Assembly (NCBI GenBank): GCA_034439615.1
Contig: JAWXAT010000013.1
Span: forward strand, 1 to 53,652
DNA: 53,652 bases
Reading direction: 5' to 3'
Source of the DNA: Oligoflexia bacterium
GTDB lineage: Bacteria; Bdellovibrionota; Bdellovibrionia; JABDDW01
The notes under the pieces were generated by a model. The model did not search any database. It was not told the DNA's origin and worked only from the letters and a program-made list of their open reading frames with translations. Positions 1-53,652 of this stretch are shown in pieces; positions within the stretch are counted from its first letter, which is position 1, and the number at the start of each line of letters is the position of its first letter. The position numbers and the translations under genes are program-made.

Positions 1-243
1 AAGAAATGCCTCTTCATCATAAAATTCCTCAATGAGAGCGTTAACATCACCATTAGATAAATTCTCAGGCGATCTCGTTAACCACCAGTTGAGTAGATCA
101 CGTCTTGCAATTCGGATTTTCTTTTTTGTATTTACTTGTTCAATCCATCGATCCAATTTTTGCGATGAGGATTCAACTAAAGCAATATGCTCAAAGCTCG
201 GTTTAATTTTCTTTTCCGTTTGTTCTTCAACTTGATCAGTCAT
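1..243 (-). CDS. Partial hypothetical protein, runs off the left edge
   Basis: The minus-strand frame starting with ATG at 243 stays open to base 1, giving 81 codons with the 3' end outside the window. The visible product is charged and helical, with Lys/Glu-rich residues 5-40 and an Arg-rich RIARRDLLNWW stretch near residue 43. I do not recognise the family. Its ATG overlaps the methyltransferase stop by 8 bases, so the two genes look translationally coupled. Such coupling with a phage-type methyltransferase suggests an accessory or mobile-element gene, but this is inference. Confidence 0.5.
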   Translation of the reverse strand, partial: MTDQVEEQTEKKIKPSFEHIALVESSSQKLDRWIEQVNTKKKIRIARRDLLNWWLTRSPENLSNGDVNALIEEFYDEEAFL

Positions 244-1312
244 TTAATTTAACTCCTTTCAATCGCTTTTCAGCAATTGCGATATAATTTTCGTCACGTT
301 CAATTCCTAAAAATTTAAATTCTTCAAATAAGGCTGCCACTCCTGTTGATCCAGATCCCATGAAGGGATCAAGCACTGTACCGCTCGGAGGAGTTATCAT
401 TTTGCAGAGATAGCGCATAAGACTTAAGGGTTTCACGGTCGGATGAGTGTTGGTTTGTCCCTTTTCATCTCTGCCTGGCTTTTTACAATAAAGAAAAGGC
501 ATTTCAGGTTTGAAATTTTTGAAGTATTGAGACACATCAGCCTCTGTTTGAGTTTGGTTGTTCATGAGTTTTGCTGGGCAGTCTTCAGTATTAGATTTGG
601 TCAAAAGTAAGTTTGCGGGGAATCGACCTTTTGGGTGTTGATGATAAACTGAATTTCGGCTGCGCTCGGACGTGTCCCAGATATAGCCACCGTCTCTAAA
701 GTCTAGATTTTGAGTAGACGGAATTTTTCCTATTACTGGAATTCTTGAATCATCAATATTAATTCCACCAGTGCCATATTTTTTAACATTGGCCGCGATG
801 TTGTGCCCAGAAATTGGCTTTTGAATTAAAATCCAGTGTTCGCTTGCTGGCTTAAGAGCCGTCCCCCAGCCTTTCCATTTCATAGACTCCTCATTTGTTG
901 ATTCCGTCATCAACCGATGAGTGCTAGTGAAAGTTCTGCCGCCAATACCACCGCTATCTTTTTGATATTGACCTACAACTTCTCGTGCTTTCCAGTTTTC
1001 ACCAAGTTCGTGAGAAGGCTTGATAAGTTCTTTGATCCAGTCAGGTGGAGAACCCAGAAGTGTTTCAAGTTTTTCCCACCTCTCTTTTGTCGGAATATGG
1101 GGTTGGTCATTCGGAGGCTGGGCGGTCCAGTGGCAAGCGCCGCCACGAACTTCTGCCACCTCATCAAGTCGCTTGTTTGTAAGACCTAGTTCATTTCTTC
1201 GCTCCTTTATCCAGCCCGTAACTTTAAACAGCAGATCCGTATTCGTGTATTTCGCACGATCCATCGCTTTATCAATCGCTGTGCTTTTTGGAAATCCGCT
1301 GTGAACTTGCAT
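236..1312 (-). pseudogene. 5'-truncated phage-type DNA methyltransferase (beta-class N6/N4)
   Basis: The 358-residue product is the C-terminal part of a site-specific DNA methyltransferase that transfers methyl from SAM to adenine or N4-cytosine. The SAM-binding motif DPFMGSGST is at residues 315-323, preceded by HPTVKPLSLMRYL, and KGWGTALKP lies near residue 146. In phage-type homologues the segment SGFPKS lies well inside the protein, after the catalytic (D/N)PPY motif. Here it is at residues 5-10, right after the start, and no DPPY motif is visible. In-frame stops lie immediately upstream. The catalytic half is therefore missing and the protein is probably inactive as a methylase. The IS remnant begins about 30 bp upstream, which suggests an insertion or deletion removed the 5' part. 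Confidence 0.75.
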
Positions 1313-1340
1313 ATTCTATTAAGTAAAAAAGCCATGGTTG

Positions 1341-1381
1341 TGTCGAATTAAACTGGGTATTGACGAAAACTGTCGAATTAA
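1341..1381. repeat. Paired 11-bp direct repeats, probable IS left end
   Basis: TGTCGAATTAA occurs at 1341-1351 and again at 1371-1381, exactly 30 bp apart. IS481-type elements have ends beginning TGT, and a broken transposase gene pair lies downstream, so 1341 is a reasonable candidate for the left terminus, with the second copy as a subterminal transposase-binding site. No matching inverted copy was seen at the right side, in keeping with a truncated element. Confidence 0.45.
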
Positions 1382-1415
1382 TTCAAGCAAAATGTTTAAG
1401 CATAAAGTTAAAAAA

Positions 1416-1442
1416 AGAGCTGGTGTATCAAGCACCAGCTCT
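1416..1442 (-). terminator. Hairpin with U-tract, reads as a minus-strand terminator
   Basis: AGAGCTGGTG (1416-1425) and CACCAGCTCT (1433-1442) form a perfect 10-bp stem with a 7-nt loop. The A-run at 1410-1416 becomes a U-tract when read on the minus strand. The geometry is that of an intrinsic terminator for leftward transcription, although no leftward gene exists immediately to its right. Confidence 0.6.
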
Positions 1443-1453
1443 AGAAAGAACAT

Positions 1454-1873
1454 ATGATTTTAAACTACAAAATCACAGTCGAAGAATTATCAAAAGCTGG
1501 AAAGAATCACAAGTGGGAAAGACATTTTTGTGACAAGTGCAGTTGTTTCATGTGGGGTCATGGATTTGTTGCCCGGTATTTTCAGTCAATAGAGGGCTGT
1601 GTCTATTTAAAAAGATATCGCTGCCCGAAGTGCACATCTGTGGCAACAACTAGACCAGATGGGCATTGGCCTATAATTCGAAGTTCAATTCGATCTATTT
1701 TTAATGCTTTGTTAACAAGAATATCCACTGGTGCATGGCTGATGTCCTTTTCCCGACAGCGCGGTGGTCATTGGCTAAAGAGATTTGTTGATCACGCAAA
1801 AATGTCTGGCGAAACAAATTTAGAAATATTTTTAATTTTTTGTTTTCAAAAAAATCTTAGATTTTTTCCTTAA
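1454..1873 (+). CDS. Zinc-ribbon IS accessory protein (DUF6431-like)
   Basis: This 139-residue protein has a CxxC pair (CDKC, about residue 26) and a second one (CPKC, about residue 57) separated by an aromatic/basic segment, so it looks like a zinc ribbon. The arrangement, and a DDE transposase just downstream, resemble the small DUF6431-type ORF that accompanies some IS481-like elements. The last ~25 residues are low-complexity (Phe/Leu-rich), and the DNA there is T- and A-rich, so the C-terminus may be degenerate. It probably helps DNA recognition by the transposase. The family assignment is from recalled pattern, not a search. Confidence 0.5.
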   Translation: MILNYKITVEELSKAGKNHKWERHFCDKCSCFMWGHGFVARYFQSIEGCVYLKRYRCPKCTSVATTRPDGHWPIIRSSIRSIFNALLTRISTGAWLMSFSRQRGGHWLKRFVDHAKMSGETNLEIFLIFCFQKNLRFFP

Positions 1874-1978
1874 AATGATTTGATTGTTTTTTGTTCGAGA
1901 ACAACCCCACCTGGTTCTGTCGTTTATTTTCTAAAGCACGTTTGTTAGAAGTTTTTCAACTAACAAGGGGGTGAAAAC

Positions 1979-2704
1979 TTGAGCGACGGCGATAAAAAAC
2001 TAGCAATTGCAACTTTTAGATTTGGTTTAATCTCAGAATTTGTGACTGGGGTCAGACTCATATATGGTGAAAAGGAAAAGCTGATTAAAGAAAAGATATC
2101 CAGACGCTATGACATTCCGTTTTCCACTGGGAAAACGATTTCTAGATCAAGTTTAGAGAAATGGATTGTTGAATATAAGAAAGCTGGTTTTCGAATCGAA
2201 GGGTTGTATCCAAAATATCGAAGTGATCGAGGTGAAAGTCGTGCACTTTCAAGTTCTCTACGGCTAGCCATCAAAGAGCTAAAAAAAGAACAACCAGATT
2301 TAAAGGCCCCGGCTTTAATTATGTGTTTAAAACATAAAAAATTAATTGCTGAAAACGAAATCCTAAATCCTTCGACTTTGTACAGATATTTGAAATCTGA
2401 AGAGCTCACCAAAATTAACGAAGCTGCTGTAGACAAGCGGCACTTCGAAGCTTTGCATCCTAATGAAATTTGGCAATCCGATGTTATGCACGGACCTTAT
2501 GTGAAAATTGATGGGAAGGCGAAGAAAAGTTATTTAATCGCCATCATTGATGACCATTCCAGATTGATCATTCATGCACAGTTTTATTTGAGTGAAACCA
2601 GAGAAAATTTTCTAGATTGCCTTCGTCAAGGAATCTTACTTATTGCCGCTGACGGCATAGGTGGGATATGGGCTTATTCCCACTTGACTTTTTACCCACT
2701 TTGA
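1979..2704 (+). pseudogene. Truncated DDE (rve-type) transposase
   Basis: The 241-residue product starts at TTG with a strong AAGGGGG site upstream. It has an N-terminal helical DNA-binding region and the start of an integrase core: WQSDVMHGPYV carries the first catalytic Asp (about residue 163), followed by YLIAIIDDHSR. A full core should continue with a second Asp (DNG-type strand) and a Glu. Here homology ends around RQGI (about residue 222) and the frame runs into 19 unrelated residues. The active site is incomplete, so the enzyme is inactive. Replacement starts near base 2645. Confidence 0.7.
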
Positions 2705-2705
2705 C
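2679..2705 (+). repeat. CCCACTT(T)GAC direct repeats at the IS junction
   Basis: CCCACTTGAC (2679-2688) and CCCACTTTGAC (2695-2705) are spaced 16 bp apart, downstream of an imperfect GTGGGA...TTCCCAC palindrome (2661-2683). They lie where transposase homology stops and 24 bp before the antitoxin start. They resemble the multiple terminal repeats of another element's end, or a TA operator. Neither can be proven here. Confidence 0.35.
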
Positions 2706-2728
2706 CGATATTAATAGTAGAGGTAATT

Positions 2729-3010
2729 ATGTCTAAATCAGCTTCTAAAAAACTTTATTTGCGACCCGACTCTAAGGGCCGTGTTACACTTGGCTCTTTA
2801 GCAAAAGGTATCAGTAGCTTTACCGTCCACCAAGACTCAGACGGCTCACTTGTTCTTGAGCCACAGGTTGAAATTCCAGCAAAAGAGAAATGGCTTTTTG
2901 AAAATAAAACAGCTCTTTCAAGTGTTCGACGTGGTCTCAAGGAATCTGCAGAAGGTAAAGTGAAATCCCTCGGCTCTTTTTCAAAATACGCTAAAAAAGA
3001 TGAAGACTAA
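2729..3010 (+). CDS. Antitoxin of a type II toxin-antitoxin pair (AbrB-like)
   Basis: This 93-residue basic protein has a short N-terminal swapped-hairpin-like region (residues 8-50, with DSKGRVTLGSLAKG resembling the AbrB/MazE consensus) and a charged C-terminal tail that could wrap the toxin. GAGGTAA precedes the ATG. It lies 6 bp ahead of a RelE/ParE-like gene in the same direction, the usual antitoxin-first order. It probably binds the toxin and represses the operon. The AbrB assignment is by motif only. Confidence 0.6.
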   Translation: MSKSASKKLYLRPDSKGRVTLGSLAKGISSFTVHQDSDGSLVLEPQVEIPAKEKWLFENKTALSSVRRGLKESAEGKVKSLGSFSKYAKKDED

Positions 3011-3016
3011 TAAGCG

Positions 3017-3313
3017 ATGAGCTTTTCCCTTCTCTTTACAAAAACTGCAGAACTTGATCTCAAGGCTCTTGAAGAAAACTCAGGACTTTCAAAAAGATTA
3101 AAAGCCGTAAGAAAGGCCCTTGGTTATTTAGAACAAAATCCCAGACATCAAAGTTTGAACACCCACAAATACTCAGCCATCACAGGTCCAAAAGGTGAAG
3201 ACGTTTTTGAAGCATATGCTGAAAACAACACACCTATCGCTTATCGAATTTTTTGGCACTATGGCCCCTTAAAAGGACAAATCACAATCATTGCAATAAC
3301 GCCTCATCCCTAG
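3017..3313 (+). CDS. RelE/ParE-superfamily toxin
   Basis: This 98-residue protein has the size and pattern of RelE/ParE toxins: an FTKTAELDLKALE start, central helices with LGYLEQNPRH, and a C-terminal YRIFWHYGPLKGQITIIAITPH strand-rich end. Members cleave ribosome-bound mRNA or poison gyrase. Which applies here cannot be read from the sequence. It is preceded by the antitoxin gene with a 6-bp gap, so the two form one operon. The pair sits directly beside IS remnants, the usual setting for mobile TA modules. Confidence 0.7.
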   Translation: MSFSLLFTKTAELDLKALEENSGLSKRLKAVRKALGYLEQNPRHQSLNTHKYSAITGPKGEDVFEAYAENNTPIAYRIFWHYGPLKGQITIIAITPHP

Positions 3314-3412
3314 TTTTTATTTAAGTAGACAAGGTTTATTTACTAATCTTTAGAACCTACATAAACGTATTTTATTGACAATGTGGATTCAGAGATTGTA
3401 ATTCGTTGGCAC

Positions 3413-3855
3413 ATGAATACAGAATTGGTTTCTATAAAAGATGCTTCAGCTTTAACACAAAAACCAGAGAGAACTTTGCTTGAGCATCTTGCTCGCGGAG
3501 TGCTCACGGGCAAAAAACTGGGTCGTAACTGGGTCATAGATTTAGCAACACTTAAAAATTCTGGGTTGGCCAAGATATTACCCCCCCAACACATTGCGAC
3601 ATAAATCCCGAGTCTCATTCTTCTCACGAAGTAAATGAACAAGAGAGAAATCAAAAATCTCAGAATAAAAAACCAAGAATCACACCAAAAAGTCTTGGTC
3701 TCTTTCAAGAATTGCTAAATTTAAAGAGTACAATTCCTACTCAACATAAAATTATCTTTGATGAAGCCGTTAAAAATTTGGTCGTTGGTTATTCAGAATT
3801 GTCATCAATAACGAGGATTGATGAATTCTTCATAGGCATTCCTGACGACTTTTGA
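3413..3855 (+). pseudogene. Excisionase-like HTH gene with frameshift at a C7 run
   Basis: From ATG 3413 the frame encodes a MerR/excisionase-type HTH: VSIKDASALTQKPERTLLEHLARGV followed by GKKLGRNWVID (residues 6-46). It ends at 3604, just after a run of seven C (3581-3587). In the next frame, without a break, the sequence stays open to TGA at 3853-3855 and encodes a sensible hydrophilic then helical tail (about 85 residues: PRITPKSLGLFQELLN, then DEAVKNLVVGYSELSS). One extra C would join them into a protein of about 147 aa. The gene is therefore frameshifted, phase-variable, or affected by a sequencing error in the homopolymer. Confidence 0.6.
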
Positions 3856-3865
3856 ACATGATCAT

Positions 3866-4507
3866 TCATGCAATTTGGCAATTACCTGATTTTTTAAGCC
3901 AAAGAATTTTCAACGGATTTTTTGCGATATTTGATTCGCACCATTTTCGTGAACCCAACTTATGAGCTATTTCTTTGGGTGAAAGAACATAATCCACATG
4001 GTCGATTTCGATTGCGGAGATCGGCATTGAATCGGAAGCCGCAGTTGTAGGTGTTTGAGCTATAGTCACGCCACCTTTTTCTTTTAAAACTTTAAGCCCT
4101 TCCGCACCATCAGAACCTTCTCCGGAGAGAATAATTCCAATAGACCCGTGAGCTTGGTCTTCTGCTAGTGAAAAAAGAAAATGGTCAATAGCAGTATTTC
4201 TTCCTTTGTTGGGACGAGGAATAAGAAGAAGTGAATCTCCTTGGATCTCCATAAATTTATCTGGCGGAAGAATATAGATCTGATTACCGAGAATTTGCTC
4301 TCTATGTGTGACTTGAACAACTGGCATTGTTGTCGAACGAGAGAGAATCTCCGGTAGTAGGCTCGTTGACCCGCGCAGAATATGAGAGAGAAGCACAAAC
4401 GCCATACCTGTATCAGTCGGTAAGTTTTCAACAAGCTGTTCAAAGGCGGCTAAGCCACCCGCCGACGCACCGATCGCAACAACACATGGATAGTTTAATT
4501 CTCTCAC
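3866..4507 (-). CDS. Stand-alone CheB-type methylesterase domain protein
   Basis: This 213-residue protein is a bare CheB catalytic domain without a receiver. The Ser-His-Asp triad is intact: Ser15 in GASAGG, His42 in LLSHIL and Asp133 in SGEGSDG. CheB demethylates or deamidates glutamyl residues of chemoreceptors, but no receptor, CheA or CheW is nearby, so the target is unknown. The start is GTG at 4507 with AAGGA upstream. It is divergent from the KaiC gene across about 240 bp, and a second CheB gene lies on KaiC's other side. The Lys/Ile-rich last 25 residues are unlike the family. Confidence 0.8.
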   Translation of the reverse strand: MRELNYPCVVAIGASAGGLAAFEQLVENLPTDTGMAFVLLSHILRGSTSLLPEILSRSTTMPVVQVTHREQILGNQIYILPPDKFMEIQGDSLLLIPRPNKGRNTAIDHFLFSLAEDQAHGSIGIILSGEGSDGAEGLKVLKEKGGVTIAQTPTTAASDSMPISAIEIDHVDYVLSPKEIAHKLGSRKWCESNIAKNPLKILWLKKSGNCQIA

Positions 4508-4750
4508 GTTTCCTTATACTCTCCTCGTGTTGCCCCAGCAAAGACAATCCTTAACATTCTATTTGAGCGCTGAGGGTGACGACCCAATAACCACCGCAGG
4601 GGTTTTGTTTAATGAGGCGATTTGACTCGCCTAGCTGGACGATGTTTTAGATTCGCCATCAGACGCACTATGCTCTCCATAACGCCGATCAAGCGAGGCT
4701 CGTTTCTTGCTCTCACTATTAATTTTTTCCCACGAAAGAAGGATCAACAC

Positions 4751-6260
4751 ATGCCTAAACCTCTAAAGAAAAAAACTCCCCCCAAATCTAATCAATTAGA
4801 AAAATGTCCAACAGGCATCATTGGATGAAGTTACAGAAGGCGGGTTTCCGAAAAATAGAACCACACTCATTTCTGGTGGTGCTGGTTCTGGGAAAACTCT
4901 TTTGGGGATTGATTTTTTAATCAAGGGTGCGGCTGATTTTAATGAACCAGGTATTTTCATGTCTTTTGAAAAGACAAAGGACGATCTCTATAAAGATGTG
5001 GCTTCATTAAATCTGGATTTATCTAGGCTTGTTTCACAAAAAAAAATTCTGATTGAACACGTAATACTTGATCGCAAAGACATCAGAGAGGCTGACTTTA
5101 ATTTAGAGGGAATACTCGTTCGCTTAGAACATGCCATTGATTCCATTGGAGCTAAACGAGTTGTTTTAGATTCTATTGAATCGCCCTTCGCAGGCATTAC
5201 AGACGCAGGTATTCTTCGAATTGAAATCAAAAGACTTTTTAAGTGGCTTAAAGATAAAAATGTTACGGCAATCGTGACCGGCGAACCAAGAGACGGTTCG
5301 TACACTCGCCACGGCCTTGAGGAGTTCGTTTCTGATTGTATCATTTTACTAGACAACAGAGTTAAAGAACAAATAGCTATCCGAAGACTTCGTGTTATTA
5401 AATATCGTGGTTCAAATCATGGAACAAACGAATATCCATTCGTCATTGATAAGTCAGGACTTTCTGTTATTCCGATCACGTCAGCAGGGCTTGATCAGCC
5501 AGGTACATCCAAGAAAGTTCCAACAGGAATTTCGTCGCTCGACAAAATGTTCAAGGGTAAACCAGGATTCACATTAGGCAGTACGATACTGGTTTCAGGC
5601 ACTGCGGGCACAGGTAAAACAAGTCTTGCGGCAGCCTTCGCTTTAGAAACCTGCGAACGTGGCGAGAGGTGTCTTTTCTTATCTTATGAGGAATCTTCCG
5701 GGCAACTTATTCAAAATATGAGTTCAATTGGTATTGATTTGGCGCCTTGGGTAAAAAAAGGACTTTTAAAAATTGTCTCCGTAAGACCTTCCTTTTTTGG
5801 ACTAGAAATGCATTTACTCGATTTATACAAAATCGTTGATAGTTTTAAACCAAAGTCTGTCGTTGTGGACCCTCTGACAAGTCTTATTGGAGAGGGCGAC
5901 GAGCGCGAAATCAGGTCCATGATTACTCGCATGATTGATCTTCTAAAATCTAGATCAATCACCACTTTTTTCACAAGCCTCGTTTCCTCATCAGCACAAA
6001 ATGATACGAGCGGTGAAATCGGAGTCTCATCTCTAATTGACACATGGATTGTTGTGCGAGAATTAGAAGAAGATGCAGGAAAAAAACGTATTCTCGGACT
6101 TTTCATTGTGAAGTCGCGTGGTACCGGTCACGAGAGTGATGTTCATAAATTAATTTTGAGCGATGATGGAATTAGCTTGGTACCAATGGATCCTGTGGCA
6201 GGCGCCCATATGAGCAGGGGTAATGAAAAGATTGTTACATCAGGTAGCGTCGGGATATGA
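4751..6260 (+). pseudogene. Two-domain KaiC-like ATPase, frameshifted near the N-terminus
   Basis: Starting at ATG 4751 (AAGGA upstream), the product reads to PTGIIG and hits TGA at 4826. In another frame the family continuation LDEVTEGGFPKNRTT begins at once and stays open to 6260. The two parts make a KaiC protein of about 500 aa. It has two RecA-like domains with P-loops GGAGSGKT and GTAGTGKT. Domain 2 keeps the paired catalytic glutamates (SYEES), while domain 1 has SFEKT, with Lys in place of the second Glu. At the KaiC S431/T432 position domain 2 has Ser-Ser (VSSLIDTW, 6024-6047), so phosphorylatable residues are present. Restoring one lost ATTGG unit would repair the frame. Without the N-terminal 25 codons an internal start might still give a protein. 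Confidence 0.8.
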
Positions 6261-6268
6261 CTTAACTC

Positions 6269-6842
6269 ATGAAAACACTTCGGCCAAATTTCATAGTCGG
6301 TATTGGTGGCTCAGCTGGAGGGGTTGAAGCATATCAAGCGCTTTTAGATGCAATGCCGCCTAATACAGATATGGCATTTGTAGTGATCGCTCATCTCATG
6401 CCCAGCGCAAGTAGTCAGTTGGCGCAAATTCTTTCACGACACACGAAAATGCCTGTCAAGGTAGCTTTGGAGTGTATGTCGATCCGGAAAAATCATGTCT
6501 ACGTAATTCCACCCGACGCCGATCTCTTCATGGAAAACTATAAGTTCAAGGTCGTCTCCCCACGTATGGTGAGAAACAATCAGATAGATCTATTTTTGAC
6601 TTCTCTTGCAGAGGCGATGGGTGCAAATTTGATCGGCATTATCTTATCTGGGTATGATGGCGATGGCAGCGAGGGATGCAAAAAAATCAAAGAAAAAAAA
6701 AGGAATAACCTTTTCTCAAGACATAACTGCCGAAGTAAACGTCATGCCTCTCAGTGCTCAAGCCACAGGTTGCGTTGACTTCGTCTTACCACCTGATGCC
6801 ATAGCAAAAGAGCTTCTAAAAATCTCAAAAACCGCAAATTAA
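6269..6842 (+). pseudogene. Second stand-alone CheB domain, frameshifted at an A9 run
   Basis: The first frame (6269-6778) gives a CheB catalytic domain with Ser15 (GGSAGG), His42 (VIAHLM) and the Asp-bearing SGYDGDGSEG. After a run of nine A (6693-6701) this frame turns to non-homologous residues, while another frame resumes the family end: GITFSQDITAEVNVMPLSAQ, then VDFVLPPDAIAKELL, ending at 6842. Removing one A would join them into a protein of about 190 aa. All three catalytic residues precede the break. It lies 8 bp after KaiC, so the two probably share a transcript. CheB target unknown. Confidence 0.75.
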
Positions 6843-6873
6843 AATTAATGTGTGGACGGCCAAGATGAGACCC

Positions 6874-9800
6874 TTATGTGTCTTTTCGAGCGAGCTTGGC
6901 GATTGTTTTTACTAGATGTTCGCCATCGACAGGCTTAGCAAGATGGGCCTGAAAGCCAGCAGATAGAGCTCGGCGAACATCATCCTCTCCAGCATATGCC
7001 GTCACCGCCAACGCTGGAGTATTTCCACGAGAGCCTTGTCCTAATCTTCTGATCTTCTGAATAAAACTATACCCGTCTTCTCCAGGCATCGCGATATCGC
7101 ATAGGAGAACGTCAGGTTTAAACTGTGCAAACATATTTAGCCCTTCTCTAGCAGATCCGGCAGTCTTGACCTCAGCCCCAACGGCATAAAGCACTTCGCT
7201 AAATGCTTCGCGTGCGTTTGCTTCATCATCGACTATCAGCAGGCGAAGACCATCGAGTCTAACGGGCACGCTTTCGCCAGATTTTGAACTCTTCAGAGGG
7301 TCTCTATGATTTGCTTGAGGTTCTGAGAGGGAATGCTCCGATTTGATCGGAAGTATTACCGTGAAAGTAGCTCCCAATTGATCACCAGGACTTTCTGCCC
7401 GAATGGTACCATCGTGCAGTTCAACCAGATTTTGTACAATTGCGAGTCCCAAACCTAGTCCGCCATGAACTCTGATGCTGGAACTATCTTCCTGACTAAA
7501 ACGGTCAAAAATTTTCGGCAAAAATTCTGCATCGATTCCTTTGCCAGAGTCCACCACCTGGATCATTGCCTTTGCTTTTTCACCGTTTTTTTCTTTGAAT
7601 CGATCCACCCTCACAGAAACCTTCGAATCCGGTGCTGAGAACTTAACTGCATTGGAGAGTAAATTCCAAAAAACTTGCTGAAGGCGTATCGGGTCAGCCA
7701 TGATAGTCCCTACTTGGGGTGCAAAAAAAGTATCAAGCTGAATTGATTTCGCCTCCGCCATGGGGCGGACAGCCACGATCGCTGAAAGGACAACTGAAGC
7801 AGTGTCTATTTCACGGATATCAAGCGAGAGCTTGCCCGCTACGATACGCGATACATCCAGAAGATCATTAATGAGCTGAGCTTGGGACTTCCCGCTCACT
7901 TCAATCACCTCGGCAGCTCGCTTAATTTTTTCAGGGTCCAATTTCCCGGTACGAATCAATTGTGCCCAAGACAAGATCGCTGTTAGCGGAGTTCTCAATT
8001 CATGCGAAAGAGTCGCCAAAAAAAGATCCTTGGAACGATTAGCTTTTTCAGCTTCTGTTCTAGCTTCTTTCACTTCCTTTAGGCTCAACTTTAGACTGTC
8101 AATGTCAACGAGAGCCAGGACAGCTCCATCAATCTTATTATCAACTGTTTTATAAGGCCTAACTTGAAGCCGAAACCAGTGCCCCTTGCGGTCTTGAATT
8201 TCGAGTTCTTGGGATTTCATTGAATCAATAGCGTCTGAAACCATCATCTCTAAATCTAGTTCACCCCCCGGTGCAGTGAAGTTGAGTTTTAAATCACTTA
8301 ATGGTCGTCCCACATCGGTCGCAATGAGGTTGAGTGCCTTTCCTGCAAGCGGTGTAAATCTGCGGACCCTTCGGTCGGCCCCTAACATGACAATGGGTAT
8401 TTCAACGCTCCCTAATAAATTGATGAGGTCATTATTAGTTTCACTCTGATCAGAGCTTCTGGTTTGCAATTCGTCATTTACAGTTGTGAGTTCTTCATTC
8501 CCGCTTTGAAGCTCTTCTTTGGCTGTTTGCAGTTCCTCATTGGCGCTCTGAAGTTCTTCATTTGCCGAAGTGAGATCCTCCTGCGCTGTTTCAAATTTTT
8601 CGATCAATGACTGCTGATATTCTTGGGCTGCTGTCAACTCCTGTTGTAACTCCAAATTATAAGGATCTTTTTTTACGCCACCCTTGCGGCCTTTCTGAGC
8701 GAGCGCCTTTTTTTTCTTTTCTTTTGATTCTGCAGCTCTTTCAAAAAGAATCAAATACAAGTGTTCTTTTATGTCAGGAATTACATTCAAATCGAATGAC
8801 TTACCGCTACGACCATCTCCAATTCTCAAACCTTCTTTTCTCACCGATTGCCCTGATTTTTTGGCTGCTTGAATTGTCATCCGAATGACACGTATTAAAT
8901 CGGGGTGGGCCATTTTAAAAAGATGATGGCTGGGAACTCCGGGCGCTGGTTCAATAAATGGAGACGTTCGGCCACGAAGCTGCAAGATTTCCATGTCTTC
9001 GCTTACTAGGACGCCAGGACAATCGGCTTGAATCATTTGATCAGCGATCTTTTGGACGTCCCGAGGTACTTTTGTAAAACTCTTCGGCGTCAAAACGGTT
9101 TCGTTTCTTCTGACATAGGTGCCGCTTGGAAATCGGAGGCTTAGCGCAATGGGCGCATCTTTTCTTGCATAAATCTTATTGGTTTTATCCACTTGTGAGA
9201 AGAGATCCGAAAACCCACCAATGGTCTCAGACTTTCCCAACCAAAGAAAGCCACGAGCCAGGAGCGAATAATGAAAAATGGGAATGACATGCTTTTGCAA
9301 CGTGGTCGTAAAATAGATAAGCAAGTTGCGACAAGATATTAGATCAATTTTTGCGAAGGGAGAATCGGTCGTAAGATCGAGCCTAGAAAACACGCATATA
9401 TCTCGAATTGATTTTGCGATCTTGTATCCGCCGCCTTCAACTTGTATGAAAAATCGGTTAAGCCGTTCCCGAGAAACATCGCTACTTATACTATGCGGGT
9501 ATTTTCCCAACCGGGCTTTTTGAATGGCTTGCTCGCTGATGTCGGATGCAAAGATTTGAATCGGTGTGTGCGAAGATTTTTCGCCCAAAAACTCTAATAA
9601 CGACATTGCAATGGAGTAAGCTTCTTCTCCTGTCGAACATCCTGGAACCCAAACGCGGAGCGGAACGCCTGCGCCACGATTCTGCATTAGCTTTGGAAAT
9701 ACCTCTGTCTTCAAAGCTTTAAACGCATCTGGGTCTCGAAAAAAGTTCGTCACATGGATCAAAATGTCAGCGTATAGAGCCTTTACCTCGTCCAGATTGT

Positions 9801-10647
9801 GAGAGAGAAATTTGTTATATGCTTCTAAAGATTCCATCTTATGGAGTACCATCCGGCGCTCTATTCGGCGTTTCACGGTGGTAGATTTATAAAAGGCGAA
9901 GTCCACATGACATTGTTTTCTTAGCAAATGGAAAATATGGCGAAAACCGTCATGAGGATCGAGTGGTTGATCGTCCGGCATAGCTATTGGATCCGCAGAA
10001 GAAGCCAGAATTACGTATGGGTGATGAGCGATCCTTGCCAACTCCTGTGCGATTTGTTCTGGCGTTAAAATGAGATCGACACTCCCAGATTCAATAGCAC
10101 TCTGGGGCATGTTATCAAATTTTGCAGATTGTGGAGTTTGAGCAAACGTGATTCCGCCTTCAGCCTTTATGGCCGTCAGTCCTTGCGTTCCGTCTGCCCC
10201 TGTTCCCGATAAGACAATCCCAATGGCGAGATTTTTCTGATCCTCCGCAAGGGCATGGAAAAAGTAATCAATCACTAAGTGCTGACCGCGAACCTCGGTA
10301 CGAGGTACAAGATTTAAAACTCCATGAAATATCCCCATGCTAAAACCTGGTGGAATGACATAGACATGGTTTGGTTCCGCGCGCATGCCGTCTGTGACTT
10401 CGGTGATAGGCATTTTGGAAACTCGGGAAAGTATTTCGGAAGACATGCTTGCATGATTTGGATCAAGATGTTGAAGAAGAACAAATGCCATGCCTGTATC
10501 AGTTGGAAGAGTTGTAAGAAATTTTGTGAAGGCTTCTAACCCGCCGGCAGAAGCTCCAACTCCGACAATTGGAAACCCACCAATATCTTGTCTCGAATGA
10601 ATCTTCTCCGTAGAGGTAAGTTGTTTTGATTTTTTCCCATTGGCCAT
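6874..10647 (-). CDS. CheB-CheR-PAS-histidine kinase-receiver fusion
   Basis: This 1257-residue hybrid signalling protein has, in order: a CheB methylesterase (about 25-210; Ser33, His60, Asp152), CheR N-terminal helices (about 235-290), a CheR SAM methyltransferase (about 295-490; NFFRD, VPGCSTGEEAYS), a long coiled coil of ANEELQ repeats (about 660-735), a PAS domain (about 740-860), HisKA with SHELRTPLT, HATPase_c with GLGLGLAIV, and a C-terminal receiver (about 1134-1257, phospho-Asp1184). No receptor is attached. Such fusions are thought to link receptor-like methylation to phosphorelay output outside classical chemotaxis. It converges with the frameshifted CheB gene and follows the receiver gene on the same strand by 47 bp. 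Confidence 0.9.
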   Translation of the reverse strand: MANGKKSKQLTSTEKIHSRQDIGGFPIVGVGASAGGLEAFTKFLTTLPTDTGMAFVLLQHLDPNHASMSSEILSRVSKMPITEVTDGMRAEPNHVYVIPPGFSMGIFHGVLNLVPRTEVRGQHLVIDYFFHALAEDQKNLAIGIVLSGTGADGTQGLTAIKAEGGITFAQTPQSAKFDNMPQSAIESGSVDLILTPEQIAQELARIAHHPYVILASSADPIAMPDDQPLDPHDGFRHIFHLLRKQCHVDFAFYKSTTVKRRIERRMVLHKMESLEAYNKFLSHNLDEVKALYADILIHVTNFFRDPDAFKALKTEVFPKLMQNRGAGVPLRVWVPGCSTGEEAYSIAMSLLEFLGEKSSHTPIQIFASDISEQAIQKARLGKYPHSISSDVSRERLNRFFIQVEGGGYKIAKSIRDICVFSRLDLTTDSPFAKIDLISCRNLLIYFTTTLQKHVIPIFHYSLLARGFLWLGKSETIGGFSDLFSQVDKTNKIYARKDAPIALSLRFPSGTYVRRNETVLTPKSFTKVPRDVQKIADQMIQADCPGVLVSEDMEILQLRGRTSPFIEPAPGVPSHHLFKMAHPDLIRVIRMTIQAAKKSGQSVRKEGLRIGDGRSGKSFDLNVIPDIKEHLYLILFERAAESKEKKKKALAQKGRKGGVKKDPYNLELQQELTAAQEYQQSLIEKFETAQEDLTSANEELQSANEELQTAKEELQSGNEELTTVNDELQTRSSDQSETNNDLINLLGSVEIPIVMLGADRRVRRFTPLAGKALNLIATDVGRPLSDLKLNFTAPGGELDLEMMVSDAIDSMKSQELEIQDRKGHWFRLQVRPYKTVDNKIDGAVLALVDIDSLKLSLKEVKEARTEAEKANRSKDLFLATLSHELRTPLTAILSWAQLIRTGKLDPEKIKRAAEVIEVSGKSQAQLINDLLDVSRIVAGKLSLDIREIDTASVVLSAIVAVRPMAEAKSIQLDTFFAPQVGTIMADPIRLQQVFWNLLSNAVKFSAPDSKVSVRVDRFKEKNGEKAKAMIQVVDSGKGIDAEFLPKIFDRFSQEDSSSIRVHGGLGLGLAIVQNLVELHDGTIRAESPGDQLGATFTVILPIKSEHSLSEPQANHRDPLKSSKSGESVPVRLDGLRLLIVDDEANAREAFSEVLYAVGAEVKTAGSAREGLNMFAQFKPDVLLCDIAMPGEDGYSFIQKIRRLGQGSRGNTPALAVTAYAGEDDVRRALSAGFQAHLAKPVDGEHLVKTIAKLARKDT

Positions 10648-10694
10648 GAATACTCCTTAGTTCAGTGCAATATCAGCACCTCCGACAGAACTTT

Positions 10695-11129
10695 CTAGTA
10701 GTTAAGAGGAGAGTGAGGCCCCAAATCAATGAACTGATGAACATCCTCAAGATATTTGTCTATATCAAAAGGTTTTCGAATGAATCCCACTACTCTCCCT
10801 TGGGGCATATCTTCCATCCCTGAGAGAAAAACAACTGGGACAGAGTTAACTATTTCAGGTTTCTTTTCCTCAAGCATACGTAAAAAATCAGGTCCACTCA
10901 TTTCATCCATTTGCACATCAAGAAGAATCAAATCTGGTTTATTGATTTCATTTAGAACTTTGAAAGCCTCGGTACCACTTTGAGCGGTGAAAACCTCAAA
11001 TCCCTCTATTTCAAGAAAATCCTTTTGGACTTCCAATAAATCTGCGCCATCATCAATAATTAGAACTGACTTTTTTCTTTGTGTTGGGCTGCACTGTTTA
11101 TGAATACTAGGCTCTGCTGATTTTTCCAC
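10695..11129 (-). CDS. Single-domain response regulator
   Basis: The 144-residue protein is a receiver domain with nothing else. Acidic pocket Asp26/Asp27, phospho-acceptor Asp71 (LLDVQM) and the conserved Lys in IRKPFD (near residue 118) are present. The first 20 residues are a polar extension. It is immediately upstream, on the same strand, of the CheB-CheR-kinase-receiver gene, so it is likely co-transcribed and could receive phosphate from that kinase. CheY/Spo0F-like use is inference. Confidence 0.85.
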   Translation of the reverse strand: MEKSAEPSIHKQCSPTQRKKSVLIIDDGADLLEVQKDFLEIEGFEVFTAQSGTEAFKVLNEINKPDLILLDVQMDEMSGPDFLRMLEEKKPEIVNSVPVVFLSGMEDMPQGRVVGFIRKPFDIDKYLEDVHQFIDLGPHSPLNY

Positions 11130-11303
11130 ATCTTCTCTTTTGTTACAAAATATCTAACCGTTTGAATCTAGAGGCTTTGTACTCCTTAAAGGGGGGCTAG
11201 GCAACGGAAATGAGCCCGAATGGATTTTTCATGAGCAGAATGCCACAGTTATGCACAGGGAGGGCGCCTTGATCTAGAAGGCCTTCAAAGTTAGTCGAGT
11301 TTT

Positions 11304-12131
11304 TCAAAAAAGCCCTAGCCGGTTCTTGAAACGTTTCCATTTAAGGCCCCTTCTAACAGCAGGCGTATTATCAACTGAGCGAGGGTCAAACCCCCATTTT
11401 TCAATAAATTTCGCCAAGCTCTTTTGCTCGTAAGAGGGGCAAATTTCAATGGTGTCTCTGGTGCCTTTTGAATGATGCCAAATAAAACAATCGGCTGTGG
11501 TGTAGTATTTAAGTTCTGCGCGGTCCATACGCTCTCTCAAATCACGGTCTTCATAAGTGACAAAAAACCGTTCGTCAAAAAATCCAATTTTTTCAAAAAC
11601 GGTTCGTTTAAAGCAAATGACAATGGGCATAAACTGAGGTGAAAACTTTCGATAATTGCGGCGAATAAATTTTTGAGCCTTGAGAGGAGTCTTAATAGGG
11701 TCAAACGGTGATTCATCATAATGAGGACCTACCGCATCGGCGCCTAAACGTTCTATTGCTGAAAGGAGGGCTTCGTCCCACTGGGGCATGACCCAGGTGT
11801 CATTATTCGCAAGAAATATAAAATCCGAGTTGGAGGCTTTGATGCCTTGATTGAAAGCGGCACCCACGCCGACGTTTTCAGGATTTGAAATAATTTTAAC
11901 TATCCAGTTTTTGCTTTCGGCGGTTTTTTTGAATTCTTGCAAAAATCTTGGAGTGTCATCGGTGGAATGGTTATCAATGACAATGAGTTCATGAGCAAAA
12001 TGCGCTCCCTCTAACAAAGACGCAAAACACATTTGAGTGAAGTGAACTTGATTCATTACTGGAATGACGATGGAAGATACTGAATCCATGGGAAAGAGAA
12101 TACTTTTTGTAGGTGTTGATGTCGATGCCAA
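11304..12131 (-). CDS. Glycosyltransferase family 2
   Basis: This 275-residue GT-A fold glycosyltransferase starts with SSIVIPVMNQ, has ELIVIDNHSTDDTPRFL, then ADAVGPH and EKIGFFDERFFVTYEDRDL, which is typical of family 2 rhamnosyl-type transferases. It would use a nucleotide sugar to build surface polysaccharide at the cytoplasmic face. The open frame begins with TTG at 12131. An internal ATG 14 codons later (position 12089) lies just before the conserved core and is a possible alternative start. No clear ribosome binding site distinguishes them. It is divergent from the SAM methyltransferase gene. Confidence 0.85.
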   Translation of the reverse strand: MASTSTPTKSILFPMDSVSSIVIPVMNQVHFTQMCFASLLEGAHFAHELIVIDNHSTDDTPRFLQEFKKTAESKNWIVKIISNPENVGVGAAFNQGIKASNSDFIFLANNDTWVMPQWDEALLSAIERLGADAVGPHYDESPFDPIKTPLKAQKFIRRNYRKFSPQFMPIVICFKRTVFEKIGFFDERFFVTYEDRDLRERMDRAELKYYTTADCFIWHHSKGTRDTIEICPSYEQKSLAKFIEKWGFDPRSVDNTPAVRRGLKWKRFKNRLGLF

Positions 12132-12266
12132 AAATTTTCACGTTACGCAATTTTTGAAAGGCGCTGACACTCAGAACATATGAAGGGACAAGTTCTTCAA
12201 CATAATTTTTGCAAATTCATGACCAATGTGCTTATTCTTGAAAATCTAACTTAGAGGGAGCCAGAA

Positions 12267-12998
12267 ATGTTAGAGGTCCGTAACCACTTACAAGCACTTG
12301 CAAATAGGCATCATTTGTGGCGTGTTGAAAAAAGTGTCATACCCGTCAACAATATTTCAGAACTAAAGAAGATATTTGGATGGCAAAAAAGCCCAGTATT
12401 TGATGACCCTTCTCTGCACCATTTTGAAGTCATCGAAGACGTTAATGAACGTCGGATTCGTGATGCCGAGGTTTTGGGAACTGTATGTTGTAATGTTAAT
12501 TCAAGAAATTTCCTAGAGATAGGAACTGCAACTGGTCATGCCACGGCCCTCATGAGTATTAATGCACCTCAAGCCACCGTTTATACATTAAATATTCTGC
12601 CCGAAGAGCTGCTGCGAGGGGAAGGTGGGGGGTATAATACTTACGCTCTGGAAAAAGAAAAAATAGGCTCTTACTATCGAGAAAAAAATCTCAAAAACAT
12701 TGTACAAATTTATGCCAATACGTCTACATGGAAACCAGACTTAAAAGAAGTTGGTGTTGCCTTTATCGATGGCTGCCATGACACCAAATATGTTATTAAT
12801 GATACATTGAAAGCATTGAAGTGTATGAGCTCTGGCTCATTTATTCTGTGGCATGATTTTCATCCCGCACTTACAAGAAAATATGAATGGATTTATGAGG
12901 TGTGTTTAGGAGTTGAAAAACTCCTTTCGAAAAAAATTATTAAAGGTCGAATCTTTCATGTCAAGGACTCCTGGGTTGGGCTCTATCAGATTCCATAA
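12267..12998 (+). CDS. Class I SAM-dependent methyltransferase
   Basis: This 243-residue protein has the SAM-binding glycine loop FLEIGTATGHATALM (about residues 87-101), then VYTLNILPEE, VAFIDGCHDTKYV (post-II acidic region) and FILWHDFHPAL. This matches Methyltransf_24-type enzymes often found in polysaccharide or natural-product clusters. AGAGGGAG precedes the ATG. It lies between two glycosyltransferase genes, which suggests methylation of a surface glycan. The substrate cannot be read from the sequence. Confidence 0.8.
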   Translation: MLEVRNHLQALANRHHLWRVEKSVIPVNNISELKKIFGWQKSPVFDDPSLHHFEVIEDVNERRIRDAEVLGTVCCNVNSRNFLEIGTATGHATALMSINAPQATVYTLNILPEELLRGEGGGYNTYALEKEKIGSYYREKNLKNIVQIYANTSTWKPDLKEVGVAFIDGCHDTKYVINDTLKALKCMSSGSFILWHDFHPALTRKYEWIYEVCLGVEKLLSKKIIKGRIFHVKDSWVGLYQIP

Positions 12999-13009
12999 AT
13001 TTAAGGCTA

Positions 13010-14419
13010 TCACAACATGACTCTTAATGCAGTCGATCCAATCACTTTTTCCAAAAAACTATCGAACTTCTCTAAGGAATGCAAAGAACTATAACTTTTA
13101 TACTGTGGATTTAGTTTTCTTCCAGATAGATCTTTACCCTGAAGAAGACTTTCAATAGCTTGAAAACAACTGCTTGGATTTTTCTCAGGAACACAAATAC
13201 CTAAATCAAATTTTCGAGTTCTTTCGGACATGCAATAGCCGTCAGAAACAACAACAGGTCGCTGAAAAAAGGCCGCCTTGGTCAAGATATTGCTACTATG
13301 ATAAAATTTTTCATAAGCAGCAAAAATAATATCGCAGCGACAAATAAGATCATTAAACACGCGCTCATCGGGAACGCGTTCTAAATGGAAAAAACAATTC
13401 TCAGGGGCTTTGGCGATTATTTTTTGCAGATCTAAAAGATCTTCTTTATTATTGTTAAGGGCATTCAGAGGGCCGATGAAGGCAAAATAATAATCTTTAT
13501 TTTTTTCGATAGCCATATTTGCTACGTTGATCAAAGTTATAATTCCCTTACGCTTTGAAATTTCACCCACGAGACCGATGATCTTCCTTCCTCGGGCCTT
13601 TTCAATAAGCTGTTGATCCAAGAGAGACACCTGCCCACTAACCTCGGTAAAACTGACGTCAGGCATTACGAGGATTTTTTTTGATGTAAAAATGGATTCC
13701 AAACGATTTACAATCCCTTCATCCAGAACAGCTATGGAGATACAATTTTTTGAATGGAAAAATCGATCTTTCCTAAAAAGTCTCTTATGTAAGAATTTTA
13801 AAAAAGGTTTTCGTAGATATTTGGGCGTGAGATAAAGCCCAAACCATTTGTAAGGAAAAATTTGATCAACGAGGGCGCCAGTCAGTATTTTAGAAATGAT
13901 ATTTGGTTCTATTCCTGGAAAGAAAACTAAATCAGGAACCCAGCCTGTTTCCAAAACAGCATTCTCTATGCTGGTTCTGCAGATCATCCACCATGAAACA
14001 CTTTGTTTGAAATATTTCATGGGCAGCTTGTGAGTGAACTTTAAGATTTTACTGAAAAAGCGTTGTTCTTTTAATGCATTAGAAATTTGTTGATCTTTTG
14101 ATTCATTAGAAATTTTTCGAAATTTAACGTTTTCAATATTAAATCCTTTAATTCGAGCCCATTGTTGTAGCTCTTCGGGCTTCTGACTAACTGAAATAAC
14201 TCGATGTCCGAGGTATAAAAGGCGTTCAACAATTATTTTGTGATAAGTTGGAATATGCCCAATCCAAAATGTGTCAATAACCACAAGGGTCTTCAAGATA
14301 AACCTCAATTCATTTCCATGGAGTGTGGATTTAGACAGCTTATTTTGGTTAACTGCTAAGGCCATGTCTCCAGTGCTGACCTTGTAATGAGCCCAAATGG
14401 TTTTCCCAAAATCATCCAT
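13010..14419 (-). CDS. Glycosyltransferase family 4 (GT-B)
   Basis: The 469-residue product has a GT-B layout. The N-terminal acceptor half contains TFWIGHIPTYHKIIVERLLYLGHRVISVS. The C-terminal nucleotide-sugar half contains KIIGLVGEISKRKGI, YYFAFIGPLN, CDIIFAAYEKF and KAAFFQRPVVVSDGYCMSER. It probably transfers a sugar during surface glycan synthesis. The ATG at 14419 precedes the homologous core by about 45 residues, so the real start could be internal. It converges with the methyltransferase gene, 11 bp apart. Confidence 0.75.
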   Translation of the reverse strand: MDDFGKTIWAHYKVSTGDMALAVNQNKLSKSTLHGNELRFILKTLVVIDTFWIGHIPTYHKIIVERLLYLGHRVISVSQKPEELQQWARIKGFNIENVKFRKISNESKDQQISNALKEQRFFSKILKFTHKLPMKYFKQSVSWWMICRTSIENAVLETGWVPDLVFFPGIEPNIISKILTGALVDQIFPYKWFGLYLTPKYLRKPFLKFLHKRLFRKDRFFHSKNCISIAVLDEGIVNRLESIFTSKKILVMPDVSFTEVSGQVSLLDQQLIEKARGRKIIGLVGEISKRKGIITLINVANMAIEKNKDYYFAFIGPLNALNNNKEDLLDLQKIIAKAPENCFFHLERVPDERVFNDLICRCDIIFAAYEKFYHSSNILTKAAFFQRPVVVSDGYCMSERTRKFDLGICVPEKNPSSCFQAIESLLQGKDLSGRKLNPQYKSYSSLHSLEKFDSFLEKVIGSTALRVML

Positions 14420-14537
14420 TGAGTCATATCATATAGTTGAACAAATTGCCTTGAATTAAGACATCAATAATTTTCAAAGTACCTGCGCCCTTAAGCAAGT
14501 CCTACCGGAATTGGATTCTGTGTAACCAGGGATTTAA

Positions 14538-14702
14538 GCCGGTGCGGATATTTTTTCGGGTACTCAATGCGGGGCCGTCGCAGCCACCCTGAACAATATC
14601 GAAAATTCTCAAGCTCCTTCTTCTGAAAATATCCATGATATTGTGAGCCGCATTAAGCCGCACATTTTTCCGATTACACAAATATCAGGGATTACTCACT
14701 AA
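14538..14702 (+). pseudogene. Remnant resembling a beta-carbonic anhydrase
   Basis: A 54-codon open stretch reads GTQCGAVAATLNNIENSQ, then SENIHDIVSRIKPHIFP, and ends at TAA 14700-14702. Beta-carbonic anhydrases carry GHTxCGAV at the zinc site followed by an Asn-Ile segment and ...RIxP. Here the Cys is kept but the expected GH before it is replaced by FS. There is no start codon and the frame is closed on both sides, so this looks like a decayed fragment rather than a gene. The identification is from motif similarity only. Confidence 0.5.
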
Positions 14703-14922
14703 GAAAACTTGAAATTATCACGCCCTACATAATAATAAATCCCAAAACCATCGGTATTAATTTCTACCCTCTGAATAAGTTTTTGGATAATTTTCTGTTG
14801 ACTGGCTTTTTAATGATCGTATTGAATGTTCTGTATCGGCATAGTGGTGAATCAAAATACACGGGCATCTGTTACTCAATCTAATTGAAATCAAAGGTCA
14901 CAGTAAACCAGTCAACCTGATT

Positions 14923-14991
14923 GTGATGAATCGATCAAGCTGGACTCAACTTGGCTGAGGTGAGTCGATCACCCCACACTCAACTTGGCTG
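14923..14991 (+). repeat. Imperfect 34-bp tandem repeat at the HNH gene end
   Basis: The segment ACTCAACTTGGCTG occurs at 14944-14957 and 14978-14991, and each is preceded by a related (A/G)(A/G)TCGATCA segment, so two units of 34 bp can be aligned. The second unit overlaps the last codons and stop of the HNH gene. This could be a recombination footprint or the boundary of a mobile HNH cassette. Confidence 0.5.
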
Positions 14992-15894
14992 TATTGTATC
15001 GATATACATTGCCATTTTGTTGATCCCGTAAGCTTCAATCGCAGCTCTCTGATTACACGAGCGACAAAGTAATCTAAGATTTTCTTTTGAGTTCAGACCA
15101 CCCAATGCTTTGGGATGCTGATGATCTATTTCAAGAGCATAATGTGATCCACAAATCTGACACTGCCCCTTATCTCGGAGCCAAGCTTCACGTCTAACTT
15201 GGGCATTTGAAATATTTTGGGCTTTTGAGTTTTGATTTTGCTTTCGTGCAACCCGTTCTGGCGCGGGTGATTTTGATTTATCCCATTTTTCTAAGGCTAA
15301 GTCACATAGCTCATCCATAAGTTCAGACATTGTAAGGTTTGGATTTTTATGAGCGCGAAGCCCTTTTAGCTTTTGAATTTTATCTAGAAGCTCTTTTTTG
15401 GCAGTAAATTTAATTTCAATATCGCTTTCAGAAATAGCTCTGACTTTATCGATTGAAATTACAGGGCTTGTTGAAAATGAAACAGCGATCTTCTCAGCTT
15501 CACGCTTTGAGGTGTTTTCTAATTTCTCTAAAACTTCGATTTTTTTTGATTTTGAAAACTGTTTTTGAGTTTTCCCTTCTCTTTTAAATAAAGACTGGGC
15601 CATACCAAGATGAGTTAAATTAAGTGAACCGTCATTAATTTTTTCTTCGATCTCCGGAAGTTCTTTTACGAGGCGCATCGCCTGAATGCGTCGATAAGCT
15701 TGATCTTCGTTATAGCCAAGTTCTTTGAGGGCATAGGCAAAAAGTGAACTGTACTTTAATTTTGAAAAAAGCCTTCGGCGTTCAATTTCTCGAAGATGAT
15801 GAAGTATCTGAGATAAGATCTCTCGTTCTTGTTGAACAAGTTTGCGTGTCTCAAGGAGTAAAACATCGTCGTGCATGGATTTTAAATTAATCAT
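14980..15894 (-). CDS. HNH endonuclease family protein
   Basis: I place the start at ATG 15894 because AGGGGA sits a few bases upstream. An ATG at 15921 is also in frame but lacks this. The product of about 304 aa has a helical N-terminal region (RLFSKLKYSSLFAYALKELG, then AYRRIQAMRLVKELPEI) and a C-terminal HNH nuclease with CQICG, LEIDHQHPKALGG, NLRLLCRSCN (about residues 245-285). The Cys pairs bind structural zinc and the His-Asn-His core cuts DNA. Proteins of this shape are often repeated in one genome and may be mobile, though no intron or intein is visible. Gene-free sequence lies on both sides. Confidence 0.8.
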   Translation of the reverse strand: MINLKSMHDDVLLLETRKLVQQEREILSQILHHLREIERRRLFSKLKYSSLFAYALKELGYNEDQAYRRIQAMRLVKELPEIEEKINDGSLNLTHLGMAQSLFKREGKTQKQFSKSKKIEVLEKLENTSKREAEKIAVSFSTSPVISIDKVRAISESDIEIKFTAKKELLDKIQKLKGLRAHKNPNLTMSELMDELCDLALEKWDKSKSPAPERVARKQNQNSKAQNISNAQVRREAWLRDKGQCQICGSHYALEIDHQHPKALGGLNSKENLRLLCRSCNQRAAIEAYGINKMAMYIDTIQPS

Positions 15895-16707
15895 TAATTC
15901 CCCTTTTATTTTTAAAACCATAAAAATCCTAAAGCTTTTAAAATCTTAGAAATTTAAAAACTAATGAACAATAACATAGGTTTTTAAATTCTATTTTTCA
16001 GTGGTTTACTTTTTCAAATTGTATGGATGAAAATCATCCGTAGAACGCAACAACAGCCTCAAGAACAAGACTTTTTATGCGTAAACTTTAAAACAGAAGT
16101 CATTTGGACAAATGAAGCACACAAGCGATTTTAGAAATCAGCAAAACCAGTCAAGCACTTTTTAAAAAATTGCATTTTTAAAATTCTTTAATCGGAGGAG
16201 AAGGCGGAGAAGCAGATAGGGTTCTAATTGCAGTAAGAAATTGAAACATTGTTTCAGCTAGAAACTTTTCCCCAAATGACTTTGGCAAAAAAACTCTGCG
16301 CTTAATCTCATAAAGTGGTCGTAAGAGTCCTTAAGTTATCTAAACTGAGGGACGCAAGATCAGGTCTATTAAATTGCGGATCAAGAAGCCACTTGCTGAC
16401 GAGCCTGCCAAAATCAAACTCGGCCTGCACAGGAGAGGCGGCAGATTAGATCATGCCGGTTTTCGATTTATAAAACTAAACAACTTGTATTTATTATATC
16501 AATACTTAGTTCTGAGTTTAGACACTGGGTGCTTTCGTATCTTAAAAGGTTCTCTTCCATCTCCTTTACACTCGCACCCATGAGAATTTGTAGAACTGAG
16601 GCAATACGCCCCATTACTGCCAGTTCAAACAGTTTATAAGTTTTCTTAATCGCGATGTATGTTGCAATCAGCTTGGTTCTTAGAGATAAGTAGGCAAACT
16701 TAATTAA
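15895..16707. other. Gene-poor spacer with one coding-like remnant
   Basis: No convincing intact gene is visible. On the minus strand a frame from 16330 to TAA at 16178-16180 gives about 50 codons of protein-like composition (RPLYEIKRRVFLPKSFGEKF), closed by a stop upstream. It may be a decayed gene fragment of unknown family. A leftward open frame at 16468-16806 overlaps the start of the next gene and has no recognisable feature. The spacer probably contains the promoter of the CheB-CheR gene, but I could not fix it. Confidence 0.4.
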
Positions 16708-19700
16708 ATGATGGGTGGCGGGTTGGCGACGAAAAGCAAATCTCAGACTCGTCGTCGTGAAGTACCACCTAAAAAAGATAAGTATTCCGACGACCAGCCT
16801 GTACATAATAAAGTCGACGCGCGTGAAGAGGCCTCAGTGCCTCCTCAACCAGCATTTCTAATCGTTGGTGTCGGAGCCTCAGCTGGTGGTCTTGAGTCTT
16901 TCATGGAGATGTTTAAGAGTCTTCCACCCGATACGGGCATGTCTTTTGTTTTAATCCAGCATCTCTCGCCCCAACACTTAAGTATCTTGAGTTCTTTGGT
17001 ACAAAAAGCAACTCGAATGAATGTACAAGAAGCTGTCGATCAGACGTTGGTTAAGCCAAATAATGTGTACATCATCCCACCAAACACCACGCTTGAAATC
17101 TTTCATGGTGTTCTTCATTTAAGTTCAAGGCAAGAACCCCACGGTGGGATGCCAGTGAATGCATTTTTAACTTCACTTGCAAAAGACCAAGGAAATCTCG
17201 CCGTCGGAATTATCTTATCAGGTACTGGGTCTGACGGAGCAAATGGCCTCAGAGATATTAAAGCCGACGGTGGCATTACACTTGTCCAACAACCAACAAC
17301 AGCTAAGTTTGATGGAATGCCACAAGCTGCCATTGAAGTTGCTGCTCCAGATTTTATTCTTCCTATTGAAGCAATCTCTTCAGAATTAGTTAAAATATCA
17401 AGTCACCCTATAGTCAAAAAAACTTTGCCAATAGAAGACAATATTCCAAGTCCCGAAACAGAACAGATTCTGCAAAAAATATTTCTTTTAGTCAGAAATG
17501 CCACAAAAATTGATTTCTCGTCTTACAAGTATCCCACCCTCATTCGGCGAATTAAAAGAAGGATGGTTTTACACCGCGTAAATAATTTGAAACATTATCT
17601 GGAGTATCTGCAAATCACGCCTCTAGAAGTACGCTCTTTATTTGAAGATCTATTAATCAATGTGACTGATTTCTTTAGAGACAACAAGGCTTTTGAATCT
17701 CTTAAAACAAAAGTGTTTCCTGAAATTATTAAGTCAAAAATTCCAAGTACTCCTATTCGAATTTGGGTTCCTGGATGTTCAACTGGTGAAGAGGTCTACT
17801 CTATTGCCATTTCACTCATTGAATATTTAGGAGAATCACTTCATAAGTACCCAATTCAAATTTACGGTACAGACATTTGCGAGCCAGCGATTAAGATTGC
17901 TCGCCTTGGAATTTATCCTGAGACAGCCGCTCCAAAAATTTCACAAGCAAGGCTTGAGCGATTTTTTATAAAAGAACAAGGTGGCTATCGCATCATGAAA
18001 TCGGTTCGCCATTATTGTATTTTTTCGATTCAAGATGTCACAAGTCATCCACCAATTAATCGACTTGATCTTTTGAGTTGTCGAAATCTCATGATTTATC
18101 TTGGTACCAAAATTCAAAAGAAATTGATGGATACCTTTCATTATGCATTAAATCCCAACGGATTTTTAATGCTCGGGTCATCAGAAAGTGTTGGGCCTGT
18201 AGCAAACCTTTTTGCGATAATGGACAATAAAAATAAGATCTACAGCAAAAAGAGCGCACAAATACCTTATATGCGCGAAATTAGTGAAGCGCCCTCTATA
18301 AACCAAACACCTATTGCATTCTCAGGTACTACTGAGACAACGCTTAAACCACCTTTGAAAACAACCGATCCGGTATTTGCAGCCGAGCAGTTAATGTTAG
18401 AAAAATATTCTCCTGCTTGGTTACTGGTGAATCAAGCATTAGACATTGTTCAATTTCGTGGCCATACGGACCATTTTATTGCTCCTGCTTCGGGGCAACC
18501 TACCTGGAATCTCATGAAAATGCTGAGAACAGGACTTTCCCCAACGGTTCGAGTTTTAATTCATTCAGCGATTAAAGAACAAATATCAGCTAGAAAAAGC
18601 GGTCTAAAAGTTACTTTTGGTAAAGTAACAAGAGCCGTTGATATTGAGGTCGCTCCAATCAGAATTTCAAACTTGGAACAGCACTTTCTCATTGTATTCA
18701 TGGAGCAAAAAGTTGAAATCTCAAAAACAGGGGGTTTAAAAACAAAGGGCAAAAAACAAAAAACAAAAAAGAAAGAAATAGACCCAAGTGCGCTTGAAAT
18801 TACTGCTTTAAAAGAAGAATTACAACTAACTCATAATTCACTTCAATCTATTATTGAAGATCAAAGTGCTTCTAGTGAAGAAATGCAAAGTACTACAGAA
18901 GAAGTTTTATCCGCTAATGAAGAGCTGCAAAGCACTAACGAAGAGCTTGAGACAGCAAAAGAAGAATTGCAATCAACCAACGAAGAACTCTCCACTCTCA
19001 ATGACGAATTAACTAACAGAAATAATGAGCTTGACCATTTAAGCAATGATCTTATCAATGTATTGAGTAACGCTAACGTATCAATAGTCATGGTGGATTC
19101 GGAACTTCGAATTCGACGCTTCACTCCTATGGCTGAGAAGCTTCTAAATTTAATCCCCACCGATGTCGGGAGAGTTCTGACTGTCATTAACTTCGGATTT
19201 CAAATTGAAAATTTGGACAAACAAATAACCTCCGTTATACAAACTTTGGAGACTTTCGAAAAAGAAACTAGAGACCAAAATGGTATTTGGTATTCAGTCA
19301 GAATCCGCCCCTACAAGACTATAGATAATAAAATTGATGGCGCTGTAATTGTCTTCGTGAATATCAATGACGTAAAAATTAAGCAGATCCATATTGAAGA
19401 GGCAACAAGATACTCAGACGGTGTCATCCAAACTATTCGAGACCCATTGGTTGTACTTGATCAGAATCTGTGTGTTGAGCGCGCTAATCAGGCTTTTTAT
19501 GATACATTTCAAGTTATAGAGAAAGACACCATAGGACGACCATTTTACGAACTTGGTAATCGTCAATGGAACATTCCTGAGCTTAGAAATTTACTAGAAG
19601 ACGTATTGCCTCAAAAATCTGAGGTAAGAAATTTTGAAGTCGTTCATCACTTTGAAAAAATTGGTGCGAAGATTATGACTCTCAACGCTCGAACACTTGA

Positions 19701-19812
19701 ATGGGCAGGGCAAAAGAAGCATCTCATTCTCATCAGGCTTCATGATCTAACAGAACGTGAGCAGATAAAAAAAATAGAAGCTAAAGGGGATGAAAATGGA
19801 ACAAGAAAATAA
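16708..19812 (+). CDS. CheB-CheR-PAS-PAS fusion protein
   Basis: This 1034-residue protein has, in order: a basic N-terminal tail, CheB methylesterase (about 50-230; Ser58, His85, LSGTGSDG Asp), CheR N-terminal helices (about 255-310), CheR methyltransferase (about 315-510; NVTDFFRD, VPGCSTGEEVYS), a coiled coil with four or more ANEELQ-type repeats (about 690-770), then two PAS domains (about 775-890 and 900-1020). Unlike the fusion at 6874-10647 it lacks kinase and receiver. The next gene, a PAS histidine kinase, overlaps its 3' end and would supply them. No chemoreceptor is present, so its role in taxis is unproven. Confidence 0.9.
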   Translation: MMGGGLATKSKSQTRRREVPPKKDKYSDDQPVHNKVDAREEASVPPQPAFLIVGVGASAGGLESFMEMFKSLPPDTGMSFVLIQHLSPQHLSILSSLVQKATRMNVQEAVDQTLVKPNNVYIIPPNTTLEIFHGVLHLSSRQEPHGGMPVNAFLTSLAKDQGNLAVGIILSGTGSDGANGLRDIKADGGITLVQQPTTAKFDGMPQAAIEVAAPDFILPIEAISSELVKISSHPIVKKTLPIEDNIPSPETEQILQKIFLLVRNATKIDFSSYKYPTLIRRIKRRMVLHRVNNLKHYLEYLQITPLEVRSLFEDLLINVTDFFRDNKAFESLKTKVFPEIIKSKIPSTPIRIWVPGCSTGEEVYSIAISLIEYLGESLHKYPIQIYGTDICEPAIKIARLGIYPETAAPKISQARLERFFIKEQGGYRIMKSVRHYCIFSIQDVTSHPPINRLDLLSCRNLMIYLGTKIQKKLMDTFHYALNPNGFLMLGSSESVGPVANLFAIMDNKNKIYSKKSAQIPYMREISEAPSINQTPIAFSGTTETTLKPPLKTTDPVFAAEQLMLEKYSPAWLLVNQALDIVQFRGHTDHFIAPASGQPTWNLMKMLRTGLSPTVRVLIHSAIKEQISARKSGLKVTFGKVTRAVDIEVAPIRISNLEQHFLIVFMEQKVEISKTGGLKTKGKKQKTKKKEIDPSALEITALKEELQLTHNSLQSIIEDQSASSEEMQSTTEEVLSANEELQSTNEELETAKEELQSTNEELSTLNDELTNRNNELDHLSNDLINVLSNANVSIVMVDSELRIRRFTPMAEKLLNLIPTDVGRVLTVINFGFQIENLDKQITSVIQTLETFEKETRDQNGIWYSVRIRPYKTIDNKIDGAVIVFVNINDVKIKQIHIEEATRYSDGVIQTIRDPLVVLDQNLCVERANQAFYDTFQVIEKDTIGRPFYELGNRQWNIPELRNLLEDVLPQKSEVRNFEVVHHFEKIGAKIMTLNARTLEWAGQKKHLILIRLHDLTEREQIKKIEAKGDENGTRK

Positions 19813-21112
19813 TCCATCCCCTGAATTTCGACGCATGTCCAAAGATGAACTGTCACAACGGCTAAACGCATTGCAATCATGTTCTGGTGATAATGAAAGT
19901 TACAAAGAACGTGAAGAAGAATTTCAAAAAGTACTTCATGAGCTTGAAGTTTATCAAATTGAACTTGAGATGCAAAACCGTGAGTTACGTGACTCAAGAG
20001 AAGCACTTGAGGAGTCACATGATCGGTATGTGAATCTCTACGATTTTGCTCCCACTGGATATATTACGTTCAACGATCAAGGAATAATGAAGGAGCTTAA
20101 CTTAACCACAGCAGGAATGCTTGGTGTTGAACGACGTTGGCTCGTGGAGCGTTCCATCGCGCCATGGATTGTGAGTCAAGATCTACCTTCATTTAGACAG
20201 CATATAAAAAAATGTCAGGCGACCGAAGATAGGGTAATTGCAACTCTTCAACTCACACGAAAAGATAAAGAGATAATTGTCGTTGAATTGCTCAGTGTTT
20301 GCTCTACTCACCGTGAAACAGGAGAGAAAGTAATCAGAACAGCTGTTATTGATATAACGAAAAAGAAAGAGCTCGAAGATGAATTGCAGCGGTCTCTAAA
20401 TACGCTGAAAGAAGAGCGCAAACTTCGAGAAATATTTGTGTCAACTTTAACTCATGACTTGCGAACACCCCTCTCTGCAGCCAAGATAGGGGCAGAACTC
20501 ATTATTAGAAACTCGGGTCCAGAGGATAAAAATCGCACTTTAGCTTCTCGAATTTTAGGAAGTACTAACCGCATGGATATTATGATTCAGGATTTATTAG
20601 ATGCCAATCGCATCAGTGCGGGACAAAAATTACCACTTAAAATTCAAGATTATGATTTTGTCGAACTCGTTAAACAAACTATTGAGGTGCTTGTAAATAT
20701 CCACGGTGATAGATTTCAGCTCAAATCGCCGAAATCCTGCCCCAGCTCGATGGATCCATCGGGGATGCGTAGAGTTATCGAAAATATTTGTAACAATGCT
20801 GTGAAATATGGCTACCCAAAGACCCCCATTACGTTAACTATCCAACCCACAAGCGATATAATATTGTTTTCAGTTCACAATGAAGGGCCTGCGATTCCTA
20901 GAAAAGACCAAGCTATGCTCTTTAATCAATTTCAGAGATCTCAATCTGCCCAAACTAGTGAAAAAAAAGGTTGGGGTGTTGGACTTACATTGATACGCGG
21001 AATAGTGGAGAGCCACGGGGGGAATGTACATTTAGAGAGTGATAGCGACAAAGGTACAACTTTTATTATCGAACTACCTTCTCTTAAAAGAAGTAAAGAA
21101 TCTTTAAATTAA
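19796..21112 (+). CDS. PAS-domain sensor histidine kinase
   Basis: I choose ATG 19796 because AAGGGG sits about 6 bp upstream; an in-frame ATG two codons earlier is also possible. The product of about 438 aa has a coiled-coil start (EELEVYQIELEMQNREL-like), a PAS domain (about 75-195), HisKA with LTHDLRTPLSA (about 220-285), and HATPase_c with NICNNAVKYG and KGWGVGLTL. It is cytoplasmic, with no membrane segment. It overlaps the CheB-CheR-PAS gene by 17 bp, so both are made from one mRNA and probably work as a split version of the larger fusion in this window. Confidence 0.88.
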   Translation: MEQENNPSPEFRRMSKDELSQRLNALQSCSGDNESYKEREEEFQKVLHELEVYQIELEMQNRELRDSREALEESHDRYVNLYDFAPTGYITFNDQGIMKELNLTTAGMLGVERRWLVERSIAPWIVSQDLPSFRQHIKKCQATEDRVIATLQLTRKDKEIIVVELLSVCSTHRETGEKVIRTAVIDITKKKELEDELQRSLNTLKEERKLREIFVSTLTHDLRTPLSAAKIGAELIIRNSGPEDKNRTLASRILGSTNRMDIMIQDLLDANRISAGQKLPLKIQDYDFVELVKQTIEVLVNIHGDRFQLKSPKSCPSSMDPSGMRRVIENICNNAVKYGYPKTPITLTIQPTSDIILFSVHNEGPAIPRKDQAMLFNQFQRSQSAQTSEKKGWGVGLTLIRGIVESHGGNVHLESDSDKGTTFIIELPSLKRSKESLN

Positions 21113-21238
21113 AATTTGAGAAATATATCCTTTTTCAACAAGTTCTCTAAGTCTCACTTTTATTGTATTTCGATTGGCACTTGTGATTTTTTGAATATCC
21201 GCAATTGAAGCAGTACGTCTTTTTGTTTTTTCAGCGAC
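21104..21238 (-). pseudogene. Winged-helix DNA-binding gene remnant
   Basis: A 44-codon minus-strand frame reads TASIADIQKITSANRNTIK, then VRLRELVEKGYI, a typical winged-helix C-terminus as seen in Fic-associated or MarR-like proteins. It has no start codon: an in-frame TAA (21239-21241) lies immediately upstream, and the TAA at 21104-21106 overlaps the kinase's last codons. It looks like the end of a gene lost by deletion. Family identity is not certain. Confidence 0.45.
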
Positions 21239-21289
21239 TTAGGGTATTTCATACGTAGCTGATGTAATGAGTGTGAGGCAAAAGGGGGA

Positions 21290-22261
21290 CTACTTCTCAA
21301 AAGACGATTTTTTAGGCAGTTGTTTGGCGAGAAACTTGTCCAACATGTGAGCGATTTCCGGTTCAGAGAAGTTGTCATTGAGAGCGTAAAATTTTGGCTT
21401 CTTCTTTTCTATTTTTCTAAAAATCTCGCGCGTCTTTTTTACGTCATCGGTTAAAACACCAAATACAAACTCACGATCGGTTTTCTTTTTACTGACCAAC
21501 TGAAATTTGAGGCCATGTTTTTTATCTTGAATCAAATAATAATGATGAAGAAACGTTGGCACCACATTTTTCCAATCACGAAATTTGGCTTTTGAAGTGC
21601 GCGTGAGCTCCTTCTTCCAAACACGATGCATTTTTTCAAAGGCAGTTTTGTGATAAATATAGGGAATATGACATAGAAAATATCTTTTCTTTTTACCGTA
21701 TCTTTTATTGAGTAAAAACATAGTGTTAAAAACAGCACTCAACATCAACTTCTTTTTATCACGAATATTTTCACGAAATTCATTCTCATTTTCTTTAACA
21801 ACGAGATCATGAAGAAAGATCTTTGTGGCCCCCTTTTTAGAGACCAGATCTTCTTTTTTAACTTTTCTGCCGAAAAAATAATCATCATTCATATGAAAAA
21901 AAACCTCACTCAAACCAGGTATTCTCCATAAATGCTGTTCGATGGCATTGGTATTAAAAGAGGGAAGATGACGTTTATTGGGAAAAAGATCATTTTGATT
22001 AATAACGCGAAGTCTTGGATGCTTCAAATTTAGCCATGCAGGATGATAGCTGGGTGTGACAAGGTATATTATACCTTTATGCCACGGCAGGTACTTTTCA
22101 AGGGATCTCAGTGAGTATTTTAATTCATTGTTGTTGCGATCACGTGATGTATTGATCACATCTGGGCCGCCAAAATAGCGCCTGCTCCGTCGATATTCTT
22201 TATTTCGCCCGTCTACCCAGGTGTAGACAATTGAGCACAGAGATGTATCAAATTTAGACAC
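21290..22261 (-). CDS. Stealth-family capsular polysaccharide phosphotransferase
   Basis: The 323-residue protein carries the conserved regions of Stealth proteins: CR1 SIVYTWVDG (about 10-18); CR2 DRNNNELKYSLRSLEKYLPW through LPSFNTNAIEQHLWRIPGL and HMNDDYFFG (about 41-130); and a likely CR3/CR4 region with LCHIPYIYHKTAFEKM and ADREFVFGVL-like residues. Stealth enzymes transfer sugar-1-phosphate to build phosphodiester-linked surface polysaccharides. Catalytic NDD is present. It is divergent from the small peptide gene and near an SGNH hydrolase, which is consistent with glycan assembly and modification. Confidence 0.9.
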   Translation of the reverse strand: MSKFDTSLCSIVYTWVDGRNKEYRRSRRYFGGPDVINTSRDRNNNELKYSLRSLEKYLPWHKGIIYLVTPSYHPAWLNLKHPRLRVINQNDLFPNKRHLPSFNTNAIEQHLWRIPGLSEVFFHMNDDYFFGRKVKKEDLVSKKGATKIFLHDLVVKENENEFRENIRDKKKLMLSAVFNTMFLLNKRYGKKKRYFLCHIPYIYHKTAFEKMHRVWKKELTRTSKAKFRDWKNVVPTFLHHYYLIQDKKHGLKFQLVSKKKTDREFVFGVLTDDVKKTREIFRKIEKKKPKFYALNDNFSEPEIAHMLDKFLAKQLPKKSSFEK

Positions 22262-22299
22262 TCAAACTCCTTAGGAGATGACTTAGATAATAAGACTTA

Positions 22300-22335
22300 A
22301 GTATAGTTACATAAATACCGATAGGTAGTTATACT
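22300..22335 (+). promoter_or_regulatory. Sigma70-type promoter within an inverted repeat
   Basis: TTACAT (22307-22312) and TATACT (22330-22335) are separated by 17 bp. AGTATAGTTAC (22300-22310) and GTAGTTATACT (22325-22335) form an inverted repeat with 9 of 11 positions matching, covering both promoter hexamers. This would suit a repressor operator. It lies 34 bp ahead of the 24-codon gene. Confidence 0.5.
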
Positions 22336-22368
22336 GATAGAAGAAACTTTTCACAAGGGGGAGGCAAT

Positions 22369-22443
22369 ATGAAAGCAAAAGCTAAAAAGCTAAGTAAGAA
22401 AAAGCCTGATGTTGGATCTGGCAGCGATAGTAGCTGGATGTAA
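22369..22443 (+). CDS. 24-residue small protein with strong ribosome binding site
   Basis: ATG 22369 follows AAGGGGGAGG by about 6 bp, a very strong ribosome binding site, and the frame ends at TAA 22441-22443. The peptide has a Lys-rich N-half (KAKAKKLSKKK) and a Gly/Ser-rich acidic end (DVGSGSDSSWM). A clear promoter lies upstream and an 11-bp hairpin begins 8 bp after the stop, so this forms a complete transcription unit of about 140 nt. It has no membrane segment or signal peptide. The leader-and-core look is reminiscent of a modified-peptide precursor, but no modifying enzyme is adjacent. Function unknown. Confidence 0.6.
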   Translation: MKAKAKKLSKKKPDVGSGSDSSWM

Positions 22444-22451
22444 AGATTAGC

Positions 22452-22480
22452 TCAAAGAGCCCCTTTTCAGGGCTCTTTGA
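22452..22480 (+). terminator. 11-bp stem-loop terminator after the small gene
   Basis: TCAAAGAGCCC (22452-22462) pairs perfectly with GGGCTCTTTGA (22470-22480) around a 7-nt loop. ATTT follows, and a longer T-run comes at 22490. The hairpin lies between the small gene and the SGNH gene, so it probably ends or attenuates transcription there. Confidence 0.65.
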
Positions 22481-22493
22481 ATTTAAGGCTTTT

Positions 22494-23552
22494 TTGATAT
22501 ATTTTTACGGCATTATTATTTTTCTAGGTCTCACTCTCCTTCTTGACGCCATTCTTACCAGTCAATATCGAAAGCGAAAAAGAGATCGGGCTCGCGCCAT
22601 TACACCCAGCGTGAGAAACTCTCTTTATCATCACGAGCTAAAACCCAATTGGTCAACACCCCAAAGAGTTTTGGGTCCTTACGTTTATTCCCATTACACC
22701 AATTCACTAGGGTTTCGTGATCAATGCGTTCGCGAGGTAAGTCTTCAAACCTCTTCTTCTCGCCTTGTTATTTTAGGAGATTCGTATGTTGAGGGTCTTG
22801 GAGTGAATTATGAAGACACCTTTGTTGGCCAGGTTGCAAAAGCATTACCTCACATCGAAGTTTTAAATGCGGGAGTTTCGATCTATTCACCTTCAATCTT
22901 TTATAGAAAGATGAAATTTCTTTTTGAAGAAAAAAAATTGCAACTTGATATTTTGGCTGTTTTTATCGACATCTCTAATGTTCAAGACGAATACGTGCGA
23001 TCTTTTGATTTCAATGAAAACATAATCGTCGATGCTGACCGTCTTAAGCAAAATCCAACTATTTTACCAAAAAAGTTTTTTACCTTTAGCACGCTTCTTC
23101 TTAAGTCTGAAAAATGGTTAAAACAAACTTTTATTCCCGATTCTGTTTATAAGAGACACATTGATTTTAAAAGATCCAATTGGACAATTAATAAGGACTT
23201 TTTTCAAGAGTATGGAGTTGAAGGCTTAGAAAAATGCAAAGCCAATATGAATAAACTTCTTACCCTTGCTCGAGAAAACGGAGTGAAGAAGGTGATCTTA
23301 GCTGTGTTTCCTTGGCCCACTCAAATATACTACAAAGATTTAGATTCAATGCAGGTGAAGATATGGCAAGAGTGGGCATCTAAAAATAACGTCACGTTTA
23401 TAAATCTTTTTCCAGATTATATCGCTCCAAATAAAAACCCAATGGAGATTCTTAAAAAGTATTTTCTCCCTTGGGACATTCATTGGAACCAAGCGGGTCA
23501 TAAGCTTGTAGCCACTCGATTTTTACAAGTAATCAAAGATTTGAAAAATTAA
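22494..23552 (+). CDS. Membrane-anchored SGNH hydrolase-like protein
   Basis: The 352-residue protein has one N-terminal membrane segment (about residues 2-20) and an SGNH/GDSL hydrolase fold. Block I is LVILGDSYVEGLGV with the nucleophile Ser, NAG occurs in NAGVSIYS (block II), and DIHWNQAGH supplies the Asp-His pair (block V). It resembles the SGNH domains that add or remove acyl groups on extracellular polysaccharides. The start is TTG at 22494 with a weak site upstream. It follows the small gene's terminator and probably acts with nearby glycan genes such as Stealth. Substrate unknown. Confidence 0.75.
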   Translation: MIYFYGIIIFLGLTLLLDAILTSQYRKRKRDRARAITPSVRNSLYHHELKPNWSTPQRVLGPYVYSHYTNSLGFRDQCVREVSLQTSSSRLVILGDSYVEGLGVNYEDTFVGQVAKALPHIEVLNAGVSIYSPSIFYRKMKFLFEEKKLQLDILAVFIDISNVQDEYVRSFDFNENIIVDADRLKQNPTILPKKFFTFSTLLLKSEKWLKQTFIPDSVYKRHIDFKRSNWTINKDFFQEYGVEGLEKCKANMNKLLTLARENGVKKVILAVFPWPTQIYYKDLDSMQVKIWQEWASKNNVTFINLFPDYIAPNKNPMEILKKYFLPWDIHWNQAGHKLVATRFLQVIKDLKN

Positions 23553-23592
23553 AATCTGAACAAATTTTAATTCTCCTAACGCTGAAAATTGA

Positions 23593-24456
23593 TCAGAAAT
23601 AATCAAGCCCACCAGTAACAGCAGCAATCTGGGCATCGATGCAAATTTGATCAGTCACTTTGGGGCTGTCGGGATACACCTCAGTTGTTGTTGTGTACTC
23701 AGCGTCAGAAAAACCTGCGCATAAAAATAGTTTTTTAACGGGATAGTTAATCACTCCTTCTTGCTCAACTTTAGCGCCAATAATTTTACCAGTTTCATCA
23801 GGCTGTGCAATATGAGTAACTTTTCTAACAGAATCGATGATGGCTTTTTGAAAATCAGCGCATGGATTTTCAGCGTCTCCGACAACATAAAATCCGTCTG
23901 GTATCGGCGAGAGCTCTTGTATGACTCCATCTCTTTGTTCAAGTGCAGGTCGAAATATGGTGTTATCTGTGTCTGTGGTTTCGTGCAGATCAAAGTGTAC
24001 AAATGGTTTTATGCCTGACATTGCTGTAAGAAAAAGTCTGCACTCTTCAGCGAGGCTGTCATTATGAAACGAGCGATTTGGGTCAATGGCTTTTGCATTC
24101 CAACGATTGATTGTTTCGTAAGCCCAAGGACTAATGCAGGGTGCGCAAATAAAATTATATGTGTGAGTGTAATTGATTGCCGCTTTTTGAAAAAAGCCCA
24201 AAGCGCCATGGACACCGCTCGTTTCATAGCCGTGAACTCCACCTGTGATTAAGATCGTTTTTTTAGTCACATCAAAGTTTTTCGACTTTATAAGATGGAG
24301 CGGATAACTATTCGGGTTTAGTGAGAGTGCTCCGTACTGATGAATTTCAAAGTTTGTTTTTAATTTTTGAATTTTACTGACGACTTCCTCTTGGTAAGAG
24401 CGTTTAATTTTTTGCTCTTTATACCAGATATCTTTTTCGGCTTGTTGCCATTTCAT
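23593..24456 (-). CDS. M14-type zinc carboxypeptidase-like protein
   Basis: This 287-residue protein has zinc-binding HGYE in LITGGVHGYETSG (about residues 76-79) and the third ligand in FVHFDLHETTD. The pattern is that of M14 metallocarboxypeptidases and succinylglutamate desuccinylase/aspartoacylase relatives. INRWNAKAIDPNRSFH supplies the Asn-Arg substrate-binding pair. It has no signal peptide, so it is probably cytoplasmic. Its ATG overlaps the end of the S4-like gene by 4 bp, so they form one operon. It could cut a peptide or amino-acid amide; the exact substrate is unknown. Confidence 0.78.
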   Translation of the reverse strand: MKWQQAEKDIWYKEQKIKRSYQEEVVSKIQKLKTNFEIHQYGALSLNPNSYPLHLIKSKNFDVTKKTILITGGVHGYETSGVHGALGFFQKAAINYTHTYNFICAPCISPWAYETINRWNAKAIDPNRSFHNDSLAEECRLFLTAMSGIKPFVHFDLHETTDTDNTIFRPALEQRDGVIQELSPIPDGFYVVGDAENPCADFQKAIIDSVRKVTHIAQPDETGKIIGAKVEQEGVINYPVKKLFLCAGFSDAEYTTTTEVYPDSPKVTDQICIDAQIAAVTGGLDYF

Positions 24457-24731
24457 ATGTCTGAAAAACCCAAAATATCTACGTAAGTTGTGCCTCGAGA
24501 TATCGCAGATGATGGCCGAGCTGTTTGCCCCTTAATTTGAATTTTATTATTCTTAAAAAGATCTTTAAATTTTGCGCGCGATATATTTTTAAGCTCAGAA
24601 TTTCGATCTTGCTTTCGAAGTTCTTCCATAAGTATTTGATCAAGCCTTGATAAAGATTGATTCAACACGAGTGTCACTCGAAATGAATTTTGAGGCTTTG
24701 GAGGTTCTTCATGTTTTGCTTTTTCAGTCAT
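24453..24731 (-). CDS. Small protein with S4-like RNA-binding segment
   Basis: This 92-residue basic protein has SLSRLDQILMEEL followed by ISRAKFKDLFKNNKIQIKGQ, then SSAISRGTTYVDIL. This is the order of an S4 domain as found in pseudouridine synthases and Hsp15: a start helix, SRxxxxxLIxxGxIxVNG and a GDxV end. It therefore probably binds structured RNA. It has no catalytic part. It overlaps the M14 peptidase gene by 4 bp and is upstream of it. Confidence 0.55.
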   Translation of the reverse strand: MTEKAKHEEPPKPQNSFRVTLVLNQSLSRLDQILMEELRKQDRNSELKNISRAKFKDLFKNNKIQIKGQTARPSSAISRGTTYVDILGFSDI

Positions 24732-24773
24732 AAATAACGTGTATCACAAGTTATTGACTCTTGCTGAAATAAC

Positions 24774-26567
24774 TTATGACCCGAACAATTTAAATACACT
24801 TTCAAGTTGAGCTGTAACGTCTTGTAGCTCTTCAGGTGTTGAAACGTCAGACGGGTCAGTCGCAGGAATCGGCAATTGTGGAACTTGCTTTTTTCCTGAG
24901 TAAAGAACAGTGTACCAGTAATAATTGCGCGCTATATTACCGACATACTCGCGTGTCTCTCTAAAAGGAAATAAATCAACCATCAAAACTCGATTATGCA
25001 CAGGATAACGTCGCTTCCATTCATCAACAGGGCGACTTCCCGCATTGTACGCAGCTAGCGCAAGTTCTGTGTCACCCTTATATCGCCGCATTAAATATGC
25101 AAAATGTTTTGACCCTAGCTTTACATTCAATTCAGGATTCACAAGCCTTCTGAGAGCCTCACGCTTTTTTATACGCGCTGTTGCAGGCATTAATTGCATT
25201 AAGCCCACAGCCCCTGCCCCACTTTTAGCGGTTTCGTTAAAAGCACTTTCTTGCCTGATTAATGAAATTACTAAAAATTCATCAAGACCAACTGATTCCA
25301 TCACCTTGTCATTAAGATCTCTAATCGGATAAAATAATTCAAGTGCTGGGCGAGAAATCATCTCAGGATGATCTCTAAAAAGTGGAGCTAAAAATTTAAA
25401 TTTTCCGATGTTATTGCCAGCCCTATTAAATAAAAGAGAGCCATACAATTGCACCTCTGGCTCTGCTTCTTCCATTTCAACAGTAACAGAAGTTAAAATC
25501 TCAGTTACATAGCCTCGAGTATTTTTTTTCTTCAGACTCAACAGTCCTTCTGCGGCTAAGATAGCATTATTTAAAATCGGTTTTGTAGTTGAACGAAACT
25601 TAAGAGCAGAATCAGCTCTAACTGCGGCTGTTCTTAATTGATCAGAATATGCTTTATCAACCAAAAGTGTATGCAAACTAAATGGATGATCATCAAGTAA
25701 AGTTTGCGCTGCCTTATTTGCTGCTTCTGTATGAGTAAGTGCTTTTTGGCAGTGATAAGTCCAGTAAAGTGCACGTGAGCGGTAAGTTTTCTTTTTATGT
25801 TCAGCGGTAAGATATTCTAAGTCAGAAATAACTTCATCACATTTACCCTCCCAAATTTTTAAGAGGCTTAAACGGTACTTGGCTGCGGGTTCATACACCT
25901 CATGCTTGCACTGAGCAACTTTTGCATAAAGCGAAATGGCTTTTTGCTTCATTTGAGAGTCTGGAAAAAATTCTTCAATTTTTGCAGCTAGGTAATATGA
26001 AAGTCGAATATTCTTACAAGTATTGTTTTGAACTGATTCAAATCCCTTCTCTAATAGAGAATATGATTTGATAGAATCAAATACCTCTCGAATGGCACCA
26101 GCATTTATTTTTTTAAAATCATCTAATTCACCATTTACTAATTTTTTCTTATACGCCGCATATTGCCTTCGCTTTTCTTTAGCTCGAGCCTTAATGCTTT
26201 CCCCTTCACTAGGCAAATCTTCATCGTCTGGGCTTACGTATTTTTTAATGAAGCTACAATATGGATCTTTTTGATTAGATTCCGCACATGCTTTTATATA
26301 CGAAGCATCATGACTCGATCTAAACTTGATAAATTTTTCTGCTTTCAGCTTAAGATCTGCTTTGAATTCATCTGATTCCATATCAAAGCCATAATAGTCA
26401 CCTGCAACCACTGCTTTAAGTGAATGTACATTGGCGAGCTGCCCTGGTTCGCCCGAGGGCATTCGTGTCAGAATACTTTTTTTATTAGCTGATGAACAAC
26501 CAGTACTTAAAAGTTGAACCCCTGAAATTAAAAACGCGGTGACTATTAATGCATAGGTCTTAACCAC
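24774..26567 (-). CDS. Lytic murein transglycosylase lipoprotein (Slt70-like)
   Basis: This 597-residue protein starts with a hydrophobic signal sequence and a lipidation-like LLSTGC with Cys24. A long helical superhelix (about 100-440) is followed by an SLT domain: catalytic Glu in ISLIRQESAFNETAKSGAGAVGLMQLMP, then LALAAYNAGSRPVDEW. It would cut glycan strands of peptidoglycan, giving anhydro-muramyl ends, in the periplasm. A predatory or cell-wall remodelling role is possible if this is a bdellovibrio, but that is inference. The lipobox lacks the usual Leu at -3, so lipidation is not certain. Confidence 0.88.
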   Translation of the reverse strand: MVKTYALIVTAFLISGVQLLSTGCSSANKKSILTRMPSGEPGQLANVHSLKAVVAGDYYGFDMESDEFKADLKLKAEKFIKFRSSHDASYIKACAESNQKDPYCSFIKKYVSPDDEDLPSEGESIKARAKEKRRQYAAYKKKLVNGELDDFKKINAGAIREVFDSIKSYSLLEKGFESVQNNTCKNIRLSYYLAAKIEEFFPDSQMKQKAISLYAKVAQCKHEVYEPAAKYRLSLLKIWEGKCDEVISDLEYLTAEHKKKTYRSRALYWTYHCQKALTHTEAANKAAQTLLDDHPFSLHTLLVDKAYSDQLRTAAVRADSALKFRSTTKPILNNAILAAEGLLSLKKKNTRGYVTEILTSVTVEMEEAEPEVQLYGSLLFNRAGNNIGKFKFLAPLFRDHPEMISRPALELFYPIRDLNDKVMESVGLDEFLVISLIRQESAFNETAKSGAGAVGLMQLMPATARIKKREALRRLVNPELNVKLGSKHFAYLMRRYKGDTELALAAYNAGSRPVDEWKRRYPVHNRVLMVDLFPFRETREYVGNIARNYYWYTVLYSGKKQVPQLPIPATDPSDVSTPEELQDVTAQLESVFKLFGS

Positions 26568-26847
26568 AGATAAAAACCCTCTCTAGTTTCATACTCATTA
26601 AATTTTTTAATATAATATTAGAATAACCCCGATGAGCATTTCAGAACAGAGCAAACTTTTGTGAGCCAATTTATATTATAAAATTGTTCAAACTTCATAA
26701 CCGTGCCTAGCCCTTAGTCAGGGGTGAGTGGATATTAAGGTGTGCCGAATTATTATTTATTACCGATCTCACCAACACTGCACTCAAGTAATAATTTTTA
26801 AATGTCGAATGTAAATAAACAGTATTTGTTTTCATGAAAGGCAACCT

Positions 26848-28029
26848 GTGCATAAATCAATTCAAACAGCTCCTACTTTTGATTTACAATATATTAAAAA
26901 TTTCACACGCGAAATGATTATACCTGGTTCTCAAGAAAGAGATCGAAACGCCCATTTCGCACACAATATTTATGCAGAACTTCATAAATTGAATATCATG
27001 CATGCCGTCGTGCCCAAAACATTGGGTGGATTAGAAATGCCGGTTAGTGACATGATTTGGGTTATTAAAGAATTAGCATTTGGTTCTGCCGGCGTTGCAA
27101 CAACAGTGATGGCCAATTTATTAGGATATTCCCCAGTCGTGCTTTACGGCTCAGAAGAGCTGAAAAGAAAACGGTTTTTAGAGACTCCAGAAAAATCATC
27201 ACTTTGGAGTTTTGCAATGACAGAAGCCGCAGTTGGTTTTGATGTTGGGAATACACAAACTAGAGCAAAAAAAATTAAAACTGGTTATATACTCAATGGT
27301 CGAAAAGATTACATAACCAATTCTGCACATGCAACGCATATCAGCGTTTTTGCAAACGTCCAAAATACTCAAGGTAACCTTCTCGGGATATCTACCTTCT
27401 ATGTGCCCGCCAATGCCGAAGGAGTTCGCCGAGGAGAATCCATGAATAAACTAGGGCACAGAGAATCTAATACAGGGGAGCTTTTCTTTGAAAATGTTTT
27501 TGTTCCTGATGAGCATCTCTTAGGAGAAATAGGGCAAGGCATTAAAATTTTACACCATAGCCTCGGACGCACTAAAACATTAATTGGTGCAATCGCAAAT
27601 GGAATTTGTACGCGTGCATTTGAATTAGCAACAGGCCACCTTGCTTCACGTGGTACTCAAGGCCATACATTATTAAATAAATCAGCAGTCCAACAATTCT
27701 TGGTGCGTTATTATACTGAGATCCAAGCTGCATGGTTACTTACTTGCCATGCTGCAGCCACGTGGGATTCAGGAAGCCTAGCAATTCAAGAGGCCAGTAT
27801 GACAAAAATGTACAGTAGTGATTTGGCTGTTCGATTTGCATCTGAAGCGCTTGAATTAATGGGAGCACAAGGGTACTCGGCCGATAATGAGATTTCAAGG
27901 CTCTACCGTGATGCAAAATTATTAGAAATTTATGAAGGTTCAACTCAGGTTCTTGAAATTTTAATTGGCAAAGAAATATTCAAAAATAATGAAAGACTTA
28001 AAATTCCTAAAATAGCCAATGTGGCGTAA
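26848..28029 (+). CDS. Acyl-CoA dehydrogenase family protein
   Basis: This 393-residue flavoprotein has the acyl-CoA dehydrogenase layout: helical N-domain, beta-domain with WSFAMTEAAVGFDVGNTQTRAKK, and a C-domain with GRTKTLIGAIANGICTRAFELA, VRFASEALELMGAQGYSADNEISRLYRDAKLLEIYEGSTQVLEI. The catalytic-type Glu is in the IYEGSTQ motif. It oxidises acyl-CoA thioesters using FAD and an electron-transfer flavoprotein. The start is GTG at 26848 with AAAGGCA upstream. It is followed 12 bp later by a GNAT-like gene, which suggests a joint role in lipid synthesis rather than plain beta-oxidation. Confidence 0.85.
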   Translation: MHKSIQTAPTFDLQYIKNFTREMIIPGSQERDRNAHFAHNIYAELHKLNIMHAVVPKTLGGLEMPVSDMIWVIKELAFGSAGVATTVMANLLGYSPVVLYGSEELKRKRFLETPEKSSLWSFAMTEAAVGFDVGNTQTRAKKIKTGYILNGRKDYITNSAHATHISVFANVQNTQGNLLGISTFYVPANAEGVRRGESMNKLGHRESNTGELFFENVFVPDEHLLGEIGQGIKILHHSLGRTKTLIGAIANGICTRAFELATGHLASRGTQGHTLLNKSAVQQFLVRYYTEIQAAWLLTCHAAATWDSGSLAIQEASMTKMYSSDLAVRFASEALELMGAQGYSADNEISRLYRDAKLLEIYEGSTQVLEILIGKEIFKNNERLKIPKIANVA

Positions 28030-28041
28030 GGCAAACATAAA

Positions 28042-28749
28042 ATGAATATCGTTAATATTAACGTCATGCAAAAAGTTAAAAATTTGAAATACGTATTATT
28101 CCCTGGGACACATGTTGAAGAAATTTTTCTACCCTATTATCAAAGTGCATATAAACTTTGGAAAGACGTATGGACTGAAACAATTTATGAACTCGATGGT
28201 CATAAAAATATTTTTTCTGATGACTTTACCCGTCAAGATGAAATAGGCGCACTCTTTGACGGGTCAGAATGTATCATGCTCAGTTTTTTCAAGATGGTTG
28301 ATCTCAACCTGACCGCACATCGTGATGATTCGTACTTTAAAGTTTGGCCAAAAGATATCATTGATAAATTGATCGTGAATAACAAACCTGTATTGATTGG
28401 CAGCAACATTACAGCTTCTCAATCTTTTAGAGGAAAACACTTTGGACTTTCTACCAAAGACTTACTGATGGGGCTGCTCATAAAGAGGCTCCAACACACT
28501 CCTGCAGGAGCAATGACAGGAACTATGCGCAATAATCGAGGCATGCATGAATGTGCATACCGACATGGCGCTACTCCTTTAAAACAAGGTCTTATACATC
28601 ATGGTGTTGAAGTCGATTTAGTTGGTTTTTTTCAAGACAAAGTGAAGCCATGCGATATCCCTGGTATTCAAAATTTAGTGAACACCTTATGGAAAAAACA
28701 TTTAGAATTCCTAAATCATGTGGATTTTAGAAACGTCAGTACCCTCTGA
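28042..28749 (+). CDS. GNAT/acyl-homoserine-synthase-like acyltransferase (tentative)
   Basis: This 235-residue protein is not one I can name. It has DDFTRQDEIGALFDGSECIMLS, then SQSFRGKHFGLSTKDLLMGLLIKRL, which resembles the acetyl-CoA/acyl-carrier binding strand and helix of GNAT-fold proteins such as FeeM-type N-acyl amino acid synthases, and then MRNNRGMHECAYRHGA. No signal peptide. It is 12 bp after the acyl-CoA dehydrogenase gene, so a combined acyl-chain pathway is plausible. Converges with the split gene downstream by 39 bp overlap. Confidence 0.45.
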   Translation: MNIVNINVMQKVKNLKYVLFPGTHVEEIFLPYYQSAYKLWKDVWTETIYELDGHKNIFSDDFTRQDEIGALFDGSECIMLSFFKMVDLNLTAHRDDSYFKVWPKDIIDKLIVNNKPVLIGSNITASQSFRGKHFGLSTKDLLMGLLIKRLQHTPAGAMTGTMRNNRGMHECAYRHGATPLKQGLIHHGVEVDLVGFFQDKVKPCDIPGIQNLVNTLWKKHLEFLNHVDFRNVSTL

Positions 28750-29439
28750 TATAACTTCGGCTCTTAGCGTGGTTAACACAGCCACTGATTTTCCTGAACG
28801 ATCTTCGAGCGGGCATATATATTTAAGTTTAACTTTGAACGCTTTTTTAGCATTAAGGTAATGCTCCTTCACGATATGATCTGGAGCTGTGAAAGGAAGT
28901 GTACCTTGACCATGCTTGATAACATTTTCAGAGCATTTTATCATTGCATCAATAACCTGTTGAGGTCTTTCGTAAAGCACAAACCATTCATTACAAATTA
29001 AATCTAAAAGACTATAACTAACACACATGAAAAATTCGAAGTTTCTGTAGAGCTGCATCCATTGAGCACTATAAATCTCAATAACATCACCTTTGGTTAT
29101 AAACCGTGTGACGTCATCTTTGGGCTTAAGATTGTATTTTTGAAAAGCAATATTGAGGTATTTAATTTCTTAGGCAAGTGTAGTTTTAGTAATATCAGAA
29201 TTCATAGAATCAGGTAAATTATAGACTATACTTATATAATCAAAAATACCTTTGGAAATTCTGCGCTGTACATCATCAGGTAAATTCAAAAAAGTCGTTT
29301 TAGCCTCTGAAGTATACGCTTTAACTTTGATACCCTTGACTGCTAATAAATCTCTTAAAAACTCAAGTTGCTGACATAATTCATCGACTAACTCAATAGT
29401 ACTTTTATTTATCCTGTTAACTTCTTTGAAAAGTTCCAT
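28711..29439 (-). pseudogene. Hypothetical gene split by an in-frame TAA
   Basis: A single reading frame runs from ATG 29439 (GGAGG about 10 bp upstream) to 28711 with one interruption, TAA at 29170-29172. The 5' part (89 aa) is helical. The 3' part reads on without a break: IKYLNIAFQKYNLKPKDDV, then RFITKGDVIEIYSAQW, FVCN-like hydrophobic and ERPQQVIDAMIKCSENVI stretches. Together it would be about 240 aa. I do not recognise the family. A CAA or GAA codon at the stop would restore the gene, so a single nonsense mutation is the simplest reading. Confidence 0.55.
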
Positions 29440-29553
29440 AAATCCCCGATCCTCCACAATTCGAATAACTCGTTTTATTGAGCTCTCGAATGATAGATAT
29501 ATACCAGAAAGTTATATTACACACAATTCAGAATAAAGTTTATTTACTTAAAC

Positions 29554-30534
29554 CTAGAAACTTGAGGCTACTTTATCCTCTGCATTCAATATTTGCTCAG
29601 GTGAATATATCAATACTTTAGACATAGATTGCTTGCGACTTTGTAAAATCCACTCCCCACGTATTGATTCATTATACGATCTGCCTACGATATTCTTTAG
29701 TAATGGCCTTACCAAATGGAGTCTGTACCAAGGAAGTATGGGAAATAAATGATGCTCCACATGATAATTAAAGTTATTGATTATCAAATATGAAAACCAC
29801 TTTGGATAAGAGCATGATCTTGTAACCTCATACTGACGCCAAATTGGCAGTAGTTTATTGCCACGATTCTGGGGCAATTGAAGATGGTGGGGGAAATTAA
29901 TGACTTCTACCATAACTAAATAAATTGCTAATCCTGGCGCAATGTCTAAAAACCCCAAACCCAATCCTTTATAAATCGCAAAATAAATAATGAGTGGCAT
30001 TCCATAAGAATACATATTGCATGAAAAATCCTTTTTACTACTCTTCACTATTGATTTAAACCCAGCACTCCAAAACACAATATGTTGCATAAATGCGAGT
30101 AATGGAATCCACGATCGCCAAAAAAACTGTAAAACCGCCACTAGGGTATGTGCTTCTGGATTAAAGTTTTTGATAATTTTCATGGTTGGATCTTGATCAA
30201 TATTGCCTGCCCAGTAATGATGCTGAAGATGCACCTGCTTCCAAGGCCAATATGGTAAAAAACACAGTGCCCCGGCTATATATCCCATAGAGTTATTGAA
30301 TGATTTACTCTTTGAAACAGCACCGTGTACCGCATCATGCATCAATGTAAAATTACGAAAAAACAAAATCGGCCAAAAGGCCTGAGCCAGAAAATAACAA
30401 ATAGTCGACCCTTGCTTGATAAGCAGCACCGCCAAGCTAAATACGACAGCATTAAACAGCAAATGTGATAAGACTTTATTTGCTTCGGGCTTGAAATCAA
30501 GATTAGCACTAAGTTGTCTTATTTGTTCCTGCAT
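29554..30534 (-). CDS. Membrane fatty acid desaturase
   Basis: This 326-residue integral membrane protein has the three histidine boxes of acyl-lipid/acyl-CoA desaturases: HDAVH (66-70), HLQHH (102-106) and VEHHLFP (near residue 258). Hydrophobic spans flank them (about 25-65, 75-98, 130-150, 195-215). The boxes bind a di-iron centre that inserts a double bond in fatty acyl chains. ATG 30534. It is on the opposite strand from the acyl-CoA dehydrogenase pair but next to it, and near an XRE regulator, so it may adjust membrane lipid unsaturation. Confidence 0.85.
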   Translation of the reverse strand: MQEQIRQLSANLDFKPEANKVLSHLLFNAVVFSLAVLLIKQGSTICYFLAQAFWPILFFRNFTLMHDAVHGAVSKSKSFNNSMGYIAGALCFLPYWPWKQVHLQHHYWAGNIDQDPTMKIIKNFNPEAHTLVAVLQFFWRSWIPLLAFMQHIVFWSAGFKSIVKSSKKDFSCNMYSYGMPLIIYFAIYKGLGLGFLDIAPGLAIYLVMVEVINFPHHLQLPQNRGNKLLPIWRQYEVTRSCSYPKWFSYLIINNFNYHVEHHLFPILPWYRLHLVRPLLKNIVGRSYNESIRGEWILQSRKQSMSKVLIYSPEQILNAEDKVASSF

Positions 30535-30654
30535 AGGCCCCCGTATGAACTATACAAGATTCATCGACATCATAGACCAATGACTTTAGTGTTTTGCAGA
30601 CAAATATAAACTATTTTTATTTGATTGATTGCCAACGGTTGAGACTGCCTTAAA

Positions 30655-30933
30655 TCAAGCCTTTTTAGTTTTTCTATGACGATCCAGGCCTTCTTTGATG
30701 ACACGCTTATTCTCTTCAATAAGAAACTCTACGACTTCTGTCTTCGATAAACCATATATGTCAATAAGCATTGAGATTGCCTCTAGGGGTGGAGAACAAA
30801 GACCTCTTTCCCAATTAGAAATAAATTGGGCACTTTTATAACCCAACTGATGGGCAACTTCACTTTGGGTAAGTTTTTTTAAAGTCCTTTTTTTCTTTAA
30901 ATAATTTCCAATATTTTTGTGTTGTAATAACAT
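30655..30933 (-). CDS. XRE-family HTH regulator
   Basis: This 92-residue protein carries a Cro/CI-type helix-turn-helix (about residues 8-62): KKRTLKKLTQSEVAHQLGYKSAQFISNWERGLCSPPLE, followed by a short helical, charged tail. It binds DNA as a dimer. It lies upstream of the desaturase gene on the same strand, with a 120-bp gap, and is divergent from a histidine kinase gene. Control of the desaturase is plausible but not shown. Confidence 0.85.
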   Translation of the reverse strand: MLLQHKNIGNYLKKKRTLKKLTQSEVAHQLGYKSAQFISNWERGLCSPPLEAISMLIDIYGLSKTEVVEFLIEENKRVIKEGLDRHRKTKKA

Positions 30934-31210
30934 TTATACCTCTCGTTAAATTACGCTCTCGTTGTTTCTACTTTAGTACTCAACATCAATCATGCGGATG
31001 GCCTTGATAATAACAAAAAACCATATTTCTTAAAGTACAAAATAAATTATTTAAACCCTGACCATGGAATATTTACCGTGCGTCAAACATAAAACGGTTT
31101 TTGGAAATTTGTTAATTATTACGTTCTTAAATATAAATATTGTTTATTTAGTTGAAAATTAATGTCAAGCTACATAAACATATTTGGTTTACAAACAAGG
31201 ATTAGAAATC

Positions 31211-31927
31211 ATGCGACAAATAGAATCTAAGGATTACTTTGCCAGTGGTATTGCCCACGACCTCAACAATATCTTATGTACAATTTTAATTCAAACCGAT
31301 TTATTGCTTCAAGATCCACACACGATTAGTACAGAAAAACACACAATCCAAATTAGAAGCTGCGTAGAGCGCAGCCGCCTTTTAACTCAGCAGCTATTGG
31401 CACATGGCAAACAAGAATCGATTGATTTTGAAATTCATCGTCTCAATAGCTTCTTACTTGAATTCAGAACCACTTTGAAACTCATTATCGATGAAAATAC
31501 TGAGCTCATTATCGCACCGAGTGCTGAGGACGATTTTGTCGCAGCAATCCCAGGTCAAATCGAGCAGATTTTACTTAATTTAGTTGGAAATGCTCGAGAG
31601 GCCCTACCCAACGGCGGTACAATAAAAATTACTACTCAAAATACTTCTATAAACGAAAAAACAGCAGAACTCCTAAATCTTAAATCAGGTCAATTCATTA
31701 TCCTCTCAGTCAGCGATGATGGCATAGGCATTGACGAACACACATGCAAGAATATCTTTAAGCCTTACTTTTCGACTAAATCTAAAAACAAGAATCATGG
31801 GCTGGGATTAACCATTGTGTCTGACATCATTAAACAACTTAATGGCCGTATAGATCTTCACAGTACCATCGATAAAGGAACTACATTTAATTTATACATT
31901 CCAATTTTAAACAAAGACACTTTCTGA
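31211..31927 (+). CDS. Soluble histidine kinase (NtrB/DctB-like core)
   Basis: I start at ATG 31211 because AAGGA sits about 10 bp upstream; TTG 31184 is an alternative. The product of about 238 aa has a HisKA with FASGIAHDLNNILCTIL, and HATPase_c with LVGNAREALPNGG, VSDDGIGID and NHGLGLTIVSDIIKQLNG. No sensory domain or membrane segment is present, so it is a bare catalytic core. Its input must come from a partner protein. No response regulator is adjacent. Confidence 0.85.
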   Translation: MRQIESKDYFASGIAHDLNNILCTILIQTDLLLQDPHTISTEKHTIQIRSCVERSRLLTQQLLAHGKQESIDFEIHRLNSFLLEFRTTLKLIIDENTELIIAPSAEDDFVAAIPGQIEQILLNLVGNAREALPNGGTIKITTQNTSINEKTAELLNLKSGQFIILSVSDDGIGIDEHTCKNIFKPYFSTKSKNKNHGLGLTIVSDIIKQLNGRIDLHSTIDKGTTFNLYIPILNKDTF

Positions 31928-32081
31928 CTTTGTAAGAAATGGAGTTTTTTTCAGGGTATGAGGCATCAACGCCCCCTCCTTTTATTTTCAAAAACATTTG
32001 TTAGATTTTTGTTAAATTTCATTGCCACAAACCCAATTATTCGATACTTACGCTGCAAGGTGGTAATGGGTAGGAGGGCAT

Positions 32082-32963
32082 GTGACCAATGAAGCAGAGT
32101 CAGGTAGTTCCTTAGCAGTTGTTCAATCAATACATTCCGGAGGTTCGTCATACACACCACAAACAGAAAACGTGGTTGTAAATCAGACAGACTTTTCCCG
32201 TATCGAAGATAAATTCTTTATTAAAGCAAGTTTGAGTTCACAGCTCATTGAAGTCATTCAAGAGCATATGGAACCTTCGTATCCCATTCCGGGGACACAC
32301 TATACTTTGATTGAATCAATGTATTTTGACTCAAGTGAATTGAGTGTATTTAAAGATCATTTCACAGCAGACAATCGCTTTAAACTTCGTACGCGTCGTT
32401 ACGGCCCAAATGGTATCTGGCAAAATGACTTCATACTTCTGGAACGTAAGTCCAAAGAAGAGTGTGTGACCAAAAAGTTCAGATTTCAAATTGGAAATCT
32501 CGATTACCACCGCCTCTTTTCTGGCAAAACCATCATTCCCTCTGAGGAACTGATCGATAAAAACCCAGAATTGAGCTCTAAAAAGTTATTAAAACGGGTT
32601 GAGAAAGTTAACCAAGACATTATCCGTTATGAATTACGGCCACAGTGCGCTGTAACCTACCAAAGGCTTTGTTTTGAAGGTAGTGGTTTACGCCTCACAA
32701 TCGATAATAGACTGCGGGCAAATCACAAACATGAAGTTGATGAGAAAACTGCGAATCAAATTATTGAAAGTCCAAGTTGGAGTAAAATTCAAGCAATGCG
32801 TGAACGCTATCTTCAAGAGCAATACTTAATACTTGAAGTAAAACATTCGGGAAGTATTCCTAAATGGGTACTTGATTTTCTTCAAAGTACGGGTTCTCCA
32901 AAAGTTAGTTTCTCAAAATATTGTTTCTCAATTTCAGAAGCGCTATTGAAGCAAAGGAAGTAG
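32082..32963 (+). CDS. VTC-domain polyphosphate polymerase-like protein
   Basis: This 293-residue protein has a VTC (polyphosphate polymerase) tunnel domain: RIEDKFFI, MYFDSSELSVFKDH, FKLRTRRYGP, LERKSKEE, RYELRPQCAVTYQR and LILEVKHSG carry the basic and acidic residues that coordinate triphosphate and metal. VTC domains make inorganic polyphosphate from nucleoside triphosphates. The start is GTG 32082 with TAGGAGGG upstream. A DUF4956 membrane gene follows by 2 bp, the arrangement known from other bacteria, so the pair is probably membrane-coupled. Confidence 0.85.
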   Translation: MTNEAESGSSLAVVQSIHSGGSSYTPQTENVVVNQTDFSRIEDKFFIKASLSSQLIEVIQEHMEPSYPIPGTHYTLIESMYFDSSELSVFKDHFTADNRFKLRTRRYGPNGIWQNDFILLERKSKEECVTKKFRFQIGNLDYHRLFSGKTIIPSEELIDKNPELSSKKLLKRVEKVNQDIIRYELRPQCAVTYQRLCFEGSGLRLTIDNRLRANHKHEVDEKTANQIIESPSWSKIQAMRERYLQEQYLILEVKHSGSIPKWVLDFLQSTGSPKVSFSKYCFSISEALLKQRK

Positions 32964-32965
32964 TT

Positions 32966-33541
32966 ATGTCCGGTCTTCATTTAAATCAGTTAGCCGAATT
33001 AAACTCCGATTCTGGCGATTCACTGCCACTTATTAAAACTTTGTTGATTATGGGTCACTCCGTTGTCTTAGGTATTTTGTTGATGATGGTGGGCATTTGG
33101 GTTGCCACGCGATTACGAAAGAATTCTCCAAAACCTGGTCTTGATCCAAACAATCAGATGTCAGAAATCGTTTTAGGTGCTGGAAATTACCTCTTTTTGA
33201 CAATCGGAATGACGGTAGTCATGGTGTTAGTTAACAATAACTTAGCTCGAGCTTTTGCAATAGGTGCGGCGATTAGTCTTGTACGCCTGAGAATTAAAGT
33301 AGATGGCAAAGGTCAGGGCACTACATTATTGATGGCAGTACTTGTGGGAATGGCCTGTGGTGTCGACAAAGTCGTTATGGCTTGGTGTTTAATGATTACG
33401 TATACGATTCTACAATCAGTTATTGTTTCGTATGTCTGCAACTGGAGTAAAAATAATCCAAAAATTGTAGAGCCAAAGATGGAACAAACCACCTCAGCAG
33501 GGCTCATTGGGATTTCACAGGACATCGCTACCAGCCCATAA
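32966..33541 (+). CDS. DUF4956-family membrane protein
   Basis: I start at ATG 32966 with GGAAG upstream, 2 bp after the VTC gene stop. The 191-residue product has four hydrophobic segments (about residues 20-45, 66-88, 92-106 and 118-155) with a conserved-looking RAFAIGAAISLVRLRIKVD loop. DUF4956 proteins commonly accompany VTC-domain genes and are thought to form the membrane part of a polyphosphate synthesis or transport system. The family assignment is from pattern and context. Confidence 0.8.
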   Translation: MSGLHLNQLAELNSDSGDSLPLIKTLLIMGHSVVLGILLMMVGIWVATRLRKNSPKPGLDPNNQMSEIVLGAGNYLFLTIGMTVVMVLVNNNLARAFAIGAAISLVRLRIKVDGKGQGTTLLMAVLVGMACGVDKVVMAWCLMITYTILQSVIVSYVCNWSKNNPKIVEPKMEQTTSAGLIGISQDIATSP

Positions 33542-33622
33542 TATTGCTTTAATTGCGCATTTCATTGTTGAAACACATTGATTGCGGGTTTATGACATGT
33601 GTTGTTATTTCGTGAGGTATAA

Positions 33623-34159
33623 GTGCGTATTGTAAATTTTACTCAAACAATTCTAATACCGATAATACTCATTACTGGCTGTATGAAAGACACAAACGAT
33701 CGTCTTGCCAATATGGACAAAAGCACAAGTCAAGTCGCCAAAGAAACCGAGCGCATCGAACACGAGTTTGAAGTAACAAACAAACGCTTAGAGCTTGTAG
33801 CCAAAGAATTGGAATTGGTTACCAAACAAATGAATTTACTAAATAGTCATATTGGACAGATTTCAGCGCATGCATCTGACGTATCAGGACAACTCAAAGC
33901 ATTTCAAGAATACGCTGCGATTTTATCACTCGAAATGAAAAATGTTACAGCTAGCTTAAACAATATGGCCACTTCACTTGGCCACGTTGGTGATCTTGCA
34001 GAAATGGCGAAAACGATGATGTCATCAATGATTGAACAAGCTTTTTCAACAGATACTCCTCCACCAGAAACCGATGATCTTGATGACTTACTTAATCCAC
34101 GACCAACACCAACACCTTCACCAGCGTCAAGCATCACTGCTTTGGCTGAACAAATTTAG
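33623..34159 (+). CDS. Coiled-coil lipoprotein of the VTC operon
   Basis: This 178-residue product starts at GTG 33623 with TGAGG upstream. It has a lipoprotein signal with lipobox LITGC (Cys20), then a heptad-rich segment (about residues 30-130; KRLELVAKELELVTKQM-like), and a Pro/Thr-rich tail. It is probably anchored to a membrane and exposed to the periplasm. Its function is unknown. It lies 81 bp after the DUF4956 gene on the same strand, with an exported-protein gene behind it. Confidence 0.7.
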   Translation: MRIVNFTQTILIPIILITGCMKDTNDRLANMDKSTSQVAKETERIEHEFEVTNKRLELVAKELELVTKQMNLLNSHIGQISAHASDVSGQLKAFQEYAAILSLEMKNVTASLNNMATSLGHVGDLAEMAKTMMSSMIEQAFSTDTPPPETDDLDDLLNPRPTPTPSPASSITALAEQI

Positions 34160-34168
34160 GAGACCTAA

Positions 34169-34891
34169 ATGCTTTCAAACATTTTGATGACACTGGTTAT
34201 ATTTGCAAGCACTGCCAACGCAGCAACAATTGTAATTAACGATGAGCGATGTGTGCCCCACAGCGCCTTAAAGGTTCATGGCTCGATAACTAATTATGCT
34301 GCTTACAAAGACATCGATGGTAGCTACGCCACTCGAGATACAATTCCATTTGATTTTAATTTAAGGCCATTTGTTAAAATAGCTGCAATTGATATGACAA
34401 AATCACAAAGTAAAACAAATCCTCAGCTTCCTACACCTCCACGTGCACCTGACACAAACGATATTGTACTTGTAGAATTGCGACCTGTGGCCTCTGATAA
34501 TACGGCTATATTTCCAAAGCTTGTTATGAACTGCACATCTAAATGGACAAACGACAAGACGTTTAATCATCAGTGTAAACTCTTGCCCCAATATCCTCAT
34601 TTTGCTTTAGATGATTTTAGTTCTGAACTTATAACTCAAGAGAGAGCAACTTCTTGCCCCAACGGGTCGGCCTTGAAATACACTCTTACAATCGTAAGTA
34701 ATTCTTTGCAGATTGATCTTATTAAAGAAGAAGCCATGGTTGTATTTCAGAAAAAATGGCCATTAGTTCCAAAAGATTTAATTCGTGCCGGTGTAAACAA
34801 TCTCTTTAAAGAAGAAGATTTTTTCAGAACTTACTACACCGGTTTTTACGAACGCTGGGTTGCCAGTATCAAGAATTATATTCTGCACTGA
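34169..34891 (+). CDS. Exported hypothetical protein
   Basis: This 240-residue protein has a Sec-type signal peptide (residues 1-18, ending TANA-ATI). The mature part has at least four Cys (SERCVP-like, LVMNC, HQCKL, ATSCP), so disulfides are possible. I see no known domain. GGAGAC lies 5-10 bp ahead of the ATG. It is last in the VTC/DUF4956/lipoprotein group. Confidence 0.65.
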   Translation: MLSNILMTLVIFASTANAATIVINDERCVPHSALKVHGSITNYAAYKDIDGSYATRDTIPFDFNLRPFVKIAAIDMTKSQSKTNPQLPTPPRAPDTNDIVLVELRPVASDNTAIFPKLVMNCTSKWTNDKTFNHQCKLLPQYPHFALDDFSSELITQERATSCPNGSALKYTLTIVSNSLQIDLIKEEAMVVFQKKWPLVPKDLIRAGVNNLFKEEDFFRTYYTGFYERWVASIKNYILH

Positions 34892-34912
34892 TTGATGAAT
34901 TCATACCTTGAA

Positions 34913-35944
34913 TTAATTTATTAATTGCGGCTGCAGCATTTGGGTCACCGCCTTTGCCCACTGATCACTTGAATTTAGCGAAGGCACAAGCCATAGTTCT
35001 TCTCCACCCAATGCACGAAAGTCGTTACGCCCGCGGATGACAATTTCTTCTAGCGTCTCTAAACAATCAGCTACAAATGAGGGTGAAAAAAGAAGAACTC
35101 TTTTTTTGCCTTTTAGGACTAGTTCCCCATAGGCGACATCGGTATAGGGCTTTATCCAGGGTGTGCGCCCAAGCCGTGATTGAAAGCAAACCGTATACTG
35201 TGTTGGATTAAGACTTAGTTTGTCAGCCAATAGTTTTGCTGTGGCAAAACATTGAGCGCGGTAACAATTTTTATTTGCTTGAGTGATTTGATCACAACAA
35301 TTTTCTAATTTTAAACAATGAGATTTAGTCAGATCAGTTTTTTTCACATGTCTTTCAGGTATTCCGTGAAAACTAAAAAGAATATGATCTGGTTTACTTG
35401 CTAGAATTTGCGCACGTCCGTTATTAGCAAACGATTCAATAAATAAATCATTTGAATAAAAAGGCGGCACAAACGAAATATCCTTAATTTTGTATTTTAG
35501 TACTTGTTTCTTTGTTTCTTGAATACAAGATTCAGAGGCCGCGAGTGAGTACTGGGGGTAAAGTGGGAGTGCCTTAATCTTCTCAATTCCGAGAGATTTA
35601 AATTGTTTCAGTGCATTTTGAATTGATGGCTGGCCATATCGCATTCCGACGATGACGTGAAAACCAGCACCAAGAATGTTTTGTACTTTTTGGCTTAAAT
35701 CTAAAGTGTTAAATAAAAGTGGTGAGCCTTGAGTAGTCCATATTTTTTGATACGCCAGGGCTGAGTTTTTCGGTCTATTTCTTAGAATAATTAAATTAAT
35801 TAAAACCCAACGAAAAATGTAAGGAATATCAATCACCAATGGGTCCATCAAAAATTCTTTAAGATATACTCGTACGTCTTGTTCATTTGGAGATTTTGGA
35901 GTGCCAAGATTAATAAGTAAAATGCCCGTCTTTTGTGAACTCAT
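34913..35944 (-). CDS. hemH: Ferrochelatase
   Basis: This 343-residue protein inserts Fe2+ into protoporphyrin IX to make heme, the last step of the operon's pathway. Conserved features include GILLINLGTPKSPNE (about 7-21), IVGMRYGQPSI, ALPLYPQYS, catalytic-type His in LFSFHGIPERHVKK (about residue 200) and the C-terminal SPSFVADCLETLEE. ENCCDQI and CYRAQC clusters could bind an iron-sulfur centre as in some bacterial homologues. Its ATG overlaps the protoporphyrinogen oxidase stop by 4 bp. It is the last gene of the ten-gene operon. Confidence 0.93.
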   Translation of the reverse strand: MSSQKTGILLINLGTPKSPNEQDVRVYLKEFLMDPLVIDIPYIFRWVLINLIILRNRPKNSALAYQKIWTTQGSPLLFNTLDLSQKVQNILGAGFHVIVGMRYGQPSIQNALKQFKSLGIEKIKALPLYPQYSLAASESCIQETKKQVLKYKIKDISFVPPFYSNDLFIESFANNGRAQILASKPDHILFSFHGIPERHVKKTDLTKSHCLKLENCCDQITQANKNCYRAQCFATAKLLADKLSLNPTQYTVCFQSRLGRTPWIKPYTDVAYGELVLKGKKRVLLFSPSFVADCLETLEEIVIRGRNDFRALGGEELWLVPSLNSSDQWAKAVTQMLQPQLIN

Positions 35945-37170
35945 ACTAGGTTCTCTTGAATTTTTTTTGACGCTATTTTAATTTTCTCAGGCAATTGACT
36001 AGTACTCACTAAAATTTGGGAAAGCCCTAGAGAGCCTAGATAATTACCCATAAGCCAAATATTATTATTTGCCAAATTATCTTGCCAGTTCTCGTTGAGA
36101 GTTTTTTCTAATTCAAGTGTGTAATGTGGCAAGGCCTTGTTCCATCTGTTAATGCTAAACCCCAATGGCTCATCAACCTTATGATACAATCTTTCACGTT
36201 CTGATTTAATTAATTTTATAATTTCTTCATCTGACTTTTCGATTACGGTCTTATCTAAAGCGCCACCGTAAATCCACGTTTCTGAATGCCCCGATGATCG
36301 ATTTTCAAATATTTTATCATTACACAGAACTCCTAAAACTCTAAAGCCTGTTTCTCGGGGAAACAAACACCCAAAGCCATTGAGAGCTTCTGCTCCTTTT
36401 TTGTAAAAAAGTGTGACTGAAATAACTGGTAAAACCTCAATGTCAGAAAGTTTTTGCGCATATTCAGGGTAATGAGCTCTTAAAATTCCAGAAGCCCCAT
36501 CTACTGATGTACTAATAACGATTGGATGATCTAAAGATTTAGAAAGTTCATACTTAGTTTCAAAATAAAATTTGACACCTTGAGCTTGCAAATAAGTTTG
36601 CAATTTTAAAATAACTTCTCCCATACCGTTTTGAGGAGATACTATTCCACGGTACTTTTGAGTTTTTACTCTTTCACGAGAATTTAGAGTAGTAAAAATA
36701 AGTGTTGCACTCATTTTCTCTGTATCGCCTGCATAAATACCATGAAGAGCTGGACTCACTAGCCATTTTAAAGCTGCTTTACCAAATAGGCGCGTCACCC
36801 ATAGAGCGACACTCTCATATGGTTTTGGAAGCTTATTACGTTTAAATATGAATCTCCACAAAACAACAAGGGTGTCTCTAAAACCAAGTGGCCACTGACG
36901 AGGCCTTTGACAAAAAATAAAACGTCGTCTGCTAGTTTTTTTAGGTTGCCCAAGTGTAAGCCCAATATCTTTACAAAGATCTTCTAATAAAACTGAGTTT
37001 AAAATACCATTTGCAGCAGTTTCAGATAATCCCCACGGTGTCTTAATCGTTTGAATTAATCCTCCAGAATTTTTCTCGAGTTCAAAGACTTCAACTTCAA
37101 AACCTGATTTATAAAGATAAAAGGCAGAAGTTAAACCTGAAAAACCACTACCTATAATATGAACTTTCAT
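35941..37170 (-). CDS. hemG: Protoporphyrinogen oxidase, FAD-dependent
   Basis: The protein of about 409 aa is the HemY-type flavin oxidase that converts protoporphyrinogen IX to protoporphyrin IX. It has the Rossmann GSGFSGLTSAFYLYKSGFEVEVFE at the N-terminus, SGGLIQT next, VSPALHGIYAGDTEKMSA in the middle, and NIWLMGNYLGSLGLS near the C-terminus. I start at ATG 37170, making a TGATG junction with hemN; a TTG one codon earlier is also possible. I use the symbol hemG loosely; hemY is used for this family in some genomes. Downstream of hemN, upstream of hemH. Confidence 0.9.
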   Translation of the reverse strand: MKVHIIGSGFSGLTSAFYLYKSGFEVEVFELEKNSGGLIQTIKTPWGLSETAANGILNSVLLEDLCKDIGLTLGQPKKTSRRRFIFCQRPRQWPLGFRDTLVVLWRFIFKRNKLPKPYESVALWVTRLFGKAALKWLVSPALHGIYAGDTEKMSATLIFTTLNSRERVKTQKYRGIVSPQNGMGEVILKLQTYLQAQGVKFYFETKYELSKSLDHPIVISTSVDGASGILRAHYPEYAQKLSDIEVLPVISVTLFYKKGAEALNGFGCLFPRETGFRVLGVLCNDKIFENRSSGHSETWIYGGALDKTVIEKSDEEIIKLIKSERERLYHKVDEPLGFSINRWNKALPHYTLELEKTLNENWQDNLANNNIWLMGNYLGSLGLSQILVSTSQLPEKIKIASKKIQENLV

Positions 37171-38522
37171 CAAAGAGCCTGTGAAAATAACTTTGTCGCC
37201 GGAGCCTTTGCTCGCAGGCGTCTATCAAAAGCCATGCAAGCATTTCGCAAGAAAGCTTTTCCTAGGCGGGTAATGCTCACAGTTGATTCAGTAATATTGA
37301 CTAAGCCATCTTCGATCATCGGAGCTAAAAAACTTCTTAAATCTTCAACTTGATTATTTTGTATAATGGCTTTTCCATTTGTCATAAGAGATAAAATTTG
37401 CTCACGAGCTTGACGGTCATCATCCGTTAGCAGATGACCACGAAATGTGGGAATATTACTTTGATTGACTAAACGATCATAAACCGGCAAAACCTTTTCA
37501 TTTTGATGAAAACAACTTGGGGTTTCAGAAATTGCGCTCACACCAAGACCCAAGAGAATACTTGTTCGCCTGTGTGTATAACCCATAAAATTTCTGTGAA
37601 GTGTCTTTTTTTGATTAGAGATATTTAACGAATCATGAGGCAGTGCAAAGTGATCCATTCCAATTTCTATATAACCTGCACTTGCTAAAATTTCTCGTGA
37701 TCTTTCGTAAAGTTGTCTTTTTGACTCTCCAGTTGGCAAATCAGCATCGGTAAAGAGCCTTTGAGCTGGCTTGATCCAAGGAACATGGGCATAACTATAA
37801 AGTGCTATGCGATCGGGCTTAAGTTCTGTTGTTAAACGCATTGTGGATTCGATTGTTTCGAGGGTTTGTTTTGGTAAACCGTAGATTAAATCATAGTTAA
37901 CTGAAGTATATCCAAGTCGTCTTGCTTCTTGAGTGAGTGAGGATGTTATTTCAAAAGGTTGAACACGATTAACAAGCCTTTGAACTTCTGGATCAAAATC
38001 TTGCACACCCATACTTACACGCTTAAAGCCCAATTCTCTTAACGAACTTAAATGCTGGGCAGTTGTACGACGTGGATCAATTTCAATTGAGCATTCAACA
38101 GATTGCGAATGTTTTTTAACTTTTTCTAAAACAGGTCTTAAAAGTTTTGTGAGTGATTCTGGAGACAAAAATGTCGGTGTACCTCCACCAAGGTGCAACT
38201 CTTCAAGTGGTCTATTTAAAATCTGTGGAACTTTTTGGACATAGAGATCCCACTCTTTTAAAAGCAAATTTACATAATGTTCTTCTTTGGTGTGATCTTT
38301 GGTAATAGTCGTATTACACCCACAAAAAGTACAAAGCGATTCACAATACGGAATATGCATATAAAGTGACCATGTGGCTTTTTCATCACCATATGCTTGG
38401 GTCAAAGCCTGGATCCATTGCTCAGATGTAGGATTATTCTCCCAATAAGGAACTGTAGGATAACTCGTATACCGAGGTGCAGGGATGTCATACTTTTTCA
38501 TGAGATCAGACATTGTGGTCAT
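37170..38522 (-). CDS. hemN: Oxygen-independent coproporphyrinogen III dehydrogenase
   Basis: This 450-residue radical SAM enzyme decarboxylates coproporphyrinogen III to protoporphyrinogen IX without oxygen. The 4Fe-4S cluster motif CESLCTFCGC is near residue 60, followed by HLGGGTPTFL, SIEIDPRRTT, GVQDFDPEVQRLVNRVQ and YSYAHVPW. The C-terminal winged region carries the family's terminal features. Start ATG 38522 overlaps the hemE stop by 4 bp. Use of the anaerobic isozyme implies the pathway runs at low oxygen. Confidence 0.95.
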   Translation of the reverse strand: MTTMSDLMKKYDIPAPRYTSYPTVPYWENNPTSEQWIQALTQAYGDEKATWSLYMHIPYCESLCTFCGCNTTITKDHTKEEHYVNLLLKEWDLYVQKVPQILNRPLEELHLGGGTPTFLSPESLTKLLRPVLEKVKKHSQSVECSIEIDPRRTTAQHLSSLRELGFKRVSMGVQDFDPEVQRLVNRVQPFEITSSLTQEARRLGYTSVNYDLIYGLPKQTLETIESTMRLTTELKPDRIALYSYAHVPWIKPAQRLFTDADLPTGESKRQLYERSREILASAGYIEIGMDHFALPHDSLNISNQKKTLHRNFMGYTHRRTSILLGLGVSAISETPSCFHQNEKVLPVYDRLVNQSNIPTFRGHLLTDDDRQAREQILSLMTNGKAIIQNNQVEDLRSFLAPMIEDGLVNITESTVSITRLGKAFLRNACMAFDRRLRAKAPATKLFSQAL

Positions 38523-39544
38523 CCCATGACCTCTCGAATTGTTTGTACAAAGAGTCTGACATTTTCTTCAGGAGTTTGAGGAAGAACCCCGTGACCAAGA
38601 CCACTCACCCAACCTGCTCTTTGTTCAGGGGACAGACTTTTTATTTTATCAAGATAATTGCCTAGATTATTTTTAAACTCATCACGTGTACCAAATAAAA
38701 AAGACTGGTCAAAGTTTCCTTGAACAAAACCGTGAGAGGCCATTTGAAAACTCTCATTTAAATCCCAGCGATGATCAAAACCGATTCCAGCCCACTTACC
38801 TTGTGTAAATACATCATGTGTTAAGTGACTTTTTTGCGTGGCTTTTGAGTAATATCCTAATTTATGGGGAAAACTTTCAGAAAGTTTTTTAAGCTCAGGG
38901 ACAATCAAATGTTTATACCATTCAGGAGCTAATTCCCCAGCAGCGGTGTCAAAAACCATAATAATTTCTGCCCCGCCATCAAATTGTAATTGAATATTTT
39001 CCTTTAAAAGCGGAATCATTTTTTCACAAAAGCGTGGAAATATATCTAAAGCATTTTTTGCTTTAGTTAGATTTCCATCATGACTTCCTTGAACTGCATA
39101 TGAAAAAAGAGTCCAGGGGCCACCGACAAAACCAATAAGACTTTTTGATTGGGGTAACATTTGACGCGTAAGTTGCATGGCCGTTTTTTGAAATTCAAGT
39201 TGGGGAATGGCATCATCAACGCTTCCTAATTTTTTAAGTGTATCTTTATTAAGCTGCCAGCCTAATTCAGGACCCTGATCTCCGTATGTAAGCCCCATTC
39301 CAAGTGCCTCAAGTGGAAATAGTAAATCGCTAAATAAAATAGACACATCAAAATCAAAATCTTCAATGGGCCCCATGGCCACTAATGCCGCTAATTCAGG
39401 ATTCTTACAAAGCTCCATAAACGAATGTTGAGCGCGTAATTTTTGATAATGCTTATGATAACGGCCAGCTTGTCGCATAAACCAGATCGGTGGCACTTTT
39501 TGCACAACTCGTTTAATCGCATTTTGAAATTTTTCGTTAGCCAC
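38519..39544 (-). CDS. hemE: Uroporphyrinogen decarboxylase
   Basis: I place the start at GTG 39544, overlapping the regulator stop by 8 bp, with GGAGA upstream; the frame is open further upstream (to 39613) but that part overlaps the regulator and has no homology. The protein of about 341 aa removes four carboxyl groups from uroporphyrinogen III. It has PPIWFMRQAGRYHKHYQ (about 16-32) with the catalytic Arg/Asp region, ILFSDLLFPLEALGMGL, FVGGPWTLFSYAVQG and HGVLPQTPEENVR. Between the response regulator and hemN in the operon. Confidence 0.93.
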   Translation of the reverse strand: MANEKFQNAIKRVVQKVPPIWFMRQAGRYHKHYQKLRAQHSFMELCKNPELAALVAMGPIEDFDFDVSILFSDLLFPLEALGMGLTYGDQGPELGWQLNKDTLKKLGSVDDAIPQLEFQKTAMQLTRQMLPQSKSLIGFVGGPWTLFSYAVQGSHDGNLTKAKNALDIFPRFCEKMIPLLKENIQLQFDGGAEIIMVFDTAAGELAPEWYKHLIVPELKKLSESFPHKLGYYSKATQKSHLTHDVFTQGKWAGIGFDHRWDLNESFQMASHGFVQGNFDQSFLFGTRDEFKNNLGNYLDKIKSLSPEQRAGWVSGLGHGVLPQTPEENVRLFVQTIREVMG

Positions 39545-40217
39545 GTGTATCTCCAGTTTCACCCATCCATTGGTATCCAACTCCCCGTACAGAGCGAATG
39601 TATTTTCCGTCATCTTTCAATAGCTGACGAAGGCGCACGATAATATTATCAACGGTGCGATTTGTAGGGAACTTCTCTTCTCCCCAAATTGAATCTAAAA
39701 TATCATCTCGACTCACGACTCGTGGAGCCAACTTGATGAGCAACTGCAATAATTGAAAATCGCGAGTTGAAATTACGGTTTCTTTTCTTTTTGAATCAAT
39801 AACCACCATACGCTCAAAATCAATTTGTCGATCACCACATGAAATCAAATTTTTTGGAGCATGATTATCTAATACATGTTTGATGCGCATGAATAATTCT
39901 TTGAGATGAAATGGCTTAGGAATATATTCTTCAGCACCAAGTTCAAATCCCAATAAACGGTATTGTGCAGAGGCCATCGCTGTTACAAAAATTAATGGAG
40001 CCAACTGATATTTTTTAATTTCTTTTGCAAAATCAAACCCTGAACCATCAGGCAAGCCAACGTCTAAGATTATTAAATCAAATCGACTGCTCTTCACGCG
40101 CTCACGAGCTTGAGCAATTGATTTTGCCCAAACTACTTCATAAGATTTTTTAGTCAAACGCTCTTGGAGTGTTTGCCCCAAAGAAACATCATCTTCGACA
40201 AGTAGGAGCTTATTCAA
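39537..40217 (-). CDS. OmpR/PhoB-family response regulator inside the heme operon
   Basis: This 226-residue regulator has a receiver (Asp9/Asp10 acidic pocket, phospho-Asp52 in ILDVGLPDG, PKPFHLKEL) and a C-terminal winged-helix effector (STRDFQLLQLL, NRTVDNIIVRLRQLLKDDGKYIRSVRGVGYQW). The start is TTG 40217, overlapping the kinase stop by 4 bp. Its partner kinase is the next gene upstream. A 7-4-7 direct repeat of the type bound by this family lies ahead of hemA, so feedback on the operon is plausible but not proven. Confidence 0.88.
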   Translation of the reverse strand: MNKLLLVEDDVSLGQTLQERLTKKSYEVVWAKSIAQARERVKSSRFDLIILDVGLPDGSGFDFAKEIKKYQLAPLIFVTAMASAQYRLLGFELGAEEYIPKPFHLKELFMRIKHVLDNHAPKNLISCGDRQIDFERMVVIDSKRKETVISTRDFQLLQLLIKLAPRVVSRDDILDSIWGEEKFPTNRTVDNIIVRLRQLLKDDGKYIRSVRGVGYQWMGETGDTRG

Positions 40218-41101
40218 TGACTCCCTCCCTGCAAAACAATCTGTGCAGTAAACCCTTTGGGTGATGAATGAAATTCAATATCGCCATCCATCTTCTCAAC
40301 TAATTTTTTAGCCAAGTATAATCCAACACCACTCCCGCTGGAAGGGGTGTGTCTTGTAAAGAGTTCACCTAATTTATCAGTATTGCCCAAGAATCCGGTG
40401 CCGTTATCTTGAATTGTCAGATTGATTTTATGATCATGGCTTTGAGCTGCAACTACAACTTGGGTTGCTTTTCCGTGAATACGAGCATTGTGAATGATAT
40501 TTTTAAGCACACCCTCAAGGGCTCGAACATCTGCTTTAACATGACAATCTCCACTGACTTCGATTTTAAGTTCAGGCCATTGATTTTGAAGATGTGATAA
40601 AATTGGTTTTAATTTTAAAGTTTCAAGATGCAACTGCTCAGCACTTTTCACACCAGCTAAGAAAAGTGCGTTTTCAAGTTGAACTTCAAGTCTCGCTGAA
40701 TCTTTAAGGAGTCTTTCAATGAGTACTGCGTGCTCTGTATTTTGCAGATCTTCTTGAAGACATTCGATTTGTAATCGAAGACTTGCCAGCGGCGTTTTTA
40801 ACTCATGAGTCATTGTAGCAAAAAATTCGCTCATCTGATTATGGCGCCGTTGTTCACGCCTACTAAAATTAAAAAGAGCAATCCCACCAATTACTAAAAG
40901 GGCGACGAGAAAAGAACCCTCCCAATGAAGCATGCGCTGGGCCTTAATTATTTCTTCTGGCAATGTGTGGTTAATGGCCGCTAATCTTTCGATTTGTTTT
41001 AAACCAAAAATCATCCACCATAACGTAAGTGAAACCGTCAGTGCCAACCAAGCACCAATGAGTAAAAATACTTTTGGTTTTTTGAAAAACGTCTTAGCCA
41101 T
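40214..41101 (-). CDS. Membrane sensor histidine kinase inside the heme operon
   Basis: I start at ATG 41101, overlapping the hemL stop by 8 bp with AAGGGG upstream; an upstream in-frame start also exists. The product of about 295 aa has two membrane segments (about 8-32 and 62-82) bracketing a short extracytoplasmic loop of about 30 residues with two His, then HisKA with [14 protein letters not shown], and HATPase_c with [15 protein letters not shown] and [13 protein letters not shown]. The short loop suggests sensing within the membrane or of small ligand. It is coupled to the OmpR-type regulator by a 4-bp overlap. Confidence 0.87.
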
Positions 41102-42380
41102 TGACCCCTTTAAAAACCTTTTCAAAACGCGAGAGAGTTTGATCGAGTACAGAATCTGTATGTGCCATTGACATAAAACTCACCTCATAACCACTTGGCG
41201 CTAAATATATGCCTTCATTGAGGGCTCGGTGAAATATTTTATTAAATAGTGATTTATGATGCCCTGGAATGGACTTAATACTTCTAATAGGCTGATCAGT
41301 ACGAGCATGGAGCCAAAAAATCGAGGCAAACTGTGTTACTTGCAATGGAAGGTCATATCGGCCAGCAATATTTTGAAGCTCTTTACTAAACGCGGCAGTT
41401 TTCTTTTCAAGTGCTACATGCACACCACCACTTTGAATTTTTTTAAGTGTAGCAAGGCCTGCACGCATTCCGATGGGATTAGCACTTAATGTGCCCGCTT
41501 GATAAACGGGTCCTTGGGGAGCGACGAGATCCATTAGATCTTTGCGACCTCCGTAGGCTCCAACAGGAAATCCACCGCCAATTACTTTTCCATAAGTAAC
41601 CAGATCAGGAGTAATATTTAAAATTTCAGCCATACCACCGATTGCAGTTCTAAAACCTGAAATGACTTCATCAAAAATAATGAGCACACCATTTTTACGA
41701 GCTATATCTACAGCTTTTTGAATAAATTCTTTTCGCTGAATGAGAAGCCCGTAATTTGCTGGCAATGGTTCAAAAATAATGGCTGCGATTTTTGAACCAT
41801 GTTCTTGAAATGTTTTTTCAAGTGCTTGATCATCATCAAGTGGTACAGTAAGTGTTTCAGCCGCTTGAGTAGGTGTCACCCCTGCGCTGTCAGAACTTGA
41901 TTCACCGGCGAGTCCACTACCCGCTTTTACTAGCAATGAATCCACATGCCCATGATAACAACCTTCAAATTTTACAATTTTTGAGCGATTTGTTGCAGCC
42001 CTTGCTACACGCAGTGCACTCATCACAGCTTCAGTGCCTGAACAAACGAAACGTAGTTTTTCAACCCATTTAATTCTTTGGGTAATCCATTCTGCAAGTT
42101 CAAGGGAGTAAGGTTCGCACGTACCAAAACTCCAAGCCATCTCAACTGTCTCACGAACAATTTCACTGACTTCAGGATCTCTGTGACCCAAAATTAACGG
42201 ACCAAAACTTTGACAAAAATCTATGTATTCTTTGTCGTCAACAGAAGTAAGCATTGCCCCTTGAGCTTTTTTAAAAAAGATGGGCTTTCCATCTACACTT
42301 TTAAAAGCGCGTACGGGGCTATGAACACCGCCGGGTGCAATTTTTAATGATCGCTCAAAGTACTGTTCAGATAAATTCAT
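41094..42380 (-). CDS. hemL: Glutamate-1-semialdehyde 2,1-aminomutase
   Basis: This 428-residue PLP enzyme converts glutamate-1-semialdehyde to 5-aminolevulinate. It has [10 protein letters not shown] (about 17-26), [27 protein letters not shown] and the PLP-lysine segment [17 protein letters not shown] (near residue 265). ATG 42380 overlaps the hemB stop by 4 bp. Together with hemA it shows that aminolevulinate is made by the C5 route, from glutamyl-tRNA. Confidence 0.95.
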
Positions 42381-43339
42381 GGATTCTTAACTCCTAATTC
42401 TTTAGCCAAGCGTGCACCGTAAGTGATGATGTACTGCGCCCCGCCTCTTTTAAGAACATGCCACGTTTCAAGAAGTGCTTTTTCAAATGAAACAAGCCCT
42501 GCTTCTGCAAGTAATACGAGACTCGCATACTCACCACTCACTTGATAAGCACCTACACCAAGACCCGTGAGCGTTGAAATGGGTTGAATTAAATCAAGTG
42601 AAGTCATAGCTGGTTTTACCATCAATAGATCAGCACCTTCTTCAGCACGCCTCAAACTTGCGTTCATCGCATCACGAGGATTTCTCACATCTATTTGATA
42701 CTGAGTTCGATCACCAAACTTAGGGCTACTATCAGCTGCATTTCGAAATGGGCCATAAAATTGGCTTGAAAATTTTGTGCTGTAACTCATGATCGGTGTG
42801 TTTTCAAAATTCTTTTCATCAAGGATTTTTCTTATTGCAGATACTCGGCCGTCCATCATGTCACTTGGGCTAATGCCATCAGCACCTGCTTGGGCGTAAC
42901 TTAAAGCTGTGAGTGCAATTTCTTTAAGTGTTGATTCATGGTTTCGAGTGCCGTTGTCATGAAACACACAACAATGCCCGTGAGTTGTCAGCGAGCAAAG
43001 ACAGGTGTCGATCCATAATTGAAGTGAATCGCCAAAACGTTTTTTAATTTCTAAAATTGTTTGACTTGAAAAGTTGTGATTAAAACTTTCACTGGCTTTA
43101 GTTTGAGGAACATTAAATAAAATAAATTGTCGAACTCCGGCTTCTAAATCTAATTCAATTTGTTTTAATGCTGATTCGCGCTTGAGTCTGCGTGTACCTT
43201 TGAGTCCCTTGATATCTTCATCTTGAGATAAACCCTCTACAATAAAAAGTGGTTGAATGAGTTGACTTGAATTAAACTCAGTTTGAGCGCAGAGATTTCT
43301 TAAGTGAATATTACTTCTTAGTCGCTGGAGTCTTTTCAT
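42377..43339 (-). CDS. hemB: Porphobilinogen synthase
   Basis: I start at ATG 43339, where ATGA overlaps the hemC-hemD stop; the frame is open 15 codons further but that part overlaps the previous gene. The product of about 320 aa joins two aminolevulinates. It has [13 protein letters not shown] (zinc ligand Cys region, near residue 115), [13 protein letters not shown], the active-site Lys segment [16 protein letters not shown], and a second Lys in LMVKPAM. The three Cys suggest a zinc-dependent form. Fully within the heme operon. Confidence 0.94.
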
Positions 43340-44883
43340 ATTGTTACCTGCTTTAACCAATCTTGGTGGCTCAAAAAAATACACGGGTTTTTTAGGCCCT
43401 TAAGTCTCTCACTTATAACTTGATAAGTATGACCAGGTCCACAGCTATGACTTGCAGCAATAAGCTCTGGAAAAATTTCCATGGCTCTTAAAAAAGCCGA
43501 CCCACTCATCCAGTAAAAATGCGTTTTCCCGGTTAAATCTGGCCAGTCTTTTACCTTAGGAACCAATTTATATGTCGCTAAGCTTTCTGAAGTACCTGTG
43601 ATGCTATCGGCATCAGCGTGGGTTAGACGTAAAAACCCTACTTTTGCGCCCATAAGCTCAGTTAAAGCGGGGTCCTCTGACTCTCCCAAACCCTCAGCAC
43701 ATCCCCAAACCCACACCCCTTTTTGGGCTAATTTCTTCCATGTTTCTAATCCTGCAGCCCAGACAAGTTTGTCATGAGAAATGTTCCAATTTTGAGGTAA
43801 AGCATCAGCTTTTGAGATTAATAGGCCATCGAGAGTATTTTTATCTGACACTTCTTTAATGTTCAAATTTTCACGCTCAAAAAATGCAACATCGGATGTC
43901 TCAAGAGGCCATACTTTATCACGTGTTACTTTATCTTTAGGATTATCAAATTGATTTAAATCTGAAGAAACTAAAGTGACACTATCAAGTGATTTATCTT
44001 GCTCTGTTAGCCCTTGTAGAAAAGTAATCTGCCCGTACGGGCGCTTTAAAACTGTGACCCCAATTTTTTGGTGACACCCGCCGCCGTGACTTTTTAAAAT
44101 TTCACGCTCAAGTGAAACAGTTTGAAATGTATTATGGCAATTGATTGCCGCTAAAAGTTTTTTAATTTCACTATGATTTTTTCGAATCTCTATGGCCAAA
44201 GCACCTTGGGCTGCTGCAGTAGGGTTTTTCTTCAATGGCAAAACCATCCATCGACACTCTTTTAATGACATGAGTAATTGATTTTTAGTTTCAAGAAATT
44301 CATCTTGCGAAGCTGAAAGCAAACGATCAAGTGCGGCTTTAGCAACCACAAGACCGTGAATTGAATCCGTGGTCATTAATTTTCTAAAACGTGTCGGGAT
44401 ATTTCCTCTCACAGATTCAAACTCAACTTTTTTAATCTTTGTAGGAAGAGCTTCTTTTAAAAAATCATTAAGATTATAAGCCCGCCTAGGAGACGAAGAA
44501 AATATTTTTAAAACTTCAGTGTTTACAATTTCTGACCATGCACTTTTTTTAACAATTAAAATATCTCGTGCGTCAGCTCGTAACATTGTCGCTATGATTT
44601 CAGTTCCCGCGCGCGTTTCTACGGGAAGATCTTTCCATGAATGAACAACAAGATCGGTATGACCCGCTATGAGATCTTGATAAAAATCTTCTGTGAAAAC
44701 TCCTCTTTCAGGCATTTTCCAGAGGGGATCACTCAGATTTTTATCACCCATTGATTCACGAAACTGATAGTCAATTTCTATTTGAGGATGAGCTTTTTGC
44801 AGTGCCTGACCAACGGCATACGCTTGGATGCGCGCGAGATCACTTTTTCTGGAGGCTAAAATCAGCCGCACAGATCTTCCCAA
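43336..44883 (-). CDS. hemC: HemC-HemD fusion: porphobilinogen deaminase plus uroporphyrinogen III synthase-like
   Basis: This 515-residue protein is longer than the usual PBG deaminase (about 310 aa). The N-terminal part has LILASRKSDLARIQA, VVHSWKDLPVE (catalytic Asp) and GGGCHQKIG with the cofactor-binding Cys (about residue 255). The C-terminal part of about 200 aa (GLLISKADALPQNW, HFYWMSGSAFLRAMEIF, SHSCGPGHTYQVI) is positioned and shaped as a diverged uroporphyrinogen III synthase (HemD), which is otherwise absent from this operon. HemD sequences are poorly conserved, so that half is assigned mainly by context. Overlaps the hemA end by 22 bp. Confidence 0.85.
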   Translation of the reverse strand: MGRSVRLILASRKSDLARIQAYAVGQALQKAHPQIEIDYQFRESMGDKNLSDPLWKMPERGVFTEDFYQDLIAGHTDLVVHSWKDLPVETRAGTEIIATMLRADARDILIVKKSAWSEIVNTEVLKIFSSSPRRAYNLNDFLKEALPTKIKKVEFESVRGNIPTRFRKLMTTDSIHGLVVAKAALDRLLSASQDEFLETKNQLLMSLKECRWMVLPLKKNPTAAAQGALAIEIRKNHSEIKKLLAAINCHNTFQTVSLEREILKSHGGGCHQKIGVTVLKRPYGQITFLQGLTEQDKSLDSVTLVSSDLNQFDNPKDKVTRDKVWPLETSDVAFFERENLNIKEVSDKNTLDGLLISKADALPQNWNISHDKLVWAAGLETWKKLAQKGVWVWGCAEGLGESEDPALTELMGAKVGFLRLTHADADSITGTSESLATYKLVPKVKDWPDLTGKTHFYWMSGSAFLRAMEIFPELIAASHSCGPGHTYQVISERLKGLKNPCIFLSHQDWLKQVTI

Positions 44884-45776
44884 CCAAATGGCCTTAATTC
44901 AGTTTTTTTGAAACGATTTTCAATGAGTTTTTGAATATGTGATCTTGCAAGTGTGACTCGATTTGAATTTTCATTATCTGTTTGGCTCAACTCTGAATAA
45001 AGATCATGAAGTACAATCACTTCAGTTTTTGAACCTAAATTTAAAGGAGATTGACTAGAGTTATGCCTCAGATCAACGACCCGTTTCATTTCAGTGTTTT
45101 TCAAAAACCAGTTTTCAATTTTTGAGTTTTCAAGAGGAGCCGCAATGACAATGGTGTCTGCCTTTATTTTTTGAAAAGCAGGTTTGTTAAAACCACGTAT
45201 TAATAGTTTAGAATAATTTTCTTTTAGTTTTAGGCCAGCTTTTTGATTTCGGCAAAAAATATTTAATTCTGCATTGGCATCAATTAACCAAGGCAACATC
45301 TCTTGTACAAGTTGACCAGAACCTAAAATTGCAAGTGTCTTTGTATCGCGCAAATGTTTACGCACAAGACTTCCATAAGTACGACTACCCAAATCTTTTA
45401 AATATTCTGTACGAATAATTTTAGCATCTATCAGTATCGACTGAAAAAGCTTACGCATAACATGCCCTGAAGGGCCTTGAGGGAATTGTGTCTGCTCGAT
45501 GAGATTTTTAAATTGCCCCATGACTTCTGTTTCTCCAATAATAGGAGAATGCAGACCACAGACGACTTCCAGAAAAAACCCATATGCTTTTTCTCCGTTA
45601 AAAATTTCAGCTGAATCAGATATTATGAGCGAGTTGTCATTGATTCCCACTTGAATTTCACGAAGACAAGTTGCCCAGTGTATCCATGAGGCTGAAGACA
45701 CCTTCGCTTTTGAGAAAGTTAGATCCTTCATCTTGTTTTGTTTTGCATGATGCACAATTACGAGATCTTCAAACAT
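44862..45776 (-). CDS. hemA: Glutamyl-tRNA reductase, short form
   Basis: This 304-residue protein reduces glutamyl-tRNA to glutamate-1-semialdehyde with NADPH. The probable catalytic Cys is in WATCLREIQVG (about residue 37), and the conserved GLHSPIIGETEVMGQ and the NADPH-binding ILGSGQLVQEMLPW follow. Typical enzymes are about 420 aa; here the C-terminal dimerisation helix domain appears shortened or missing. It is the first gene of the operon and its 3' end overlaps hemC-hemD by 22 bp. The upstream region holds a direct repeat that may control transcription. Confidence 0.85.
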   Translation of the reverse strand: MFEDLVIVHHAKQNKMKDLTFSKAKVSSASWIHWATCLREIQVGINDNSLIISDSAEIFNGEKAYGFFLEVVCGLHSPIIGETEVMGQFKNLIEQTQFPQGPSGHVMRKLFQSILIDAKIIRTEYLKDLGSRTYGSLVRKHLRDTKTLAILGSGQLVQEMLPWLIDANAELNIFCRNQKAGLKLKENYSKLLIRGFNKPAFQKIKADTIVIAAPLENSKIENWFLKNTEMKRVVDLRHNSSQSPLNLGSKTEVIVLHDLYSELSQTDNENSNRVTLARSHIQKLIENRFKKTELRPFGWEDLCG

Positions 45777-45798
45777 ACTCTAAGGTTAGGGTAGATTT

Positions 45799-45825
45799 TC
45801 TATAGTTTTGTCACAGAATTGTCAT
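45799..45825 (-). promoter_or_regulatory. 7-4-7 direct repeat and -10-like box ahead of hemA
   Basis: On the plus strand TTGTCAC (45808-45814) and TTGTCAT (45819-45825) are separated by 4 bp, which gives the 11-bp spacing typical of OmpR/PhoB-family operators. A possible -10 box, TATAGA on the minus strand, is at 45799-45804. The repeats end 32 bp from the hemA start. The operon encodes an OmpR-family regulator, so autoregulation is a testable inference. Confidence 0.45.
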
Positions 45826-45832
45826 GAGCTCG

Positions 45833-46465
45833 TTAATTTACTCTTTGAAGATAAATTGATCGCGCAAGATCACCTGGGCTAATACCTAGAAGCCCCTCTG
45901 GTGGCGGATGACGCAATACTGAAGTCCATTCTGAAGTGAAAGGCTTAAAAGTCATTGGTCTAAGTAAAAAAACCGGATTTCCATTATTTGCGTTCATAAA
46001 ACTATAAAAAACCAGTTCAGAACAATAGAGTTCAGAAATTCCTAATTTAAACTCCGAATCATAGGGAGTACCAATAAACCGACGTGCATTTTGCACAGCT
46101 TTAATTGCTAAAATCTGCCCGTTTACTGATTTCATACGCATGTAAACGGGCTGTGAATTAATGCGACTAAGTAAATATTGAAGTGAAACGGCCATTACTT
46201 TTGGTTCAATCGCCATGATCACTACCCACGCTCCACTTGCATCACGATCAAGAATTCCTACATGAGAAAATGGAGAATTAGTTGTTTTCTCAATAAGAGA
46301 GCACACATAACAGGGCATCTTTAAAAAAATAAGATCACCTGGTTTTAACGCCCCAAAGGTTTGCGAAGTAAGAAGTAAAATACTCAAAACCAAAATAAAT
46401 AATTGCACTTGCTGCTTTAGTACTTTCATGAGACAGGGGCTATCATCAAAACAAAGTGAATTCAA
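45833..46465 (-). CDS. YiiX/YebB-like papain-fold amidase, exported
   Basis: The product is up to 210 aa. An internal ATG (about residue 13, position 46429) gives a better signal-peptide start: KQQVQLFILVLSILLLTSQTFG. The mature part has the circularly permuted NlpC/P60-like order: GDLIFLK, then FSHVGILD with the catalytic His, and later GTPYDSEFKLGISELYCSELVFYSF with the catalytic Cys. It probably cuts a peptidoglycan peptide or lipid amide outside the cytoplasm. It sits between the divergent gap gene and hemA. Neither start has a good ribosome binding site. Confidence 0.72.
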   Translation of the reverse strand: MNSLCFDDSPCLMKVLKQQVQLFILVLSILLLTSQTFGALKPGDLIFLKMPCYVCSLIEKTTNSPFSHVGILDRDASGAWVVIMAIEPKVMAVSLQYLLSRINSQPVYMRMKSVNGQILAIKAVQNARRFIGTPYDSEFKLGISELYCSELVFYSFMNANNGNPVFLLRPMTFKPFTSEWTSVLRHPPPEGLLGISPGDLARSIYLQRVN

Positions 46466-46477
46466 CTATTTCGGTTC

Positions 46478-46506
46478 TTGACCCATGGCATTTCACAAGC
46501 TACATT
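46478..46506 (+). promoter_or_regulatory. Promoter of the glycolysis operon
   Basis: TTGACC (46478-46483) and TACATT (46501-46506) are separated by 17 bp, a good sigma70-type spacing. It lies 34 bp ahead of the gap start, whose TAAGGAGA (46527-46534) is a strong ribosome binding site. Transcription probably starts near 46513. Confidence 0.6.
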
Positions 46507-46539
46507 TAGCCCGTTTTTGACAGCATTAAGGAGATCAAA

Positions 46540-47550
46540 ATGGCATCACGTCCTAAAGTAGGCATCAACGGTTTTGGTCGTATTGGTCGCGTTCTTTTTC
46601 GCGCGGGTTTTGAAAAACTCGATATTTTAGCCATCAACGACACAACCGACTGTAAAACCCTCGCACATCTTTTAACTTACGACAGTATTCACGGACGCTT
46701 TCCTGGAACAGTTGAGGCTGGTGAAAATAGTCTCACAGTAAATGGTAAAAAAATTCCTGTTATTTCAACACGTGACCCAGGTGGGATCCCCTGGAATAAA
46801 CATGGCATCGATTTGGTTTTAGAATGCACAGGTGCTTTGAAAAAACGTGATGATGCTGATCTTCATATCAAAAAAGGAGGGGCAAAACGGGTTATGATTT
46901 CAGCCCCCGCTGATGATTCAGATATCACAATCGTCATGGGTGTGAATCACACACAGTATGACCCTTCAAAACACACAATCGTGAGTAATGCGAGTTGCAC
47001 AACAAATTGTCTGGCTCCCATTGCAAAAATTTTAAATGATAATTTTGGAATTGAAAGTGGCCTCATGACCACCGTTCATTCATATACCAATGACCAACGC
47101 TTAATGGATGCAGGCCACAAAGATCTACGGCGCGCACGAGCTGCAGCACTGAGCATGATACCCACAACTACTGGGGCAGCTAAAAGTGTCGGAAAAGTTA
47201 TTCCTGAACTTAAAGGTAAAATCGACGGTGTGAGTATTCGTGTTCCCACACCTAATGTAAGTCTTGTAGATTTCGTAGCTAATCTTAAAAAAGATGCAAC
47301 CGTTGAATCAATTAATCAATCCCTTATAAAAGCCGCTCAAGGCGATTACCGTGGCATTGTTGTTTGTGAAGAAAACGAACTCGTGAGCACAGATTTTAAT
47401 GGTAACCCCGCTTCAAGCACTATTGATCTTTTGTGTACACAAATGGTGGGCCCGCGTTTAGTAAAAGTGCTTTCTTGGTATGATAATGAATCAGGTTTTA
47501 GTCATCGCATGGTCGATCTCGCCCTTTACATGGCTAAACTGGGATTATGA
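46540..47550 (+). CDS. gap: Glyceraldehyde-3-phosphate dehydrogenase
   Basis: This 336-residue enzyme oxidises glyceraldehyde-3-phosphate to 1,3-bisphosphoglycerate. The NAD-binding start VGINGFGRIGRVLFRA and the active-site Cys in SNASCTTNCLAPIAK (about residue 152) are clear, as are the substrate-binding TTTGAAKSVGKV and SWYDNESGFSHRMVD near the end. It is the first gene of the glycolytic operon gap-pgk-tpiA, overlapping pgk by 4 bp. Confidence 0.97.
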   Translation: MASRPKVGINGFGRIGRVLFRAGFEKLDILAINDTTDCKTLAHLLTYDSIHGRFPGTVEAGENSLTVNGKKIPVISTRDPGGIPWNKHGIDLVLECTGALKKRDDADLHIKKGGAKRVMISAPADDSDITIVMGVNHTQYDPSKHTIVSNASCTTNCLAPIAKILNDNFGIESGLMTTVHSYTNDQRLMDAGHKDLRRARAAALSMIPTTTGAAKSVGKVIPELKGKIDGVSIRVPTPNVSLVDFVANLKKDATVESINQSLIKAAQGDYRGIVVCEENELVSTDFNGNPASSTIDLLCTQMVGPRLVKVLSWYDNESGFSHRMVDLALYMAKLGL

Positions 47551-48794
47551 GTTCAGGACTTATTGATATTAAAACTATTGAAGAACTCAACATTGACGAA
47601 AAACGTGTTTTCATTCGCCTTGATCTCAATGTGCCCATGAAAGACGGAGTCATCACCGATGACACACGCATTCGAGGCGCGCTCCCCACGATTCAATACG
47701 CACTTAAACGAAAAGCAAAAATAGTTCTCGCAAGTCATTTGGGTAGACCCAAAGATACACCCGAAGATCGTGAAAAGTATTCTCTCTTAGCCGTTGGTAA
47801 TCGACTAAGTGAACTACTTAACATTGAGGTTATCCTCTTTGAAGATCCCGTTGGTGAAGGCATTAAAGGTGTTTTAAGTGGATTAACTGAAAAACAAGTT
47901 CTTCTTTTAGAAAATACACGCTTTGTTTCTGGTGAAGAAAAAAACTCCATGGATATGGCAACTAATCTTGCTTCATTCACAGAAGTTTTTATCAACGACG
48001 CTTTTGGCGCTATTCATCGAGCGCATTGCACGGTGGCAGCACTTCCTAGTCTTGTTAAACATAGAGGCATTGGTTTTCTCATCAAAAAAGAAGTAGAGAT
48101 GCTCGATAAACTGCTTCATCAAGCACAACACCCCTTTGTAGCTATTTTAGGTGGCGCAAAAGTGAGTGATAAAATGGGAGTCATAGATAACCTCATGGAC
48201 CGCGTCGATGTTTTTGTTATCGGTGGGGCCATGGCTTATACTTTCTTAGCAGCTCAAGACATTACAGTTGGAACTTCTCTAGTTGAAAAAGATAAAATCC
48301 AATTGGCAAAAGATCTTCTCAAACGATTTAAAAATCGCGGCAAAAAACTAATTTTACCAATTGATCATGTGGTCGCAAAAGAATTTAAGGCACATGCCGA
48401 TTCACAAAGAACTCCAACTCCAGCGATTCCTGATGGCCTGATGGGTTTAGATATCGGACCTAAAACTGTAGCTCTTATTCAAGAAGAATTACGAAATGCT
48501 AAAACAGTTTTTTGGAATGGTCCGATGGGTGCTTTTGAAACACAGCCTTTTGAAGTAGGGACTTTCGCTGTTGCAAAAACATTAGCAAACATCACTCATG
48601 AATATAAAGCAGTGACCATTGTAGGTGGGGGTGATTCTGTAACTGCCGTAGAAGCAGCAGGATTTACCTCACAAATGACTCATATTTCAACCGGTGGTGG
48701 TGCAAGTCTTGAGTATTTAGAGGGTCAAAAACTTCCCGGCCTTGAAGTACTTCGCCAAAAAGGTGTTGATGCAGTTCTTAAGGAATACACATGA
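47547..48794 (+). CDS. pgk: Phosphoglycerate kinase
   Basis: This 415-residue enzyme makes ATP from 1,3-bisphosphoglycerate. It contains VFIRLDLNVPMKDG, ASHLGRPK, LLENTRFVSGEEKN, ILGGAKVSDKMGV and the C-terminal VGGGDSVTAVE with the nucleotide-binding loop. ATG overlaps the gap stop and its own end overlaps tpiA by 4 bp each, so the three are translationally coupled. Confidence 0.97.
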   Translation: MSSGLIDIKTIEELNIDEKRVFIRLDLNVPMKDGVITDDTRIRGALPTIQYALKRKAKIVLASHLGRPKDTPEDREKYSLLAVGNRLSELLNIEVILFEDPVGEGIKGVLSGLTEKQVLLLENTRFVSGEEKNSMDMATNLASFTEVFINDAFGAIHRAHCTVAALPSLVKHRGIGFLIKKEVEMLDKLLHQAQHPFVAILGGAKVSDKMGVIDNLMDRVDVFVIGGAMAYTFLAAQDITVGTSLVEKDKIQLAKDLLKRFKNRGKKLILPIDHVVAKEFKAHADSQRTPTPAIPDGLMGLDIGPKTVALIQEELRNAKTVFWNGPMGAFETQPFEVGTFAVAKTLANITHEYKAVTIVGGGDSVTAVEAAGFTSQMTHISTGGGASLEYLEGQKLPGLEVLRQKGVDAVLKEYT

Positions 48795-49540
48795 GAAAAA
48801 AAATATTTGCCGGCAATTGGAAGATGCATCATGGCCCAAAAGAAACGTTAGCCTTTTTAAAAGAATTTAAAGAAATAGTTGCGCCCGATGCACATCGTGA
48901 ATGGGTTTTTTTTCCGCCATTTGTAAATCTTATGACAATGCAAGAAACTCTAAACGGCAGTTTTATAAAATGGGGTGGGCAAAACTGTCACTTTGAGCAA
49001 AAAGGCGCATTCACTGGTGAAATCAGCCCTATGATGCTCAAAGAACTAGGATGCACCTATACGCTGGTAGGTCATTCAGAACGTCGACAAATTTTTGGAG
49101 AAACAGATTCTCTTTGTGCAAAAAAAGTAAAAGCACTTAATGAAGCTGGGGTTATCCCCATGCTTTGTGTGGGTGAAACACAAAATGAACGTGATGAAAA
49201 CTTAACTAGCCAAGTTCTTAAAAAACAACTCCATGAAGGTTTAAGTTTATGGGATCCATCGCAGCCTTTAACATTGGCCTACGAGCCCGTCTGGGCCATT
49301 GGAACTGGCAAGGTCGCATCCCCTGCCCAGGCTGAAGAAGCCCATCAGATGATCAGGCAAGTCCTATCGTTAAAGTATGGCCCGGCAAGATCTGCTGAAA
49401 TCCAGATACTCTATGGAGGCAGTGTTAAACCTGATAATAGCCGCGAATTAAGCGCTTTACCCAATATTGATGGATTCTTAGTGGGCAAAGCCTCACTAAT
49501 ACCAAAAACATTTGCTCTAATCGGTCAAACCCCCTTATAG
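48791..49540 (+). CDS. tpiA: Triosephosphate isomerase
   Basis: This 249-residue TIM-barrel enzyme interconverts dihydroxyacetone phosphate and glyceraldehyde-3-phosphate. Active-site Lys is in AGNWKMHHG (about residue 11), His in LVGHSERR (about 95) and Glu in LAYEPVWAIGTGK (about 167). It completes the glycolytic triplet and is followed by secG. Confidence 0.97.
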   Translation: MRKKIFAGNWKMHHGPKETLAFLKEFKEIVAPDAHREWVFFPPFVNLMTMQETLNGSFIKWGGQNCHFEQKGAFTGEISPMMLKELGCTYTLVGHSERRQIFGETDSLCAKKVKALNEAGVIPMLCVGETQNERDENLTSQVLKKQLHEGLSLWDPSQPLTLAYEPVWAIGTGKVASPAQAEEAHQMIRQVLSLKYGPARSAEIQILYGGSVKPDNSRELSALPNIDGFLVGKASLIPKTFALIGQTPL

Positions 49541-49574
49541 TCCAGGAATTAGGAAATAAAAGGAGTTAATAGTC

Positions 49575-49943
49575 ATGGAACAAGGTACTACACTCATCGC
49601 CATTTTACATATCGCAGTTGCACTGTTTTTAATCGTTGTTGTTCTCTTGCAAGACAGTAAAGGCGGCGGCGTTGGCGGTTCATTTGGTGGTGGCTCTAGC
49701 CAAACAATTTTTGGTGCCTCAGGTGCTGCTAGCTTCATGGTTAAACTCACTCGTGTTTGCGCAGTAGTTTTCATGCTCACCTGTATTGGACTCACATTAA
49801 TGCTTTCAAGAAACTCAGGTCGATCGGTTGTTGACTCAATGCCCGTTGCGCCTTCAGGATCAGCGCCAGTCGCACCGGCCGTTCCAGCAGCACCCCTAGC
49901 TGTGCCAGCTCAACCAGCCCCCGCAGCACCAAGCGGCAAGTAA
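49575..49943 (+). CDS. secG: Protein translocase subunit SecG
   Basis: This 122-residue protein has two membrane segments (about 8-26 and 57-75) joined by a polar glycine-rich loop (SKGGGVGGSFGGGSSQTIFG), the hallmark of SecG, the auxiliary subunit of the SecYEG channel. An Ala/Pro-rich tail (about 90-122) is longer than in typical homologues. AAAGGAG lies upstream of ATG 49575. Downstream of tpiA by 34 bp, the usual position. Confidence 0.93.
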   Translation: MEQGTTLIAILHIAVALFLIVVVLLQDSKGGGVGGSFGGGSSQTIFGASGAASFMVKLTRVCAVVFMLTCIGLTLMLSRNSGRSVVDSMPVAPSGSAPVAPAVPAAPLAVPAQPAPAAPSGK

Positions 49944-49956
49944 ATAAGGAGAAACT

Positions 49957-50793
49957 TTGCGGAACCGCAAAGTCCAAAACATAGTTGCAGCTGCGCTCAT
50001 CATCATAGCCCTTTTGGCCTTGCTCTTTCAGGGACAAATTTGGGAATGGTGGCAACGGTATTCATTACGCTTTGACTCACGTCCTGTGATCGCAGAAGTG
50101 GTAAGTGTTAATAAAAATGTGCGTTTTCGTTTACCTGAATCACTGACTTACTACAAAGCCTATAACCAACAAGGTCTTCACGCAAAAGACACAGTCTCAA
50201 CGGACCTCGATAGCTCGGCCATCATTTCATTTAAATCAGGCCTAAAAGTAGAACTAGAACCAAACTCGTTAATCATCATTGAAGATTACGGCTCAGGCCC
50301 AGGCGCTTTAGAACTAACGTTCTTGCGTGGAGGTGTAAAAGTTTTAAGCCAAGGCGCTGGACCAAAAGTTAAACTCAAAGGTGCTGAAGTTTTAAAACTA
50401 AATTTGTCAATGCTTGATCGCGAAGCAAAACCAACTCCCCCTCTTACTGGCATTGGATTAGATGACATTAAACAAAAACAACGTGTTAAGAAGAAAAAAA
50501 TTGAGAAAGAAACACTCCCCGATAGCTACATCGCCAGCGTTATTAAAAATCAAAAGACGTTTCTAAATCGCTGTTTCGCTCAACATTTACGACTTAACCC
50601 AGATGCCCGCGGGCGCATTGATACTTCCCTCACCATTGAATCAGATGGAACCATCAGCACAGCGCGCGTGATCGGCAGTACAATTCCAGACCCGGCACTT
50701 CAGCAATGTGTTGTGACAACACTTCAACGTGCGCGTTTTCGCTCGTTTAATGGAGATCCCATTATTGTGAATTATCCCATTAATTTTGAATGA
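49957..50793 (+). CDS. FecR-like protein with AgmX/PglI C-terminal domain
   Basis: This 278-residue protein has an N-terminal membrane anchor (about 7-25), a FecR-like beta-domain in the middle (SAIISFKSGLKVELEPNSLIII, FLRGGVKVL) and a C-terminal TonB-type AgmX/PglI-like domain (about 185-278: YIASVIKNQKTFLNRCF, DTSLTIESDGTISTARV, TLQRARFRSF). The C-terminal domain is typical of gliding and predatory bacteria. The start is TTG 49957 with AAGGAG upstream, 13 bp after secG. Likely faces the periplasm. Function not known. Confidence 0.75.
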   Translation: MRNRKVQNIVAAALIIIALLALLFQGQIWEWWQRYSLRFDSRPVIAEVVSVNKNVRFRLPESLTYYKAYNQQGLHAKDTVSTDLDSSAIISFKSGLKVELEPNSLIIIEDYGSGPGALELTFLRGGVKVLSQGAGPKVKLKGAEVLKLNLSMLDREAKPTPPLTGIGLDDIKQKQRVKKKKIEKETLPDSYIASVIKNQKTFLNRCFAQHLRLNPDARGRIDTSLTIESDGTISTARVIGSTIPDPALQQCVVTTLQRARFRSFNGDPIIVNYPINFE

Positions 50794-50831
50794 ACATGCA
50801 GACACTTGATTATCTATAGCGGGGGTGATTT

Positions 50832-51530
50832 ATGTTTAAAAGTTTAAAAAATTTGTTTTTCCCTGAAAGCACCGCCACTGAGGCTCCCGTTAGCGGTCAT
50901 ATATATTTTGGCGCTGAGAAACGAAAACACGCACGTATTGCGTACCCATCTTTCGGAGCAATCGGGCGCCTTCCTACAATATTTCTGAACAATGTCAAAT
51001 TACCTGTAGCGAATTTAAGTGTAGGTGGATTTTTGCTCACAAGCCCTCAACTGAATATGAAACCAGGAGATATTGGTCAATTTAAATTTACATGGAAAGT
51101 AGGTGCTGAGTTTGTTCAAAAGGCAAAACTACTGCGTGTAAATGGAACCCACTGGCATTTTAAATTTACCGATGTTGACCCACGATTTTATGTTCGTTTC
51201 TTTGATGTGACAAAACCCGGTGACCTTGGACGCTTTTGTATACAACTTTCAGAAAATGAAATTCCTAAAACCGATGGATTCATTGAGATGTGGAAAAACC
51301 CAGAAAAATATTTCGTGGGTTTTAAAACCACCGAAACAATCATAGATTTTGATGGACGTAAATTTAAGTATGTCTCAACTCAAGGACTTGTTTTAGATAA
51401 TGGCACAATCGTTAAATCTGATGATCCGGTAATTGCTGACATTTTTCTTTTTTTAATTAATATTGTTCATCCAAGTTCAAAAGTACGCGAACTCATCGCT
51501 CAAATGACAGCACGCTATTTTAAGACTTAA
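50832..51530 (+). CDS. PilZ-domain protein
   Basis: This 232-residue protein has a PilZ c-di-GMP-binding motif: RKHARIAYP (RxxxR, about residues 35-43) then NLSVGGFLL (D/NxSxxG, about 72-80). The C-terminal half has no known domain. PilZ proteins act as c-di-GMP effectors. GGGGGTGA lies upstream of ATG. It is downstream of the FecR/AgmX gene by 38 bp and converges with the next gene. Confidence 0.75.
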   Translation: MFKSLKNLFFPESTATEAPVSGHIYFGAEKRKHARIAYPSFGAIGRLPTIFLNNVKLPVANLSVGGFLLTSPQLNMKPGDIGQFKFTWKVGAEFVQKAKLLRVNGTHWHFKFTDVDPRFYVRFFDVTKPGDLGRFCIQLSENEIPKTDGFIEMWKNPEKYFVGFKTTETIIDFDGRKFKYVSTQGLVLDNGTIVKSDDPVIADIFLFLINIVHPSSKVRELIAQMTARYFKT

Positions 51531-51976
51531 GGTGAAGGAAGACTTATTACCCTGGTATGTTGTTGAATTAAAAATCTAAGTACAGCCGAAGTAAAACCTT
51601 CATCAATATTTTGTTCTTTAAACCAAGTGGCAGTACTTCTCATCATGACACTTAAAGTATCGATCATTTCTTTTTTATTCGCTGTAGATAATGTTTGAAT
51701 TCGACCCATTCCATACCAATAAAAGTAAAGCCTGGTGGGCTCAAGTTCCATTTTTTTCCAAGCACCAATAAAACCAAACATCTCTAATGCAGAAATAATT
51801 TTACCGCTATTTTTTGCACCGTAATTCATGTCTTCGGGCAAACGCTTCATCAAATCTAAAAATTCTCTATCGTTAAATTTTGGTGATTTCACTGTGAAAT
51901 CAAAAATCATATCAAACTTGGTATTAATATCTGTGGCTGAATCTATTTCCGCTAAAAATTGCGGGTAATTTTTCAC
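51527..51976 (-). CDS. Hypothetical protein
   Basis: This 149-residue protein, starting at GTG 51976, is helical and charged with FDMIFDFTVKSPKFNDREFLDLMKRL and SALEMFGFIGAWKKMELEP stretches. I recognise no domain, signal peptide or motif. It follows the split AAA+ gene by 12 bp on the same strand, so it may be a partner. Confidence 0.55.
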   Translation of the reverse strand: MKNYPQFLAEIDSATDINTKFDMIFDFTVKSPKFNDREFLDLMKRLPEDMNYGAKNSGKIISALEMFGFIGAWKKMELEPTRLYFYWYGMGRIQTLSTANKKEMIDTLSVMMRSTATWFKEQNIDEGFTSAVLRFLIQQHTRVISLPSP

Positions 51977-51988
51977 ATCATACTTTTC

Positions 51989-53329
51989 TCAATCAAGACC
52001 ATCTGCTTTTTTGAATTGATATGGAGGGGCGATATCATTTCCGTATACTTTTCTGTAAAGTGTGAACTGTTCCTCAAGAGTCAATTCAGCTGCGACTACA
52101 GTAAATACAAGTGACCGTTTATCAGCTGAAGCCGTAATATTCACAACATCGCCTGACTTGACTTGATCTGCCGAAAGCAAATTCGTTAACGGATCTGCAA
52201 TTAAATGTTCTACTGTACGACGAATACTTCGCCCGCCAAATTTTGCTTCATATCCACTTTTCAAAATAACATTTTTAGCCTCAGGAGAAACGTTGAAAAA
52301 CACTTATGTCATAGTGTTGGCAAAGAAGTTTTTCCGCTGCACAGCGGCCAAGTTCATGTTTAACACTTTCAAAGATTCTTCTGGGGTAAGTTGTGAAAAT
52401 ACAAACGTCTTATTAATTCTATTTAAAAATTCAGGTGATAATCGTTTTCCTGCTGCATATAATGCGGCTTTCACAAGGCGATCATCACGTTTTTTCATTT
52501 GATCAGTGGCAGTGCCAGTATTTATTTTTGCAAAACCAATATTGTTATTTTCTGTAAGAATTTTTTGCATGTCACCCTGACCAAGATTACTTGTCAGTAT
52601 AAAAATCGTATTTGAAAAATCAACTACTTTGTTTGAAGCCGTAGTCATTTTTCCAGTATCTAAGATTGCCAAAAGTAGGCGTTCAAGACTAGCACTCGCT
52701 TTTTCAATTTCATCGATTAAAACGATATTTACGTTATGTTTTTTACTAGTAATCTTAGCCAATATTTCAGGTGTAATGAGCGCTTCTGTTTGACCATGGC
52801 CTATGTAACCTGCAGGTGAACCAGTAAGTTTTGATATTGAATGTTCTTCTTGTAGTTCACCACAATCTACTCTAACCATTGCGTCTGGGTCACCATTGAT
52901 TGCCTCAGCAATTGCTTCGGCCGTTAATGTTTTACCGGTTCCAGTAACTCCAAGTAATAAAAATGAAGCTATAGGTTTGTTTTTACTCTTTGTTCCACTA
53001 AAACCTCTTTGTACAGCTTGAGCTAATGTATACTTAAGTTCACTTTACCCAACCATAAGACGATCTAATTTATGTAAAACATCAAGTCCTTCAGTTCCAA
53101 GTTTTGTATGATCTAATTGAGGTTGCTCCCCAAGAATAAAAGAAATTCTACTTTCTGGATTTTTAGAAATTTTCCCCAAACTATCACTCAGTTCGTCACC
53201 AGTTAAACCTTGGAGTTCTTTTACACATTGGGATACCTTTACCAGTGCTGTCGATTGAGCAGCTTGGGCCAAAGTAGAAATAAAAATTGAAGCGACGAAG
53301 AGATTTAAAGTAAGAAATGTTTTTTGCAC
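51989..53329 (-). pseudogene. Secreted ClpB-like AAA+ ATPase gene with two in-frame TAA codons
   Basis: One reading frame from GTG 53329 to TGA at 51989 has two TAA interruptions (53045-53047 and 52304-52306). Joined, it gives a protein of about 446 aa: an N-terminal Sec-type signal peptide ending LAQA, a short helical region, and a class-I AAA+ module resembling ClpB/ClpA D2: FLLLGVTGTGKTLTAEAIA (Walker A), VLIDEIEKAS (Walker B), IFILTSN (sensor 1), LSPEFLNRINKTFVF (arginine finger), KFGGRSIRRTVEHLI. The first stop falls where homologues have GQ (LMVG-TAA-SELKYT), so CAA to TAA is a likely change. A signal peptide on an AAA+ protein is itself unusual. Confidence 0.65.
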
Positions 53330-53531
53330 TGAAGCTGACTCCTGTTTGTTGAGAGTTCTATAATTACAAATGCAAATAGTATGTTGCGTGAGGATTAATA
53401 TATTCGATTTAAGGGCCAACGGGGTGAGTATTAAAAAGTCAGTGTGACAAAATACGCTTAAAATTTTTGGGTCTCCGGCTTTAAACGGGGTGTGGCCATT
53501 TGAAAAAGAAATGATCAGTGTTTATCGATAG

Positions 53532-53652
53532 ATGATTCAGATAGCCACAGCGTTGAATAATCGGCTTCTCACTGGTACAAATGTTTTTGCTTATGATGAC
53601 CATGACAAAGAGTTTGCAGATTATGAGTATCATTTGTTCCATTCAAAGAGAG
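53532..53652 (+). CDS. Partial hypothetical frame at right edge
   Basis: ATG 53532 opens a frame that runs to the last base (40 codons: IQIATALNNRLLTGTNVFAY, then DDHDKEFADYEYHLFHSK). It is protein-like in composition but no ribosome binding site or family is visible, so it may be chance. The bases 53330-53531 before it show no other gene. Confidence 0.25.
   Translation, partial: MIQIATALNNRLLTGTNVFAYDDHDKEFADYEYHLFHSKR

What the first reader, a model, noticed from the sequence alone, without database searches (positions are those of the whole stretch)
22300..22480. Complete transcription unit for an unannotated 24-residue peptide
A sigma70-type promoter covered by an inverted repeat, a very strong ribosome binding site, a 24-codon gene and an 11-bp hairpin terminator fit together in 181 bp. 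The peptide has a Lys-rich half and a Gly/Ser/Asp-rich end. Gene callers usually miss such units. It could be a secreted peptide, toxin, sRNA or modified-peptide precursor.
Basis: partly seen in the sequence, partly recalled or inferred. Interest (0 to 1): 0.6.

Follow-up and report, generated by a model that had tools for sequence, protein, structure and literature searches.

The report
Short leader ORF before hydrolase gene
The tiny 24-codon gene and its RNA hairpin are probably real, but instead of standing alone they seem to be the front end of the message for the next gene, an SGNH-type hydrolase, so they most likely tune that gene's expression, as many known bacterial leader ORFs do.

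Summary
The 24-codon ORF (22369-22443), its very strong Shine-Dalgarno and an 11-bp hairpin (22452-22480) are real. Together they are rarer than chance: one such unit in 63 kb of intergenic DNA sampled from 397 kb of this genome, none in 60 shuffles. The promoter hexamers are at chance level. The overlapping inverted repeat is borderline: 4.7% of shuffles do as well. The hairpin is not a canonical terminator: its U-run starts 9 nt after the stem and leads into the start codon of the next gene.

An SGNH hydrolase gene (22494-23552, same strand) starts 13 nt after the hairpin. Homologues support this start, and no promoter-like site lies between the ORF's promoter region and it. The ORF plus hairpin is therefore best read as the 5' leader of the hydrolase mRNA: a translated upstream ORF with an attenuator-like hairpin. 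This is inferred: there is no expression data, and no peptide homologue or close hydrolase relative was found, so conservation cannot be tested. Known kind of element, function unproven.

The parts
22300..22335 (.). Imperfect inverted repeat (14-base arms, 11 matches, spacer 8) spanning the -35 and -10 candidates; possible operator in the gap between the leftward Stealth gene and the rightward unit
   Evidence: unique in genome; 4.7% of shuffles as good: borderline
22306..22335 (+). sigma70-like promoter candidate GTTACA-18-TATACT
   Evidence: 9 of 12, but such sites are at chance density; best placed of those upstream of the ORF
22355..22364 (+). Very strong Shine-Dalgarno AAGGGGGAGG, 4 nt before the ATG
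   Evidence: -11.0 kcal/mol, as strong as the top 3.1% of 322 long ORFs
22369..22443 (+). 24-codon ORF MKAKAKKLSKKKPDVGSGSDSSWM + TAA; probable translated upstream ORF
   Evidence: no homologue found
22452..22480 (+). Perfect 11-bp hairpin, loop 7, between the ORF stop and the hydrolase start; attenuator-like or terminator-like
   Evidence: only 1 of 318 long ORFs has a >=10-bp perfect hairpin in the 60 nt before its start
22398..22407 (+). 5' arm of a predicted long-range helix (partner 22486-22495) that would cover the hydrolase SD and start
   Evidence: not beyond synonymous recodings, and replaced by another pairing when more downstream sequence is folded
22485..22496 (+). Weak SD AAGG and TTG start of the SGNH hydrolase, written across the U-run TTTTTTG
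   Evidence: SD -2.7 kcal/mol; N-terminal length agrees with homologues
22494..23552 (+). SGNH/GDSL-type hydrolase with N-terminal membrane segment; probable main gene of the transcript
   Evidence: (Lipase_GDSL_2 E 3e-7, just below the curated cut-off)
21290..22261 (-). Divergent Stealth-family gene (conserved regions CR1-CR4), which shares the intergenic region

Best explanation
The 24-codon ORF is a translated upstream ORF in the 5' leader of the SGNH hydrolase mRNA, and the hairpin between them limits expression of the hydrolase. One promoter upstream of the ORF drives both. Ribosomes load heavily on the short ORF (very strong SD) and poorly on the hydrolase (weak SD, TTG start). The hairpin, with the predicted pairing of the AAGGC/UUUUUU segment, keeps the hydrolase start closed or ends part of the transcripts; slow or stalled translation of the Lys-rich ORF would change the fold and the hydrolase output. 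Shown: the arrangement, the SD strengths, the hairpin, the absence of a second promoter-like site. Inferred: co-transcription, translation, and any regulation or signal.
For: The hydrolase starts 13 nt after the hairpin. Two Pelagibacteraceae homologues have 41 residues before a shared motif, against 43 here for the TTG at 22494, and both begin with a membrane segment. The looser promoter scan lists no site between 22336 and 22494. The ORF with its SD and hairpin is beyond chance. A >=10-bp hairpin just before a start is found in 1 of 318 long ORFs, this one. The hydrolase SD-side bases 22488-22489 are predicted paired in every context folded.
Against: No expression data. No homologue of the ORF, and no close relative of the hydrolase among 367 other phylum genomes, so no conservation or covariation. 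The long-range helix is not beyond chance: 11% of synonymous recodings and 43% of codon permutations pair as well. The fold around the hydrolase start depends on how much downstream sequence is included. ORF codon use is no better than composition-matched random choice (30% as good). A non-sigma70 promoter inside the ORF would not be seen.
Confidence: 0.5

Rival explanations
1. An independent small-protein gene: the basic 24-residue peptide itself acts in the cell (for example by binding RNA or membranes), the hairpin ends most transcripts, and the hydrolase is expressed at a low level by read-through as the second gene of an operon.
For: SD among the strongest in the sample and a clean ORF; joint rarity of SD, ORF and hairpin; Lys-rich half and Gly/Ser/Asp end are a plausible basic, disordered peptide (sequence).
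Against: No homologue in 59 relatives, 367 other phylum genomes, a 257-Gb genome pattern scan or a viral scan, and no family match; the hairpin lacks an adjacent U-run.
Confidence: 0.25
2. A small non-coding RNA, or a structured 5' leader, whose open frame is incidental.
For: Whole stretch 22340-22500 folds better than shuffles (z -2.2); 1% of codon permutations and 6% of synonymous recodings fold as well.
Against: An SD of -11.0 kcal/mol four bases before an ATG is unexpected for an untranslated RNA; no Rfam family reaches its gathering score in the window and the weak hits in 22200-22600 are all below threshold; most of the fold excess is the hairpin alone.
Confidence: 0.1
3. Chance: an A-rich intergenic stretch with an accidental ORF next to a hairpin of no consequence.
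For: Promoter hexamers at chance level, dyad borderline, neutral codon use, no conservation.
Against: 0 of 60 shuffles of all 63 kb intergenic DNA give such a combination at SD<=-9 and stem>=10, though these thresholds were chosen with the candidate in view.
Confidence: 0.12

Closest known systems
toiL upstream ORF of the topAI-yjhQ transcript, Escherichia coli (PMC12121999; abstract and passages read)
   Same: Short ORF with its own SD upstream of a co-oriented gene, and a predicted structure that covers the SD of the downstream gene.
   Different: toiL has conserved first residues, SHAPE, ribosome profiling and reporter evidence and senses antibiotics; here there is sequence alone, no conservation, and a separate 11-bp hairpin between the two frames. 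The downstream gene is unrelated.
uORF-dependent transcription attenuation of a DUF1127 gene, Sinorhizobium meliloti (PMC12218461; abstract and section list read)
   Same: A translated upstream ORF followed by premature termination before the main gene, as one branch of the proposal here.
   Different: Experimentally supported there; there C-rich early codons matter, whereas this ORF is A-rich and Lys-rich.
Amino-acid-codon attenuator leaders such as thrL, hisL, trpL (recalled; peTrpL seen as an abstract in listings)
   Same: Short leader ORF rich in one residue (7 Lys of 24), then a hairpin, then the gene.
   Different: The next gene is an SGNH hydrolase, not a lysine gene; no alternative antiterminator was shown; the hairpin has no adjacent U-run.

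Membership tests
Regulatory upstream ORF (leader peptide) | Short ORF with its own ribosome binding site upstream of a co-oriented gene | tested here: met
Regulatory upstream ORF (leader peptide) | ORF and main gene on one transcript | tested here: inconclusive
   No promoter-like site between them at >=8 of 12 and only 13 nt between hairpin and start, but no transcript data
Regulatory upstream ORF (leader peptide) | Translation of the ORF changes expression of the main gene | not testable with these tools
   needs reporters
Regulatory upstream ORF (leader peptide) | ORF position or key residues conserved in front of orthologous genes | tested here: inconclusive
   No close orthologue of the hydrolase found; in the two distant homologues L027 and L028 a tRNA-like stretch precedes the gene by eye
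Classical amino-acid attenuator | Intrinsic terminator with U-run directly after the stem | tested here: not met
   T-run starts 9 nt after the stem; no + strand terminator called
Classical amino-acid attenuator | Mutually exclusive antiterminator fold | tested here: inconclusive
   Alternative pairings of 22486-22495 exist but are not beyond recoded controls
Self-contained small-protein transcription unit | Own promoter and own terminator, independent of the next gene | tested here: not met
   Hairpin without adjacent U-run; the next gene has no visible promoter of its own
Modified-peptide (RiPP) precursor | Adjacent maturation or export enzymes, or match to a precursor family | tested here: not met
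   17 window proteins scanned with Pfam, none a RiPP enzyme; no family match for the peptide. The remaining window proteins and the rest of the genome were not searched for such enzymes

The most novel reading that the evidence does not exclude
The Lys-rich leader peptide is a nascent-chain or translation-rate sensor that opens the hairpin-guarded TTG start of a possibly laterally acquired SGNH hydrolase: a leader-ORF switch in which the main gene's start codon is written into the U-run that follows the hairpin.
Probability: 0.12. Interest if true: 0.5.

Novelty: new member of a known kind. Interest (0 to 1): 0.25.

Why it matters
If true, it adds an unannotated translated leader ORF to a little-studied lineage, and shows that a 'complete small gene' call can be wrong when the next start codon lies just beyond the hairpin. 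It makes a simple two-mutant reporter test possible. By itself it would not change general understanding.

Tried and rejected
Peptide homologues: protein search of 59 genomes (58 relatives and the own genome) gave, besides the own genome, 2 matches at E 0.7-1.5; of 368 phylum genomes, besides its own, 5 matches at E 0.095-0.3. L002 and L022 to L026 were read by eye and judged chance, parts of larger frames or with stops; L003 was not read. Pattern DSSWM-stop in 143 class genomes: 5 hits besides its own, none in a similar short ORF. Genome pattern scan and viral pattern scan: 0 (exact pattern matches only, so diverged peptides would be missed). Phage and plasmid blastn of 22200-22600: none.

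Paralogue or repeat of the unit in the own genome: only weak short matches at E>=0.6. Repeated operator: none beyond itself at up to 3 mismatches; the looser outer-hexamer pattern found one other place, unrelated by eye.

Programmed frameshift from the peptide into the hydrolase frame: considered because the hydrolase frame is open from 22434 and the hairpin starts 8 nt after the stop; rejected because I see no slippery heptamer there (by eye) and homologues start at the TTG equivalent. Lipoprotein-like reading of another frame: rejected, no usable start or SD by eye.

Long-range helix as a proven switch: rejected as proof. The repeat finder found nothing in 22250-22510, although the 11-bp hairpin is there by reading and by fold; I relied on the latter.

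Literature: three searches, listings seen; three papers opened at outline and abstract level (PMC7815308 not used further), one also by passages. No paper on a leader ORF before an SGNH gene appeared in the rows listed (8 of 70 shown).

Full report
What is there. The ORF 22369-22443 (ATG to TAA, 24 codons) exists as described. Its Shine-Dalgarno is exceptional: -11.0 kcal/mol against an assumed anti-SD, matched by 3.1% of 322 long ORFs in 397 kb of this genome and by 0.17% of random positions. Eight bases separate its stop codon from a perfect 11-bp hairpin with a 7-base loop (22452-22462/22470-22480). A search for ATG ORFs of 10-60 codons with SD<=-9 and a >=10-bp perfect hairpin close after the stop gave one case in 132 intergenic stretches (63,332 bases), this one, and none in 60 dinucleotide shuffles; at looser settings 2 against 0.15 expected. 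The strict thresholds were chosen with the candidate known, so the rarity is somewhat flattered.

What is weaker than claimed. The promoter is 9 of 12 consensus bases, and 2.2 kb of this DNA hold 6 such sites against 6.8 in shuffles. The inverted repeat over it matches at 11 of 14 positions; 4.7% of shuffles do as well; it is unique in the genome, so no regulon can be seen. The hairpin is not a textbook terminator: the T6 run begins 9 nt after the stem and the scanner does not report it on the + strand.

What was missed. The reported interval stops at 22480. At 22494 a co-oriented gene begins: an SGNH/GDSL-type hydrolase of 352 residues (Pfam Lipase_GDSL_2, E 3e-7, slightly below the curated cut-off). 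Its TTG start is the end of the TTTTTTG run. Two distant homologues from Pelagibacteraceae (25-26% identity; 2 of 18 candidate stretches confirmed) begin with a membrane segment and have 41 residues before a shared motif, against 43 here, so the start at 22494 is sound to within a few codons. No promoter-like site at 8 of 12 or better lies between 22336 and 22494. The simplest reading is one transcript: short ORF, hairpin, hydrolase. A >=10-bp perfect hairpin in the 60 nt before a start occurs in 1 of 318 long ORFs of the sample, this one.

How it may work. Translation would be strong on the short ORF and weak on the hydrolase (SD -11.0 against -2.7 kcal/mol). Folding predicts that bases 22488-22489 at the hydrolase SD are paired in all contexts tried, either with 22404-22405 inside the short ORF or with bases near 22450. 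Ribosome movement or stalling on the short ORF could then alter access to the hydrolase start, as proposed for toiL/topAI in E. coli (PMC12121999), or termination, as proposed for a DUF1127 gene in Sinorhizobium (PMC12218461, abstract). Against a refined switch: the long-range pairing is as good in 11% of synonymous recodings and 43% of codon permutations. The whole leader fold is better than most of them (6% and 1% as good), a modest signal.

Conservation. No convincing homologue of the peptide was found: 59 genomes, 368 phylum genomes including its own, exact pattern scans, families. The hydrolase itself has no match at E<=1e-10 in the other 367 phylum genomes, and the Stealth gene none at E<=0.001 in the 20 other relatives examined. 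At E<=0.001, 8 of 20 other relatives had partial hydrolase matches. The locus looks lineage-specific, perhaps acquired; its G+C does not stand out from its surroundings. Absence of the peptide elsewhere is thus uninformative about function.

Verdict. A real and clean short ORF with hairpin, misread as a self-standing unit. It is most likely the translated leader of the SGNH hydrolase mRNA. Translation about 0.75 likely, co-transcription with the hydrolase about 0.75, a regulatory effect on it about 0.5 (my estimates).

Noticed in passing
22494-23552: SGNH hydrolase without a match at E<=1e-10 in 367 other genomes of its phylum; the only confirmed relatives in the genome collection are two Pelagibacteraceae records at 25-26% identity, which suggests lateral origin.
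   Followed up: partly
L046, about 3660-3776 (+): Second small unit in the genome sample with SD, 38-codon membrane-type ORF and 9-bp hairpin; no Pfam or NCBIfam match.
   Followed up: partly
L040 (own genome, contig C12), minus strand, 4 nt after the stop of a long ORF: A perfect 28-bp hairpin with loop 3 next to a gene end, far longer than any other seen in the sample.
   Followed up: no
window 4821-10647 and 16708-21112: Two CheB-CheR-PAS fusion proteins (one with kinase and receiver domains), one followed by a histidine kinase gene overlapping it by 23 bases, the other near a KaiC-like ATPase gene.
   Followed up: no

Follow-up and report, generated by a model that had tools for sequence, protein, structure and literature searches.

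A ClpB/ClpA-D2-like AAA+ gene with a predicted export signal and three in-frame stop codons in an Oligoflexia genome

Results

An AAA+ gene near a contig end is interrupted by three in-frame stop codons

The window, meaning the whole stretch of 53,652 nucleotides analysed, is one entire contig (C13) of the 3.0 Mb draft genome G000, an assembly of 70 contigs that is 96% complete. On its minus strand, 323 bases from the contig end, lies an AAA+ gene that runs from a GTG start codon (53327-53329) to a final TAA (51527-51529) and contains the following features:

51527..53329, minus strand: the interrupted gene in full, from the GTG to the last TAA, 601 codons with the three premature stops counted, with a full-length match to a 649-aa relative in genome G005
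53339..53343, minus strand: ribosome-binding-like AGGAG in the sequence 9 nt upstream of the GTG
53045..53047, minus strand: premature stop 1, TAA, codon 95, ahead of Walker A; top coding-context stop in the window
52304..52306, minus strand: premature stop 2, TAA, codon 342, within the D2-small (lid) domain; read from the sequence
51989..51991, minus strand: premature stop 3, TGA, codon 447; read from the sequence

The four resulting pieces lie in one frame and require zero frameshifts. In this shared frame all four have coding scores of 0.129-0.175, compared with a reference of 0.101 +/- 0.048 for the long window genes used for training, and the other frames score negative. Across the whole window, stop 1 is the strongest site of coding on both sides of a stop. 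The earlier note had described two TAA codons splitting an exported AAA+ motor into three pieces of the same frame and had placed the gene end at 51989. Both TAA positions, the frame, the signal peptide and the motor hold. The extent and the stop count do not, as the supposed end is the third premature stop, beyond which the frame runs on to the final TAA.

The final stop overlaps the tail of a convergent PilZ-type gene (50832-51530). No conserved operon was seen around the AAA+ gene and no second copy was found in G000. An open frame (MIQIATALNNRLLTGTNVFAYDDHDKEFADYEYHLFHSKR) begins at 53532-53652 on the plus strand, divergent from the AAA+ gene, and is truncated by the contig end. Elsewhere in the window, a Peptidase_C92 gene (45833-46465, minus strand) encodes a YaeF/YiiX-type permuted papain amidase with an N-terminal hydrophobic segment.

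The read-through protein consists of a signal peptide, one AAA+ module and a C-terminal extension

Read through its stops, the gene encodes a 23-aa Sec signal peptide, one AAA+ module of the type found second in ClpB and ClpA, and a C-terminal extension of about 150-200 aa. Its features, all on the minus strand, are:

53261..53329, minus strand: Sec signal peptide MQKTFLTLNLFVASIFISTLAQA, with cleavage predicted to follow AQA; four relatives have signal peptides at the same place
52409..52978, minus strand: AAA_2 domain (Pfam, 5e-38)
52136..52390, minus strand: ClpB_D2-small (lid) domain, broken by stop 2 (Pfam, 8e-12)
52928..52951, minus strand: Walker A, GVTGTGKT (sequence motif)
52793..52810, minus strand: pore loop GYIGHG, containing the tyrosine that grips substrates in Clp/Hsp100 D2 rings (alignment)
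52709..52726, minus strand: Walker B, IVLIDE (sequence motif)
52532..52540, minus strand: IGF tripeptide in the interval from sensor 1 to the arginine finger, present in every small-family member covering the region
52415..52429, minus strand: FLNRI, including the arginine finger (sequence motif)
52217..52237, minus strand: sensor 2, GGRSIRR (sequence motif)
52022..52060, minus strand: family motif LYRKVYGNDIAPP (YG motif), C-terminal to the lid domain (alignments; part of the search profile)
51530..51988, minus strand: C-terminal extension (homology; predicted as helical for the G005 relative, in a model of low confidence)

At the level of the module, the elements of an Hsp100/Clp D2-type AAA+ protein are all present: AAA_2 plus D2-small, Walker A and B, arginine finger, sensor 2 and the pore-loop tyrosine, whose role is established for Hsp100 proteins. 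An uninterrupted reading frame is absent, with stops at codons 95, 342 and 447. The 153-codon tail past stop 3 is homologous to the C-terminus of an intact relative; the extension had no Pfam match when the G005 copy was scanned, and the structure model of the G005 protein is of low confidence (mean pLDDT 54).

The protein has only two cysteines, at codons 35 and 156, and both recur in the G005, G141 and G164 copies; we read them as a pair that would suit a disulfide outside the cytoplasm. In ClpA and ClpX, a ClpP-docking loop occupies the position that matches the IGF tripeptide. The docking-loop pattern [IVL]-G-[FL] is present in the window, G005, G164 and G024 copies. G000 encodes one ClpP, near clpX on contig C8, and no second ClpP was found there as a partner for the loop. 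The motif may be inherited, or may serve a partner other than ClpP.

The positions of the start codons bear on whether the pieces could be separate functional polypeptides, for example a lid piece restarting after stop 2. The GTG at 52301-52303 directly abuts that stop (TAAGTG), and GTG or ATG starts are available for the later pieces. However, a sequence scan found no ATG, GTG or TTG between stop 1 and Walker A, and the first start after stop 1, ATG 52879, is already beyond Walker A. The P-loop-bearing piece therefore cannot be made separately from a standard start, and we regard a functional split gene as extremely improbable.

Intact relatives define a small family

A protein-level search of 60 relatives gave one clear match, the 649-aa protein of G005, a metagenome-assembled 'Bdellovibrionales bacterium'; on this basis, the phylum is taken as the one that includes Bdellovibrio and its kin. 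It has no stop and is 43% identical to the window protein over the core and 35% over the full length. At E <= 4.5e-42, a profile of the lid domain and YG motif matched five genomes out of 369 and no others; the best match beyond these was Clp-like, at 4e-20. As this profile was built from four of its five matches, the window gene included, G164 is the sole independent recovery. The G164 copy (593 aa) is intact and has the C-terminal extension, and its genome lies outside the window's class. The G024 copy (452 aa) is likewise intact, and the G141 copy consists of two fragments, both at contig ends. With the C-terminal extension as sole query, the matches were G005, the window and one weak match at chance level; G164 emerged with a different profile. 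Of the contig scans for relatives, one gave none and the other only the G005 contig. In phage and plasmid records, Clp-type matches were partial, none covering 80% of the query. The searches run in the densely sampled genus g10 found no small-family member. The part in predation that the earlier note considered for the window gene may or may not apply, given this result and the lack of a visible conserved operon.

A quick tree, in which several branches including that of G024 are long, places the copies of the window, G005 and G164 in one clade (support 96) joined by G024 (support 85) and sets them apart from canonical ClpB and from the ClpA-type group. In the intact family, both Walker motifs, the arginine finger, sensor 2 and the tyrosine of the pore loop are retained, with G024 deviating at the pore loop. 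Given this retention and what is established for Hsp100 proteins, a ring that threads polypeptides with ATP would be expected.

At the site of stop 1, relatives have His (two copies and one fragment) or Arg, and at the site of stop 2, those that align there have Arg or Gln. The glutamine previously anticipated at the first TAA agrees with the VGQ of ClpB-like sequences and not with the family.

Another single-module ClpB-like type with predicted export, of about 570-586 aa, is encoded in G338 (L123 806-2515, minus strand) and G139 (L125 1293-3050, minus strand). These two proteins are without the IGF motif and are a sister pair in the tree (support 96).

Signal peptides are a consistent feature of non-canonical AAA+ proteins in related genomes

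A signal peptide is present at every available N-terminus of the small family (G005, G141, G024 and G164). More broadly, 27 of the 29 non-canonical AAA_2 loci inspected in 15 related genomes carry one, as accepted by rule or by eye; the remaining two are a ClpX-like locus and one that starts near a contig end. The rule is home-made: it tests all start codons within the first 100-120 codons, and it missed some N-termini accepted by eye. It was positive for none of 20 full-length canonical ClpA, ClpB, ClpC and ClpX proteins of the same genomes and for 5 of the 38 window ORFs of at least 200 aa. Judged from these sequences, the signal peptide is not an accident of the window gene. The window protein carries export features and is hence predicted to be exported. 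The secretion reading proposed earlier would have been refuted by homologues that begin at the AAA+ domain and lack a signal; signal peptides were found instead, and intact homologues bearing them exist in G005, G164 and G024, supporting a secreted ClpB-like AAA+ protein.

The same N-terminal segment could alternatively be a membrane anchor that leaves the motor facing the cytoplasm, a reading that concerns the location of the family and not the stops. FtsH provides a precedent, as its N-terminal membrane segments hold an AAA+ protease that faces the cytoplasm, and the window protein by itself has a neutral charge asymmetry (1 against 1). In a set of 38 N-termini of exported-type AAA+ proteins, whose starts were picked by hand, the N-flank is nevertheless more charged than the C-flank in 30, equal in 7 and lower in 1, an N-in/C-out bias of 30 against 1. 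Under a lenient rule, all 38 have an A-x-A-like site after the hydrophobic segment, and none has a second membrane segment that would return the chain. A cytoplasm-facing anchor is thus unlikely, and export is the preferred reading.

Nonsense mutations probably silenced this copy

We conclude that the window gene is probably a decayed representative of a small family in the phylum, whose intact members would be exported single-ring ClpB/ClpA-D2-like AAA+ unfoldases. In the intact family, Sec would export the protein and the signal peptide would then be cut off, after which the AAA+ modules would assemble as a ring outside the cytoplasmic membrane. The pore-loop tyrosine would grip polypeptides, with ATP driving their unfolding or threading as in Hsp100 proteins. 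In G000, three nonsense mutations would have silenced the copy: translation is predicted to end after 94 codons, leaving a short exported peptide as the only product. The relatives with intact genes, the single copy in G000 and the start-free interval from stop 1 to Walker A support decay, which the earlier note had offered as one of two possibilities and which is now the better supported. Against it, all catalytic motifs survive in the interrupted gene.

A comparison sample of about 397 kb from G000 contained three other genes with in-frame stops in a coding context, which indicates that this genome carries some nonsense-interrupted genes. The AAA+ gene has the most stops among those seen. 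The other three are:

window 28711-29439, minus strand: gene broken by one in-frame TAA (29170-29172), with seamless coding on either side
L132 around 2560, plus strand, G000 contig C6: hydantoinase-like gene (named by eye), one in-frame TAG at 2560
L129 around 5346, plus strand, G000 contig C3: relaxase-like mobilisation gene (named by eye), one in-frame TAG at 5346

The in-frame-stop candidates in 318 kb of G002 resemble ordinary tandem genes almost without exception. A reassigned stop codon was considered and rejected: TAA, TAG and TGA all terminate long window genes, and the other interrupted genes have TAG or TAA.

Some or all of the stops could instead be consensus or sequencing errors in a gene that is intact in the organism. 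The genome is a draft, the gene lies close to a contig end, and the stops come without a frameshift and leave the catalytic motifs unbroken. Three stop-making substitution errors in one gene are unlikely, however, given the intact glycolytic genes nearby, and the hydantoinase-like and relaxase-like genes, which are of accessory type, are also interrupted by single nonsense changes. We therefore consider an assembly artefact fairly unlikely.

The possibility that regulated or low-level readthrough retains some full-length protein under purifying selection draws on the same absence of frameshifts, on the coding-like composition of all four pieces and on the intact motifs. It has been argued that bacteria frequently read through in-frame stops (PMC7918605). 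Here, the losses would multiply over three stops of two different kinds, the intact relatives have sense codons, and TAA, TAG and TGA each end long genes in the window. Expression by readthrough, the other possibility raised earlier, is disfavoured because it needs three such events against sense codons in relatives and normal stop use in the window; we judge it very unlikely.

Silencing by nonsense mutation, the preferred reading, has one somewhat unusual aspect. Three nonsense changes and no frameshift have a probability of about 0.02-0.25 at assumed indel/substitution ratios of 0.15-0.03, and this nonsense-only pattern is mild evidence for remaining constraint, somewhat unusual for free decay.

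The phylum encodes larger AAA+ and AAA+/M41 proteins with predicted export

Many of the AAA+ proteins with a signal peptide are 1,100-1,480 aa long and combine two or three AAA+ modules with a C-terminal Peptidase_M41 (FtsH-type) domain. HExxH and at least one P-loop were found in 12 of 14 large proteins scanned, the M41 domain being checked by Pfam in three of the large proteins only. When a G002 protein served as query, matches clearly better than those to canonical Clp (E < 1e-45) appeared in about 40 of the 369 genomes, mostly in ORFs of 850-1,600 aa; this boundary is approximate because the query shares Clp modules. In genus g10, of which many genomes were sampled, only canonical-sized AAA_2 matches were found. 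G000 itself has two adjacent intact AAA+ genes with predicted export on contig C51 (L054 1748-6040 and 6155-8920, minus strand). They encode proteins of 1,431 aa and 922 aa, respectively, and the C-terminal part of the 1,431-aa protein is an M41 protease domain containing HEAGH.

A cluster of signal-peptide proteins in G024 (L049, contig C11, 1917-17990, plus strand) includes the 452-aa family member. It also encodes a degenerate ClpB-like protein (P-loop GPKGSGKD), a PrkA-like protein, a SpoVR + DUF444 fusion and a 2,138-aa protein with P-loop motifs and no Pfam match. By its gene content, the cluster resembles the PrkA/SpoVR/DUF444 set in an exported form.

These proteins lead us to propose, tentatively and at somewhat less than an even chance, that the phylum has an extracytoplasmic system of ATP-dependent unfolding and degradation, composed of exported single-ring motors and multi-ring AAA+/M41 proteases, of which the window gene would be a lost component. 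If true, such a system implies an ATP source beyond the cytoplasmic membrane, for example lysed or invaded prey. A search for an ADP/ATP translocase (PF03219) as a source of ATP gave no matches in 17 genomes, with controls equally silent, which makes the result uninformative. We found no description of exported AAA+ proteins of this phylum in the openly licensed literature.

Discussion

To our knowledge, bacterial AAA+ unfoldases and proteases are regarded as working in the cytoplasm or at its membrane face, since ATP is not expected beyond the cytoplasmic membrane. For the same reason, exported ClpB-like motors appear odd. The broken window gene is ordinary and carries little weight beyond demonstrating that loss of the small family is possible. 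The point of interest is the exported AAA+ class: a phylum with many AAA+ genes that carry export signals, a predicted C-out topology and some FtsH-type fusions would allow a direct test of activity outside the cytoplasm and of the origin of ATP. Three eukaryotic parallels, CLPB of the intermembrane space, HSP101 of the parasite vacuole and Torsin of the ER, indicate that extracytoplasmic AAA+ work is feasible given a supply of ATP, to which the compartment of CLPB/SKD3 has access.

Comparison with known systems

The AAA_2 + D2-small architecture and its motifs are common to the window protein and the second AAA+ module of ClpB, ClpA and ClpC (Hsp100, class I Clp), and among solved structures the G005 copy finds its best relatives in ClpC and ClpB. 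Unlike these proteins, the window protein has one ring and no Clp N-domain or first ring, and it possesses a leading signal peptide and a new C-terminal extension and falls in a separate clade. The architecture of the ClpB disaggregase, two AAA+ rings with a middle domain and a Clp N-domain, is consequently not found, and the NCBIfam scores for ClpB (196 bits) and ClpA (177 bits) stay far below the cut-offs of 1232 and 993 bits.

Human mitochondrial CLPB/SKD3 has a single Hsp100-type AAA+ module, located in the intermembrane space outside the matrix (PMC9934407). The window protein likewise has a single module of this type, and the G005 copy matches CLPB/SKD3 at 4e-19. CLPB/SKD3 differs in its mitochondrial targeting signal, its ankyrin repeats and its compartment. 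Plasmodium HSP101, the PTEX motor, is a ClpB-type unfoldase that threads proteins in the vacuole outside the parasite (PMC7355975). It is matched by the G005 copy at 4e-36 and differs in having two rings and the partners PTEX150 and EXP2.

Torsin is a Clp-like AAA+ protein of a secretory compartment, the ER (PMC7175109), and needs LAP1 for its arginine finger (PMC4358337). In contrast, the window protein has its own arginine finger, and it does not match the Torsin profile (PF06309) at E <= 0.001; weak Torsin profile matches occur in large exported proteins of the phylum. The exported multi-AAA+/M41 proteins share with the window protein a signal peptide, Clp-type AAA+ modules and intact P-loops. 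They are much larger, with two or three modules and a C-terminal M41 HExxH, whereas the window protein is limited to a single module and lacks a protease.
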